This document shows, piece after piece, positions 1 through 64,000 of a stretch of 64,000 nucleotides of DNA. Source of the DNA: Zymoseptoria tritici IPO323 (Eukaryota; Ascomycota; Dothideomycetes; Mycosphaerellales; Mycosphaerellaceae); NCBI RefSeq assembly GCF_000219625.1, contig NC_018201.1:18179-82178 (forward strand), in the 5' to 3' direction. The position numbers were made by a program, and so were the translations under genes. Within the stretch, counting starts at the first letter, position 1; each line of letters starts with the position of its first letter. Below the pieces are notes generated by a model, which searched no databases, was not told where the DNA came from, and saw only the letters and a list, made by a program, of their open reading frames with translations.

Positions 1-479
1 CATGACGCAATCATCGCCGATGTTCGAAGCAGTCTGCTCGTCAGCAGACACCACGACCTCCTCGAGTCGATAGCCATCATGTACGGTCGGCAGAACGAGT
101 AGGAATGGACATACGAGGCCATCTTGCAGTACGATCCGGTATAGTCGGTGCTGGAACTGCACGAAGTTGAAGAGCCCGTCTCCGTCGGGGTCGTGTTCGG
201 GAACGCCGATGTAGCGGCCGTTCATCACGATCGAGCGCACGATCGATGGAGCGAGACAAAAGAGATCACAAAACTTGTTGAACGCATGGCAGCTTCTTGT
301 GTGCGAGCGGCAAATATTCTTCGCAAGGTGGCAGGAAGTGGGGTCTATTAGAGTTTTGCGGCGCGTTCAAAGTCGGTGCGGAGTCCGCACGAAAACGTGG
401 ATGCCCTTGTCTTGTCCAAGAGGCGCGACTTTCTGTCTACTAATCTCCACGACATCGTGACTTCCGAAGTAAGTTGCCC
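1..479 (-). CDS. Hypothetical protein gene, partial at left edge
   Basis: Minus-strand coding is suggested by two open segments. One lies at about 395-479, directly after an acceptor-like GTTAACAAAG; it reads GATYFGSHDVVEISRQK and on to a VF just before a GTGCGG donor candidate. The other runs from about 296 to the window edge and includes NGRYIGVPEHDPDGDGLFNF at its centre. The DPDGDG stretch resembles a calcium-loop motif, but nothing else of an EF-hand is visible. The gene continues beyond base 1, so neither its C-terminus nor its start is known; an ATG at 223-225 is a fallback start. The family is not recognised. Exon limits are inferred from splice-site look only. Confidence 0.4.
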
Positions 480-891
480 CTTTGTTAACACACGAGATGG
501 CAAAGCCACGTACAGCACGAGTGAAACACAAGACTACGGCGGCTTGGTTTGGGTGGTATGTTATACAGCGGCTTGCTGATAGCATTGTCCGCTGTCGTCA
601 CCAAACAACAGACGGCAGGCGGCAGGAATCTTGCGTTGCCCTTTTCTCCGCCGCACTACAGGTGCTGACCGTCCATGGACCTGACCAATGTATCAAACAG
701 TAGTGAATAGTAGTTCTCGGTAGCTCCAAAATTCCTTATTCAACGAGTAGGATTCAACCCTTTTGCCCTTTACTCGACATCGCTCCAATTCGGCAGTGAC
801 GGCAACATCGTACAATGCGGATGTTGCGCTGCTGTTGATTTTGTATTCTGTCCGTCTGTTGGACTGTTTGAAAGCCTTCTGTTGCAGCGCT
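480..891. other. Intergenic stretch, nothing recognised
   Basis: No reading frame with convincing codon use or splice context was found between the left-edge gene and the ankyrin gene. The ORFs here are short and overlap on both strands. Confidence 0.4.
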
Positions 892-1832
892 TTACTTCAA
901 CCGCTCCATCAGCTCCCGGGACCATCCATTCGTAGCGGCGACCTCGCGAGGAGTTGGCCCGACAGCTTGATTGTATCTCATGCAGGGCTTGTCTGGATCA
1001 GCGCCAAGTTCAATCAGCGTCAGGGCAACGGAAGGTTTCCCGTTCTTGCAAGCATAGTACAACGGGGTCCCGCGTACGAAGTGAGCTCGTAAGTTGTACG
1101 ATCTCGCGTCTTGGTAGAGGATATCGTCGATGGGCTTGTTGTATCGGTGCAACGTGCGGGTTAAACTCGTGCACTCCTTTGGATCCGGGCGATGGACCGT
1201 ATGGAAGACGAGATGACCATTGTGGCTATCTTGGGCGTGGTGGAGCAGTAGCTCTACGACTGGCACCGGAGCTTCGCGGACAGCAATAGAGAGTGGTGTG
1301 CAGTCGATGTCGCAGGGAGTATTTGGGTCAGCTCCTCTCCGAAGAAGCCAGCATACAAGCATGATATCCGCGAGGGCAATGCTGTTCTTTATCAGAATAC
1401 GCCACAACCCCTCGTAGCCGTAGAACATACCTTAGAACAGGCGGTTCGGTATTACTCAGAGCCGTGTTCACGTCCCATTCCAGCGCGAACAGCCTGTCGA
1501 GGTAGATGGTCGCTAGTGGAAGAGGCAAGGCGATCGCTTCTTTGACCGCCGACCCAGGCACGGGAATATGATGTTCTCGAAGGGTCGGAAGCAAAATGTC
1601 GAGCACCTCGTGCCTGCGAAGTCGAATGATAGGCGCCAGGAGATGCGATGGCGCCCGCTTGGTCTTGGTCGCATGCTTGATAGACATGCTGAGATGATGG
1701 GTTATCCTGTGTCAAAACCCTAAGCAAAGCCGGGGTTTTGCATACATGAATGCGCCTCGGACGAAACGATGTACAGCGCAAAAGTCCGTCGCGTCTTTTC
1801 TCTGGACACGATCGATGATCTCCTCGACTTCG
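892..1832 (-). CDS. Ankyrin-repeat protein, three exons
   Basis: Minus strand. The last exon (1381-892) and the middle exon (1688-1431) are separated by a 49-nt intron at 1382-1430 (GTATGT donor, CTGAT branch, ACAG acceptor); joining them keeps one frame. The C-terminal part has two ankyrin-like units: LLRRGADPNTP followed by CTPLSIAVREAPVPVVELLL, and TPLYYACKNGKPSVALTLIE followed by LGADPDKP. An upstream exon (about 1832-1746, reading LREVEEIIDRVQRKDATDF) joins in phase across a 57-nt intron at 1689-1745 (GTATGC to CTCAG). From the ATG at 1687 alone the protein is 248 aa. The true start further upstream is unresolved. Ankyrin repeats mediate protein binding; the partner is unknown. Confidence 0.72.
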
Positions 1833-2674
1833 CGCAATCCGCACCGAGCTAGCTATGCCTTGTCGATCGACACGTCCTTCCGAGCTCGCGGGAGAAGAGA
1901 CGAGTCGGATCTCCAGTCTCGCCGACAGTGCAGCGGGTGTGTTGCGATCGGCCGATCATGTCAGACGACGCTTAGAGTGCGAACAGAAAGAACGGCGTAC
2001 TTTACAACAAAAAAATGGCGCAAAATGACCTTCGTCGGTGTTTGCAAATTACAGACTACGACCAGGATTGAATCCTACCCATGGTATAGAGCTTTTCGAA
2101 GAGAGATCATCGCAACGGTGAGATGAGAGCTGCTCTCGGTGTCGGTGTGCCGATGAGCTCGCAGTCGCTAAGTTGTCGTTGTCGGAGCGGCCGTTGACTG
2201 GCAGTTGGTAAAGCAGATGCGGCTGCTCTCGGTGTCAGTGTTGTGAAGCCCTCAGCGGTTCAGTAAGGCGTTTCAGTAATACAGTGCATCAGCACTCATC
2301 CAGTGTCGGTGTCGGTGTACAGTCAGGTGTTTGGCTCTTCCCGAAGGGTGCTGAGCTCCGCTCGCAAGCACGTGTCGGTGAAGGCCCTCAGCGGTTTACT
2401 AAGGCGCCCAGTAATATCGCGATATTGCTCGGTGTCGGCGTCGGTGTCGATGAAGCCGGAACTTGGACTACGGTGTCGTGAATCCGGTGGTGACAGTTGT
2501 CGACTGCCAGCGGTGGTGCAATGAGGTAGACAATCGTCGCTGCGCGTCCGCATGACTATGTCTCTCACGCTGTCCGTCACAGGTCGACAGACTGGCGCTG
2601 AGGCTAGTCGCTGTCTATGAGACAAGGCTGTGAATACTTGTGCTCATGTTTAAGAGGGGCTATAAATACCCATG
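1833..2674. other. Intergenic, short direct repeats, no gene seen
   Basis: No supported gene. The block is rich in TCGGTG and contains a roughly 30-bp imperfect direct repeat (around 2252-2282 and 2387-2417, both with CTCAGCGGTT followed by TAAGGCG) plus repeated GCTCTCGGTGTC. Short frames here are low-complexity by-products. Confidence 0.4.
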
Positions 2675-3532
2675 CTAACAGCTGACTCGGATCGCGAGTG
2701 CTTGAAGCTGCTGAGGATCGGTGCGTTGCCGAGAACGCAGTGTGCGTTGAGCGGCTAGCATGACCGTCGGTAGGGCGACCGGTGGAGCGACCGGTGTTGT
2801 CGAAGTTGGCGCTGTGGAAGCGCTGGTCGGTGAGATGGTCGGAGCAACGCTCGGCGAGGAAGAGAATGGTGGACTGACCGGTGCAACGACCGGTGCAGTG
2901 GAAGGCGGTAGAGCGCTCGTCGGTGCGGCGACTGGTGAGGAAGCGGCCGGTGGAAAGAGGGCATCGAACAGCGGTAACTTCGATGGCAGCACCTTCTGCG
3001 TGACTAGCTGTTGTTCCAGCGCGGTGAATTGAGAGCTCAGCGATTCAAGCTGAGACTTGAGTGTCGAAGTGCAGCTGGTTGGTGAAGCACGAGGGCGACG
3101 GGGTTTCGGAACTGAGGATGGAGTTGTTGACGACTAAGCAGCCGCCGGAGGCGTTGTTAACTGTGGAGGCTCGCGAGAGCGTGCACGCCAATCACTGTTG
3201 GGGCATTGCCCGTGGTAGCTGCTGTGACCATGTTGTCGACAGCGGAAGCAGATGTTAAGCTGGATACATTAATCCTTCTGCTCTTGCGAGAGCGGCTCGA
3301 AGTATCGCACGCTCGGTGATCCGGCTTGGACCGGTGAAGCAGGACGAAGAGATGTCGACGCCGGTAGTGACGCTGGCGGTGAGGGTGGAAGGACAGCCTG
3401 CTGCGCGCGAGCGAGGCCAATCTTGTATCCACGCAACTCAGTTTCCAAGCTCTTGATGCGTTCGTTCGCGACAGCGAGCTCGTGTGAGAGCTGAGCCTTA
3501 GTCTGAACCTTCGAAGGCATGATGCGAGGCAA
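2675..3532 (-). CDS. Coiled-coil, Ala/Pro/Ser-rich hypothetical protein
   Basis: Minus strand, at least two exons. The 5' exon starts at the ATG at 3532 and gives a heptad-like helix (KAQLSHELAVANERIKSLET) followed by a Pro/Ser-rich linker. The 3' exon opens after an acceptor GCTTAG near 3138 and reads through a second helix (STLKSQLESLSSQFTALEQQ) into a long Ala/Pro/Thr/Ser-rich tail ending at 2675. The two helices and disordered linkers would suit a scaffold or gag-like protein, but no family is recognised. The intron donor is not settled, because the first exon ends in a stop at 3269 unless splicing occurs before it. The neighbouring genes up to 10.3 kb lie on the same strand. Confidence 0.5.
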
Positions 3533-3569
3533 GGGACAGTCGGTCGTCGATGCGATGGGCTTGGAGTCG

Positions 3570-3637
3570 AATGTCGTTATGGAATGTCGTTCTGGAATGT
3601 CGTTCTGGAATGTCGTTCTGGAATGTCGTTCTGCTCG
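3570..3637. repeat. Tandem 13-bp repeat, about five units
   Basis: The unit TGTCGTTCTGGAA recurs in tandem about five times with one variant first unit. It lies directly upstream of the coiled-coil gene start on the minus strand. No function is evident. Confidence 0.8.
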
Positions 3638-4350
3638 GAATGAGGATCAAGCAAGGGGTGTTGTTGTTGTTACACGAGGTATGGAAATCTCTGCGAGTTG
3701 GTGTAACCAAGCGATTCTAGCTGGTGGACGGTAGAAGGATTGATGGTGGCTATCGCTATGAAGGTCGCGAGGGCGTGTGAAGGCTTTCGTGTTGCTGCTG
3801 CTGCGAGGAGCGAGAATCGAAGTACGAAGTCTTGTAGATGCGGGAGCTGGGCTCTACCTCTGGTGGACTGTGGAAGGATTGACGGTGGCTATCGAGCTAT
3901 CGAGGGTGTCGGTGAAGGCGTGCGAGGACTCGGTGTCGCTCGGAAGGTTGCTGTCGCTTTGCGAAGGGCGAAGTTGATGGATTGGCGTGTGGTAAACGCG
4001 TCGAGGCCTGAGTCGGTGGAATCCGACGGCGGTGAGGGCAGTGAGGGCGACCGGAAGGACTCTGGTACGCAATGGCGTCTGGGAGGTTCTATCTGACCAA
4101 TATGTGGTCAGATCCGATCGTTACAAGCATGAACGAGGTCAGAGTGTAATGGCTTCAAACGAGAAGTCGATGGAAGTCGGAGGCCTGGTGTTGACGAGCC
4201 TGGCGAAGTCGTTGTTACTGTAATGATCTCGCTTGGCAAGCGGTTTGGGGGTCGTTGTCCTGTTCTGCGTTGGTGGTGAGAGCGAGGCGTGCCCCGGCCT
4301 TGGTTGAAAACGACGTGCTGATTTGCGGGGGATGGGCCAGCTTATTCCAG
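3638..4350. other. Intergenic stretch, nothing recognised
   Basis: GA/GT-rich on the plus strand, with repeated phrases such as GGATTGA(T/C)GGTGGCTATCG (near 3738 and 3876). No convincing coding frame. Confidence 0.4.
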
Positions 4351-5964
4351 TCATCGCGGCGTCTCAGCCGGCAGTGTGTGTGCAAACTGCGGCATGATGC
4401 TCAATTGCTCGTATCGTTTGACTTCCTCCTTTGACCAGGCGTATTTGCAGAATCCAAGATCGCCGGGCGGCGCATTGCGAGCAAGCTCCACCAGCAGACC
4501 ACTCCCTCTTTCTCTCTGTTAGCTTGCAACTATTGACGAAGCTTCGAGACTTTACCTTCTTGCACATTTTGCCATGAAGTTGTAAAAGAACCGACGATGA
4601 GCATTCATCATGGCTTGCTTGTGCAGGTGGGAAGTCAACTGGCGCTCTGCCTCATCACGATCCTGCTTCGACGCTTTCTTGGCTGCTTTGCTGGTCTTCT
4701 TAGTCTGCACTGCGTCTTCGACCGGCACAACCCCGGGCACCATGGGCCTTGCAGGCCTGTCGCCGGGTCTGCGTGGAGCTGGATAGGCTCTCATGATGCT
4801 CTCGACTGCATTGACCCATTTCCCGCCGCTGTCTATCAGAACCCTGAACGGCTCAAAGTCGATGCAGGAGAAGTCCGCCACTCGCTGTAGACTTGAATAC
4901 CACTCGTCCGGAATAATACACTCGGGTATGAAGTAGAACACCTTCGCTGGAGGATTGTGACCGAACTCAAAGGCATACCACAAGAAGTCGAAGCGAGAAA
5001 ATCGTCAGTTCCTCGGAACGCTCGAGGCAAGCTTGGGCAGCTTACCGATCAAGGGTGTGGAAGTAATGACTTCCTGCCCGGTACACAGGGACGTTAGTCA
5101 GCTGCTGGCCAGCAGGGCGCTCGCGGCCTTCGATCTTGTGCTGTATGAAGTACTGCGGCGCCAGCTGCTTGCTCTTCGGCAGGAGCGTGAATCCCGCCAG
5201 GCAAGGCTGGAGACCAACAAAGTCCAAATCCATTGACTCATCGATGCGGAGTACTTGCTGTATCTGCAGAATCTCAAGAAAAGAGCTGCATTGTCGGCAT
5301 CCTCTCTGGGCTTGATCTATTTGGTGCGATGAGTTGTCATTGGACACCAGCCTTCGAACTCCACCTTTGTCCAGGGATTGATGTAGTTGCCCTTCCCCTG
5401 AGCACACGCACGCACTCGTTCGATGGCCGCTGGTAGCATCGCCACTGGCATTCGATATGCCGCTCTATACTGGTCTAAGTGGCCATGTGCGTTTCCAAAC
5501 AGCCTGTACTCTCGCCTCACATTGACGGTATATATGTCCTGCTCCTCGTCTGCCACCTCAAAGCCGGGTTCGAACGCCGCTCGCTTCTGCTGATAATTGG
5601 GGATGAGCTCTACGAAGTCCGGATCCGTGCCGCATATGCAGACGTAGAACCCAACTCCGTGTCGCTGTCCCAGGCTGGTGTAGAAGATTCTGTCGCCATC
5701 GACTACGGAAGAACTTTTGGCATCGAAGAGTACAATCTCGCTTAGATCGGTAGGCCTGTGACTGACAAGACTCCAGAAGCGTTCTGCGAAGCTCGTGGTG
5801 GTGCCATAGCTTCTGGTACAATCGAGGGCACCGTCTGAAAGCGCGAATTCAGACGACCGAATGATGAAAGGTGAGCTTGCGAGTATCGAAAAGATGTCTC
5901 CTTCCAGAATGGCTCCGAGGTGGCGCAAGATGAGCGGTTCAAGGATCCTAAGAGGCTCCGACAT
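4351..5964 (-). CDS. Hypothetical protein gene, four exons, one odd acceptor
   Basis: Minus strand. Exon 1 starts at 5964 and runs about 200 codons with good coding quality (for example DSGALDCTRSYG-like hydrophobic/charged alternation and GFYVCICGTDPDFVELIP). Exon 2 (about 5290-5043) reads RIDESMDLDFVGLQPCLAGF to a GTAAGC donor after HTLDR. Exon 3 (about 4990-4558) reads YAFEFGHNPPAKVFYFIPEC, then a Lys-rich segment (KKTSKAAKKASK), and ends at a GTAAAG donor. Exon 4 (about 4510-4351) encodes ELARNAPPGDLGFCKYAWSK and stops at 4351. Exons 3 and 4 join in phase with an acceptor ending CAGAG. Between exons 2 and 3 the in-phase junction would need TG instead of AG as acceptor (see findings). Family unknown. 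Confidence 0.6.
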
Positions 5965-6090
5965 GTTAGCAGTGTGTTTGCATATTACGTTGGAAGTGAA
6001 AAGTGAACTTCAGGTCTAAGCACTCTGCGCTGTTTGCTCGCATCAGGAACGCGCATCTATTTCGGTACGCTGCCGATACTAGCTAACTAC

Positions 6091-6590
6091 TCAGAACGTT
6101 CCGGTGCCGCCAGCCACTGTCCCCGAGATCTTTACCCTCTTCGCAGCCTCTAACTCGTCGGACTCTCCTGCATCGCGACCACGCTTCGTGTCCTGTAATA
6201 CGGTTTCGTCTCTCGCTGTTTCATTCTCTGAATCCTTCGGCTCTCCGAGCGAGCACGGTGTCGCTGGACTTCGAACCGTAGTAGCGGCAGCGGTAGTGCT
6301 GAGGTAACCTGTACTCGTGTTAGCAGTTGTGCATCGTGCATTATGGAGATCGTACGCAGCGACTCAATCGGGACAATGACAGCCGATTGCATCTCGACAT
6401 CGGTTTCATCCGCGTGCTGTTCCTTTAGCAGCGTGACCTGGTCTCGAATGACACTCAGTGTGGCCGATCGAATGACCCTCTTAATTCCGTAATCAATGAT
6501 CGCATCAGTTGACTCAACGTTCGCGCTGCCTCGCAGTATAGTGGCTGTTGGGTTTGAGATTGTTCTTCGGTCTCCGACGTCTGCGATCAT
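6091..6590 (-). CDS. Hypothetical protein with basic C-terminus
   Basis: Minus strand, two exons. The 5' exon (ATG at 6590, though the bases just upstream look like CTACTAATCA followed by GCAG, so this could instead be an internal exon start) encodes ISNPTATILRGSANVESTDA and SATLSVIRDQVTLLKEQHAD. The 3' exon (about 6245-6091) reads EPKDSENETARDETVLQDTK and ends KRVKISGTVAGGTGTF then stop; AAKRVK resembles a nuclear localisation signal. The intron between about 6305 and 6246 is inferred from frame change and GT/AG signals. It sits 127 bp upstream of the 4351-5964 gene on the same strand. No family recognised. Confidence 0.5.
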
Positions 6591-7269
6591 GATTAGTAGG
6601 TATACCAACACTGAAGGGGCTCAGCGTACGGTCTAGCGAGCTAGCAAGGGCAATCAAGCCATGTTAAGCTGCTGAGATACCAGAAGAGGACGGAATGGTC
6701 CAAGAGAACTGCCGGGACATCGTTGTACGCAAGAAGCCCGCAGGCCCGTTCTCCGGTTGGCGAGGTAGATGGCGTCCGATGTCACTGCTCCTCTCATTGT
6801 CCTAGAGGACATGTCTTAAGGCGGTAATTCCGGAGTTGTAGTGGTCGACTGTATTGTGAATAGTGGATCGTAGCGAAGCATACTACTCTTGCACCTGCCT
6901 CGTTGTTAGCCTGGTCTTCAAGCCATACTATACTCACTTACGAATAGCCACATCGGTTTATTCTGAATTACTGCCTGCCCAACGAAGTCCACATCTGCAG
7001 CAGAGTAATGCCCCGCAATGATAGCGTCGATATGCGCTACGATCTCCCGGCGAGAGGAGCTTATGCTGGCTTAGATGAAAAGGCGGCTCCTTTAGGCTTG
7101 TTGACGTGGTAAGCGGTCAGACGGATAATGAGGCCGCTCGCGAAGAAGAATTGAAAACAAGATACAGATTCTTCCAGCTACATAGTGCGTTTACGATACT
7201 TACAGAGCCCAATCGCTTCCTATGTGGTTCATGTGACAAAGAATCCGCCGGTCACCTCGACCGAGACAG
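6591..7269. other. Intergenic stretch, nothing recognised
   Basis: No frame with convincing coding potential or splice context. Confidence 0.4.
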
Positions 7270-8513
7270 TCACTTGTCTCTGAGCTTAGGTTTGCGGCCG
7301 AGAGGCTTGCTGAAACCTCCTGTGGACTTCGGATTGAACGGGTCTTTTGCTCGTGACTTCTCGGGCGGCTGTGGTTTACGTTTTGCTGGCTGTCCGCTGA
7401 GTGCCGCCGGAGATCTCCAGCCTGTGGCTGAGTTAGCATAGTAGATGTGAAAGAGGCTAAAACTTGCATCCATAGGTCCAGAGAGCCTGGTGAACATCTT
7501 GGATGCTGATCAAGTAGTCAGACCGCAGAATTTCGTCGTTAGAGCGATCACTTAATGGCGTAGTGATGTTGAGATTGTCGTTTGTGCTGTACAGCAGCTC
7601 CTTGGTTCTCGCGCACATCGTGGCGAAATCGACCATGTAGCGAAGCGGATCCTCGCCTTCCTTCATGAAGCTGCTGCCGCTTACGAACGGCAATGGATCT
7701 GATGCGGTGAACACAGGTTTGATCGCAAGCTCGTCCATCTGAGGAACGAAACGAAAGAATTCGGAGGCTTTGCCCGATCTTCGCGCTCTCGGTGCGCGCA
7801 AACCGTGCTCAAAGATGGTTGTCCGATCGGAAGGTATGAGCAAGAAAGAGTCCCACAGCCCGCGAGTCTCTGGCTCGGTGTGCATAGAAGATCGAAGAGG
7901 GGCGCCCAACCAAAGAAATTGCTTCTAGTCATCGCAGGGTTACGTCCAAGCGGACGGACGCATGACTACAGGCTGTCCACGTGCTTTACTGTACCCTCTA
8001 CTCATGACCGCCATCGGCAGTTCCGCGTCTAGTAAATGGCCGGAGAGGGAGATGGCCATGGTCCCTGTGACAATCAATCTCGGCTAGTGACCATTCGTGC
8101 TTTAAGATGAGCTTGTTGCCGTACGGATAGAACGGACCCTGTGGCAGGCAGATCAGATGGCCATCTTGGGCAAAGGCAGCGTTCAGGCGGTCCGATAGGC
8201 TAGAGAGGCCCTTGTCGTGGTGGAGGCTCTCCTCGACGTCGACAGCGGGAATTTCCTGCACAGTCACTTCAGGACCGTTGACAATGACCAGCTCGCTACC
8301 CTTTGTTGTGCTCGAACTGATCGTGGCAGCCAGAGAGCCATGTTCCAGGTTTGGACTTGCAAGTGCCTCATCGGCGCACCGAATAGCACGATCAGCTTCA
8401 TTGGTCATCTTTTGCATGAGCTCCCACACCGATGACACACACCAACGATCATAGACGTCTTCCGGAAGCTCCTTAAGCTTTGCCCATTTAGGCTTTACCT
8501 CATGTCGAGGCAA
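7270..8513 (-). CDS. Hypothetical multi-exon protein
   Basis: Minus strand. The first clear exon (8513 down to about 8035) encodes KPKWAKLKELPEDVYDRWCV and KMTNEADRAIRCADEALASP. A second exon (about 7905-7462) encodes FFRFVPQMDELAIKPVFTAS and ERSNDEILRSDYLISIQDV-like sequence. A last exon (about 7440-7270), preceded by an ATGCTAACTCAG branch/acceptor, gives a very basic tail with KRKPQPPEKSRAKDPFNPKS and stops at 7270. The 5' end may extend upstream through another exon near 8722 (MAFRRLDRLSTSTTFLL, followed by a GTAGGG donor candidate). Splice junctions are only partly resolved and no family is recognised. Confidence 0.45.
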
Positions 8514-8739
8514 GCAGAATATTTCCTTACATCCGATCTGAGACTAAATGAAAAAATGCCAAGGTCGCCAGTCCAGAAACGCATGATTGAGGAAGTGGTT
8601 CCTACCAGCCTTGTGTTCGATAAATAGAGGCTCACGCCAATCTTCTGACCAGAACCAGAAATCCCTACAAAGAGGAGGAATGTGGTTGAAGTCGACAGTC
8701 TATCCAGCCTTCGGAACGCCATCCACTAGGTCGATAATG

Positions 8740-9250
8740 GCTCGGGGGGAAGACAAGTTGTTCTTGTTCGATGGACGTAGACTTATCTTACTTACGACCC
8801 TAGGGACCTAAGTATCGAAGGTAGTGTCCGTGCTACGATTATAAGCCTAAGATCCGTCTTATATAGCTAGAAGGTCCTTAATATTGTCGGTAAGGTCGTC
8901 TACGTAAGCTAAGAACAGGATGTACTAGGCTAGGACGCCGTTAATAAGTAGATTAAGACCCTGTCCTATATTCGTAGCCCGCTCTATCTCTGCCCGTAGT
9001 ACCAGTGCAACGTAATCTAAGACTCTATCGAAGATAAGTACGTACACCTCGACTAATTTACGGAAGGCGCCGTAACTAAGATCGGTATAGGCGTACTTAT
9101 AGTCTTTAAGACCGGTTGGTCTGAGACTAAAGAACTTCACGTCGAAGTGCAGAAGGTCGGCCTCGCCTTTATAGTCGTTAAGCCATCGCTAGATGTCTAT
9201 CCAGCCTGCACCAGGTGGCGGCAGATCTGTAAGAAGTTTAGGGTTGCGTA
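8740..9250 (-). pseudogene. Isolated RIP-like mutated ORF relic
   Basis: Base composition changes here: TpA is frequent and CpA/TpG scarce compared with both flanks. On the minus strand one frame is interrupted only by TAG/TAA and reads DVKFFSLRPTGLKDYKYAYT, AFRKLVEVYVLIFDRVLDYV and LAYVDDLTDNIKDLL. The regular hydrophobic spacing suggests a real former protein of mostly helical type. I do not recognise the family. The YVDD is not embedded in other reverse-transcriptase motifs. No terminal repeats were found. Confidence 0.5.
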
Positions 9251-9300
9251 TCTAGGCACAGCAAGTCAGCCTTTTTCGCAGTAGCGGGCAGCTCCAAATT

Positions 9301-10263
9301 TCACCTACCTTTTGCGGTACGTATTCCGGAGCTCTCTAGCTTTTTTATCATACTAAAAAACCAGGCTTCAGCAAGCCAACCTGTGCCAGTGAGTTGTGCA
9401 CCATTCTTCATGCATGGCCACAAGCGCCTGACAAACTCCTTGCGACTCTTCGGGAGTCCTTGTGCAAGTTCGGGGCTCAGTTTAGAGAATGCTGGCGCCA
9501 TCACGATACATTGATTACGGTACGATAAATAGACACTAGAGAGAAAGGCAGTAGTATTTGGGATCAGAGAGAGCGATGAGATGGCACTTACTCCTTGTAC
9601 CAAGCTGGAACATGGCAGATCCTTCCTGAGACATTGTCCCCGGTGGAAATGACTGTCAACTTCTCAAACCACCGTGTCGAAAACCGAAGCGCAGCGCTGG
9701 ATTCGCGTGCTTGGACTATCGGCCAGGAACTCATCAAGCAAACGTGCATGCAGCGTGGCATTGTCCTTGACCTCGTTGTTTCGTAGCCATTCCCCGCATC
9801 GTCTTGAGCCGTTGCAGAAATACCACTGGACCATGAGACCACCGTTGCACGGCTTCGACGTCCAAAACGGTCCACCGCCAGGAGGATCCATAAGCGTCTT
9901 GATCTCATTTACCCTGACCTGATATTTCGAATCCAGCAGACTATGCATCGTTGTCAGCGCAAAAGTGCCGTCCAGCCACATGAGCGCCATGGTTTGACAG
10001 TCGCTCTGTGCCTCCAGAATGGTTGCCGCAGAGCAGACCTGACCATCGACGAGATATTGCGGAGAGCGTACTCGGGTATCCGGCATGAGCAAGCGAACGC
10101 TAATAACTTCACGATCGGGTCTGAGCCCTGTTAGCATTTCTCGATGTGCGGCGATCTGGTCCAGACTCACCTGTCGTCCTTTCGGGGTAAAGCAGCGTTG
10201 TGTGCTAGCAGACGATGCTCCGGTGGCCAGCATTGTACCGCACGCTTGTCGTTGTCCGACCAT
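9301..10263 (-). CDS. Hypothetical protein gene, two to three exons with a frame break
   Basis: Minus strand. The first open segment (ATG at 10263 to about 9670) encodes PDTRVRSPQYLVDGQVCSAA, LDSKYQVRVNEIKTLMDPPG and CNGSRRCGEWLRNNEVKDNA. The frame then changes near 9670 to FEKLTVISTGDNVSGRICHV, with no good intron, so a one-base indel or a cryptic intron is likely. That segment ends at a canonical intron (GTAAGT to CTCTCTAG, about 9590-9537). The last exon gives AFSKLSPELAQGLPKSRKEF and GWLAEAWFFSMIKKLESSGI, stopping at 9301. Family unknown. It may be a recent pseudogene. Confidence 0.5.
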
Positions 10264-10349
10264 TCGCTACAGTCAAATATCATCGGTAGAGCAGATGTGC
10301 AGCCTCTAAACGATGCAGAGTGGTTAATATAAGATGTCATCAATAAGGT

Positions 10350-10541
10350 GTCATCAATGAATCCTTAATATGACGAGCCTTTGATGAAATATGACGAGGT
10401 TACTGATGATATGAGAAGTCATTGATGAGGGTTTGTGGTAGATATGGTTAGTAATATTGCCGATTAGGAAGGAGCTGTTGTCGATAGTGCATAGGACGAT
10501 GCCAAGCCGTCATATATAAGGATTCATTAATGAATTATGAC
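10350..10541. repeat. Imperfect inverted repeat, MITE-like
   Basis: The arm at 10350-10375 (centre AATGAATCCTTAATATGACG) matches the reverse complement of 10508-10541 (AATGAATCCTTATATATGACG-like) with one small gap. Between and around the arms the phrases ACTGATGATATGA and TATGACGA recur. The layout suggests a small non-autonomous DNA element or satellite. No target duplication could be fixed. Confidence 0.5.
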
Positions 10542-10669
10542 GACCTCTTGCTACTGATGATATGAATTATGACGGCATATTTACTGATGAGTCGTCATAT
10601 CGACCACTCTGAAACGATGTCATGCAGTTTTTGACAGAGCCCACAGAGCTGTGTGCTTTCCCAAATTCT

Positions 10670-11500
10670 CTACACGCGCTTCGAAGTCCGGCCGCGGTCC
10701 ACGGAGCGAGAAGGAGACAGGGAGAAGAAGCGGACCTTGTTCTTCTTTCCGACGGCAACGACGATGGGCTTGTGCGTCTTCTTCTTCGTGGAAGTCTTGT
10801 CGACGGCGGCCATCTCGTTATGGTGTTTGGCCTTCAACTCCGACTGCAAGGGGTGGTTAGCGACGTGGGGGAAGTCGCGGGCCCGGTCCGGGGTAAGGGC
10901 GGTGGTGGTAGGGTCCATGCACCAGTTCATGAAGACTGGGTCGGCGACGACGGTGGCGAAGAGGTCGGAGGGGATGACGGGGGTGGTGAGCTTGCTGTGG
11001 ACCTTGATGGCGGGGATGGCAGGCTTGCTGTGGACCTTGGTGGCGGGGATGGCAGGCTTGCTGTGGACCTTGGTAGTAGGGATGGCGAAGGTCTTCTGCG
11101 GAATAACGAGCTTCTCGGCGACAATGGTCCCGTCGGCGTCTTCCTGTTCAGACTCCTCGCTGACACCCTCCTGCTCAGACTCCTCGCTGACACCCTCCTG
11201 CTCAGACTCCTCGCTAACATCCTCCTGCTCGGACTCCTCGCTGACATCCTCCTGCTTAGACTCCTCGCTGACATCCTCCTGCAAAGACTCCTCGCTGACG
11301 TTCATCTCCGTAGAATCCGCGCCGACGTCAACCTGCTCAGGAATCTCGACAACGAGCGACGGGCCCGCCTCGGCCTGGTGTCCCAACAGGTTGGCCGCGG
11401 CCTCGAAGGTCGATGCAAGAATGGAAGATGCGACGATGATGATGATGATGATACATACACGGAGGACATCCTGGTTGGGCTGGTTGGACTTGGAAGGCAT
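10670..11500 (-). CDS. Repeat-containing single-pass membrane protein, hypothetical
   Basis: Minus strand, single exon, 276 aa from the ATG at 11500. Residues about 14-32 form a hydrophobic segment (RVCIIIIIIVASSILAST) partly encoded by a CAT microsatellite, likely a signal-anchor. Residues about 66-125 hold six near-perfect 10-aa acidic repeats (VSEESEQED type, encoded by 30-bp units). Three copies of an AIPATKVHSKP repeat follow. The C-terminus is Lys-rich (KKKTHKPIVVAVGKKNK). The GTATGT at the start of the hydrophobic segment looks like a donor, but no in-phase acceptor was found, so I keep one exon. Function unknown; the repeat number probably varies between strains. Confidence 0.6.
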   Translation of the reverse strand: MPSKSNQPNQDVLRVCIIIIIIVASSILASTFEAAANLLGHQAEAGPSLVVEIPEQVDVGADSTEMNVSEESLQEDVSEESKQEDVSEESEQEDVSEESEQEGVSEESEQEGVSEESEQEDADGTIVAEKLVIPQKTFAIPTTKVHSKPAIPATKVHSKPAIPAIKVHSKLTTPVIPSDLFATVVADPVFMNWCMDPTTTALTPDRARDFPHVANHPLQSELKAKHHNEMAAVDKTSTKKKTHKPIVVAVGKKNKVRFFSLSPSRSVDRGRTSKRV

Positions 11501-11661
11501 CGTTGTTGATGTTGTTGATGTTGTTGATGATGTTGTTGTGTCGAGGGTTTGGGTTTTGGTTTGGGTTTGGATTCGAATGATCAATGAAGTGCGGGATTGA
11601 TGTGTGTCGTGAGGAGAAGGAGGAAGATGATGAACCGGACGGGAAGAGGGAAGAATTTGAC

Positions 11662-11692
<31 letters not shown>

Positions 11693-11803
11693 CACTGCTG
11701 GTCATCTTGCTGGTGATGTTGAAGATTACTTCTGCACCATCCGAGAAGTATTTCTGCGATTGTCATTCTCAAGATTTTGCTTGATTGTCCGCCGCCATTG
11801 AGA

Positions 11804-12133
11804 TGAAAGCGTCTTATCCTTTGCATCTTGTAATGTCCCAATGAAAGCGTCTCATCCTTTGCATCTTGTAATGATCCAATGAAAGCGTCTCATCCTTTGC
11901 ATCTTGTAATGTCCCAATGAAAGCGTCTCATCCTTTGCATCTTGTAATGATCCAATGAAAGCGTCTCATCCTTTGCATCTTGTAATGTCCCAATGAAAGC
12001 GTCTCATCCTTTGCATCTTGTAATGTCCCAATGAAAGCGTCTCATCCTTTGCATCTTGTAATGTCCCAATGAAAGCGTCTCATCCTTTGCATCTTGTAAT
12101 GTCCCAATGAAAGCGTCTCCTCCTTTGCATCTT
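11804..12133. repeat. Minisatellite, 38-bp unit, about nine copies
   Basis: The unit starts TGAAAGCGTCTCATCC and contains TTTGCATCTTGTAATG; copies begin every 38 bp from 11804 to 12108. Two variants alternate at the unit end (TGTCCCAA and TGATCCAA). The final copy is partial. There is no open frame across the array. Confidence 0.93.
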
Positions 12134-12261
12134 CATTCATCGTCCGCTCCAAGTATTGTCTGTCCTGACAACATGCCTACTCGTCGTCGTCTGCAGGTGC
12201 TATTGGGGCGTTGGATTCGCGTATAATTCGATTTTGGTGTGGTTAGTGAAGTAAAGGTAAA

Positions 12262-12620
12262 ATGGATGGATCATGAGTGGAAGTGGAAGTGGAAGTGGAA
12301 GAGTGGAAGTGGAAGAGGGAGTGGGAGTAGGAGTAGGAGTGGAAGTGGGAGTGGAAGTAGGAGTGGGAGTGGGAGTGGCAGTGGGAGTGGCAGTGGAAGT
12401 CGGAGTGGGAGTCGGAGGTGAGGTGTCGGAGGGTGAGGTGTCGATGGTGAGTTGTCGGTGGTGAGGGGTCGGTGGTGAGGGGTCGGTGGTGAGGGGTCGG
12501 TGGTGAGTTGTCGGTAGTGAGTTGTCGGTGGTGAGTGTCGGTGGTGAGTTGTCGGTGGTGAGGGGTCGGTGGTGAGGGTCGGTGGTGAGGTGTCGATGGT
12601 GAGTTGTCGGTGTCAAGTGT
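12262..12620. repeat. GGAAGT/GGGAGT microsatellite and GGTCGGTGGTGA minisatellite
   Basis: 12262-12420 is a purine-rich hexamer array (GTGGAA, GTGGGA, GTAGGA). 12420-12620 is an array of 12-14-bp units of the type GGTGAGTTGTCGGT / GGTGAGGGGTCGGT. Open frames here (Thr/Pro/His or Gly/Ser rich) are artefacts of the repeats. Confidence 0.9.
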
Positions 12621-12774
12621 CTGTCTGCTCAAGATTTAAGGTGAGAATGGAATTTGGACCCCACCATCCAGTCTTGCCACCTCACCTGTAGTGACTTGGA
12701 CCATGCTCTGCTCAAGACAAAAGGAACCTGGTCTGGGCTCTGTTCTTGCTTCGGCAGGACTCGGAGGTGAATAG

Positions 12775-12885
12775 TATATCCGAGCCGAGACGGCCTTCAG
12801 TCCTGCCTCAGGCAACTACCTTGGCGGCTGTGCAGTAATGCCCGCTGCACACAACAGTTCTGCCTCAGGCCATCACATCGAGCCA
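12775..12885. repeat. Direct repeat partner of 21770-21850, possible LTR remnant
   Basis: Contains GGCGGCTGTGCAGT and TTCTGCCTCAGGC in the same order and spacing as CCGGCTGTGCAGT and TCCTGCCTCGGGC at 21785-21832. The two copies lie in the same orientation on either side of the Gypsy element, about 9 kb apart, which would suit diverged LTRs. Ends of such LTRs were not found. Confidence 0.35.
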
Positions 12886-13208
12886 CAACCCAAGTTCACC
12901 AGACCTCCACATCCCAATTGTCTGTCGCTCGCATTACTATTCTCCACCGTGTTTGTGGACTCGAGCCTTTTACAAGTGCGTATCAGATCAGCCCACCTCT
13001 CCGTGTGGTAGTCGGTGGGATGAGGCTGAGATGAGAAGATGAACAGCCCGAGCGATGGTCAGCCAGTACGATGACGTCAGCCAGTACACTTACGTTAGCC
13101 AGTACACTTCCATTTCCACTCACTGCCCATCCACACCCATTCACACCCTCCCGGCAATCACCCCCCACACACCGCCACCGCTAGCGCCAGCACGGACAAC
13201 ACCATTGC

Positions 13209-13345
13209 TTACCCCGTCAACGCCCTCGCGTCGCCCGCCAACTTCACCGCCTCGTACAGTTGCGCGTCTTTGCCCGCCGCTTTCAGGGGAGGCATGATTG
13301 GTGATGTGGTTGATTGGAGGTTGGGAGTCGTTCGCTGCCGAGACA
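13209..13345 (-). CDS. Possible first exon of a small protein gene
   Basis: Minus strand from the ATG at 13345: 45 codons ending LYEAVKLAGDARALTG, immediately followed by a good GTAAGC donor. The segment PPLKAAGKDAQLYEAVKL looks like a real helix. Downstream, CTGGCTAAC and CTGGCTGACC offer branch points, but the next exon is not identified. Low confidence. Confidence 0.3.
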
Positions 13346-13781
13346 TGGTCAGTGGGATAGGGATGAGGATGAGGAGAGAGAGGCGCACCGGTGCAGATGG
13401 CGATGGCTGCGACTTGGATACGCGATGGTTGCTTTCACGGTGAAGAAGACGAGGACCACGCACACCGCTTTGAGGAGATGGTGTCGCCGTAGTTCGGACG
13501 TGGAGGAAACGGAAGAGAAGGAAGAAGAGAAGAAGAAGAAGCAAGGTGGTCGTCGAAAGAATGAACACACCGACTTTGCGGGAACCTGCATGGAAAAGAG
13601 TTGGAAACGCCCGGAAAACAATTATTCTTCTGAACAAACATGATGCTTTGGAATCATTCTCCTCGGGAGCAGCAGCAGAAAAGCGATGGCGCAACGATCG
13701 ATCTTCCAGCCGAGAGGTGTACGACGTGCTCCTCTGGTTCTCGGGACCTCCATACACGATGCATCTTCTATACTCCTACTT

Positions 13782-14490
13782 TTAATCTCCACTGGCCTTG
13801 GCGGTGCGCAGCTTGTGGTCGACGAGGCGGAGGGCGGAGAGGCAATGGTGGGTGATGTCGTGGGTAACCTCGGTCGAGGAGGCGGCGGATGCGTCGGAGT
13901 CGGCAGCGGAGAGGGACGAGGTGCAGTCTTGTTCTTCTTCCTCTCCTGGATCAGCGACGGAGGAGGAAGAGGAGTCTTCTGCATTGTCGGAGGAAGAGGA
14001 GTCTTCTGCATTGTCGGATGAGGAGGAGTCTGCTGCATTGTCGGAGGAAGAGGAGTCTTCTGCATTGTCGGAGGAGGAAGAGGAGTCTTCTGCATTGTCG
14101 GATGAGGAGGAGTCTTTTGTATTGTCGGACGAGGAGGAGTCTTCTGGATTGTCGGATGAGGAGGAGTCTCCATCTTCGGCAGTGTCGGAGAATCCTTAGG
14201 CTTCGGACTCGCGGGCTGGCCTGCCGTCGCTATCGAGCAAGGTCAGGTTACTAATTCACACTTCCTTCTCCTCCGGCGAGAACTTACTCGACAATGCGAT
14301 CCTCGTACTTGCTTAACTTCTCCTCGACTATCTTCAACTCTTCCTTCTCCGCGGCTAGTAGGCCTATGTTCTCCTATCGAAGATACTATGAAGTTGTTGC
14401 GTTGATTTCAATTAGCTGTAAGGCGTGACTGTGCGATGAGGTCTCGTTTGGCTGTATTCTGCGCTGTTTAAGCACGCTGGCGATTGGCAT
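13782..14490 (-). pseudogene. Acidic Ser/Asp repeat protein pseudogene
   Basis: Minus strand. From the ATG at 14490 (MPIASVLKQRRIQPNETSSH) one frame continues into ALQLIEINATTS and a coiled-coil (LLAAEKEELKIVEEKLSKYE), crossing two in-frame TAG codons. An intron (GTAAGT donor, CCTGACC branch, GATAG acceptor, about 14283-14234) joins in phase to GRPARESEA, a TAA, then at least seven units of the type DSSSSDNAE. The C-terminus is STEVTHDITHHCLSALRLVD then stop at 13782. All three stops could come from Gln codons by C-to-T change. The basic plus coiled-coil plus acidic order recalls C-termini of transposon proteins, but I cannot name the family. It directly abuts the Gypsy pol end. Confidence 0.5.
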
Positions 14491-16779
14491 ATGGTGTGTC
14501 CTTGAAGGGTGGTTGTAACGCATCGAACTCGCGACGTTTCTTTATCTTCTTCTTCTTGCTCTTGATGTCCTTTGGTTGCGCTGGATGCAGTGTGCGTGGG
14601 GCTGGCAGTTGCTCTTAGTCGAATGCGAGGTGTCCGGAGCGTGGTGTGAACAGTCGGAGGTCATCAGCGTAGTGATTCCCTTAAAGAGGCTTGCCACCGA
14701 TTGTCGAGAGCGTGAAGCAGTGGTTGGAGTCTGGCATTTTGCCACTGATTCGGAAGAGGCCTGACAATAGTAATTGCTTCGACTTCTGTCGGAGGTGGTG
14801 ATTCTTTAGGAGTATGGTGTCCCCGATGTTGAAGGTTGGTGGTGCTGCGTGTAGGTGCTTCTTGTTGAATCGCGCTTGGTTAAGCTGCTTGGTGCGGTGA
14901 TCAGCTCGTCGCACTGCTGCTTGGATATGCTGGCGGTTGGCGAGGTGCTCAATCATTGGAATTGTTCGTGATCCTTCTTCGGCTTGGATGTGGTAGGCTT
15001 CGAGGAAGAACCCCATTGGTTGTTCATCGATGCCGTTGATCGCATTGATAAGGGCCTGCCTGCGGGCTGAGGGGTGCTCAACTCTATCGGATAGTTCTTC
15101 AGGTGACATGCCAAGCTTGATCTGAACAGGTGAGAATCCAAGGGTGCTGATGTGGCGGTAGTTGGCGTCCCTCATAGCCTTGGCTGCTTCTTCTGGCCAT
15201 GAGCTGAGGGTATTGACCATGTGGCCGCGGCGATCGACTGTGGTAATGGTGCCTTTCTCAAGGCATCTGCGAATCGTTTTGATCATGTTCTCAACGGTGC
15301 CAGTCAGGCGCTTGCTGTTGGTCGGTGATGGCTTGGTAAAGATCTCCTGTGCTGCGAGCCATGCTGCAGTCATTGCGAACTCCTTGCCTGGATCGTAAAA
15401 CGCGGCGATTAGTTTGGTGGATCTCATGAACACTCGCGATATCGCTGCTGTCGTAGTTTCAGTCTCTTTGTTGGGGATTGGCTCAATCTCTCCCAATCGA
15501 CAGAACACATCGGTCAAACAGAGCAGCTAACGCATGCCGTGTGCTTGCGGATCAAAGGGGCCCATTAGGTCGATTTCAAGGACTTCATTAGGGTGCAGGA
15601 TGGGGGCTGATGGGTAGGGCTGTGGAATGGTTGCTGTTGTGTTCCAGAGGTTGCAGCGGATACAACCCTTGATGTAGTTGTGAATGTCGGTGATGATCGC
15701 TGGCCACCAGGCTCTGCAAAGGATCTTCTGGTAGACTACGCGACCGTTGAAATGGCCAGCCTTGTCGTGCGCTTCCTTGAGGATGCGAGTGACGGTTGTA
15801 GGGCTGACACAGGGGACCCATTTGTTGACGCCCTTGATGAAGCGGTGGAGGGTACCAGTGGCTGCGTGATAACGGAAAGGTTTGCACTGGCTCTTGAATG
15901 TTCGGAGTTGAGCAGTCGTTCGGTGTGGTGGATTCTCTTGGTGTCGGTACCAGCGGATGATGTCGCCATACCACAGTTCTTGGATATCTTCATGTTCAGG
16001 TAGTTGCCTCAATGAAGGATCTAAGTCCTCAGCGTGATCGGTGTAGCAGCATTCATGACTGCAGAGCCCTTCTTCGCAGGCCTCTTGTTTGTGGATGCGG
16101 TGAAGGCATTTGATCTCGGTGCCCAGCGAGAGCACTTCGACAGTGGTGTGTTGGCGTTCTTCCGGCTCGCCGAATGGTGTCCACATGAATTTACCATTGT
16201 CATCTCTCAATCCAAGCTCTTCTGTTGCAAAGGTGGCATCTGTTGCAAAGGTGGTATCCATTTCAGTCGCAATAATGTTCACTTCCATCTTCTTCTGTGC
16301 GCAATCCTGGCAGCTGGTGTCTTTGCAGAGTTTTCGCTGACAGGTGGAACACCAGATGACGATCTTCGGTGGTGTTGAGGGTGTGGTGATCGCGGCCATG
16401 TCTGGTGAGTAGATTTCGAGCGCGGTGCAGGTGTTGGCTGGTGGTAATTCGGTCATGAGGGTGTTCGTCACGGTGGTGTTGGTTGTATTCATCTCTGCTG
16501 CTCGATCAGCCTCTTGCTGCTCTTCACTGGCGTTCATGCTGGCGCTGTTCATGTAGTCCATGTATTGCTCCCTCTTCCGCAGAGCTCGTTAAGGACGTCC
16601 TCGTAACCTCCCTTGCCATCTTTCCAGATCCACTCCTTCATGTCATGTTGGTGAGCGGTGATTGCGGAGCTGAGAGCGGCGGTGGTGTCGCTTGGTGAGC
16701 AGTCGTCATTGAAAATGGCTCTGGATAGCGCATCGGCTGCGACGTCCTTCTTGCCTGAACTTGCTCTGATGGCACGCAC
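14468..16779 (-). pseudogene. Gypsy pol remnant: RNase H tail and integrase
   Basis: Minus strand. The 5' piece (16779-16549) carries GKKDVAADALSRAIFN, the conserved motif closing the RT/RNase H region. After a frame change near 16560 the integrase follows: an HHCC zinc domain (EAHDKAGHFNGRVVY with HNYIKGCIRC), the first catalytic Asp in LEIDLMGPF, the second in FYDPGKEF, and the Glu in LTGTVENMIKTIRR. A TAG at 15527-15529 interrupts the frame just after the first Asp; both sides remain in the same frame. A C-terminal DNA-binding-like segment (NIGDTILLKNHHLRQKSKQL) follows. TAA codons occur at 14681 and further on, but similarity to Gypsy tails continues (NHYADDLRLFTPRSGHLA). Enzymatically dead as it stands. 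Confidence 0.88.
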
Positions 16780-17226
16780 GGTCCGAGTGTAATCTCCTTC
16801 TCTTTGGCCTATGATTGAAGGAATTCGAGGGTGTTGGAGGTGTCAATGGTGCGGCGGTGAGGTCGTGCGGTGGTGAGTGGTCGTATCTCGTGAGATCGGT
16901 CGATCGGTGGAGGTGCGGAGTTTTCGTTCTGGCGTGAATTCTGTTGCAAAGCGACTGGATCGTTCTGTTGCAATGTGGTGTTATCGTTCTGGCGTATCAC
17001 GGTATTCTTTCTGCGTATCACGGAATTACCACTGAAGGTAACAGTCGGTTGGTTGTTGCCCTTGGGGTCAGGGTCAGGGTTGGGGTCAGGGTTGGGGTTA
17101 TTGTTCTGGCGTGTGGAGTTATTGTTCTAGTGTGTGGTGGAGTTGTTGTTGTGGTGCTTGCTGTCGGTGATGTGGATGGCTTCTGCCGTGTTGACGTTGG
17201 TGGTGGTTTGTTGCAGTAGTTTCCGG
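16780..17226 (-). other. Deletion scar in place of reverse transcriptase
   Basis: Between protease and the RNase H tail there should be about 1.3 kb of reverse transcriptase. Instead there is low-complexity DNA with GTTCTGGCG(T) repe ats and GGGGTCAGGGTTGGGGTCAGG. No RT motif (such as FxDD or the palm motifs) is present on either strand here. Confidence 0.7.
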
Positions 17227-18500
17227 TCATGCTGAGGACTCAGCGAAAACCCTGCTCGTTGTTGTCGTTGTCATCGTCACTGCTGCTGTCACTGTCGCCC
17301 TCGTCCTCGCCATCCTCGTCCTCGCCATCCTCGTCGCTGTCTTTCTCACTGCCACTCTCGTCATCGTCTTCGTTGTCCTCAAACATCTCTCGAACGGTGT
17401 CAACCTCATGGTGATCTCAGGCGCCACGGATGCTGAAAGAGGGGGGTGCAGAACAATAACGTCCTCATCGCGGTCAGCGTCACCGAGCTGGACTGTGCCC
17501 TTGCCAAAGTGGATCACTGCGTTCATGCTGTTCAGCGTAGGTACACCAAGAATGAGCGAGAGCTTCTGATCAGTCTTCTCGGTAGGGCTGACGAATGCCC
17601 ACGTGAATCGCTTCACGCCTTCGACATGGACGTCAAACACCACGAAGTGTGTGAGCTCGCATTTGGTGCCGTCCGCGTTGCTCATTGCCATGGCAGGGAA
17701 GTGTGATGATGCTTCGTATGGTTTCAAGCCCAGGGCGATGCGGAGGTGTGGATACATGAGACTGATGTCGGCTCCGGAGTCTGCGATGACTTGATTTCGT
17801 GGAAGAATCGCTTGCTTCATGGTGTGTGTGTTGGTGATGGTGGCTGGTACGCCGAATGAGCGATGAGAGGTGTCTCGCTTGTTCCAGCGGCTGATGTCGG
17901 CGAGGATCTCGGTGGATAAGCGATCAACATCAATGGTGGTGGTGCTGTCAATGTGGTTAACCTGAGCTGAGAGCATCTCCTCGTCCTGCATGTCCTCAAC
18001 TGTCGCGAACTGAGGCATCGTCACGCGGACTGACTGAGGGAAGATTGGTGCATCTTCGGCTGGTGGTGGTGGTGGTGGCGTCGTCGCCTTGGTGGCTGTC
18101 GTCTTTGTGGTGGTTGCCCTTGACAGCATTGCTTCACGGTATGCTTCAGCTGCTCTCTTCAACTCCATGGCTTCCTCATAGGCTTCTGTATCATATAGTG
18201 CGTCATCCTCATCCTTCTTCTTCTTCGAGCGGCGTACTCGAGGGGAGCTGAACAGACGCTTGGTCTCATCGCGGAAGTAAGGCGAGAACTGCATGATCCA
18301 AGTGATGGGGATCTCGATCATGACCTTGCTGAGGATCTCGAGGATATCAAGTGGTGGTTGGCCAAAGAGAGCGTTGATGGGCTTGAGCGGCTTGTGTTTG
18401 CGGCTCTTCTTAGTTGGTGGCGGAGGCTCTTGATTCTTGGATGGTGGAAGGTCGCGAATCATGCGAGCCTTCTTGGTGGACGCTTGTATACTGCGAGCTT
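17227..18500 (-). pseudogene. Gypsy aspartic protease region
   Basis: Minus strand, about 411 codons open. The retropepsin motif appears as VIADSGADISLMYPHLRIAL (Asp-Ser-Gly catalytic triad), with a second half LSLILGVPTLNSMNAVIHFG typical of the Ile-Leu-Gly strand. An upstream Pro/Lys-rich and acidic segment (KKKKDEDDALYDTEAYEEAM) links to the zinc-knuckle ORF. The frame differs by one base from that of the knuckle segment, so a frameshift lies around 18480-18600. The C-terminus is low-complexity (Arg/Thr/Met) and leads into the deletion scar. Confidence 0.8.
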
Positions 18501-18514
18501 GGCGTTGCAGTTCT

Positions 18515-19111
18515 TCAGCTTCGCGGCGTGCAGCGCTCGTCGGTCATGGTGAAGGCGCTCGACCTTAGACTCGTTGGCAGGGTTTGGTGTCGGGGTCCCT
18601 CGTCCTCATTATCGTCGTGGCGGCCACGCTTGTATCTAGCGAGATCATTGACATCAATCTCATCGAATCCAGCCATGCTGAGCTGGTTAATTTCAGCGAT
18701 CAGCTCAGCGGCTTCATCAACCTCCTTGATCAGTAGTGCGGAGGGGTCGTTCTGGAAGCGAATGTCCTCAAGGCGTTGCTCATCGGTGATTGCGGTGGTC
18801 TGATCAGGGCTGGTAGTGATCTGCTTGTTGAGTGAGATTTCGTTCACAGCTGGTCCTTGCTGTTGTTGCTGTTGTTGACGCTGAGCGTCCATCTCGCGTG
18901 AGTGGCTTTCCTTCTGGCATCTCACCAGGGTTTGCATGAATGACTGCTCCCATGACTGCACTGGAATCTCACGACACTCGCGAGCGATGTGGCCACGAGC
19001 TCCGCACACGGTGCACAAGGGGGTGGATGGATTGTGGCGATACAGGGTTTGGCCGTTCACGACTGGCACCAGTAAGGTGGATGGGTCGATGGTGCGATCA
19101 GGGAACTTGAG
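18515..19111 (-). pseudogene. Gypsy nucleocapsid zinc-knuckle segment
   Basis: Minus strand, same frame as gag but separated from it by the TAG at 19112-19114. It contains one CCHC knuckle, CTVCGARGHIAREC (CX2CX4HX4C), which binds RNA in retroelement Gag proteins. A poly-Gln run and the acidic patch DDNEDEGPRH follow. It ends at 18515 after a frame break. Confidence 0.85.
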
Positions 19112-21071
19112 CTAAGTCTGAGCAAGGGCGTCGTGATAGAATTGTGGTAGATCTTGATGAGTGGCTCCTGGATCGCGGCGGTTGAAGTGCTGAGAGTTCT
19201 GACGGTTCAGGTTGTTGAAGTTCTGAGGGTTCTGACGGCTCAAGTTGTTGTTGTTGCTGTATGGCAGATTCTGGCCAATCTCACGGCTGACCACTTGGGC
19301 CCGTTGAGGGTCGTACAGCTTGGGCCCTTGGTTGGGCTGCCACTGTTGCTGCTGGTGTTGAGGGGCTTGAGGGGTGGATTGCCGCTGCTGTTGATATTGT
19401 GGCTGCACCGGCGTGGTCTGGCGTGGAGGTTGGTGCCATGGGGATTGCGACTGCGAGCGAGGTGGTGGCGGAGACGTGTATCGCTGCTGTTGCTGCTGGT
19501 ATTGGGTTTGCGGATAGTGGTAATTGGACTGCTGTGGGTATGGTTGGTGGTATTGCGGAGGGAAGGTCTCTGACGATGCTTCCGCGTAGTTCACTTGCTT
19601 GAAAGCCACCTTCTTCGCAGTCGTGTTGGTGATGGCACCGACTCTCAGTGCGAGCTCGGCGGGGACTGGTTTACCAAGGAGGGTGAGCTGTGTGAACTCA
19701 GCCAATGTCTCTCTCTCTTGTTGAGTCTGTTCCTCAACGCGCATGCGTTCATCTGATTCCATTTGACGTTGGCAAGACTCAATTCGGTGAACAGTGGATC
19801 GGAGGGTTTTAGTGGCTGGTTCCTTGTTGACGAGAGATCGGAGTTCCCTGTTGTGAAGGCCCTTCTTGAAGCGGTTGATCGCAGCGATGAGCATTCCGCC
19901 AGTGTTGCCAGCTTGATCAGATGAGTCCTGTAATTCAGCTTCTTGCAACAGAATGCTAGCGCGCTCGTGGTAGTCCTTCAAGGGCTCGGTGGTGCCTTGC
20001 GAGATGTTCAGCAGCAGCTCAATGGCCGCGCTCACATCAGTGTCAGTCTCATCAACTTCCCACTTCTTGAGGAACGCAGAGGTGATACAGCCAACTGCCT
20101 CGTCTGAAGGGTTGTTGAGCCATTGCTTGAGAGCCTTTTCAGCCCACTTGATTGCTGGACCTTCCATGAGCAGATCAAACGCTTCAATCCATGATTCCGA
20201 GTCTGAACCGGCAGCACGCTCTTGGCGCTTGAATCGGCCCATCCAGCGGCGTGCATTTTGAGAGCCATCGAATCGCTCGACAGGCTCCAAACGTGTGGCC
20301 ATTGCGGCGGTAGCTGTGGTGGCTGCCGAGGTGATGGTTGCGGTGGTTGATGGGGTGGTGGTGTGGGCAGCGGCTCGAGACGGTGGTCTGGTCGGTGTGG
20401 TTGGGTCTGATTCGGACGATGGCATGCTCTCAGTCGACTGAGGGCTCTGTATTCTGATCGATAGTATTTGCTGTGGCTCAGCGGTTGGTAGTGGAGCTGT
20501 TGATTTGCGGCGTTGTTCCGCGACTGGAAATGGTCGTGCCGATTGCACTGGCTCTCGGCGCTGCTCAGCGGCTGATGGTGGATTCCACGACGTTCCAATG
20601 CTGTGGTGGTGAGAGTCAATGTATACCCTCTTGCTGCTCTCCTGCGGAGCTGGTGGCTGGTGCGCAGTGTAGCTGCGATCAGTGAACACAGAGCGTTTGC
20701 GTGTGTATCGCGGATTTGGTGTGAACTCAGCTCTGCGTGGTATCCGTATACCGGAGTCTGTGTTGGCAATTGATTAGCAAAGTTTCCGAACGCCGTTCTG
20801 AGTTTCAAGAGTCCTCACCTTCACCACCCTTGACATCACGGGCTGGCGCGCGAGAGTTGTAGCCGTTGATGACGTTCATCGTATTGCTGCCCAGTGGTCG
20901 CCGGTTTCTCACATCCTGTCGGCCATATCTGCCCCGACCAGCACCACTGATACCGGTTCCAGACCCAGGAGAGCTCCCACTTGTGGCCTGCGGACTGCCT
21001 TGCTGCTGCTGTTGAGCGTGATGGTTGTTCTCGTCTGATCCGCCATTTCCCACCCCATTGCTTATTCCCAT
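19112..21071 (-). CDS. Gypsy gag (capsid) with a spliceosomal-type intron
   Basis: Minus strand. Exon 1 starts at the ATG at 21071 (MGISNGVGNGGSDENNHHAQ). A 61-nt intron at 20758-20818 (GTGAGG donor, TGCTAATC branch, CACAG acceptor) joins in phase to DSGIRIPRRAEFTPNPRYTR. Capsid-like sequence follows: VERFDGSQNARRWMGRFKRQ, EAFDLLMEGPAIKWAEKALK and AAINRFKKGLHNRELRSLVN, matching the retrotransposon gag fold. The C-terminal third is Gln/Pro/Asn-rich. The ORF ends at a TAG (19112-19114) followed in frame by the zinc knuckle, so the TAG is probably a mutated Gln. A separate short frame at 21077-21268 (EPFSADEYNDLVAYSQEKDK) may be a further 5' part. Confidence 0.85.
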
Positions 21072-21769
21072 GCTCGCTATTTCCGCGTGTTGCTCTCACG
21101 CTCTCGTTCTTGTTCAATCTCTTGATATCTCTGTTGTGCTGCCAGCTTGTCTTTCTCTTGCGAATAGGCCACGAGGTCGTTGTATTCGTCGGCACTGAAT
21201 GGTTCGGTGTTTTCGTGGATCATTGGCAGACGGTCGGTGGAGTTCGGAGTAGTGGAGTTGTGGTTCATATAGGCACTGCGGTTGGCAGTAGCTGGTGATC
21301 GTTCTGTGCTGGTGGTAGTTGGTAATGGTCAGTGTCAATAGAGTCGTGTTGTAGATGACTGAAATGGTGCTGTTGTTGCTGGGACCAAACCTCGTCGTGT
21401 GGAAGACTGAGATGGACTGGAAGTTGCTGGACTGATGACACTGTTGGTGTCGCTCTTGTTGATAGTATCTGATGACTGCTGTGTATGCTGCTGATGAAAG
21501 AACGCTCTGATATATCGCTGTTTGATGTCAAGGGGTGACACCTGTTCTGTACGCTGTTAACAGACTGTGTTGTGGGCTGGATTGTTCGCACGACTGTATG
21601 CGATGGCTCAGGTAATGACTCTGCTGCTACGAGTCGACTGGACGATGGTGTTGCTCTGTAATGGTCTGTATCTGACGATCTGATGGATGGATTTCGAGCT
21701 GAAAGTGGCGGGCGAAGGCGGAATATTGGAAGTCGTAGTTGCGTAGAGCATCGATAAAAGTCGATAGAC

Positions 21770-21850
21770 CGGGCAGCTACGAAGCCGGCTGTGCAGTGAC
21801 ACCCATTGCACATATCAGTCCTGCCTCGGGCAGCCACGAAGCTGGCTGTG
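21770..21850. repeat. Direct repeat partner of 12775-12885, possible LTR remnant
   Basis: See 12775-12885. This copy also has an internal near-duplication: CGGGCAGCTACGAAGCCGG and CGGGCAGCCACGAAGCTGG. It lies between gag and the start of the RIP island. Confidence 0.35.
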
Positions 21851-21899
21851 ATCGGATGACGTAATGCCAAGTCCGAAAGCTGGGAGCTTCTCTCCCTTA

Positions 21900-21917
21900 G
21901 CGGTGTCCCCCGGGCTT
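21900..21917 (+). repeat. Left terminal inverted repeat
   Basis: GCGGTGTCCCCCGGGCTT, perfect 18-bp match to the reverse complement of 39850-39867. The match extends outward by CCTTA and, more weakly, inward (AGTAGTAGAA against GTTAGCAGAA, differences partly of RIP type). Confidence 0.85.
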
Positions 21918-22459
21918 AGTAGTAGAAGAAATACAGGTTATTCGTAGCAAGTACATCTACTACAATTATGAGCCGGAAGGACATAGATCTATACCCCGTT
22001 AAGCTAAGACGCGGGTATTCGAGTTACTCGCTTTGCCTATAGTTACTATATACTCCGTAGACTATAAATACTCGACTATATCGAATAAGTAGTATACCTC
22101 CGAGTATTATTAGTAAGTACGGTAGCATCGTAGTTATAGTACATGTTAACGAGAACTAGTTCTACTCGTACTTAGATATACGCGATTACCGCTTACGCCT
22201 AGTAAGCGGTTATCGTACTCTACGGGTATATATATAAGTAGGTATTACGACTACCTACTATAATAACGGTCTAATAGCGATTTCCCGCGAGTAAAGCCGG
22301 TAAGCGTATATTACGCTAACCGCTTACGGCTAGTCTAAGTAAGTTTCTATAACCCTAGACTTTACGACTTTACGTCGTCGGTCCATTATAGTTAAATTAC
22401 CCTTATACCTACCTCTACCTCTACCTCTACTACTACTACTATACTATCCGATCTCTCCG

Positions 22460-23291
22460 ACGGCCGAACAGACTGCACCTTCACGCGGTGGCCGTCGTAA
22501 GTACCTTCCTCGGAAGGGAAACTAAGACAGTCTGGAAGAAACCTCCTCGAAAATCTCTCGAATCCGCCGAAATCCTTCTTAAAATCCCTCTCGAAATCTT
22601 TCTCGAAATCCTTCTCGAAATCCTCCTCGAAATCTACCTCGAAACACAAGCTATAACAGAACAACAGCACGATTCGAACGAATAGCCCTCTACGCTACAA
22701 ACGAGAAGAAGAAGAAGAAGAAGCAGTCTACTCTGCCCTATATGCGCACCTTCTCGAAATCCGAACCGAAATCGCATATCCCTTCTCTAGAGACTTCGTT
22801 ACCCTCGAAGGAAGCATACATGCACTTTAAAGAGCTAGAACTCGGTGGAATCTACAACTCTACGATTAACCTACGTAGCTATATGCGCTAGAAGGCGGCA
22901 TATAGTTCCACAAAGGCATATTAAGGACAAGAGAAGGCAGCGAGTTGGACAGCTGCTTTTGTACGGCATTTTGCACGGCATTCCTCTCTCTCTTTTTCGA
23001 ATTCGCAGCGTGCGTGCGAAGCGGAAGGATCCGCTGAAAATTCTGCAAAAAGCTTGGCGCGAAAATTTCTGCAGCCTTGGGCTGCAACACTCGTTTAATT
23101 TCCTTTGTCTTGCATTTGTTTAAAGTCCTTTAGCATTGCCTTAGGCACAGGGTTTTCCCCTAAGGTCAAAGAATACCGAAAGAATTTGATTGTAAATAGA
23201 TCTACTGCCCTGCTTGCAAGGCCGTCCTACATAGTCTTAGACTCCGAAAGGACGTAAATGGAACAAACAAACAAACAAAACAAACAAACAA
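22460..23291 (+). mobile_element. Non-autonomous retroposon carrying a LINE 3' tail
   Basis: Flanked by a 15-bp direct duplication, TATCCGATCTCTCCG (22445-22459 and 23292-23306). The last 175 bp or so match the 3' UTR of the LINE copies (shared: TTTAAAGTCCTT, CCCTAAGGTCAA, CCGTCCTACATAGTC, GACGTAAATGGAACAAAC) and end in the same (AAAC)n tail. The 5' 650 bp have no LINE ORF2 sequence: they contain 12-bp GAAATCCTTCTC-type repeats, a GAA run, and a short frame at 22845-23123. This suggests a SINE-like or chimeric element moved by the LINE machinery. It is much less RIP-mutated than its surroundings. Confidence 0.72.
22540..22650. repeat. 12-bp tandem repeat inside the retroposon
   Basis: Units of the type GAAATCCTTCTC/GAAATCTTTCTC recur about nine times. 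They read EILLEI on the plus strand and DFEKDF on the minus strand. Confidence 0.75.
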
Positions 23292-24647
23292 TATCCGATC
23301 TCTCCGGCCTTAGTTAAGTAAGTAATCTCTATCTCTTCTCCTTTTACCTTATACTTTACCTAGCTTCGTACGAGAAGAATTACTACCTATATCGACCCTA
23401 CCTAGAAGCTATAGAATCCGATACTAATAGATAGAAGTCTATATAACTATATTACCTTATTTCTACTAACATTTCTATACGGCTATATTACCTTAAATCG
23501 TAGCGTTAAATAGTAATAGTTTTAATATTTTCTCTCGTTCTTAATAGTAGGCATTTAGTCTAGTAGTATAACTAATAAACTACTAATAGTAACCGTAACC
23601 TCTAATAACTTAATAGCCTAGCCCTCTTAACTCGGAAGTACTTAGTCTTAGGGAGCGACTTACCTAGGAATAAGCTACCGATAATATACGCGGCTATACC
23701 TTACGAAAGAAGCGTAAAGCTAATACTACTACCGCTCCGCTCGAAGTCTCTCCTCTTAATACTAATTACTCTATATTTAAGCGTCTCGACCGTCTTATAC
23801 GCTAGGACTTATTTCTCTATAGTAACTATAACTTCGTACCCGAGAGAATCCGTAAAGCTTACGCTAGCCTCGATTAGTATACTAATCTAGATAGTAAAGG
23901 CTTCGATATACTCCGTAAAGACGTATAGGCTAAAGTCCGTTTAAATAGAACTTAGATTAAGAAGAAGATAAAGGTAAGTCTCTCCTCTCCGTCTACTATT
24001 TTTTTATCTAGGCTTCGGTCTTTAGTCTTTTTTTTTTATCTAGGCTTCGGTCTTAATTTAGTACTTCGGAATACTACTATATTTAGGGTTATAAGTCTAA
24101 AGTTACGAGTCTAAAGTTACGAATTAAGCGTTACGAATTAAGCGTTACGAATCGAGCGTTACGAATTAAGGAATAGTATACTAACTATATATATATAATA
24201 GGCGTTCGTTAGCGAAGAGCGTAAGAATAATTTAGCGCTCGTAGGCGCCTCGCGTTCTAGGGCTTTAGCCTATTTTAAAACTCGATTTAATATTAATAAC
24301 TTCTTCTCGGTCTAGGTAAGCTATAATCTATAGTACTCCTTAATCTATAAGACTCCCGCTCTTAATCCGGAAGACTCCTTAATCCGTAATACTCCTTAAT
24401 CCTTAATCCTTAAGACTCTAAGTTAACTCTCGAAGTATCTCCGTAGAGTATCTCCGTAGAGTATCTCTATAGAGTATCTCCGTAGACTATAGACTAGCTA
24501 GCTAATAAGTATATAGACCTATATAAAAGGTTATATTAACCTCCGAAAGTCCTTTATAGAGAATAGAGATAGCCTCGCTATTATATTCTATAAGGGTAAG
24601 CTACTAATCCTTTCTTCTCTTTTATTTCCGAGATATAGTTGTCCTTA

Positions 24648-24705
24648 AGATAGTCGTCCTTAAGATAGTCGTCCTTAAGATAGTCGTCCTTAAGATATAC
24701 TAATA
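24648..24705. repeat. 15-bp tandem repeat, four units
   Basis: Unit GTCCTTAAGATAGTC type, four head-to-tail copies with little divergence inside the mutated transposon. Confidence 0.8.
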
Positions 24706-25047
24706 TATATATATAGATATCTTCACCGAGTTCGCTACGGAGATCTACGCGTAGTTTAAGGCTAGTACCTAGAAGACTAGTACTACTAACGACGCCGTTA
24801 ATACGGCGATTATTACTATATAGTAAGCCTAATACCTATCCTATTCTACGTCCTATACTTCTAAGTTAAAGTAACCTATACTTAAAGTAACCTATACTTA
24901 AAGTACTTAAAGCGACGATAGAATTAAAGTAAGATCCTTAGCTAACGTATATATAGTACGGCTCCTAAGTATGCCGACGTAGATAAGGACGAGTTCTTCG
25001 TCCTCGAAGACCTAGCTATAGGCTAATATACTCTAACGGAGGTAACG

Positions 25048-25136
25048 TATTAATCTATTAATCTATTAATCTATTAATCTATTAATCTATTAATCTATTA
25101 ATCTATTAATCTATTAATCTATTAATCTATTAATCT
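25048..25136. repeat. 8-bp tandem repeat, about eleven units
   Basis: Unit ATTAATCT repeated without interruption. It expanded after RIP, since the unit itself already lacks CpA. Confidence 0.85.
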
Positions 25137-25744
25137 ATCTACCTCCTCCTTAACTTTACCCTTAGTATCCTTAGTATCTATAGAATATATAGTAATTAGC
25201 GTAAGGTAGTATACTAATATATATATATAGCTAAGAGACCTATCCGTCCTCGAGCGAATAGACGATACCCCCCTACCGCTTTCGAAGAAGTAGAAGGTAG
25301 TAGCGGCGGTAGTAGCGGCGGCGGCGGCGAGTAACGACGGTTAGTATTATTATTATTTACTATATATACGCTAGGCTATATACGGCGTTAGTATACGGTT
25401 CTATTTAGAGTTATAGGAGTATTTAAAAATATATTAAAATATACGCTAGGCTATATACGGCGTAGGCGGCGGTAATATACTAGGTATTCGGTGTTCGGGT
25501 TACGCTCTATAAATTTTCTTTATATTATTATTAATAAGATATATTCGACTAACTATTAAACTATAGGATAATATATTATTTTAGTTAGCTAAAAGCCGAG
25601 TACTAGTAATATATTATCTTTATAAAGTAGCGTCCTAGAACGGCGACGACTACTACCCGAACTACTAAGAAACGAAGGACCGATATATCTATATACCGGA
25701 TAACTAACTTAGTTATAGATCGAATAATTATCGTAGTCGTAGTT

Positions 25745-25905
25745 ATAGACGTAAACCCTCTAATCCTCTTAATCGTAAACCCTCTAATAATCCTCTTAAT
25801 CGTAGACTCTATAAGCCTCTTAATCGTAGACTCTATAAGCCTCTTAGTCGTAAACCCTCTAAGCCTCTTAATCGTAAACCCTTTAAGCCTCGTAATCTTA
25901 GAGCT
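25745..25905 (+). repeat. 24-bp coding tandem repeat
   Basis: About six or seven units with the core CTTAATCGTAAACCCTCTAA. The plus-strand frame gives NRKPSKPL / NRRLYKPL units: a basic Pro-rich tract in a lost protein. Confidence 0.7.
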
Positions 25906-27170
25906 AGCCGTAGATATATATATAGGCCCGGCGATAGTAACTATCGATATAGCGCCTATAATAGCGCTATTAGTAACCGCTTCTACGCCGTTAATATAAG
26001 CGTCCGCTCTCGTCGATAATCGACCCTACCTTTCTTACTAGTAGCTAGTAGTACTAGTAGTACTCGGACGACGACTTAGACGTATAAATCGATAATAGGC
26101 GTAAGCGCGGTAATAGCGGCGGACCTTATAAAGGGTTAAATAATAGTCTCGGTAATAACCTCGACGGTAGTTTTAATAGTAAGCTCGATAGTAGACTTAA
26201 TAGTAGATTTAATAGTAGATTTACATCGACATCCGCACTTCCATTGCACACCCAATATTGACCCGATCATCACCAAACACGCACCATTCGAAAGCCCTTA
26301 TCAAGGCCGTTCCAACGAACCCGCATTCACCCCGCTGCCCTTAAAACCTACGCCGCTACTGGAGTTTAAAGATTCACCTTGTTGCCCCCTTTGGGGTGCA
26401 AATTTTGACCCTGAACTCCGGGATTTGGCCCCCACCTCCGAAACCTTATTCCGACCTCACCTCCCCCACACTTGAAATATTCCCTGTTTAGGGCATTGCA
26501 GCATAAGGAAGGTCCACAACCTGTACCACAATACTTCAACACACCACAACACAACTAATACGCCGCCGAATCGGACGCCGTGTAGCCCGTTTGAAAGCCC
26601 TCGACGAGAGCTTTTATTCTAGCTATCAAACGCCTGATTTGGTCGAATTTTGAAAGAGCCAAAGGCCAAACAAGAGCAGTGTTCCCAGGATACACAAACA
26701 TACACATACACTTAGTTCTCTCTACACTAGAGTTACCTGTTGTCCTACGCCGCCGAGAGAGGAAGCTAAAGGAGCAGTGTAGTTTAGTAAGGACGAATTT
26801 GCACCTCTAGGGATTAGAGTAGTAGTACTAGCTATATAGCTAGATACTCTTTATAGAGTATAGGCCTACCTTTCCCTAGAGACAAAGGTTGTCCCGAACC
26901 TGCTACGGCTACCCGCAGAACGCCTCTAAAGCCTGCTATAAAGACGCACGTTGCTATAGGCCAGAGTACTTCCTAGAAGCAGAGGTATATTTATATATCT
27001 CTTCTCTCCTCTTTAAAGTATACCTTCTCCTACTTTGTATAGTAGGGAGAAGAGTGCCCTAGTGTCGCAAGTAGGCTAGGACCCGAACGCGATTGGAAAT
27101 AGAGACGAACAAGCAGCCCTCTCGGCGTAAGACTGCTAAGCCTCTTTTCAAACAAACAAACAACAAGACA

Positions 27171-28343
27171 ATGTCTACCGAGACGGAAATGACAGACGCA
27201 AGCTCAGCCCCTTAGACTCCAAAAGCTACGGCTAGAAAGGACGAGGAAGTTACGTTTGAGTCTCTCAAAACCCTGCCGTTGCCGGAGGAACTACTAAAAA
27301 GAACCGGCATTCCTTTCATACCTAGGAAAAGGCAAAACCCCTTCGAATTTAGTATCTCCCCGACTCGTAGCCCTTCTCTCGGAAAGAAACAAACACTCTC
27401 TTACACGCCCGCGAACGAGAAGATCCTACAAGCCCGACAGCTACTAGTCGAAGCGGCAGGGGATCTAGTCGGGTTTCTAGGAGAACAAACCCGGGTTCTC
27501 GACCTTCTCGAAGTCTTTCGGCACTTTACCGAGCGTACAGACTTTAGGACAACGTCCTAAATCCTCGCAAAGCAAGTCTCGAACCTAGAAATAACAACAA
27601 AGAAACTAGCAGCATAGGCGAAGAAGCCTACTTTCGTAGACGTTGTTAAGGGAGATAGCGGATCCGCTACCTCTACCTCTACCTCCTCGACAACAAAGAC
27701 AACATAATAATAACAACAACAACAACAACAACAACAGTGGACGACCGTCTCCCGGAGGGCTAGCAAGCCGAAAGAACAAGCAGAACCGATGCCTCTTATC
27801 CTTGTACTAAAGGATAAAGAGAAGGAACTCGACTAGATCGCAACCCGAGACAAAATTAACGACGCTCTTAAAGGCGAAGACCAAGAGCTAGCTGTCCTTC
27901 CGATAAAGAAATCATTTCGGGGCAACATTGTCCTAAACTTTGTAACAGAGAAAGCCCGCTAACGAACGATCGATAGCCTTACTAAGGTTACCGATATCGT
28001 AGGCGAGGCACGGGTAATAGAGGACTCTCTCTGGCATAAGGTCGTAGTCTACGGCGTCTCGACCGCGAACTTTAATACGCTAACGGGCCTATAGGACATT
28101 CAACGAGAAATTAAGACCTTTAATAGAGGTCTTAAACTCGCAGGCACCCCGATTTGGCTAACAAACGAAGAGAGAAGAAGGACTCTTACTAGGGCGACAG
28201 TTCTAGTAGGTTTTGCTACCGAGGAGGAGGCAAAAAGGGCTATTTAAAACCGTCTATACGTAGGCGCGGACAGCCTAAGAGTCGAGAAGGCGAAGGATCG
28301 TATACAACAGAAAGGGAGGCCCCTAGAACGTTCTACATATTAG
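27171..28343 (+). pseudogene. LINE copy A ORF1
   Basis: Starts at the ATG at 27171 (MSTETEMTDASSAP). The frame includes KRTGIPFIPRKRQNPFEFSI, LEVFRHFTERTDFRTTS, a poly-Gln run from CAA repeats, and a C-terminal segment (KVVVYGVSTANFNTLTGL, LAGTPIWLTNEERRRTLTRA) of the sort found in ORF1 RNA-binding domains. Interrupted by TAG/TAA where Gln or Trp is expected. It probably once encoded the nucleic-acid chaperone of the LINE RNP. Confidence 0.75.
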
Positions 28344-31300
28344 AACACTCTCTACGGATTTTCTACGTTAATCTTAACCGATCTATCGAGGCTATAGAGT
28401 CTACCTTAGACGTCGCGGTTAAGTAGAAAGCCGACCTTCTACTAGTCTAGGAACCGTGGACTATAGAAGACCCGATAACAGGCTATAAAGAGACGAGATC
28501 TATCGTACACCGGGAATACAACCAGCTATTCCTAACGACTACGGATTCGACGATCCGGCTAAGAACAATGCTATATATTAGCATAAGACTTAACGTCAAT
28601 ATCTCTCCTATTTTATTAGACGATAGCGACATACTTTCCTTTGTTATTTTAGACAAGAAGGGCAACAAGATCTAGATAGTTAATCTCTATAACGAGAAAG
28701 ACCTTCGGGATACCGAGAACCCGCAAAACCGACGAACAACAGAGAGAATCCTCTACTCTCTACGCAATACGTTCCTTCCAAACACTCTACTAGTAGGAGA
28801 CTTTAACCTTAGACACCCGTCCTGGGATCCGAGGGGAAAGGATACTACTAGCGCCCGCGAATTTATAGAGTGGATAGAAGACTAGGGCTTTACTCTACGT
28901 AATACGATAGGTGTCGGGACCTTCTATAGGCCGCACCTAGACGCAGAGTCGGTCCTAGACCTTACGTTCACAAGAGGATCCTTATCTACGAAAGAAATCG
29001 ACTGGAGAACGATTCCGACAGGCTTAGACTATAAGGCTATATCTATAGACCTTATTAGCGCGTAAGATCGAGCCTAACAGAAGAAAGTAGTTCTAGATAT
29101 AGCTTCCGCGGATTGGGAACTGTTTACAGATCTCCTAATAAGCAAGGCGACGTCTATTAACTATACGAACTCCCTCGACGATATCGTAGACTCCTTTACC
29201 TCGTGTATTACCAAATCGATGCGGGGAGCAATCCCAGAGAAAGTAGTACACGCCGGCGCAAAACCTTGGTGGAATAGAGAGCTACGCACGCTACGCCGTA
29301 CAATGTCTAGAACATATAGACAGACCTTTACCGACGGACGTACGCCGACGCTTGACGAGAAAGAGGCGTATACGAAAGCGAGAAACGAGTACTTCCAAGC
29401 TATTAAAACAGCTAAGAAGAACCACTAGAACGCTTTCCTCGAAAAAGAAGACTCGAAATCTATCTTTAAAGCTATGTCCTATACTAGGAATAGCAGCCGA
29501 AGATAGATACCTACGATAAACAACGAAGATTCTTTCGAGGGGAAATGTAAGGCCTTCTCCGAAGCCTTATTTCCGCGCCCTCCTGCCGAGGAACCTCTGC
29601 CTAGCCGTTGGGAAGCGTATACAGCCGGGGATTAGGGCTGGACTACGCTAACCGAAGAGGAACTCGCTACCGCCTGTAGTACGAAGATAGTAAAAGGAAA
29701 AACGCCGGGCCTAGACGGTATTACGCAAGCTATTATTAGTAAAGCGTACGGCGCTATTCCTATTACCTTTCTACGTATATATAGTAGGCTACTCGACGAA
29801 GGACACTACCCCCGATGCTGGAAAGTTGCGACAGGCGTAGTTCTAGCAAAGCCGGGAAAGCTAGACTATTCGGTCCCTAAGGCCTACCAAGTTATCTCTC
29901 TCCTAAACTGTCTCGGCAAGATTAGCGAGAGAATACTCGCAAAACGCCTAGGGATTATTGCAGAGACGAAGCCCCTTCTATACGACTCGCAGTTAGGAGG
30001 GCGAAAGAAGAAATCGGCTATCGATACGGTGCTTCTCTTAACGAACGAAATCGAGGAGAATCGAAGAAAGAAAAAGAAGACTTCGGTTATCTTCCTCGAC
30101 GTAAGAGGAGCATACGACTACGTTACAAAGAACCGACTGTTAAGAATAATAATCTAGTTAAGGCTTCCGCATAGCCTTATACGTTAGGTTTAGTCGTTTA
30201 TAAGCAATAGACGCCTACAAATAGCATTCGACGGACAGATATAGGAATTCCAGGACGTAGAGATCGGCGTTCCGTAAGGCAGCCCGATGTCTCCTATCCT
30301 CTTTCTTATCTATACGCGCGACATATTCTTCTCGCTATAAGGAGTTACTCCTAGTTCCTACGTCGACGACATTAGACTATCTACTTCGTCTACGTCCCTT
30401 AAGAAGAACTCTAAGGTACTAGAACGTAAGGCAAGAAGGCTAATAGACCTAGGAAAGAAGAACTCGATTGCTTTCGACCTAGCAAAGACAGACCTAGTAC
30501 ACTTCTCGAAAGGGAAAGGGTCCGATTGCCTAGTAATTCTTCTAAACGGCGATATTGTTCGCCCGGCAAAGAAAGCGATAAGGTAGCTTAGGATTTAGCT
30601 AGACGCCGGTCTTACCTTTAAGGAGCACATTGCAATAAGATCGGCTTAAGCACAAGCGGCATTCTATCGATTAGAAAGACTAGCAAATACCGAACGCGGT
30701 CTGTCTTCTATATCGTTAAGAAAGATCTACCTAGCCTGCGTTACTATAATAGCAGACTACGGGGCCCCGGTTTGGTAGCGGTCGAAAAAGAGCATAAAAC
30801 CTCTAGTATCTCTACAAAGTAAAGCTTGTAGGAAGATCCTAGGCGTTTTCCGTACTGCCCTAAACGTCCTGTCCGAAGTAGAGTCAAATCTCTTCCCCCC
30901 GGATCTACGCCTAGAGAGACAGTTAATTTTATACTCTCTACGCGCAGCAAAGCTACCCGAGAACTACCCTATAAGACTCGCTATCTAAAGCGCGCCTTCG
31001 GATACGCGAGAAGTCCAACACGAGGACTCGAGAGAGATACTTCCGCAAAAACGACAGAGAACATAGATACAACTACTCTGTTATCGACTCCGACAATACA
31101 AGCATTTCGTAGAACACGAGAGGGCTAACTACGCAAAAGACGATCTCTTTAGCGTCTGGAAAACCCGATACGAAATAGCAAGACAACGGGAGATTAATAA
31201 GGTACCTAGGAATACAAATAGCTACCTTAGTCGATTTCTATAGAGCTCGCTAGGAAAACATAGAATAGGAGGAAGACGTGCTTTAACTAGTGCCTTCTAT

Positions 31301-31582
31301 ACTATCCTATTAGGACACGGATACCTAAAGTCCTATCTCTATCGCTTTGGACACGCAACGACGCCAGACTGCCCTTGCGGACGACGAGAAACAGCAGAAC
31401 ACCTCGTATGTAGCTGCCCTATCTACGATGTATTTAGGCTACTACCGCTACGACAAGCACAATCTCTGCTAGAAATAGTAGAAGATAAGGAACTCCGGAA
31501 ACACCTTACTACCTTTCTCTCGGATACAAAGATTGCTTCTAGGTCCTGGCACCTAGCAAGAGGCGAAGACGAGACCGTCTAG
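28333..31582 (+). pseudogene. LINE copy A ORF2: endonuclease and reverse transcriptase
   Basis: Plus strand, overlapping the end of ORF1. The APE-type endonuclease shows ADLLLVQEPW-type, VNLYNEKDL, LLVGDFNLRHPSWDPR and VLDLTF motifs. RT follows: KTPGLDGITQAIISKAYGAI, QVISLLNCLGKISERILAKR, SVIFLDVRGAYDYV, GSPMSPILFLIYT and the catalytic SYVDDIRLS. The C-terminus has CPCGRRETAEHLVCSC. The frame is broken only by TAG/TAA, consistent with RIP of CAG, CAA and TGG. Stop at 31580-31582. No RNase H motif was seen between RT and the Cys motif. Confidence 0.9.
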
Positions 31583-32161
31583 CCTACACTCCTTTTACTT
31601 TTCCTTATTTGTTTTTCTTTAAAGTCCTTCGATACTAGCTTGCTACTATCCTAGGCACGGGTCTTTCCCTAAGGTCAAGAGATACGAGAGAACAACGATT
31701 GTACATAGATAGACTGCTGTCGCGAGACAGCCGTCCTACATAGTCATAGACTTATACAGGACGTAAATGGAACAAACAAACAAACAAACAAACAAACAAT
31801 AGTAGATTTAATAGTAGGCTCGATAATAGAGAGTATAATCTAGGTTTAGACGACCGGGATAAATTCGATAGCGGAAGGTATAAGAACGGTAATACTATAA
31901 TAGAAGACGGATTTAAGTCTCCTCTACGGCGACTACCTATATAAAGATTTAATAACTAAGGTAGACCGGTACTACTAATGTTTACTAATAGTCGAACGTA
32001 AGGTTAATAACCTACTACTACGTTTAATCGATAGCTTAGTAGTCTAATACCTACTATACGGTATACCTATAATCCTCGCTATCGTTAGCGTTAAGTTTCT
32101 ATAGGTAAGACTTTATATATAGTCTAGATATATTATATACTTCTTACTTAGATAGCCGGTT

Positions 32162-32345
32162 TGTCACAGGCTGTGCCTTGGGGTTCAGCTTGGCTTTGCC
32201 AAGCCTTAAAAGTGGGGCGCAATCTGAGAACCCGTTCTCAGATTCTGGTCTTTTGGCTTCCTTTTGGCCCAGTGGTAAAGCGCCCCACCCTGGAACCCAA
32301 AGGTCGCCAGTTCGAGCCGGAGCTTTCCCCGGCCGGACCCTGACA
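32162..32345 (+). repeat. TRIM LTR 1 (divergent subtype)
   Basis: 184 bp. Hairpin arms AATCTGAGAAC (32221-32231) and GTTCTCAGATT (32234-32244). A-box-like TGGCCCAGTGG at 32265-32275, then a TTCGAGCC B-box-like motif. It differs from LTRs 2 and 3 at many sites, including paired changes in the hairpin. Confidence 0.88.
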
Positions 32346-32349
32346 TAAA

Positions 32350-32533
32350 TGTCACAGGCTGTGCCTAGGGCATGGGCTTAGGCTGCGCCAAGCCTTTAAA
32401 AGTGGGGCGCAATTTCAGAACACCGTTCTGAAATTCTTGTCTTTTGGCACTTTTAGCCCAGTGGTAAAGCGCCCTACCCTGAACCCCAAGGTCGCTAGTT
32501 CGAGCCGGAGCTACCACCGGCCGGACCCTGACA
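32350..32533 (+). repeat. TRIM LTR 2
   Basis: 184 bp. Hairpin arms AATTTCAGAAC (32411-32421) and GTTCTGAAATT (32425-32435). It differs from LTR 3 at about six sites, four of them CpA-to-TpA type (including one that breaks the A-box TGG to TAG). Confidence 0.88.
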
Positions 32534-32545
32534 TAATTTCAGAAC
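32534..32545 (+). promoter_or_regulatory. Candidate self-primer binding site
   Basis: AATTTCAGAAC begins one base after LTR 2. It is the exact 11-nt complement of GTTCTGAAATT inside the LTR, so a transcript starting there could fold back and prime on this site, as known for Tf1/sushi elements. No tRNA-type TGG start is present. Confidence 0.6.
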
Positions 32546-32689
32546 AAAAAGGGTCGTAGTGCGTTGTTAGATGCGCCTCGGCTCACACGCGTGCATTGCA
32601 TGCGTAGGGGCTGCTTTTAAAGGCACCCCCTACCTTCCAATCCGTGCGACCGGAGAGGTTACACGGTACCCGCTCGTCTGCCTGTGTAT

Positions 32690-32717
32690 AGGAGAGAGCG
32701 GGGCGGGGGAGGGGAGG
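32690..32717 (+). promoter_or_regulatory. Polypurine tract of the TRIM
   Basis: A G/A run (GAGAGAGCGGGGCGGGGGAG and on to GGGGAGG) ends three bases (TAA) before LTR 3, the expected place for plus-strand priming. One C interrupts it. Confidence 0.65.
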
Positions 32718-32720
32718 TAA

Positions 32721-32904
32721 TGTCACAGGCTGTGCCTGGGGCATGGGCTTAGGCTGCGCCAAGCCTTTAAAAGTGGGGCGCAATTTCAGAACACCGTTCT
32801 GAAATTCTTGTCTTTTGGCACTTTTGGCCCAGTGGTAAAGCGCCCCACCCTGAACCCCAAGGTCGCCAGTTCGAGCCGGAGCTAACCCCGGCCGGACCCT
32901 GACA
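32721..32904 (+). repeat. TRIM LTR 3 (best preserved)
   Basis: 184 bp. A box TGGCCCAGTGG at 32825-32835 and B-box-like AGTTCGAGCCG at 32868-32878, about 33 bp apart, as in internal pol III promoters. A 9-bp stem GTGGGGCGC (32773-32781) / GCGCCCCAC (32840-32848) encloses the hairpin AATTTCAGAAC/GTTCTGAAATT. The tRNA-like part does not fold into a good T-arm, so it is not a tRNA gene. Confidence 0.88.
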
Positions 32905-33000
32905 CGGTTAGGCTAATAGTTAAACCGCGGAAGGTAAGTAAGGTATCGGTAATACCGTTATATTAATCTTAGGTACGATAGCTTATACTCGAAGGTTATA

Positions 33001-33165
33001 TACGCTATATTAAGTCTACGCTATATTAAGTCTACGCTATATTAAGTCTACGCTATATTAAGTCTACGCTATATTAAGTCTACGCTATATTAAGTCTACG
33101 TATAAAGTTATTAAGTCTACGTATAAGTCGTTATTAAGTCTACGTATAAATCGTTATCTCCGGTA
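33001..33165. repeat. 16-bp tandem repeat and derivatives
   Basis: Unit ATTAAGTCTACGCTAT, six perfect copies followed by longer variants with TCTACGTATAAA. Lies in RIP-saturated DNA. Confidence 0.85.
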
Positions 33166-34400
33166 TATAATAGTAGGCCGAAGATATATAACTACGAGTA
33201 CTCGCTAAACTCGATCCTATATATTAGTATCGAATAGCGATATTATATATAGAATAGAGTAGTAGTAGAACGGACTATATAGATTTAGATAGTAAGAGCT
33301 AGATAAACGAGAGCTAGCTAGCTATAGATAGCGGAATAGATAGTTAGAACTAGCTACTCTACCTATAAATATAGTCTACCGGACTAGAGTATAGGCTTCT
33401 TAGAAGGACGGGAGGTATATAGAGCGAGATAGCTAGAGTATAGTCGAGGGGTATCCTACTTCCGTTAACCTAAGGTAATCGATCGTACCGGTAGGTAGTA
33501 TAGTTAGAGTAAGGTAATTAGTAAGTGTCCTATTACCGTAACGATATAGTTAGAGCGAGAGAGCGAGATAGTTACTAAGTATCCTACTTCCGAGACGGAC
33601 CTAAAGTAATCGATCGTACGGGTAAGCGGTATAGTTAGAGTCGTACCGGTATATAGTATATTTAGAGCGAGATAGTTAGTAAGTAACGTACTAGTAAGTC
33701 TCGGAGCGAGATAGTTAGTAAGAATCTACTTCCGAGATAGACCTCTTAAGTAACGATCGTCCGGTATATTAATCGTCTAGTATGTTACGTATAAGAATCT
33801 ACTATTTAGAATCTTAGATATATTAATCGTCCGGTATATTAGGTATAAGAATCTACTATATAGAATCTAAGATATACCTATAAGATAGTCCGTAAGTATC
33901 TAGATATACCTATAAGATAGTTAGTAAGTATCTAGATATACCTAGATAGATAGTAAGTATCCTACTTCCGGCGAGAGAGTAAGATAGATAGTAAGTATCT
34001 AGATATACCTATAAGATAGTTAGTAAGTATCTAGATATTCCTATAGTTAGTAAGTATCTAGATATACCTATAATATAGTTAGTAAGTATCCTACTTCCGA
34101 GGTAGACTCCTACTAGGTTAATATTATTCTATATATTATATGTCCTATACGTCGCTATATACCGGATACGGTAATTTTATAAGGGTCGGAGATAGCTCGG
34201 CCGCCGCGCTTTCTATTTAGTAAATTACTTCCTTCCTATCTTACTAGCTACTTCCTACCCGCTACCTTTCTCTTTATCTTCCTTATCTTATCTTATCTTT
34301 GTTATATATAATTAAGACGACTAGACCTAACTAAGCGTAAATACTAGCTATAGACTATAAGTACCTCTATAGCTTCGGTACTAGCGTAGAGCGTACTATT
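33166..34400. other. RIP-saturated, repeat-rich, no gene
   Basis: From about 33,500 to 34,110 runs of a roughly 30-bp phrase recur (AGATAGTTAGTAAGTATCT then AGATATACCTAT). No coding frame survives that I can recognise. Confidence 0.6.
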
Positions 34401-34419
34401 CGAATCGGAGTTCTACTAC

Positions 34420-37400
34420 TACTACTACTAGATCCTAAAGGAAACGACGGACCTATACTAGTATACGAGGACGATAATAGTAGTAGTATACCTAAGGGTA
34501 CGGGTAGATAATAGCCTAGGGAGTTTAGCGCTACGTAAGAGGAAGAAGAGACGACTATAGCTATCGATCCGGTAGAGCTAACTCGACGCCTACTTTAATA
34601 GCTCTAAAGTAACGATAAGGAGTCTAGTATCTAGGATATATAGGACGTAGTCGGCGTTATCGAGTACGTATAGCATAATCCGGACTTCCTTAAGAGTAGT
34701 AATATCGACGATAAGGATAAAGGTAAAGGTAGACGTAAAGGTAATACTAATAGTCCGTTTACCGGTAATAATAAAGACACCGATCCTATTATAGAGCCTA
34801 GTAATAATATCGAGGGAGATACTAAAGACGAGACGATAACCGACCTACCTTTACCTCTACCTCCGCCTCTACCGCCGCCGCCGCTACTACCGGCTATACT
34901 TCCTCCCCTACTACCTTCGACCGATATCCTTAGGCTAGATACTTTACGCGCGCTCGATAGTAGTGTTTCTACTAGTACTAGTAAAGTACGTCTACTCGAG
35001 CTAATAATAGGTATCTAGTCGATATAGTCGTAGATCTTACGTAAGGACTATACTACGCTATATTAAGTAATATACGCTAGTAGTATAGATATATCCGGAC
35101 TTCTAATAACTATTAATACCCTAAAGAGTATATAACTCCTCTCTCGTCCTATATAAGATCTATTTACTAACTTCCTACGTAGGGTATTTAAAAGCCGTCT
35201 TACCGTTACTAGAGCTTCGTATAAAGGATATTCCGACGAAGACTAAGAGCTAAGCTATACGCGTAGTAGGCTAGAAGGACACCGAAGATAAAGGTACCGA
35301 GCCGCTATACTTCTTTAATCTATACTAGCTCTTCGCCCGCATTCTTACGTTAGATATTAGGAAGAAGATATATATTAGACTTAGTTACTTCGTAGACAAT
35401 TAGATAGAGTTATAGTAGGCGAGGTATTAGACTATATCGATTCGGTCGACCTTAGGCGAGTTCGCGAGATATATACTATCCGTATTAGTATCCGGACTAG
35501 TATCCGTAACTTAGTCGACCTTATCCTCTAGGCTACTTCTACCTCTACTACGTCCCTATAACGCATCCTCTATCTATAAGGCGAACTAGAAGGACTTTAT
35601 CGGTATAGTAGGTAGTCCTATCTTCCTATCCGACTTTATATAGTATAACTATAACAAATTAGACTACGTATATTATATACCTAATAGTTAGGGCTATATT
35701 AGGCGTATTCTCGCTATTAGTAGGGACTAGCGTAAGGAGCGTAACTACGATACGCCTTAAGGATTAATTACTATTAAGATCTAGCCGATATAGGTAGTTA
35801 CTAACTTCCCTACGGATATAGTTAATACTATATAGCCCCGCCCGGCGACTACTATACTAGAGCTCTTCTTAGTAGAGGGTAAGGACGTCTTTATTCCTAA
35901 AGGTAGGGTATAAGCCTAGACTCTAATTACGCCGGTCGTTTACTACGCTTTCTAGAGCCGAACGCTATCGAGCGATCTACCTCTAGTCCTAGTAGGAGGA
36001 TATACTATTATTCGCCGTATCTACGATATAGATAAGAAGACGATCCGTCTAGTATAGTAAGCTTATCCTATCCGCGGCGAGCTTAAGATTCTAGAGTTCG
36101 GCCGCCGCGTACTACTTACGAAGTTCGTATCCGGCTATAAGGTAATATCGCTACTATTAACCTACTTTATCGACGCCTTTAGTCTATTTCGTAATATAAC
36201 TCGGTTATTAATAGGTTTCTACTTCTAGCTTAGTATACTACCTTTTTAGGAACGTAATCGATAGCCGAATGTCCTACCGTTTACGCTTAGCCCGTATAGT
36301 AGTAACGCCGACGGGATCGTTAGCGCTATCGGCCTATTACTACGAAGCCTAGACGCTAGTAAGATAATAACTATTAAGACGATAGTAGATAGCGAGGTAT
36401 ACGACGAGTAAGTTATAGTATATCCGTATATTATATACTTTACTAGCGATATACTATAGTAGTAGGAAAACTCCGGTATACTCTCGTAGAACGTAGGTAT
36501 AGGATACCGCTACTATATAATCTATAAGGATACCCGCGGCTTTCTCGAGTACGACTTAGTCGAGAATAGGCGTTTCTATTATAAGAACGAGCGTACCCGT
36601 TAATACCTAAACTCGCTTAACGATAGGGACTAGAAAGCGATATAAAGCTCGACCGGTATAAGGATTAAAGCGCCTCTAATCTAGAAGGTATACTTAGCTT
36701 TATATATTATTAATACTCGATTCCCGGACTAGGCCTACTTAGATTATAAAGGCCTTTATAGACTACTTTACGACCTCTTTATAAAGGCGATTCTTAAGCC
36801 TAAAGTAGTAGAGATATATATTAAGGCGTTACGTAACTTTCCCTTCCTACTAGGCTAGAATAAGATCCGCTCGCCTTACTACCTTCTAGTATACTAGCTT
36901 ACTAAGTACGCGCGTTAGTTAATCGTCGCTCCGGTCTTAATACGTATTTAGCTAAAGGATAAGTATCTAAATCCTTATTTCCGCGAGAATGTTAAGAAGG
37001 TAATGCCCGAGTTAGTAGAGGAGCTAGCTATAGAGCTAGGTACTACTTCCGTAGACGCCGTCCTATCGTATACCTTAGTCGTCCGCGTTTTCTTAGTACT
37101 AGCGCGTTCGAACATAAATATATTATTATATTAAGTAATAGTCTAGGAGCGGACATCCTTTATAGCTAAGGCGAATAAGCTACGAGACCTCTTCTAAGGA
37201 CTATACGAAGCGTACGCCCTCGTATTAATCGATAATAAGAAGAGCCGTACCGTAACCCTAGTATAAGCTCGCTCTCGCGTAGGATCTCGTATAGTAACTC
37301 TAGTAGGATCTCGTATACTATTACTAGCTCCGCTAGCTCCGGGATAGCCTAGATAGCCGGTATAGCGGATAACTACCCGCTCGATTTAATACTATAAGGA

Positions 37401-38620
37401 TACTTACCGGCCGAACGTCTATACCGGCCTATACTATACTAATGTCTTCGCTAAGATTAGTAGTCTAGCCTACGCTAGTACGATCCCCGGAGAGACTAAA
37501 TATAAGGACTCTAAGTAAGCGATCCTCGGTACTAACCTCTAAAACCCCGAGCGTAACCTATTATAGAGAGCTATAATTATTATATCGCTTCGCCTTATCC
37601 TCTAGAATAGGTATCTAGAGTTCCCTAAAGTTATAACTACTCTAAAGAAGATCCGCGATAATTATCTACTACTATTCGAGGGTATACTTCCGAAATCCGA
37701 TAAGCTTATAGCTACCGCGGCCGCGGGTATAGTCGCTACTATTTAAGCCGGCGCTATAGTATTATCGATAGCTAATAACTACCGATATATTAATCCTAAG
37801 GTAGCCGAGCGTATATCGTAGGACTTCTACTATCTCTTCCTTAAGCTCCCGGTATTAATAATAAAGGTAGACGATATAATAAAGTATTAGATCGTTAAGG
37901 CGTACGTAGACTACGATAAGCCCGGTCTAATAATTATCGATAACCTCGTAATTAAGTAGTAGAAGTAGCTAATCTTCGAGGATCCTAATACGTAGCGGTA
38001 TATAGTAATCCGCCGTAGTATCTTTATTCGATATAGACCGGATCTAACTAAGCTTAGATATATTAAGGGCCTCTTTACCTACGCCTTCGGTAGAGTATCT
38101 AAGCCCTTCTAATTTACCCTAATTACGCTAGTTCGACTAAGGTTAATTCCTAGCTCGTTCCTAGCTTAGCCTACGCTAGACGTCGTCCTTAAACTAGACC
38201 TCTACTAGCTCGCTCGAGAAGACGAGGTTATTATACTACCGATACTTAGGAGTAAGTAGCTCTAGATAGTACCGTTTATATATAAGGGCGGTCTACGTAT
38301 TAAGAGGATCCTAGCGAAGACGGATCTAATAGCCGATACCGAGTTATTCTTCGTAAACTAGGACGTATAGTTCTTATAAGGTATAAAGAGTATCCCGTTA
38401 CGATTAATACCGAGAATACTATTAACTATATCTAGCTCGACGGTAGACGGAGTTCGAGACTAGAGTAGAGTAGTTATACGTCTTTTCGTCTATCGCTCCC
38501 GGTAGTATAAAGAAGCTAACGATAGTCTTATAGTCTCGAGCGAGCGAGCGTATAATCGTAAAAGTAGTATACGTCTTACCGGTAGTACGTAAAGTAGAGT
38601 CTATATAATACTAACTATAT
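34420..38620 (+). pseudogene. Large transposase-like ORF, RIP-saturated
   Basis: Plus strand. A Pro/Leu-rich linker (PLPLPPPLPPPPLLP) lies at about 34,850. From about 35,290 to 38,620 one frame, broken only by TAG/TAA where Gln/Trp would fit, reads for example IFLSDFI, RRIYDIDKKTIRLV, FIDAFSLFRN then RLLIGFY, NVLPFTLSPYSSNADGIVSA, QQQENSGILSQNVGIGYRYY (two Q restored as stops in the DNA) and RPNVYTGLYYTNVF with NPERNLL. These motifs, spacing and order match a large protein I associate with DNA transposons in Pezizomycotina, possibly of the CMC/KDZ group. The class is my recollection, not proven. It lies inside the TIR-bounded element and is the obvious transposase candidate. Confidence 0.5.
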
Positions 38621-39849
38621 TACTTCTAGTTCTTTTAGTTCTTCTCTAGTATAATAGCTAATAGTATACGTTATCTACCCTTTATCCTTCGTCGTCGAAC
38701 CTATACTAATCTACTACTTCTCCTTAGATACGCCGAATAGGATAGCTTCCCTCGTATTTTATATTTAGCGCTCTTTAGTTTTGTCCGTACGTTAGCCTAC
38801 TAGATCTACCCTCGCGTTTACTAGCTAATAACTATAACCGTAGTTCTTATCGTTTCCCGTATATAGCTCTCCGGTAAGTCCTATAGTCTTATATATATAT
38901 AGACTAGAGAGGCTTTCGCTAACGCCGTCGTCGTAGATCGGTCCGATATATAAGGATATAGATACCCGCCGCGCGCTATAGGTTAAAAGTATATACGACT
39001 AATACGAACTCCTATATAACCTTTACTAACTACTAAGATATATAGTTTTTCTTTTCTTTTATAAGCTAATACGAACTCGAACGATATAACCGAGCGATTA
39101 CGAATAATACGACTAAGCGATTCTAGTTCTAGACGATATAACGACTAGATAATACGACCGACCGATTCTATTTAAGATATAAGATATATAACGGGCGGGA
39201 TACGTTAGTTACGATAAACGTAGATTAGTTATATATCGGTAAGGAGGTAGTAATAACGGGAAAGGTAGAAGCTATAAGGTACTCGGTAACCTCGGACTTA
39301 GTCGTTTCTAGGTAAACTACCTCGTCTAGCTTCTACCTCTCGTCTACTACTAATCCGGTATTAATAGGAGAACGTATTAGTGTTTCTTCTTTATTTCTTA
39401 GATAGCTTTAGTATATAATATAATTAATTATACGTAACTAAGCCTAAACCCGAGCGTAAACCCGAGCCTACTAGTACCTAAGATTAGGCTACCCTTAATA
39501 CCTACTAACTAGAAGTAACTAGTTACGTTATTAACTCGTTATAGTATATATATAATTATTAAAGATAACTACTATTACTTCGATACGACTATAGTTATAC
39601 GCGTTACTCGCATACTATAGTATATACTAAACGCAATAACTACTTAGCATTAATAACCGCTTACTACGGCACCTAGATAACCTCCTTCCTTACGTCTTAC
39701 GTATAACTAGTTACTACGATACCTAGGTAACCTCCTTCCTTATATCTTAAATATAACTAGTTACTAAACATAACCTAGTAAGCACCAGGTTATAATACAC
39801 AACCGGTTCCTACATTTAGCGGAGTTTTATTAGAAAAATTTCTGCTAAC
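38621..39849. other. RIP-saturated 3' part of the transposon, no gene
   Basis: Contains a roughly 60-bp direct repeat near the end (ACTAGTTACTACGATACCT with AGGTAACCTCCTTCCTTA, starting near 39,660 and 39,710), otherwise TA-rich DNA without recognisable coding. Confidence 0.55.
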
Positions 39850-39867
39850 AAGCCCGGGGGACACCGC
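39850..39867 (-). repeat. Right terminal inverted repeat
   Basis: Exact reverse complement of 21900-21917, at the point where RIP-type composition ends. Confidence 0.85.
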
Positions 39868-39869
39868 TA

Positions 39870-40723
39870 AGGTCCCTGATTTGCGCATTCGACCACGTGA
39901 CATGTCGGCGTGAGGCGCCAGACATCTGACTCCTGATCTCGTCGATCGCACGATTCGGGCATTCTGCGCCGGCGTTGCGCGACCAGATGATCTCGACGTG
40001 ATTGAAGAAGTCGCCTTCAGTCAGCCATGGCTGGCTCATGTAAGCATGATGATTACCCTCCTGCTGCGGCCGGGCGACGAGGCTGACAGATGGACAGGTG
40101 TTTGATTCGAATCCCAATTTGAGGGCGGAGGACCACGACGGCCCTGCGGACGCAAATCAATATCTCACCCTCCTTCATACTCTGTGGTGGGGTGCTGACC
40201 GCCATAGTATCCACTGTCACGTCCGCCGCGCTCCTGTGCTAGGGTTTATAGCAGTCACCTTGCGATCGCAGCTCAATCGACTGTCGCATGGATTGCAGGT
40301 ACTGAACGGCGTCGCGAATGATGACCTGCAACGAGCCTGCCTTTCACTTGAGGCGGCGATGGCAGAGCTCGATGGTATGTCATTGTGACGGATACGATGT
40401 CTGGAATTCACTGACCCGCCACCTTCTTCCCGTCCATAGGCAAGTTTGACCCATGGATCGTGGACCGGAACAATGTCGCTCGCTGGCGGCATCCAGACAT
40501 TGTACTTGGTGCTGAGCCGAGCTGCGACGTTGATGACTTCGGGTCCAATGGAAGTATTGCCTCTAGCGGCGAAGAGTCGTTGGATGCGGGTCCTGAGGAC
40601 GACGATCACGAGTGCCCCGAGGAGCCTGCACTGGGCCTGGAGGAAGAACACAGCATCGACGATCGTACGTCTAGCGGCAGTCTCATAAGCGGTGGCGACA
40701 GTGACGAGAGCAGCAGTGACTAG
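39870..40723 (+). pseudogene. Hypothetical gene truncated at the transposon edge
   Basis: Plus strand. Coding quality is good from about 39,915: TPDLVDRTIRAFCAGVARPD, DLDVIEEVAFSQPWLAHVSM and ITLLLRPGDEADRWTG, ending at a GTGTTT donor (40098). The next exon (from about 40252) reads LNRLSHGLQVLNGVANDDLQ and EAAMAELD. A 65-nt intron at 40375-40439 (GTATGT, CACTGACC, CATAG) joins in phase to KFDPWIVDRNNVARWRHPDI and an acidic tail (PEDDDHECPEEPALGLEEEH), stop at 40723. The 5' end runs straight into the transposon TIR without a start codon, and a TGA lies in frame near 39,914. No family recognised. The insertion probably destroyed or displaced the promoter. Confidence 0.55.
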
Positions 40724-40825
40724 AGCAGCAGCGACAGTTGTGATCCTCTTCTAGGCAACGCAATCTCCGACGACGAGAATGGGGCCCCCCAGTGAACGCA
40801 TCCTGGTTCAGGTCTGGCAGAGTCC

Positions 40826-41744
40826 ATGGAAGCAGAGGCGAACGAGCAGCATAAGACCGCCGTGAACCCAAGACGTCTATTTCGGAGCGCCCGGCGACGT
40901 GCACAACGTGAGAGGCGCTTGCAGCAGGCAGCGCTGGAGACCGAGCAAGAGGAGTCCGAGGATCAGCAAGAAATCAGGATGGCCCAGATGGCACGGGACC
41001 GAGCACGCCAGCAGTGGCAACGGCTACGTAAGAGCGTGGGAAGAGCAGCGCCAGCGGCAACGAAAGCAGCAGCAGCCGCGGAAGAAGCGCAAAGCACGAG
41101 ACATCTCAGAAGACAACCCTCATCCACCCAAACCGCAGCCGACCGATCAAGAGTGCAAGGTATTCTTGGACGATCTTACCAACGGGATTCATGGCCCAAT
41201 GGCCGGGAAGACGCCTTGGGACGCAGATGAAACACTGCACCTGCTGCGGATGTGTGAAGGTGCAAAGAAACTGACGGTGCATCAGATGAAGGATGAACAC
41301 GAAATCAAATACCCGGCCAAGCAGCGCACCTACAAGGCGATCTCAAATCGTATCTTCATCTTGAGGCGCTTTGGCGTCTCGGCGGAGGCTCTCTCACTTC
41401 GGCTCGAAACTGCTTGCGGAGGGCCGGCAGATATGGAGGTGGCAGAAGCCGTGGATCAGCGGGAAGGCAACAGAGAAGGAGAGGACGGTGACCGTGGTTT
41501 CCGACTTTTCTACGCAATGTCATGTCACGCATGTCAGATGTCCGGGGCAAAGTGCGGCCGCCAGCCGTGCTCGGCTTGCGCTTCGGCAGGAATCGAGTGC
41601 AAACGCGAACTGCTCTCTCGCCGCGCTCGGTCGAGCAACGACTACGAGCAGCACGTCGTTCTGAAGTGTGGTGACTGTGGAGCCGTAAAGAAGGACGACC
41701 GGCCAAGCTACCATATTGTGGATGGGATATACCTGATGCCTTAG
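40826..41744 (+). pseudogene. Myb/SANT-like plus Zn2Cys6-like nuclear protein, one frameshift
   Basis: Plus strand, ATG at 40826. An Arg/Gln-rich coiled-coil (RRRAQRERRLQQAALETEQE) is followed by a frame change near 41,036 (about one extra base in GCGTGGGAAG). It continues EEQRQRQRKQQQPRKKRKAR, a nuclear-signal-like stretch, then a Myb-like helix set (TPWDADETLHLLRMCEGAKK, HQMKDEHEIKYPAKQRTYKA, ISNRIFILRR). Near the end CHACQMSGAKCGRQPCSACA followed by SAGIEC gives CX2CX6CX4CX2CX6C, close to a fungal Zn2Cys6 cluster, then CGDCG. Stop at 41742-41744. Probably a DNA-binding regulator. The frameshift makes it a likely pseudogene unless it is an assembly error. Confidence 0.65.
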
Positions 41745-42006
41745 ATGAGATGTCCGTCTCGGAGTTGTGGCTCAGTTAAGCAGATAAAGCTTGCTAATGG
41801 ACGACCATACAAGTAGGGCACCAAATTGCGTAAGTGAATGGATGCTAAATTACGCGAGGTGACTAGAACACACAGTGACACGATTGCATTTGTTTGGTGC
41901 TGAACGATAACAATGCACATTTACCCTGGTCTCTGAAGACCTTCCCTCACCCTGCACCAGAATTGTTGCGGCTGATCCACAGGCATCTTCAACCGAGCCT
42001 GTGACC

Positions 42007-44739
42007 ATGCCGACTCCATGCAACGACTCTGTTGGCATTGACGACGCAGAAGGCATGATTTAGGAGTGGATCACCCTGAGGGTGGCACGTCTGCGAGAAT
42101 CCGGCCGTTTGCATCGGCTGGATAACGCCGACGACAAGGTCGGTTATGCAGACGATCTGAATGAGAAGATTAGGGCTCAATTCTCTCGAGGCTCCCTGCC
42201 AACTTTGACGGCAGATGAGATGCATCGACGTTTCCGCCAGACCTTGCTCCAGCACCGCGACACAGGGAAAGAAACAAAAAGGCGTTCGAAAGGAGTCGGT
42301 ACGATGGAGCCATCCGCTTGGCCGAGACGGGATTCCGGCCCACGTCAGCGAGCGATCGCCGAATTGTTCAGCGAAAGCTCGGTTTCCTCAAAGCGAATGG
42401 CCTGCTGCCACGTTTGAGCAACGATTTCGAGTTAGGAGGGATGGCAGGCATTCTCAACAGCGAGCTCGAGTGTTGCGAAGCAGGTCGAGCTCGCCGTGAA
42501 GGTACATTAGTCACCGCAGCCAGCTTGAAGACGCTCTTCCAATCCGCACTGGCGGGACAGCCGGCCGCTGCGATGACCGATGTCACCCTACCTCATCTAA
42601 CGTTTAGTACCCCGTCAGATATGAATGCAGCCTTTAACGAGTCTGACATCGATCTATCACCATACGTGGAGGCCCATGAGCTGTTTCGCGGGCCGTTTCC
42701 TCGCTGCCGCGAGTCACTCGTCTTGACGCGATGTTTCATGTGCCATTAGAAAATCGAGGACAGAGATCCTGTGTTCGTGCTGGACGGAACCTACTTAGTA
42801 CGTCAAAGAGATTGCGGTAGTTGCACATTCCTACCAGCTACCTCACGGACGATGCGAAGCTTCTTGCCCGTCGAAGACATCAAGAGCATCAGCAAGAATG
42901 GGCTGGCCCAGCTCGCACTTGCCGTGAGCGAGAATCGAGCAGGAATTCCGGTGCGAGCTTCTCAATTCACTGTTGAGCCGGAAGATGCCACAAAGCGATC
43001 GGCCCCTCGCGGCTCTGCAAGATCGATGTCCGAGCTGGAGCCTACATTTACCGGTCCTCGCAAGGTCAATAGACCCCTCTCGGGATACTGCACCGCGCTG
43101 GAATTGTTCCGCAGCCAATGGCGCGCACAAAAGACCTCTCCCGTCACGTCGTCGATCGCGCTGCCCCGGCAAACCACCGTCGAGCTGAATCGTCACTTCG
43201 AGACAATCTACATCCAGCCGACCAAAGATCGCAGTCTGCGCGGCCACATCAATTTCCTCGTTTCCAGAAAATGCCCTTGGAGTGAAGAGCTGCGCGGCGG
43301 CCTGGACATTTATGCCCTGTTCGGCGCGCGTAGGATTACGAGAAGCTTTCTCCTGGCGTTTCGGAGGTTGACAAGACTGAGGACTGATTAGAACGAGCCT
43401 CTGCGACTCGCGCGAGCCATGGAGCTGATCCACGACTTTCACATCCCACATCTTGACGACGACTTTGACACCATTTTCGACCACGACAACACTCCTCTCG
43501 CGCACCAGCGACATTCTCCGACATGCGCTCACAGTGCTGACGGCCGCAGCGCTGGCGACCACTGTGACATCAATACCACGCGGCCATCAATCAGACTCGG
43601 CCTGGAGATGGCGCTCGTCAGCAAACGCCTCGCGAAAGATGGCGGCGGTGGCGTTGAGTCCTCGAGCACCGAGATGAAGCCCTGGAATCGAGATGACGGG
43701 CTGGCTGTTGCAAGCGATGTGTTCCGCACATTATGCCGCACAGACGACCAATTGATGACGCCCGATATGATGCCGGATCCTGCCGGCAGTCTGCTGGAGC
43801 GGTCCATTGCTGTAAAGCACAACAGCCATGGAACCACATTGTTTACCCTTCTGTCTTCCGTCCAAAGTCCCATCGCGAGTGCGGAGCGGCTCTGGTTTGT
43901 CGCAGAGGTTGACCTGACAGCACCACCGAAGGCCTTCACATACACCTCGGCGCCTCCAGAGGCACGACCAAGTATGTCTGGACTTATCAAACAGCTTTAC
44001 TCCGACCTTCAGCAAGCACAGATCTTCCAGGGCGATTTGCCTATAGTTTCCGACGCCGATTCGAGCGAACATGCAGATTTCATCTCCTGCCTTGCGGACT
44101 CTATTGGCTGGCTGCAAGCCTATTTGACCAATAACCACCGACCTCTGGACTTCTTTCTTTCACGCCTGCAAGGTTCCCTATCACGACCGTCGCACGTTTC
44201 ATCTTCAGAACAACCTCGCTCTCTTCAACGATAACGAATCCGCCCGTGCCTCCAAACGTCCCAAGCTCGAGCCACGACCGAACCCAGCCGCATCAGCAGA
44301 GCAGAAGATGCTCCATCAGGCGCTCTGCGCTTACCAACAGAAGTTCGACAGATTTTCAAAGCGAAAGACCTTCATCGATTCATACGCCAGCTAGGCTAAA
44401 CACATCCGCTTGTGCATCAATACCGTCTCTGAGCGAACCACCGTCTCGCATGAGGTGAAGCTTTTGCGGGATGACATAGCGGCCGCCCGTCGCAGGATAG
44501 ACAAGGCGGAGCCGGGCAGCGTCAGCTACGTCTCGGCGAGCGGGTATCTTCGCTCGTTGCAGGCGGACCTCGAGGCAATGCAGGTCGCAGGGAATTTACC
44601 ACATGTGAGGACATGGGCGGACAAGGTTGTGGCGGACTGCGATGCGGAAATCGACACCATCGAGCGGGACCGAGAGAGTGCACTTGCAGAAATCAGGAAC
44701 GCCTTCTCCGATGCCGAACGCTGGATAAGCGAAGTGTGA
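42007..44739 (+). pseudogene. Large hypothetical protein gene with four in-frame TAG codons
   Basis: Plus strand from the ATG at 42007 (MPTPCNDSVGIDDAEGMI). Frame-consistent coding (TLTADEMHRRFRQTLLQHRD, RPTSASDRRIVQRKLGFLKA, SQFTVEPEDATKRSAP, RAMELIHDFHIPHLDDDFDT, RRTFHLQNNLALFNDNESAR, SLQADLEAMQVAGNLPHVRT, ADKVVADCDAEIDTIERDRE) is interrupted by TAG at 42061, 42747, 43389 and 44392, and by frame changes near 42,272 (an A run) and 44,175. The C-terminal 130 residues look coiled-coil. Length restored would be about 900 aa. I do not recognise the family. All four stops being TAG fits RIP-type change of Gln or Trp codons. Confidence 0.6.
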
Positions 44740-46406
44740 AGGAGGGAATGTGCTTCCGGCGAGGATAGGCTGTTCTTCATCACGGCTTGCAAGTAGGTTT
44801 AATCGAGTATTGCACTTTGAACTATTCTACAGCCCGCTTCGCCACTTTTGAATGCTCTCCGCGAACAGACAGTCCAGCGCGCTCCGTGATCCATGGACCC
44901 CCGTCGTGCCGCAACCGCGAAACCGAACGAACGATAATGGCAGTTCAGGCCCAGCGCGAGAGCGAATGGTTTTGCCGCACAGCTGCAAATCCTACTCTGA
45001 CGTTTGCTCAACATCTCCACTGAAGTGCAGACACCGTATAAATGGCCGCCACCGCCTATAACAATAATGATCTATCCGCACGATAGGAAAGTCGAAATCG
45101 AATGGAGCCTCCCTTTATTAAAGGAGGCCCATCGCAGCGCTCACCTGTCGAATGTAGGCAGCAAACTCGCGTGCCGCCTTCAACTCCTCCGTCGAAACGC
45201 CTTTAAGTTCTCGAACCCAAGCAACAGCCTTCGACTTGCCTCTCCGGTCCTCTTTCTCTCACGAGCAGAACATTCCTTCCTACAACCCTTGCCGCAATGT
45301 CTTTGTACTCATCGTCGACGCATCCAATCCGGAGACGGGAACAAATTTGACGACCAAGCCAATTTCATGGGTGGTTGATGTCTCGGAGGAAGGCGGCGCG
45401 GAAGTCGCCTTCAACGATGCTGGATGAGGTTTCTTCTTGGACGGATCTAAATGGAGGCGCTGTGGAGTCGCGCAGCAACGAGCTGGTCAATCGAGGGAAC
45501 TGCAAGTGCTCCCAGCGATGGTAGGGCTCGCCCGCGCTGTACCCGAGATGTCTGGTGGTCCGTAGAGGCGGAGGACGTGTCCGGGCATGTGGTACTGTGT
45601 CTTGAAATCATCGCAAATGGTGTTCCGTGAGGGCATCCTCGGGAGAGCGTGATGGTGTTCGGCTTCGCATCCGGTTTCTTTTGCGGCGAGAGAGATGATA
45701 CGTCGTTCGTGGTAGAGGACTTATCATGCAGCATCCAAGCTCGTCCCGCAGTCCGTGGCAATTCGGGCTCGTGCCTCGTCTACCAGGTCGCCAACCAACG
45801 CACGCTTGTTCGAGTTGCTGCTTCAGTAGGCAGGGTCGAATGCCGAATAGTAAAGACGACAGTCCAGAGTTGGTCAGGAATTTGGTCTGGCAACTTCTTT
45901 ATCGCTTCTTTCGGGTGCTGCTTCGATACCCAGATGTTATTATCCTCCTCTGCACTGCTGCTTGCGCCATGGCCATAGCGTCTGCCAACTTGACATAATG
46001 GCGGACTTTCAAGGAATGAAGCTTCGGGAACTACGGAGTGAAGGCTGCAGGCATGTTGGGCAGGTGACCGACTAGGGAGGGTCGGTTTCGTGGCTGTAAC
46101 CGGGGTGTTCGATTAGTTCTACTTGCATTGCGCTCGTTCCCGGAATAGTCGCGAACCGGACAGGGCCTCGTTGGTCGGCAAGGTCTGCAGATGTGTATAT
46201 GTAGCAAGGCGTTGTCGCTGGTGGGTATAGACATGCTGTTGTGGATTAACTGTATATACAAGCTGTGTTGTGGTTATGTCCGAGCAGTGCAGAACACGCC
46301 TTTACTGCCCGCTCCCAGAGGACTAGCCGGTCGCCTGTCACCGCGGGATCTTGCTTACAATCAAGTCTTCCACCGGTACCTAGAGTTGACCGTGTAGTGC
46401 ACCGGC
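44740..46406. other. Mostly non-coding; weak plus-strand signal near 45.07-45.43 kb
   Basis: A plus-strand segment from the ATG at 45070 (MIYPHDRKVEIEWSLPLLKE) and another ending at 45427 (VFVLIVDASNPETGTNLTTK, AEVAFNDAG) look somewhat coding but lie in different frames with no clear intron. The rest shows nothing I can support. Confidence 0.3.
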
Positions 46407-46676
46407 TCAACTCAAGGGCGTGATCTTGACTCCAGTAACGAGGACAAAGAGGCTGGACAAGGGGTATCGAAACATCCGTATAGGAACTGACACGTCATCC
46501 TGGGTTGCATTCCATCCTTGTCGTCGTCGTTTCTGCTCGACCTCGCTGGTCTGCCGATTGAGCCTATGTTTAGATCGAGTCGCCGTCGACTGGAAGGCCG
46601 CGGAGGACGAGAGGGTGGACCGGAGCTGGGCGCAGTAGTCGTTCAGGTCTGTTTCGGCGTCGTCGGGTAGTGACAT
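46407..46676 (-). CDS. Small hypothetical protein
   Basis: Minus strand, 89 aa from the ATG at 46676, directly preceded by GACTTAG, so this could also be an internal exon. Sequence is acidic at first (SLPDDAETDLNDYCAQLRST), then basic (RSKHRLNRQTSEVEQKRRRQ), then hydrophobic near the end (RYPLSSLFVLVTGVKITPLS). No family recognised. Confidence 0.4.
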   Translation of the reverse strand: MSLPDDAETDLNDYCAQLRSTLSSSAAFQSTATRSKHRLNRQTSEVEQKRRRQGWNATQDDVSVPIRMFRYPLSSLFVLVTGVKITPLS

Positions 46677-47243
46677 CTAAGTCGCCCAGAGGAGGGAAGC
46701 AGCTTAGAAGGGGAGTCTAGCTTACAGTGGTGGTGGTGGTTCGCGGCAGAATGGAAGGCCTCCCGTCGCGAGAGGAGGTGCTGTTGTTAGTAGACTTCCT
46801 CTCGCGATCGGCAGCCCTCCGTCAGGCGACGTCTTCAGCAGGAAGGCAAATGTCCACCTCGTAGGCGATAGAGACATGTGTCGACCGAGAGCAGGCTCAT
46901 GTGGGAATTTAGTAAATCGTAGATGCGTGCGGAATATCGAGCGAATATTAGTCGCCTTGTGCAGCTCTAGTATTACCAAAGCAATGCCATTCGTCTTTCT
47001 TGAAGTCGACTTTGCTGCGAGCACACCCAATCTTCCATCACGGAGACGGCATCCATGGCAATGCGGATGCGACGCTGCGCGTGGTTCTTTCAGCCATTCG
47101 ACGTCGCAGTGACATGCATGCGGCATGGTATTGGCAGGAGCCCGCCGGCATCATTCCAAGGTTCAAGAGTTGAGCGGATGTAGCGAACCCGTCAGAGCTG
47201 GGGAACGTCTTCAAAATGCATGGAGATCGATGCCGGCTCAGTC
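46677..47243. other. Intergenic; imperfect GC-rich inverted phrases
   Basis: AGGCCTCCCGTCGCGAGAGG (46757) and CCTCTCGCGATCGGCAGCCC (46798) form an imperfect hairpin-like pair. No gene identified. Confidence 0.35.
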
Positions 47244-47460
47244 TCAAGCACCAAATAAGTCCTCTGCTGTCTTCGAAATTTTGATCATGCCCATCGTGTG
47301 CCCATTCTCGAATCCTGCAGCTCGCATGGCCAACACACACTCGTCTCTCGCTTGAATGCCGCGGAAGCCTCCAAAGGTTGAGTTCATGTGCGACTGCAGG
47401 TCGACATCGATCTGAATTTCTGAAAGCCGCGCTATGAATCGCCGCTGCGACAAGTGATAG
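47244..47460 (-). CDS. C-terminal exon of a hypothetical protein
   Basis: Minus strand. Opens after TGTCGCAG (acceptor-like) and reads RRFIARLSEIQIDVDLQSHM, STFGGFRGIQARDECVLAMR and MGMIKISKTAEDLFGA then stop at 47244. The coding look is convincing, but earlier exons were not identified. It could belong to the same transcript family as the gene at 47585-49904, which ends just upstream. Confidence 0.4.
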
Positions 47461-47584
47461 GCACGGGAGAAAAGGTTACGTAGTGATTAAATGCTAATGA
47501 ATGCAAAACGTAAACATTCGCCGCACCAAGCTACAAGTAAGCCTGCTCTCGTAATCGTCCAGCGACATCCATCGAGACCGAATA

Positions 47585-49904
47585 CTAACTCGGAGTGGCG
47601 ACAAGGACTGCGGCTGCGACAACAATGACAACTCCGGGGTTCCCACACGGCACCTTCATTCCCAAGTCGATCCGAGAGCTTCCTGCATCCGCCTGGATGG
47701 GTAAGAATTACTTCGTCTGCATCCCAGAAGATGCGAGGCGGAGCACGACCATTATTCCCACTAACTGACGAATTGCAAGTACTCCTGCACACAGCGAATT
47801 CATCACCTCGACGGCGACGCCGCCGCCCTCGCTTCCCCACAAACTCAACGGGTCCAACATGCTCAACAATTGCGCTCGAATTTCTTCCCGCCGAGCAGCA
47901 CTCCCGTCATCGTCCAGCCCGGCTCCGTGCAACACTAGCATGTTCTCGACGGTCAAGTCCATTTGCTGGAGGGACCGGTGTTGCCGAGCGAGGGCATCTT
48001 CCGACATGTCCTGCACCTGGTGCTGCTTTTTGAGGAGTCCTCGGTGTGTACTCATCACCGTGTTCAGCCGCTGCGCGAGCTCCATGGTGCCGATTGACGA
48101 GGGCTCTTGGACGGAGATCGAACTCCACGGACTCCTGATATAGTTGATGCCATCCGTCGTCGCCGTCGTCATCGTGATCGGGACAAAGCCCGCTACAGGA
48201 GTGGAGAAGACCGACTCTTCGTGTTTGACGGTACCACTGCGGCCGTAGAAGCGGTGGATAAATTGATGGCGGTGGGAGAAGCACCCGGGAAGGTAGAGGT
48301 TTCTCGAAACGATGGACCCCAGCACGTCCATGACGCAGAGGCAGATGACGAGACACTCCACGAGGGTTAGAGTAATGCCATGATTCTTTCCTCGCTCATC
48401 GGATAGTGGGATGTCTCGGTGAATCTTCGACTGCTGCTGCGGATGGATGGTGCCAGAATCCAGGGACTGGGCTCGCTGGGTCAATTCATGGTTTCGCTCG
48501 AATTTGGACCTCTTGCGTTGAAAGTCCTCGGACATGGTACGCTTGGCAGCCTGTCAGCTTAATGAAGAGAAAAGAAACCAATCGTGTCAACGGGAGTTGC
48601 TTTACGTACTCCGAGGTTGCTCGCCGCCGATATGTCAGCCAGGAAGTATCTGCTTGATTCTTCACCTAGCGCAGCGATGGCCTCTGCCTGATTTGCGCTT
48701 GCAACCCGCGAAGCTGCGATAATTATGTGGTCAGTCTTAGTCATCTCTGCGAGGAAGCAACATGGCTAACACAAACCTGAAACAACCCCGACTCTTTGCC
48801 TCGCACGAAATTTCTGCGTAGTGAATTCGCCTCTTGATGCAGGGCGGCGTCTTCATCGTTCAGACTAGTGTCTGGCTTCGCCACCGATCTTTTTCCTTGG
48901 TGGAAGTCTCGGTCAGCATTTTCAGCCAAATCGGCGTTTTGTTCCACCACCGGATCCTCCTTCTGATGAAGCCCAGCACCTTCATCGTCCAGACCGGTGG
49001 TTTCTTCCTCGGCCGCCGGGTCCACCTCCTGATGCAGCTTAGCATCTCCATCGTTCAGATGCAGCTCAGCGTCTTCATCGTTCGAACCGGTGACTTCTTC
49101 CTCGGCCGCCGAATCAATGTCAAGTTCACGCTCTTGTCGCGAATCGGCCATCGAACCTGCAGCGTCTTCTTCACCAGTGGAGGGTTGTTCAACCTCCTGG
49201 TATTGGCCAGCCACAAGTGGCGGCGGAATAGTGCGATGGATGGTTGCTGTCGTTGTTTGTGCTGTCGATCCCGTTGACGATTGGACCGGGCTCAAGAGAT
49301 AGTCGGAGGGCAAGGGTGCGGCGTCGTTCGTGGATGGGGTGAGGTCCTCCTCATCATCGGCAGGTAAAACGGGTGACAACGCCAGTCGTCTGGATGGCTT
49401 CGTGAGGTTCGAGCGCTTTGCCTTCCGTTTCAGCAGTATCGGCTGTGCGATCGATGGAGACGCTGGAGTCGTGGATCCATAGAATATTCCCCTCCGCCCC
49501 TCAAGCGCTTCTCTTGGTAATGCGTACGGCGGCGGCCTGGGATTTCGCCGGAGAAATTCACTATTTGACGGTGAAGGCAAGAGAGCATCGGTAGAACGAG
49601 GGTACCGGCGCGGTGATGATGTTCTCCGTGGGCTGGGCGGTGATGGTGTTCGAGGCCGCGAAGCGTACCTGTCATATCCCGTGTGCCTGAGGGATGCCGG
49701 AGGCGTGGACCTGAGGGATGCAGCAGGTCTCTCGCTTCGCGCTTTCCTTGCCGACTCTTGCTGCTGTGGTGGCGGACGGATCAATGATTGTGATGTCGTG
49801 TGTGCGTCCTCGTGCAATGGTCGATGCGGCGATGCTTCCATGATGTGTAGGGAATTGTCGATGATGTTTTGGATGCGATGCAGGATGTCGTCGAGATGCC
49901 TCAT
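47585..49904 (-). CDS. Large membrane-associated hypothetical protein, four exons
   Basis: Minus strand. Exon 1 (ATG at 49904 to about 48780) is a disordered Pro/Ser/Arg-rich region (RPRTPSPPSPRRTSSPRRYP) then acidic imperfect repeats (NDEDAELHLNDGDAKLHQEV, LDDEGAGLHQKEDPVVE). A very short intron ending CGCAG leads to MTKTDHIIIAASRVASANQA and IAALGEESSRYFLADISAAS. An intron GTACGT to GCCAAG joins in phase to MSEDFQRKRSKFERNHELTQ. A hydrophobic stretch ITLTLVECLVICLCVMDVLG may cross a membrane, and the segment ELAQRLNTVMSTHRGLLKKQ is a likely coiled-coil. A last intron (GTGATG to CCATCCAG) gives an in-phase tail with GNPGVVIVVAAAVLVATPS, stop at 47585, a second hydrophobic segment. Without that splice the frame stops at 47708. 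Family unknown. Confidence 0.55.
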
Positions 49905-50149
49905 CAATGGTGGAATTGATATTCTTCTTCACCGGGACCAGCCGTGGTGGGAGGATTGCTGTCGTTCGTTCGATGATACCAAGGCCGTGCGAGTTCTAGT
50001 TCTAGAGCGGAGCGGAGCGGAGAAACGTCCTGCCGACGCTTGACTTCTCGTCCGAGGGTCTTGGTACCCAGACTCGACGATTCTGATTGTTTGGATGGTG
50101 GAGAGACAACACGACGAGATCAACCTTGGGCTCCAGATCTCGGTGTAGT

Positions 50150-50205
50150 GGCACATCTCGGTGCAGTGTCAGCTCAGCTCAGCTCAGCTCAGCTCACCTT
50201 GGGTT
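50150..50205. repeat. Short CAGCT pentamer run
   Basis: CAGCTCAGCTCAGCTCAGCT type run at about 50171-50196 in an otherwise ordinary intergenic stretch between 49.9 and 50.5 kb, where no gene was found. Confidence 0.7.
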
Positions 50206-50480
50206 CATTCCATCATGCCCTCTTGCCCAGTCTCTCAAAATCTCGCTTTTGTTTTCTTCGTCTTCTTCTTCTTCTCAAGCAAAATTCACTTCTTATGCAC
50301 CGACGACGACGATGAGACAACAATGTCGGGATGGCCGGACGCGGACATTTCGGCTTTGCCTTGTTCATCATCAATGTAAGCGCGACGGAACCATAACACA
50401 TTGTCAAATCGGAATGAAGACTTCTTCCAGCCTCTTGCCGCGACCTCACTACAATCATCGCCTCATCTCCGTGACCCAGC

Positions 50481-50774
50481 ATGGCGACCGACCGAAGACC
50501 TCTCGCTGAACTCATGCGCGATACTCGAAACACCAACGCTCGCGGGAGACACGACCTTGGCCTCGAATCCCACCGATTGCAGGGGTGAGGGTGGAGGACT
50601 TGCTGTCAAAGCTGGCCGAGCCAAGCGGCACGCACAGTCGAAGAGCTAGATGATAATGATGGCACAGCGGACATCGGTTTGGAGCAGGAAGCTGTCGAGG
50701 AAGAACGGATACTCAGCTCGAGTCGCCAGCAGTCTTGGGAAGATGATGGAAACCGGGCATGGTCAGAATGGTGA
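50481..50774 (+). pseudogene. Short hypothetical ORF with frame damage
   Basis: Plus strand from the ATG at 50481: MATDRRPLAELMRDTRNTNA, then a TGA at 50586-50588 in frame, then the same frame gives VEELDDNDGTADIGLEQEAV and EEERILSSSRQQSWEDDGNR, stop at 50772. Between, a different frame looks better coding (AGVRVEDLLSKLAEPSGTHS), suggesting two compensating indels or an undetected intron. Family unknown. Confidence 0.35.
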
Positions 50775-51116
50775 GGACTGCGGATCGATCGAAGGTCACC
50801 ATACCCCTCGGCCATGCTAGGTCGTCTCTCGCGTATGCCGGCGCTGCCACCCTCCAGTGGTTTTCCGGCACACTTGGCCTTGGAGGTCATGTCATTGGGG
50901 CAGGTATTTCCGAAGTCGCAGTTGGTGCCTCAGGCCGGCTGCCAAATTCTAGCCCTAGAATTTGACTAGCGCCGGGACTCTGCCGGCCAAAAGCCTGAGG
51001 CTTCCATTTTCTTGGTTCCAAAGTTCTACTTCATCAGCATCACTTCACTTCACTGATCCTCATCTTCTTTTCACCGACACCGACCCTCCCTCACGTCCCT
51101 CACCATTCCGCCCGAT

Positions 51117-51732
51117 ATGGAATCGTCAACGGAGCACGAGATCCGTCGTCTGAAGGAACGCGTGGATGTCCTCGAGAATCGGGTGGAGCAAATGATGGCT
51201 GCCATTGTCCACTTACAAGAACGACCCCACAACGTGAGCATGGTACTGTACCTCATACGACCACCTTCTTGGAGGTCTCAGCGAGCACTTCCGGATCATC
51301 GGTCTGCTAACACAACACTCTTTGCCGCAGATGAATTCGAGCATCGCAAGCTCTCCCTGTCCAGACTCTCGCCTTCCTAGCAACGGCAATCCACAACGTG
51401 CATCCTCCTCCGCCGCACCGCACCATGTCTCCAGCACACCCCAAGGCGACAGCACGCACGACCCAATACCCTCCTCGCGCACACTTCAAGGCGACAGCAC
51501 CTACAACCCAACACCCTCCTCGCGCACACTTCATAGCGACAGCACCTACAACCCAACACCCTCCTCATCCACCATATCCCAAGGCGACGACACCACCGAG
51601 GCCGAGGAAAACACTTCGCCGGAGCGCGCTCTTCCTACATCGACGCCGCCTCACGCCCTTGCGCGGGTGATGCAAAGCCGAGACATGATAAATGCAGATG
51701 GGAAGAGTAGCAGTCCAGTTCGTGAGAATTGA
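51117..51732 (+). CDS. Coiled-coil and 15-aa repeat protein, two exons
   Basis: Plus strand, ATG at 51117, 172 aa. Exon 1 (51117-51233) encodes a strong heptad coil (HEIRRLKERVDVLENRVEQM). The intron at 51234-51330 is canonical (GTGAGC donor, TCTGCTAACAC branch, GCCGCAG acceptor) and phase 0. Exon 2 starts MNSSIASSPCPDSRLPSNGN and has about four 15-aa repeats of the type LQGDSTYNPTPSSRT, then an acidic patch (DDTTEAEENTSPERAL). Stop at 51730-51732. A CT-rich leader and CTCACC lie just upstream. This is one of the few fully intact genes in the window. It resembles small, disordered fungal coiled-coil proteins, with no family assigned. Confidence 0.75.
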
Positions 51733-53590
51733 TGGAGGCTTTTACAATACGCTGCAATAGCTGGCCGGGAAGAATGCATCCGCTGCGCAGGGTGATTCGA
51801 TGATACGGGTGCTGCACAAAGATGGCTTTTCTCGGAGTGAGCATGGGATGAGAATGGGTGGCAATCGTTGCTCAAGACTGGGTGGGACATGAATTGTCGG
51901 GACGATAACAACGTCGCCTGGGCGGTGGAAAGTTGAGAGAACCTAGTTAAGGTACCTAGGGATCAATGCGTACAGGTCTATCATACTTCCTCTTCCTACC
52001 AAACGGCGACCCTCCTCTCTCGTGAATCGTGATGCCGCCTACATCAACGGCGGCGAATGTCCCATGTAAGCCCGCACCTCAGTTCCGACGCCTTGCCTCA
52101 TCACTAAAAACCCACTCTTGCTAGAATACAAGAGTGGACACCGAGTTGGTGACGCTGCCGCCGCCGCTCGTGCTGCTGCTCAAGAGCAATATCTCCACGT
52201 CACTTTTCCTTAGGACGAAGACTTCCGCCAATGCAGTGAAGCGCTTTGAAGGGCCTCAATGGACAGTTATAGCGCTGGACGTGCTCACCACGCCGCCGAT
52301 AAATGTTCAGCAAGACTGGCCTCATGGTTACAAGCCATCGCCGCCGCCTGGGAAGAAGACACCATGTCGACAAGCGGCCTCACTGCACAGGTGGACTCGT
52401 GAGGGCGTGATATAATGACAAGACTTCATCTGGCTGGAACGACGACAGCGACGACAACGTGGCCGAATGATGAACGCTTACCAGCCTCATCAAAGAGCCT
52501 CACCAAGAACACCTCGACCGCCCTCGTTGCGTTGACCCATGACCGGCTGAGTCATATCAAAATTGAAGGAGTGGTCCAGCCTTCTCACTGGCCAACCGTT
52601 TGACAGCACGTTTCTGGCTCCGGTGCGAGAGATGTGCGGCCGCGCGCGCGACTCCTCTGACCGAGCGGAGGGTGTCAGATCCATGTTGTATACAGCCATG
52701 TCCTTCAATCCGGCCAGATCCTTCAATCCATTAATCCATTACCAGTCCGCCAATCCATCCCCCAATACCACCAATCCATCAATCGAGCAATAGCGAGGAT
52801 GGATGCATAGACTGGCCGTTTCGGTGGATTGGTCAGTCTAAGGATTTGATTGTTCACCACACTCCGGCAAGCTTCTCATCCTCGCCGCTCGGTGACGATC
52901 TGGAACCTCTCAACAATCGCGGAGAACGTCGGGCGAATGCAGTGCGGTGAACAACCCATCCGGACAATGCGCCGGTGGTGGATTGATTGATGGTTGGCCA
53001 TGGTGTGGATTGTCGATGCAGAAGCTGCTGGCTCACTTTGAAAACGTCAAGCGCACATACAGTGTTGATAACGCTGATGAGGTTATTGCAGAGCATCCGG
53101 ACACTTCTGAGCTACACTAAGAGCCTTACTTCAAGGTCATCATTTGACCTTACGTAGCAGGAGCTGGACGCCTAGACCGACGTCGACATCGCAATTCGTG
53201 TTGGCGATAATACCATGCCATAGATGCCCCTCCGTCGTCCTCGCCAGCCACAAAAGCTTTCCATACCAGTGAGTCAACGAGGCCATGGTGCTGGTGCGGT
53301 TGACAGAGCAGTGAGCTGGCATTGGCCTCCAATGTACTCCAGGTACTACGCCAGGGAAGTGCCCACCCACGACCTCTGTCCTGCTTGTTTTCTAACAACG
53401 CTACACCTATGCAACACCCGGCGGGCAGAACCCACTCGCCACAGTCATGCCAACGTACGTCCCGCTGTATAATGGAATTATACAGGCTTGTAGAATCTGC
53501 CCATTTGCGCATCTTCTGTTATCTCTTCCTTTGTCCAAGGACCCGCGGTCCTATAGCTAATTCGCCGATCCCAGCTTCGAATGGTCCTTG
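51733..53590. other. Poorly supported coding scraps
   Basis: Several fragments look weakly coding (minus 53140-53370, for example MASLTHWYGKLLWLARTTEG and HLWHGIIANTNCDVDVGLG; plus around 52,030 with DAAYINGGECP), but none gives a gene with start, splice sites and stop. A CAATCCAT run lies at about 52,707-52,790. Confidence 0.3.
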
Positions 53591-54488
53591 TGGTCGCGAC
53601 TAAGTATACATCCGAACTTATCCGTTGGTCTATAGTAGAAGGCGTAAGGTATAGCGAAGATAATCTACGACTAGGTGCGTACGAAGAAGACCGGACAACG
53701 TTAGATAGCGTACTAAATTGCGAACGGTAGCGTATAGTCGGGAGGCGGATTAGCGATCGTACTAGCCCTTAGATATCGCGCGCGCTAGGAGTCGGCTAGC
53801 TAAGCTTCTATATCGCTATTATTCTACCGAAACCTTATAAATAGGATCGTAGAGTAGTCTAATCTAAAGGCGCGTTAGGACGTTAAGGTACTTAGCTAGT
53901 ATACGATTAACGTCTAGCTTCGTTATCTACGCTTATTAAGGCGGCAAATAGAAAAAGAAGCCGCATTTACGCTAAGCCGCGATCTCGTTTAGCGCTATCG
54001 TAGTAACCTTAACCTCTAGAAGTACTCTCTTATCGTAATCTCTATACTAGTCTATTACCTTTTAGCTAATCTATACTTATACGTCCGCCTTCTAAAAGTA
54101 CGCCTCTACGGGCATAATACTATATAGCGTCGGAGTAGCTATAATCGAAGGTCGTAATAATACTCCTATCTTATACTCGCTTTACTATAAAGTTACTAGG
54201 TAGGTATAGTCGGGATTTCGGCTACGCGTATAGAAACGGTACGCTATAGACTAGTTAGGAAGGTAAGGTAGCCTATTGTTTGTTTGTTTGTTTGTTTGTT
54301 CCATTTACGTCCTGTAGGAGTCTATAACTATGTAGGACGGCTGTCTCGCGACAGCAGTCTATCTATGTACAATCGTTGTTCTCTCGTATCTCTTAACCTT
54401 AGGGAAAGACCCGTACCTAGGATAGTAGCAAGCTAGTATCGAAGGACTTTAAAGAAAGACAAATAAGGAAAAGTAAAAGGAGTGTAGG

Positions 54489-57400
54489 CTAGACGGTCTC
54501 GTCTTCGCCTCTTGCTAGGTGCTAGGACCTAGAAGCAATCTTTGTATCCGAGAGAAAGGTAGTAAGGTGTTTCCGGAGTTCCTTATCTTCTACTATTTCT
54601 AATAGAGATTGTGCTTGTCGTAGCGGTAGTAGCCTAAATACATCGTAGATAGGGCAGCTATATACGAGGTGTTCTACTGTTTCTCGTCGTCCGCAAGGGC
54701 AGTCTAGCGTCGTTACGTGTCTAAAGCGATAGAGATAGGACTTTAGGTATCCGTGTCCTAATAGGATAGTATAGAAGGCACTAGTTAAAGCGCGTCTTCC
54801 TCCTATTCTATGTTTTCCTAGCGAGCTCTATAGAAATCGACTAAGGTAGCTATTTGTATTCCTAGGTACCTTATTAATCTCCCGTTGTCTTGCTATTTCG
54901 TATCGGGTTTTCTAGACGCTAAAGAGATCGTCTTTTGCGTAGTTAGCCCTCTCGTATTCTACGAAATGCTTGTATTGTCGGAGTCGATAATAGAGTAGTT
55001 ATATCTGTGTTCTCTATCGTTTTTGCGGAAGTATCTCTCTCGAGTCCTCGTGTCGGACTTCTCGCGTATCCGAAGGCGCGCTTTAGATAGCGAGTCTTAT
55101 AGGGTAGTTTTCGGGTAGCTTTGCTACACGTAGAGAGTATAAAATTAACTGTCTCTCTAGGCGTAGATCCGGGGGGAAGAGATTTGACTCTACTTCGGAC
55201 GGGACGTTTAGGGCGGTACGGAAAACGCCTAGGATCTTTCTATAAGCTTTACTTTGTAGAGATACTAGAGGTTTTATGCTCTTTTTCGACCGCTACCAAA
55301 CCGGGGCCCCGTAGTCTACTATTATAGTAACGCAGGCTAGGTAGATCTTTCTTAACGATGTAGAAGATAGACCGCGTTCGGTATTTGCTAGTCTTTCTAA
55401 TCGATAGAATGCCGCTTGTGCTTGTGCTAATCTTATTGCAATATGCTCCTTAAAGGTAAGACCGGCGTCTAGCTAAATCCTAAGCTACCTTATCGCTTTC
55501 TTTGCCGGGCGAATAATATCGCCGTTTAGAAGAATTACCGGGCAATCGGACCCTTTCCCTTTCGAGAAGTGTACTAGGTCTGTCTTTACTAGGTCGAAAG
55601 TAATCAAGTTCTTCTTTCCTAGGTCTATTAGCCTTCTTGCCTTACGTTCTAGTACCTTAGAGTTCTTCTTAAGGGACGTAGACGAGGTAGATAGTCTAAT
55701 GTCGTCGACGTAGGAACTAGGAGTAACTCCTTATAGCGAGAAGAATATGTCGCGCGTATAGATTAGAAAGAGGATAGGAGATATCGGGCTGCCTTGCGGA
55801 ACGCCGATCTCTACGTCCTAGAATTCCTGTATCTGTCCGTCGAATGCTATTCGTAGGCGTCTATTGCTTATAAACGACTGAACCTAACGTATAAGGCTAT
55901 GCGGAAGCCTTAACTAGATTATTATTCTTAATAGTCGGTTCTTTGCAACGTAGTCGTATGCTCCTCTTACGTCGAGGAAGATAACCGAAGTCTTCTTTTT
56001 CTTTCTTCGATTCTCCTCGATTTCGTTTGTTAAGAGAAGCACTATATCGATAGCCGATTTCTTCTTTCGCCCTCCTAACTACGAGTCGTATAGAAGGGGC
56101 TTCGTCTCTACGATAATCCCTAGGCGTTTTGCGAGTATTCTCTCGCTAATCTTACTAAGGCAGTTTAGGAGAGAGATAACTTAGTAGGCCTTAGGGACCG
56201 AATAGTCTAGTTTTCCCGGCTTTGCTAGAACTACGCCTGTCGCAACTTTCTAGCATTAGGGGTAGTGTCCTTCGTCGAGTAGCCTACTGTATATACGTAG
56301 AAAGGTAATAGGAATAGCGCTGTACGCTTTACTAATAATAGCTTGCGTAATACTATCTAGGCCCGGCGTTTTTCCTTTTACTATCTTCGTACTATAGGCG
56401 GCAGCGAGTTCCTCTTCGGTTAGCGTAGTCCAGCCCTAATCCCCGGCTGTATACGCTTCCTAACGGCTAGGTAGAGGTTCCTCGGCAGGAGGGCGCGGAA
56501 ATAAGGCTTCGGAGAAGGCCTTACATTTCCCCTCGAAAGAATCTTCGTTATTTATTATAGGTATCTATCTTCGGCTGCTATTCCTAGTATAGGACATAGC
56601 TTTAAAGATAGATTTCGAGTCTTCTTTTTTGAGGAAAGCGTTCTAGTAGTTCTTCTTAGCTATTTTAATAGCTTAGAAGTACTTGTTTCTCGCTTTCGTA
56701 TACGCCTCTTTCTCGTCTAGCGTCGGCGTACGTCCGTAGGTAAAGGTCTGTCTATATGTTCTAGACATTGTACGGCGTAGCGTGCGTAGCTCTCTATTCT
56801 ACTAAGGTTTTGCGTAGGCGTGTACTACTTTCTCTAGGATTGCTCCCCGTATCGATTCGGTAATACACAAGGTAAAGGAGTCTGCGATGTCGTCGAGGGA
56901 GTTCGTATAGTTAATAGACGTCGCCTTGCTTATTAGGAGATCTGTAAACAGTTCCTAATCCGCGGAAGCTATATCTAGAACTACTTTCTTCTGTTAAGCT
57001 CGATCTTGCGCGCTAATAAGGTCTATAGATATAGCCTTATAGTCTAAGCCTGTCGGAATCGTTCTCTAGTCGATTTCTTTCGTAGATAAGGATCCTCTTG
57101 TAAACGTAAGGTCTAGGACCGACTCTGCGTCTAGGTGCGGCCTATAGAAGGTCCCGACACCTATCGTATTACGTAGAGTAAAGCCCTAGTCTTCTATCTA
57201 CTCTATAAATTCGCGGGCACTAGTAGTATCCTTTCCCCTTAGATCCTAGGACGGGTGTCTAAGGTTAAAGTCTCCTACTAGTAGAGTGTTTGGAAGGAAC
57301 ATGTTACGTAAAGAGTAGAGGCTTCTCTCTATTATTCGTCGGTTTTGCGGGTTCTCGGTATCCCGAAGGTCCTTCTCGTTATAGAGATTAACTATCTGGA

Positions 57401-57740
57401 TCTTATTGCCCTTCTTGTCTAAAATAACAAAGGAAAGTATGTTGCTGTCGTCTAATAAAATAGGAGAGATATTAATGTTAAGTCTTGTGCTAATATATAG
57501 TATTGTTCTTGGCCGGATCGTCGAATCTGTAGTCGTTAGGAATAGCTGGTTGTAATCCTAGTGTGCGATAGATCTTGTCTCTTTGTAGCCTGTTATCGGG
57601 TCTTCTATAGTCTACGGTTCCTAGACTAGTAGAAGGTTGGCTTTCTGCTTAACCGCGACGTCTAAGGTAGACTCTGTAGCCTCGATAGATCGGTTAAGAT
57701 TAACGTAGAAAATCCGTAGAGAGTGTTCTAACATGTAGAA
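54489..57740 (-). pseudogene. LINE copy B ORF2
   Basis: Reverse complement matches copy A ORF2 throughout, including the endonuclease GDFNL motif region, RT catalytic YVDD region (about 55,700) and the C-terminal CPCGRRE/HLV(C) motif (about 54,690). Stop at 54489-54491. Interrupted by TAG/TAA. It has some stops that copy A lacks and the reverse, so the copies were mutated independently. Confidence 0.88.
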
Positions 57741-58891
57741 CGTTCTAGGGGCCTCCCTTTCTGTTATATACGATCCTTCGCCTTCTCGACTCTTAGGCTG
57801 TCCGCGCCTACGTATAGACGGTTTTAAATAGCCCTTTTTGCCTCCTCCTCGGTAGCAAAACCTACTAGAACTGTCGCCCTAGTAAGAGTCCTTCTTCTCT
57901 CTTCGTTTGTTAGCTAAATCGGGGTGCCTGCGAGTTTAAGACCTCTATTAAAGGTCTTAATTTCTTGTTAAATGTCCTGTAGGCCCGTTAGCGTATTAAA
58001 GTTCGCGGTCGAGACGCCGTAGACTACGACCTTGTACTAGAGAGAGTCCTCTATTACCTGTGCCTCGCCTACGATATCGGTAACCTTAGTAAGGCTATCG
58101 ATCGTTCGTTAGCGGGCTTTCTCTGTTGCAAAGTTTAGGACAATGTTACCCCGAACTAATTTCTTTATTGTAAGGACAGCTAGCTCTTAGTCTTCGCCTT
58201 TAAGAGCGTCGTTAATTTTGTCTCGGGTTGCGATCTAGTCGAGTTCCTTCTCTTTATCCTTTAGTACAAGGATAAGAGGCATCGGTTCTGCTTGTTCTTT
58301 CGGCTTGCTAGCCCTCCGGGAGACGGTCGTCTACTGTTGTTGTTGTTGTTGTTATTATGTTGTCTTTGTTGTCGAGGAGGTAGAGGTAGAGGTAGCGGAT
58401 CCGCTATCTCCCTTAATAACGTCTGCGAAAGTAGGCTTCTTCGCCTGTGCTACTAGTTTCTTTGTTGTCGTTTCTAGGTTCGAGACTTGCTTTGCGAGGA
58501 TTTAGGACGTTGTCCTAAAGTCTGTACGCTCGGTAAAGTGCCGAAAGACTTCGAGAAGGTCGAGAACCCGGGTTTGTTCTTCTAGAATCCCGCCTAGATC
58601 CCCTGCCGCTTCGACTAGTAGCTGTCGGGCTTGTAGGATCTTCTCGTTCGCAGGCGTGCGAGAGAGTGTTTGTTTCTTTCCGAGAGAAGGGCTGCGAGTC
58701 GGGGAGCTACTAAATTCGAAGGGGTTTTGCCTTTTCCTAGGTAGGAAAGGAATGCCGGTTCTTTTTAGTAGTTCCTTCGGCGACGGCAGGGTTTTAAGAG
58801 ACTCAAACGTAACTTCCTCGTCCCCTCTAGCCGTAGCTTTTGGAGTCTAAGGGGCTAAGCTTGCGTCTGTTATTTCCGTCTCGGTAGACAT
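57730..58891 (-). pseudogene. LINE copy B ORF1
   Basis: Minus strand, ATG at 58889-58891. Same layout as copy A ORF1 including the Gln/Asn repeat region (shorter here). Broken by RIP-type stops. Confidence 0.75.
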
Positions 58892-59903
58892 TGTCTTGTT
58901 ATTGTTGTTTGTTGTTTGAAAAGAGGCTTAGCAGTCTTACGCCGAGAGGGCTGCTTGTTCGTCTCTATTTCTAATCGCGTTCGGGTCCTAGCCTACTTGC
59001 GACACTAGGGCACTCTTCTCCCTACTATATAAGGAGTATAGGAGAAGGTATACTTTAAAGAGGAGAGAAGAGATATATAAATATACCTCTGCTTCTAGGA
59101 AGTACTCTGGCCTGCAGCAACGTGCGTCTTTATAGCAGGCTTTAGAGGCGTTCTACGGGTAGCCGTAGCAGGTTCGGGACAACCTTTGTCTCTAGGGAAA
59201 GGTAGGCCTATACTCTATATAGAGTATCTAGCTATACAGCTAGTACTACTACTCTAATCCCTAGAGGTGCAAATTCGTCCTTACTAAACTATACTGCTCC
59301 TTTAGCTTCCTCTCTCGGCGGCGTAGGACAATAGGTAACTCTAGTGTAGAGAGAACTAAGTGTATGTGTATATGTATGTTTGTGTATCCTGGGAACACTG
59401 CTCTTGTTTGGCCTTTGGCTCTTTCAAAATTCGACTAAATCAGGCGTTTGATAGCTAGAATAAAAGCTCTCGTCGAGGGCTTTTAAACGGGCTACACGGC
59501 GTCCGAATCGGCGGCGTATTGGTTGTGTTGTAGTGTGTTAAAGTGTTGTAGTACAGGTTGTGAACCTTCCTTGTGCAATGCCCTAAATAGGGAATATTTC
59601 GAGTGTAGGGGAGGTAAGGTCGGAATAAGGTTTCGGAGGTAGGGGCCAAATCCCGGAGTTCAGCAAAATTTGTACCCCAAAGGGGGCAACAAGGTGAATC
59701 TTTAAACTCTAGTAGCGGCGTAGGTTTTGAGGGCAGCGGGGTAAATGCGGGTTCGTTAGAACGGCCTTGATAAGGGCTTTCGAATGGTGCGTGTTTGGTA
59801 ATGATCGGGTCAATATTGGGTGTGCAATGGAAGTGCGGATGTCGATGTCTTGTATACATATATATATATAGTGCACGTATACGTTGTTTGGTAAGGTAGC
59901 CTA

Positions 59904-61980
59904 GTAGGTTAAGTAGATCCCTTTTATTTCTTTATAACTATACCGATACTATATTATGTTCTTTAAGGACCTTATCTTCTAACTATAATAGACCCCGAAG
60001 TTAGCTAGATAGTACTCTAAATTCTAGTAGGCCTATAAAGCTTTTTAGGACTCGCTTATCGCGAATCCGTAGATAGAGTACGTAGAGTAGGATATAGCTA
60101 CTCTTATTAGCCTACTATTAGACCGGGAAAATTTCGTAGTAGCCTACCTCGTTATACTAGAATTAAGAGAGATAAATATCGATCCGACTATACTCTACTA
60201 CTAGTAGTAGTAATACGTATTAGAAGTAACTAGCGAGCTACGAAATAGCTTTAGAAGAGTAGAGACCGTATAGTAAAGCGACTTTAATAATATACTCTAC
60301 GTTACCGAGGAAGAGACTATACTCGACGCTAGGCTATAACGTACTCGTATCCTACTTTATTAGAGTAATATATTTAATTCCGACAACGAATAGCTTATTT
60401 GTTACTAGCTATCTAAATATCCCGAACTTCGCCTAACGTATAATAAATAATAAAGTAAATAAGTAAGATCGTATAGAGGGATAGTCGACGAATTAGACGA
60501 TAATTAGACGCTCGAGGAGAATATATATAGTATAGCGATCGGAATAGGAGTTTAGTCTTATTATATTAGAGCTCTTAAAGTCTCCCGTAGGCTAGAATTC
60601 GGACTACTCTACTCTTCGTCTACTACTTCACGTTCTTCCGCCTCCTTTACTATCTACGAATCTACCGCTAGAGAATCTATTTATATCTCGGTACGCTTCT
60701 TAACTACGGCGGTAGTAGCGTCGTAGCTTAGAGACTAGTCTAGGCGGATCTTCTTCGCGTAACCTTTCTTACTAGCGGCTACTTATTTTAAATAGTAATC
60801 CGGGTAGAGCTAGAGACTAGTATTATAGATACTAGTAGTTAATAACTAAGTACTACTAGGAAACTCTACGGGATTAAGTAATAGGTTTCGGGTATTACGA
60901 CTAGAAACCGCTATAGCTAATAGTAGTCTAGAGGCAAATAACTATTATATAATAACTTCGAGGAGGTTAGTAGGGACTTATATAAGCTAGACTAGGATTA
61001 CGTTACCTATAGAGTACTCGAGTATAACTAGTAGGTCTACGAGCTTAACCTAGAATTCCGCGTATAGCTATTTCTTACTTTTAACGCTTATAGTATTAAT
61101 AGCCTTCTATATATAGGTAATAGCTAGGGGACCTATAATATCTTATCGTAGCTTTTAAATCGGCAAAGGACTTTAACGAACTAGTAACGTAGCGTTAATA
61201 GTAACGAGTAAGATACTAGTTTGCTAGTCTCTATACTCTATTAAAATGTTAGTAGGAGCCTTACTACGTCTATCGTTAAACTATTACTATCTAAATTAGC
61301 CTACTTACTACTAGCTAGTAGGTATACCTTAGAGGTCTCGTTAGTAACCCCGGCCTACGAAATAAATAAACGCTATAATCTTTAGGACTATCTAGGAACC
61401 TTACCCTATCTCTAGTCGCCGTATCGGCTTCTTTAAGGTATACTCCGACTACCTCTTAGCCTTCTTTTCCGCCTTCGCTAGTATATATATAATAACGACG
61501 TAATTACTAATAAGATAGAATACGTTAAGTAGTATATATACTAAATCGTCGTCGTTCTTAAAGAACTACTTATTTAAGATACTAGTAACTCTAGATAGTC
61601 TATAATTATAATTCTTACGTTCTAAGAGGCCCTACTAAGGAAGCCTAACGTCCTCCGAATCTAGTATATCGTTTATATTAGGAAGGTCTTCCTAAGTATT
61701 TATAGAGAGTAGATCGGCGGCGTCGATACTATAGCTACTTATATTCTATATAACTATATCCGTATACGCTACCGCCGCTTAAGTAGTAGCTATAATGTAC
61801 GTAAGTATTATAGTAAGAGACTTAGCGCCGGTAAAACTATACTTATAGTAAGCTTCTAAAGGGATCGCTCCTAGCGTAAGCTACTCCGCTTAGATATAGT
61901 AGCGTAGGACGTAGATAAAGCTATAATGTTTCTCGGGGCCTAGCTCGATCTAGTACCCTATAATAAAGTACTATAACCTA
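59904..61980 (+). pseudogene. RIP-saturated remnant of an unnamed element
   Basis: CpA/TpG nearly absent. One plus-strand frame is interrupted only by TAG/TAA over long stretches (for example YEINKRYNL near 61,345 and FQRDRSQRKLLRLDIVAQDV near 61,850), hinting at a former protein. The family is not recognisable. It continues on the other side of LINE copy B (53.6-54.26 kb). Confidence 0.35.
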
Positions 61981-61984
61981 GTAG

Positions 61985-62262
61985 GTATTATTAGATTTAT
62001 AAACGATAGGATTAAATTGCTTGTACTAAGTAATCTATCTACCGAGGGGATTCGAGGCCCTTATATCCCCCCTCTATATATATAGATAGAATCGAGTGCA
62101 TAATCCCCTACGTAATAGCCCTATTTCGTCCCTTTGTTTCGAGCTATATCTAGTTAGTCCCTATGTATTAGCTATATATATCTATATATATATAACCGAA
62201 ATAGGTAGTATATATCGTATATAGATAGTATATCCGATCGTCCGGTATCCCTTATTCTAACA
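61985..62262 (-). repeat. Copia 3' LTR (inner edge defined, outer edge not)
   Basis: Minus strand. Starts TGTTAGAATAAGGG at 62262, directly after the polypurine tract. The outer end is uncertain because the terminal CA has probably been mutated. The sequence is TA-rich throughout. Confidence 0.6.
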
Positions 62263-62270
62263 CTCCCCCT
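62263..62270 (-). promoter_or_regulatory. Copia polypurine tract
   Basis: GGGGGAG immediately before TGTTAG, the classic plus-strand primer next to a Copia 3' LTR. Confidence 0.75.
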
Positions 62271-62291
62271 ACTTCTTATATCCCTCGGGGA

Positions 62292-64000
62292 TTAAGAAGT
62301 CCTTTCGTATCCTAGTAGGCGTACGTTCTCGGCGTACTTTACCTTAGGTAAAGGCTTCGTAAGGTAGTCGGCTAGCATCTCCTTCGTAGGGTAGTACGAT
62401 ATCGATATCGTTTCGTCTTCGAATAGCTCCCTTACGTAGTATAGTACTACGTCTAGGTACTTTGTTCTCGAGTAGAATTCCGGGTTCTTTACTAAGGCAA
62501 TCGAGGCCTAATTGTCCCCGTAAAGACTTATAGTACCCGTAGGATAGCGTACTTGTTCGAGGAATCGTTTAATCTAAACAGCCTCTTTTACGGCGTATCC
62601 TAGCGAGACGTACTCGGCTTCTATCGTAGACGTAGATACGCTACGTTGTAGCTTCGAGGACTAACTTATCGGTCCGCTAGCTAGCGTAAAGACGTATCCC
62701 ATCGTCGACTTACGAGTAGTAGACTCTGCGGCGTAATCCGAGTCCGCGTATCCTTTCGGTTCGAGGTTCCCTTTCGGATCGAAGCGTATAGCGTAATCCC
62801 TCGTTGTTCCTAAGTACTTTAGGAGGTATAGGGCTACCGATAAGTGTCTCTTAGTCGGGTTCGTACAGTGCTAGCTTAGTCGTTGCGTTACGAACGCTAT
62901 ATCTACTCTCGTTGCTCGTACGATCTAATTTAGCTTCCCGACTATCCTACGGTACTCTCTATCGTCCGTAGGTATATCCGAGGCTTCTCGGGGCGTAAGA
63001 CAAGTATATCCCGCGGCGGGAGTATACGTAGATCGTCCGGTATCCTCTATATCGAACTCGCGAAGAGTCTCTTCGATATAGTGCTTTTAGTCGATTATAA
63101 TCGATCCGTCGTCGTTGTATTCGATCCGGATACCGAGTAGGTACTTAGCTATACCTAGATCCTTCATTTTAAATCGATCCGTAAGCTTACACTTAAGGGA
63201 AACGATCTTATCTTCGTTGTCCGCGAGTATAAGAAGATCGTCGACGTAGAGAGCTACGATTAGCGAGCCGTCTTTAGATATAAAGACAGACTAGTCCGCG
63301 GGCGTAGCGAGGAGTCCTACGCTTTCGAAGAAGGTAGTTATAACTCTATTCTAGTTACGGCCGCTTTGCTTTAGCCCGTAGAGTCCGCGTTTTAAGAGTA
63401 TAACGCTACCTTCGTCGATATCTAGACCGTCGAAAGGTTCTAGATATATTTCCTCGTCGAGGGGGCCCTTAAGGTATGCCGTAACAACGTCTATTTAGTG
63501 CACTACTAGTCCTCGTATAGCCGTAATAGCTAAGAGGATTAGTAGGCTTTCGAGACGGACAATAGGCGTAAAGGTTTCGAAGTAATCGATGCCGTATTGT
63601 TAGCTAAATCCCCTAGTAACAAGCCTTGCTTTATACTTGTCGATCTGTCCGTTAGGAAGTAGTTTTATCTTAAAAACCTACTTCGAGGAAACGAGGTTTA
63701 TCCGGGTACCTCGTAGAGTAGATAGCTCGTTTCCCGGTAAGATCTCGAGTGTTCCTATCGATAAAAGGGATTGTATCTCGTCGTCGATAGCCTGTTTCTA
63801 TTCCCGGCTTTGCTTACTACTTATAGCCTCGTTATAAGTAGTAGGCGTAGGAATTTCCGTCGTAGGGGAGTAGTCGACCTTTCGTACTTCCGGCCGGTAT
63901 CTACTAGGTACTCTTCGCTCCCGAGTAGGTCTACCGTTCGTAGGAGGTTCCGTATTATTCGTAGTAAGCCTCCGGGGGCGTACTACTATAGTATTGTCGA
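62292..64000 (-). pseudogene. Ty1/Copia pol, reverse transcriptase and RNase H, partial
   Basis: Minus strand, running off the right edge. RT motifs: YGIDYFETFTPIVRLESLL, YLKGPLDEEIYLEPFDG, LYGLKQSGRNWN (Trp partly mutated in DNA) and catalytic VALYVDDLLILA. RNase H: GYADSDYAAE, then SIEAEYVSL-type and YYPTKEMLADYLTKPLPKVK at the end. Stop at 62292-62294. Broken by TAG/TAA at Gln/Trp positions, as expected from RIP. Integrase, protease and gag lie beyond the window. Confidence 0.92.

Follow-up and report, generated by a model that had tools for sequence, protein, structure and literature searches.

A 743-bp LTR element of Zymoseptoria tritici with tRNA-like boxes and a site complementary to its own LTR: a probable self-primed TRIM

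An LTR element with three LTRs

The window analysed here is a stretch of 64 kb (G000:C18:18179-82178), and the genome searched comprises 39.69 Mb in 21 contigs. Elsewhere in the window, a gene on the minus strand (19112-20689) shows 90% identity to a protein of Z. tritici. At window positions 32162-32904, an LTR element of 743 bp is flanked by the target site duplication CGGTT (32157..32161 and 32905..32909). Three LTRs of 184 bp each, with the ends TGTCA...TGACA, are arranged in the order LTR1-TAAA-LTR2-187 bp-LTR3. The LTRs, their palindrome arms and boxes, the TATA-like and TTTT sequences, the internal region, its site and the polypurine tract lie on the plus strand; the target duplications and the TAAA spacer (32346..32349) carry no strand. 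LTR1 (32162..32345) belongs to subfamily B, while LTR2 (32350..32533) and LTR3 (32721..32904) belong to subfamily A and form the 5′ and 3′ LTR of the A unit. LTR1 is 86% identical to LTR2 and 88% identical to LTR3. LTR2 and LTR3 share 97% identity, and four of the six differences between them are of the RIP type. The internal region (32534..32720, 187 bp) is non-coding, and the longest stop-free stretch of the element in six frames spans 106 aa. A polypurine tract, GGGGCGGGGGAGGGGAGG, containing one C (32700..32717), is followed by TAA and LTR3. A preliminary description of the locus had listed the length of 743 bp, the 184-bp TGTCA...TGACA LTRs, the CGGTT duplication, the polypurine tract and the lack of coding capacity. 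We recovered all of these, but the number of LTRs had to be raised from two to three. An LTR element of less than 1 kb without coding capacity, with a candidate priming site after the 5′ LTR, a polypurine tract before the 3′ LTR and a target duplication, corresponds to a TRIM.

The LTR contains a palindrome of the form AATTTCAGAAC-ACC-GTTCTGAAATT. Its U3 arm, AATTTCAGAAC, occupies positions 32411..32421 in LTR2 and 32782..32792 in LTR3, and its R arm, GTTCTGAAATT, lies at 32425..32435 and 32796..32806, respectively. The R arm of LTR2 is the putative RNA start and primer. In LTR1, the corresponding sequences are the U3 arm AATCTGAGAAC (32221..32231) and a primer-like 11-mer, GTTCTCAGATT (32234..32244). 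In LTR3, the palindrome with the primer and the A box both lie between the arms of another perfect inverted repeat, GTGGGGCGC (32773-32781) and GCGCCCCAC (32840-32848). A 16-bp tandem repeat, TACGCTATATTAAGTC, several copies of which are identical, begins approximately 90 bp past the element (33001-33112).

The TAAA spacer between LTR1 and LTR2 equals TA, the two bases after the 5′ LTR, plus AA, the two bases before the 3′ LTR. Judged from these bases, it may resemble a two-LTR junction of the retroviral type. The array could then have arisen from a type B and a type A cDNA that were joined end to end and integrated in a single event, with the B unit collapsing to an LTR. A tandem insertion could likewise have produced the three-LTR array.

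Copies of the element in the genome

LTR searches of the genome returned at least 19 and at least 22 matches, and a search with the internal region at least 5. The LTR alignment comprised 18 of the 22 matches and omitted the truncated ones (L012, the 5′ LTR of L017, the L013 remnant and L093). Seven internal regions were readable at six loci, namely the window copy, L009, L010, L013 with two tandem units (L013a and L013b), L016 and L017. The 5-bp sequences on the two sides are equal for the window copy (CGGTT), L009 and L010 (both ATAGG), L016 (GTTAA) and across L012-L013 (CTAAG), as well as for four solo LTRs, L011 (CCGCT), L014 (GGTAC), L015 (GATAA) and L018 (GTAGC). L017 has a truncated left LTR and unequal flanks. 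On the basis of the equal flanks, we conclude that the TRIM family was mobile and used an integrase. Duplications of 5 bp are also known from the Tf1/Tf2, Tj1 and sushi-type elements.

Two minor observations concern the insertion sites. Although L009 and L010 lie on different contigs, ATAGG is duplicated at both and is followed in both by CT, so that a preference for certain targets is conceivable. At G000:C9:1391392-1398518 (L012, L013, L094), another LTR-like sequence, TGTCACATCTGCC...TTTTACA, bounds about 6.9 kb within a TRIM LTR. This insert is flanked by an exact 17-nt duplication, CCTACCCTGAACCCCAA, which is long for an LTR element.

A site complementary to the own LTR

In all seven internal regions, a T directly after the 5′ LTR is followed by an 11-nt site. 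This site is exactly complementary to 11 nt found at position 73-76 in the 3′ LTR of the same copy. Compared with the 5′ LTR of the same copy, the match is exact in five of seven cases; L009 has one mismatch, and the 5′ LTR of L013a is too short for the comparison. In the window copy, the site AATTTCAGAAC (32535..32545) starts one base past LTR2, and its complement GTTCTGAAATT begins at LTR position 76 in both LTR2 and LTR3. The preliminary description had noted this 11-mer and its exact complement within the LTR, had interpreted the pair as Tf1-like self-priming and had asked whether the complement accompanies the 5′ LTR in every full copy. Its presence in seven of seven internal regions, with site and LTR co-varying between two subfamilies, answers this question positively and supports the interpretation. 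By chance, the GTTCTGAAATT 11-mer appeared in 2 of 20,000 dinucleotide shuffles of LTR3.

Across the family, the site occurs as AATTTCAGAAC, its RIP form AATTTTAGAAC, AATCTGAGAAC and AATCTAAGAAC. The sites of subfamily A (AATTTCAGAAC) and subfamily B (AATCTGAGAAC) differ at 2 of 11 positions, with matching changes on the LTR side. One of the two differences is a C/G change, which RIP cannot make. This co-variation between the subfamilies counts as a single event in evolution. As to the third sequence of the site, AATCTAAGAAC, RIP acting on type B on both sides may have produced it. L010 is a chimera whose LTR and site are of type B, while 66 of the 68 nt that follow the site equal the type-A window copy. 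The site of L010 thus matches the type of its LTR and not the adjoining internal sequence, the signature of a primer by which the site is re-encoded. Type C is represented here by solo LTRs only, and self-priming predicts that full-length type C copies should have the site AATCTTAGAAC.

According to the mechanism suggested by these matches, the TRIM RNA would start at GTTCTGAAATT within the 5′ LTR, and its first 10-11 nt would loop back to pair with the site that follows the LTR. A cleavage would then release these 10-11 nt, which would prime minus-strand DNA synthesis with proteins supplied by a Ty3/Gypsy helper. Because such a primer would re-encode the site in each new copy, the LTR 11-mer and the site would remain matched. 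The presumed leaders of the window copy, L010 and L016 folded with a primer-site pairing of 0.98-0.99. Leaders with shuffled middles, however, reached the same pairing in 16, 40 and 21 of 100 cases, respectively. Since the shuffled controls often paired equally well, the folding adds nothing beyond the 11-bp match.

Candidate helper elements

Four Ty3/Gypsy regions were examined in full (L090, L099, L100 and L101). L090 (C1:5975000-5983500) has identical 184-bp LTRs with the ends TGTCAC...ATGTCA, a 5-bp duplication, CCGTC, and open frames of 771 and 1355 aa, including an open pol frame. After its LTR, 10 nt complement one place in the own LTR. The LTRs of L099 (C18) reach 99.6% identity across their blast match, and its pol is split into several frames; two bases after its LTR lies a 9-nt complement to one place in the own LTR. 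According to Pfam, L090 and L099 each have a reverse transcriptase, an RNase H domain and an SH3 domain like that of Tf2-1, and a chromodomain was called in L099, not in L090. A Transposon Tf2-6 polyprotein (59%) is among the relatives with a name that the L090 reverse transcriptase has. The arrangement seen in the TRIM thus recurs in both readable Ty3/Gypsy elements, or two of the four examined: L100 yielded no LTR pair, and the LTR pair of L101, in which no complement was seen, runs past the end of the region.

TRIM copy L017 and L090 have the tract GAGAGGGGGGGTA before the 3′ LTR in common, and beyond this tract no helper sharing LTR or internal sequence with the TRIM was found. In eight comparisons between the TRIM and L090 LTRs the signal was weak, the best value being 11 of 1000 shuffles, and no sense-strand similarity between the TRIM LTR and a helper LTR was clearly above chance. 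The pairing of TRIM and helper therefore rests on mechanism and geometry and not on homology. A genome search with the L090 LTR led to three places, two of them in L090 itself and the third in an 84% copy, L098. The pattern of the PBS flank was found, with up to three mismatches, at 279 places at least; among the matches listed, it was exact at six TRIM sites only, and TRIM copy L017 showed two mismatches. The single place listed with one mismatch, L044, was rejected by eye, as no TRIM LTR adjoins it. The pattern of the border between tract and LTR occurred at 10 places, compared with 2 for the reversed control. Six of them are at TRIM copies, one of these (C7:1843029) being merely the duplicated target of a solo LTR, and one is L090. 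Of the other three, L095 shows no obvious element, and L096 and L097 have the look of a border between tract and LTR in unrelated families.

Taken with the two Ty3/Gypsy elements, the exact and co-varying complementarity suggests that the element is probably a non-autonomous TRIM with self-priming of the Tf1/sushi type, which would obtain its proteins from a Ty3/Gypsy element in this genome that is itself self-primed.

tRNA-like boxes and the transcribing polymerase

For the search for tRNA-type promoter boxes, the patterns TRGYNNARNGG (A box) and GTTCRANNC (B box) were used, and pairs at a spacing of 35-60 nt were accepted. All three LTRs contain such a pair at 44-45 nt. The A-box 11-mer is TGGCCCAGTGG in LTR1 (32265..32275) and LTR3 (32825..32835) and TAGCCCAGTGG in LTR2 (32454..32464), and the B box is GTTCGAGCC throughout (32310..32318, 32498..32506 and 32869..32877 in LTR1, LTR2 and LTR3, respectively). 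These are the only three pairs on both strands of the 64-kb window, which holds 13 single A and 8 single B motifs on the plus strand and 7 and 6, respectively, on the minus strand. Of the 18 aligned LTRs, 8 have a strict A box, a count that rises to 18 once RIP changes are tolerated, and 16 retain the B box. Strict pairs across the alignment keep the spacing of 44-45. At up to two mismatches, a 17-mer covering the A box was found at 23 places in the genome, 20 in TRIM LTRs and 3 elsewhere, with 5 for the control. The Rfam scan of the element gave seven matches up to E 10, all below the gathering score and none of them a tRNA or 5S RNA. ARAGORN called no tRNA in the element at default settings; seven low-scoring, intron-bearing calls under relaxed settings were discarded. 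Thus, the tRNA likeness of the LTR segment is one of motifs.

The motifs and their surroundings bear on which polymerase would make the RNA. The putative start lies at LTR position 76 and the A box at 105, and TTTT runs, each a possible pol III terminator, begin at LTR positions 93 and 102 (32442..32445 and 32451..32454 in LTR2), the last base of the second being the first base of the A box. One more TTTT is located in the internal region. Pol III is disfavoured because the two runs separate the putative start from the A box. A TATA-like sequence, TTTAAAAG (32395..32402), is found 30 bp upstream of the putative start in LTR2. Together with the lack of a tRNA fold in Rfam and default ARAGORN, these features are consistent with a self-primed TRIM that is transcribed by pol II from TTTAAAAG, with boxes that are relics of a tRNA or SINE or that bind TFIIIC without making the transposition RNA. 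Against this reading stand the A and B pair, which at a spacing of 35-60 nt arose in only 1 of 20,000 dinucleotide shuffles of LTR3, and the retention of the B box. In addition, transversions affect 1 of 55 columns at LTR positions 105-157 versus 18 of 133 elsewhere (Fisher p 0.015), a test made on related copies and with region limits chosen after the boxes had been seen. In some fungi, moreover, a TATA box also accompanies pol III. On balance, we give pol II about an even chance of making the RNA, and we consider transcription by pol III from the A and B boxes possible rather than probable. Of the tRNA-like promoter proposed in the preliminary description, the A- and B-box-like motifs in each LTR stand as sequence, and the TTTT runs speak against its use by pol III.

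A further likeness concerns L099, whose LTR (locus 897-1143) contains an antisense, duplicated stretch resembling a tRNA T arm. A 25-nt stretch at the TRIM B box matches the antisense L099 LTR at 22 of 25 positions, a value reached by none of 1000 mononucleotide shuffles.

Comparison with known elements

TRIMs with tRNA-like LTRs have been described in fungi as Helenus or TRIMp3, and these are considered tRNA-primed (Kojima 2024, PMC10886601). Like the element described here, Helenus is a TRIM of less than 1 kb in fungal hosts with tRNA-type A and B boxes in the LTR, 5-bp target duplications, a PBS and a polypurine tract. The PBSs of Helenus, however, match tRNAs, in fungi mostly anticodon loops in a Copia-like manner (PMC10886601), whereas the site of our element matches its own LTR and its likely helper is of the Ty3/Gypsy type. 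An ordinary Helenus-type TRIM, primed by the anticodon-loop half or another inner segment of a tRNA and with a secondary LTR match, would agree with the tRNA-like LTR, the 5-bp duplications, the size and the frequency of anticodon-loop sites in fungal Helenus (PMC10886601). The host tRNA list used here comprised 63 scored of 1206 candidates, and spliced tRNA halves could still serve as primers. However, the site lacks the initial TGG of a conventional tRNA 3′-end site, which the preliminary description had named as a possible finding in intact copies, and at the 18 places outside the TRIM where the two 11-mers occur in the genome, ARAGORN detected no tRNA. Moreover, the site co-varies with the LTR, and PMC10886601 reports no complementarity between the tRNA-like LTR sequence and the PBS; "self-prim" does not occur in its main text. 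As far as these comparisons reach, we therefore regard tRNA priming as very improbable. As a tRNA-matched site was looked for and not found, we did not file the element as Helenus.

It is equally hard to credit that the site merely duplicates the U3 arm by accident and takes no part in priming: the palindrome AATTTCAGAAC-ACC-GTTCTGAAATT makes any copy of this arm a complement of the R arm, but the site is identical to the U3 arm in only four of seven copies and complementary to the R arm in all seven, follows the R arm where the arms differ (L009, L013b and L017, some differences being of the RIP type), and has a counterpart in L090, from whose LTR the site sequence itself is absent.

Self-priming was first shown for Tf1 and has been reported for Tj1 and others (PMC4600332, PMC6934838). 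As in our element, the site after the 5′ LTR of Tf1/Tf2, Tj1 and sushi-type Ty3/Gypsy elements complements an LTR segment at the presumed 5′ end of the RNA, and these elements differ in being autonomous and encoding Gag-Pol, whereas the TRIM is non-coding and bears tRNA-like boxes (PMC4600332 for the known elements). Since Ty3/Gypsy-type Gag and Pol are not encoded, the element works like Tf1/sushi without being a full member of this group. Cassandra and Ajax, the 5S-type TRIMs, likewise have a small-RNA promoter sequence in the LTR, but it is 5S rRNA sequence, combined in Ajax with a tRNA-Leu site (PMC10886601), in contrast to the tRNA-like boxes and self-match of our element, in which the seven Rfam matches up to E 10 included no 5S RNA.

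In Z. tritici, published libraries contain one TRIM consensus, of the same class and host species as our element, for which the text consulted gives no anatomy (PMC10652580, PMC12612061). An earlier pangenome study screened for TRIMs with LTR-Finder (PMC7014611). The preliminary description had known of no such element in fungi. Fungal TRIMs with tRNA-like LTRs were already known from Helenus (PMC10886601), and what seems new is their combination with self-priming, each half being known. We found no literature joining self-priming and pol III boxes in a TRIM in a search that excluded most subscription papers, Repbase and the Z. tritici TE libraries. The element would unite two specialisations that were previously known separately, namely reverse transcription by self-priming and TRIM LTRs with promoter motifs of small RNAs. 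With it, the range of tRNA-box TRIMs would reach an ascomycete, as the fungal Helenus hosts listed so far are all Basidiomycota (PMC10886601, Table 1). Through the alleles of LTR and site that match each other, and through the chimera L010, the re-encoding of the site by the primer becomes visible in the genome, so that nature itself provides a test of the Tf1 model in a fungus other than fission yeast.

Self-priming requires an exact RNA 5′ end, which a pol III promoter might set. We consider it possible rather than probable that the element is a self-primed TRIMp3 of an ascomycete, with pol III promoter and primer in the same LTR, which would have arisen apart from Helenus and depend on a Ty3/Gypsy helper of the Tf1/sushi type instead of a Copia helper. 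If so, a single short pol III transcript would be both template and primer, and only helper proteins would be needed.

tRNA-like genes beside Copia elements

A side observation relates to tRNA counts in this genome. For 48 of 58 tRNA-model matches, a match to Copia reverse transcriptase lies at a start-to-start distance of 844-1491 bp, in all 48 cases on the opposite strand. We found no literature on a Copia family with an antisense tRNA-Cys-like gene. At each of the four loci that were read, L068-L071 (C17:450387, C18:143406, C6:1719281 and C10:1258953), a 73-nt tRNA-Cys(ACA)-like gene resides within repeated sequence. Apparently, then, a tRNA-Cys-like gene is carried in antisense by a Copia family, and tRNA counts would be falsely raised by it.
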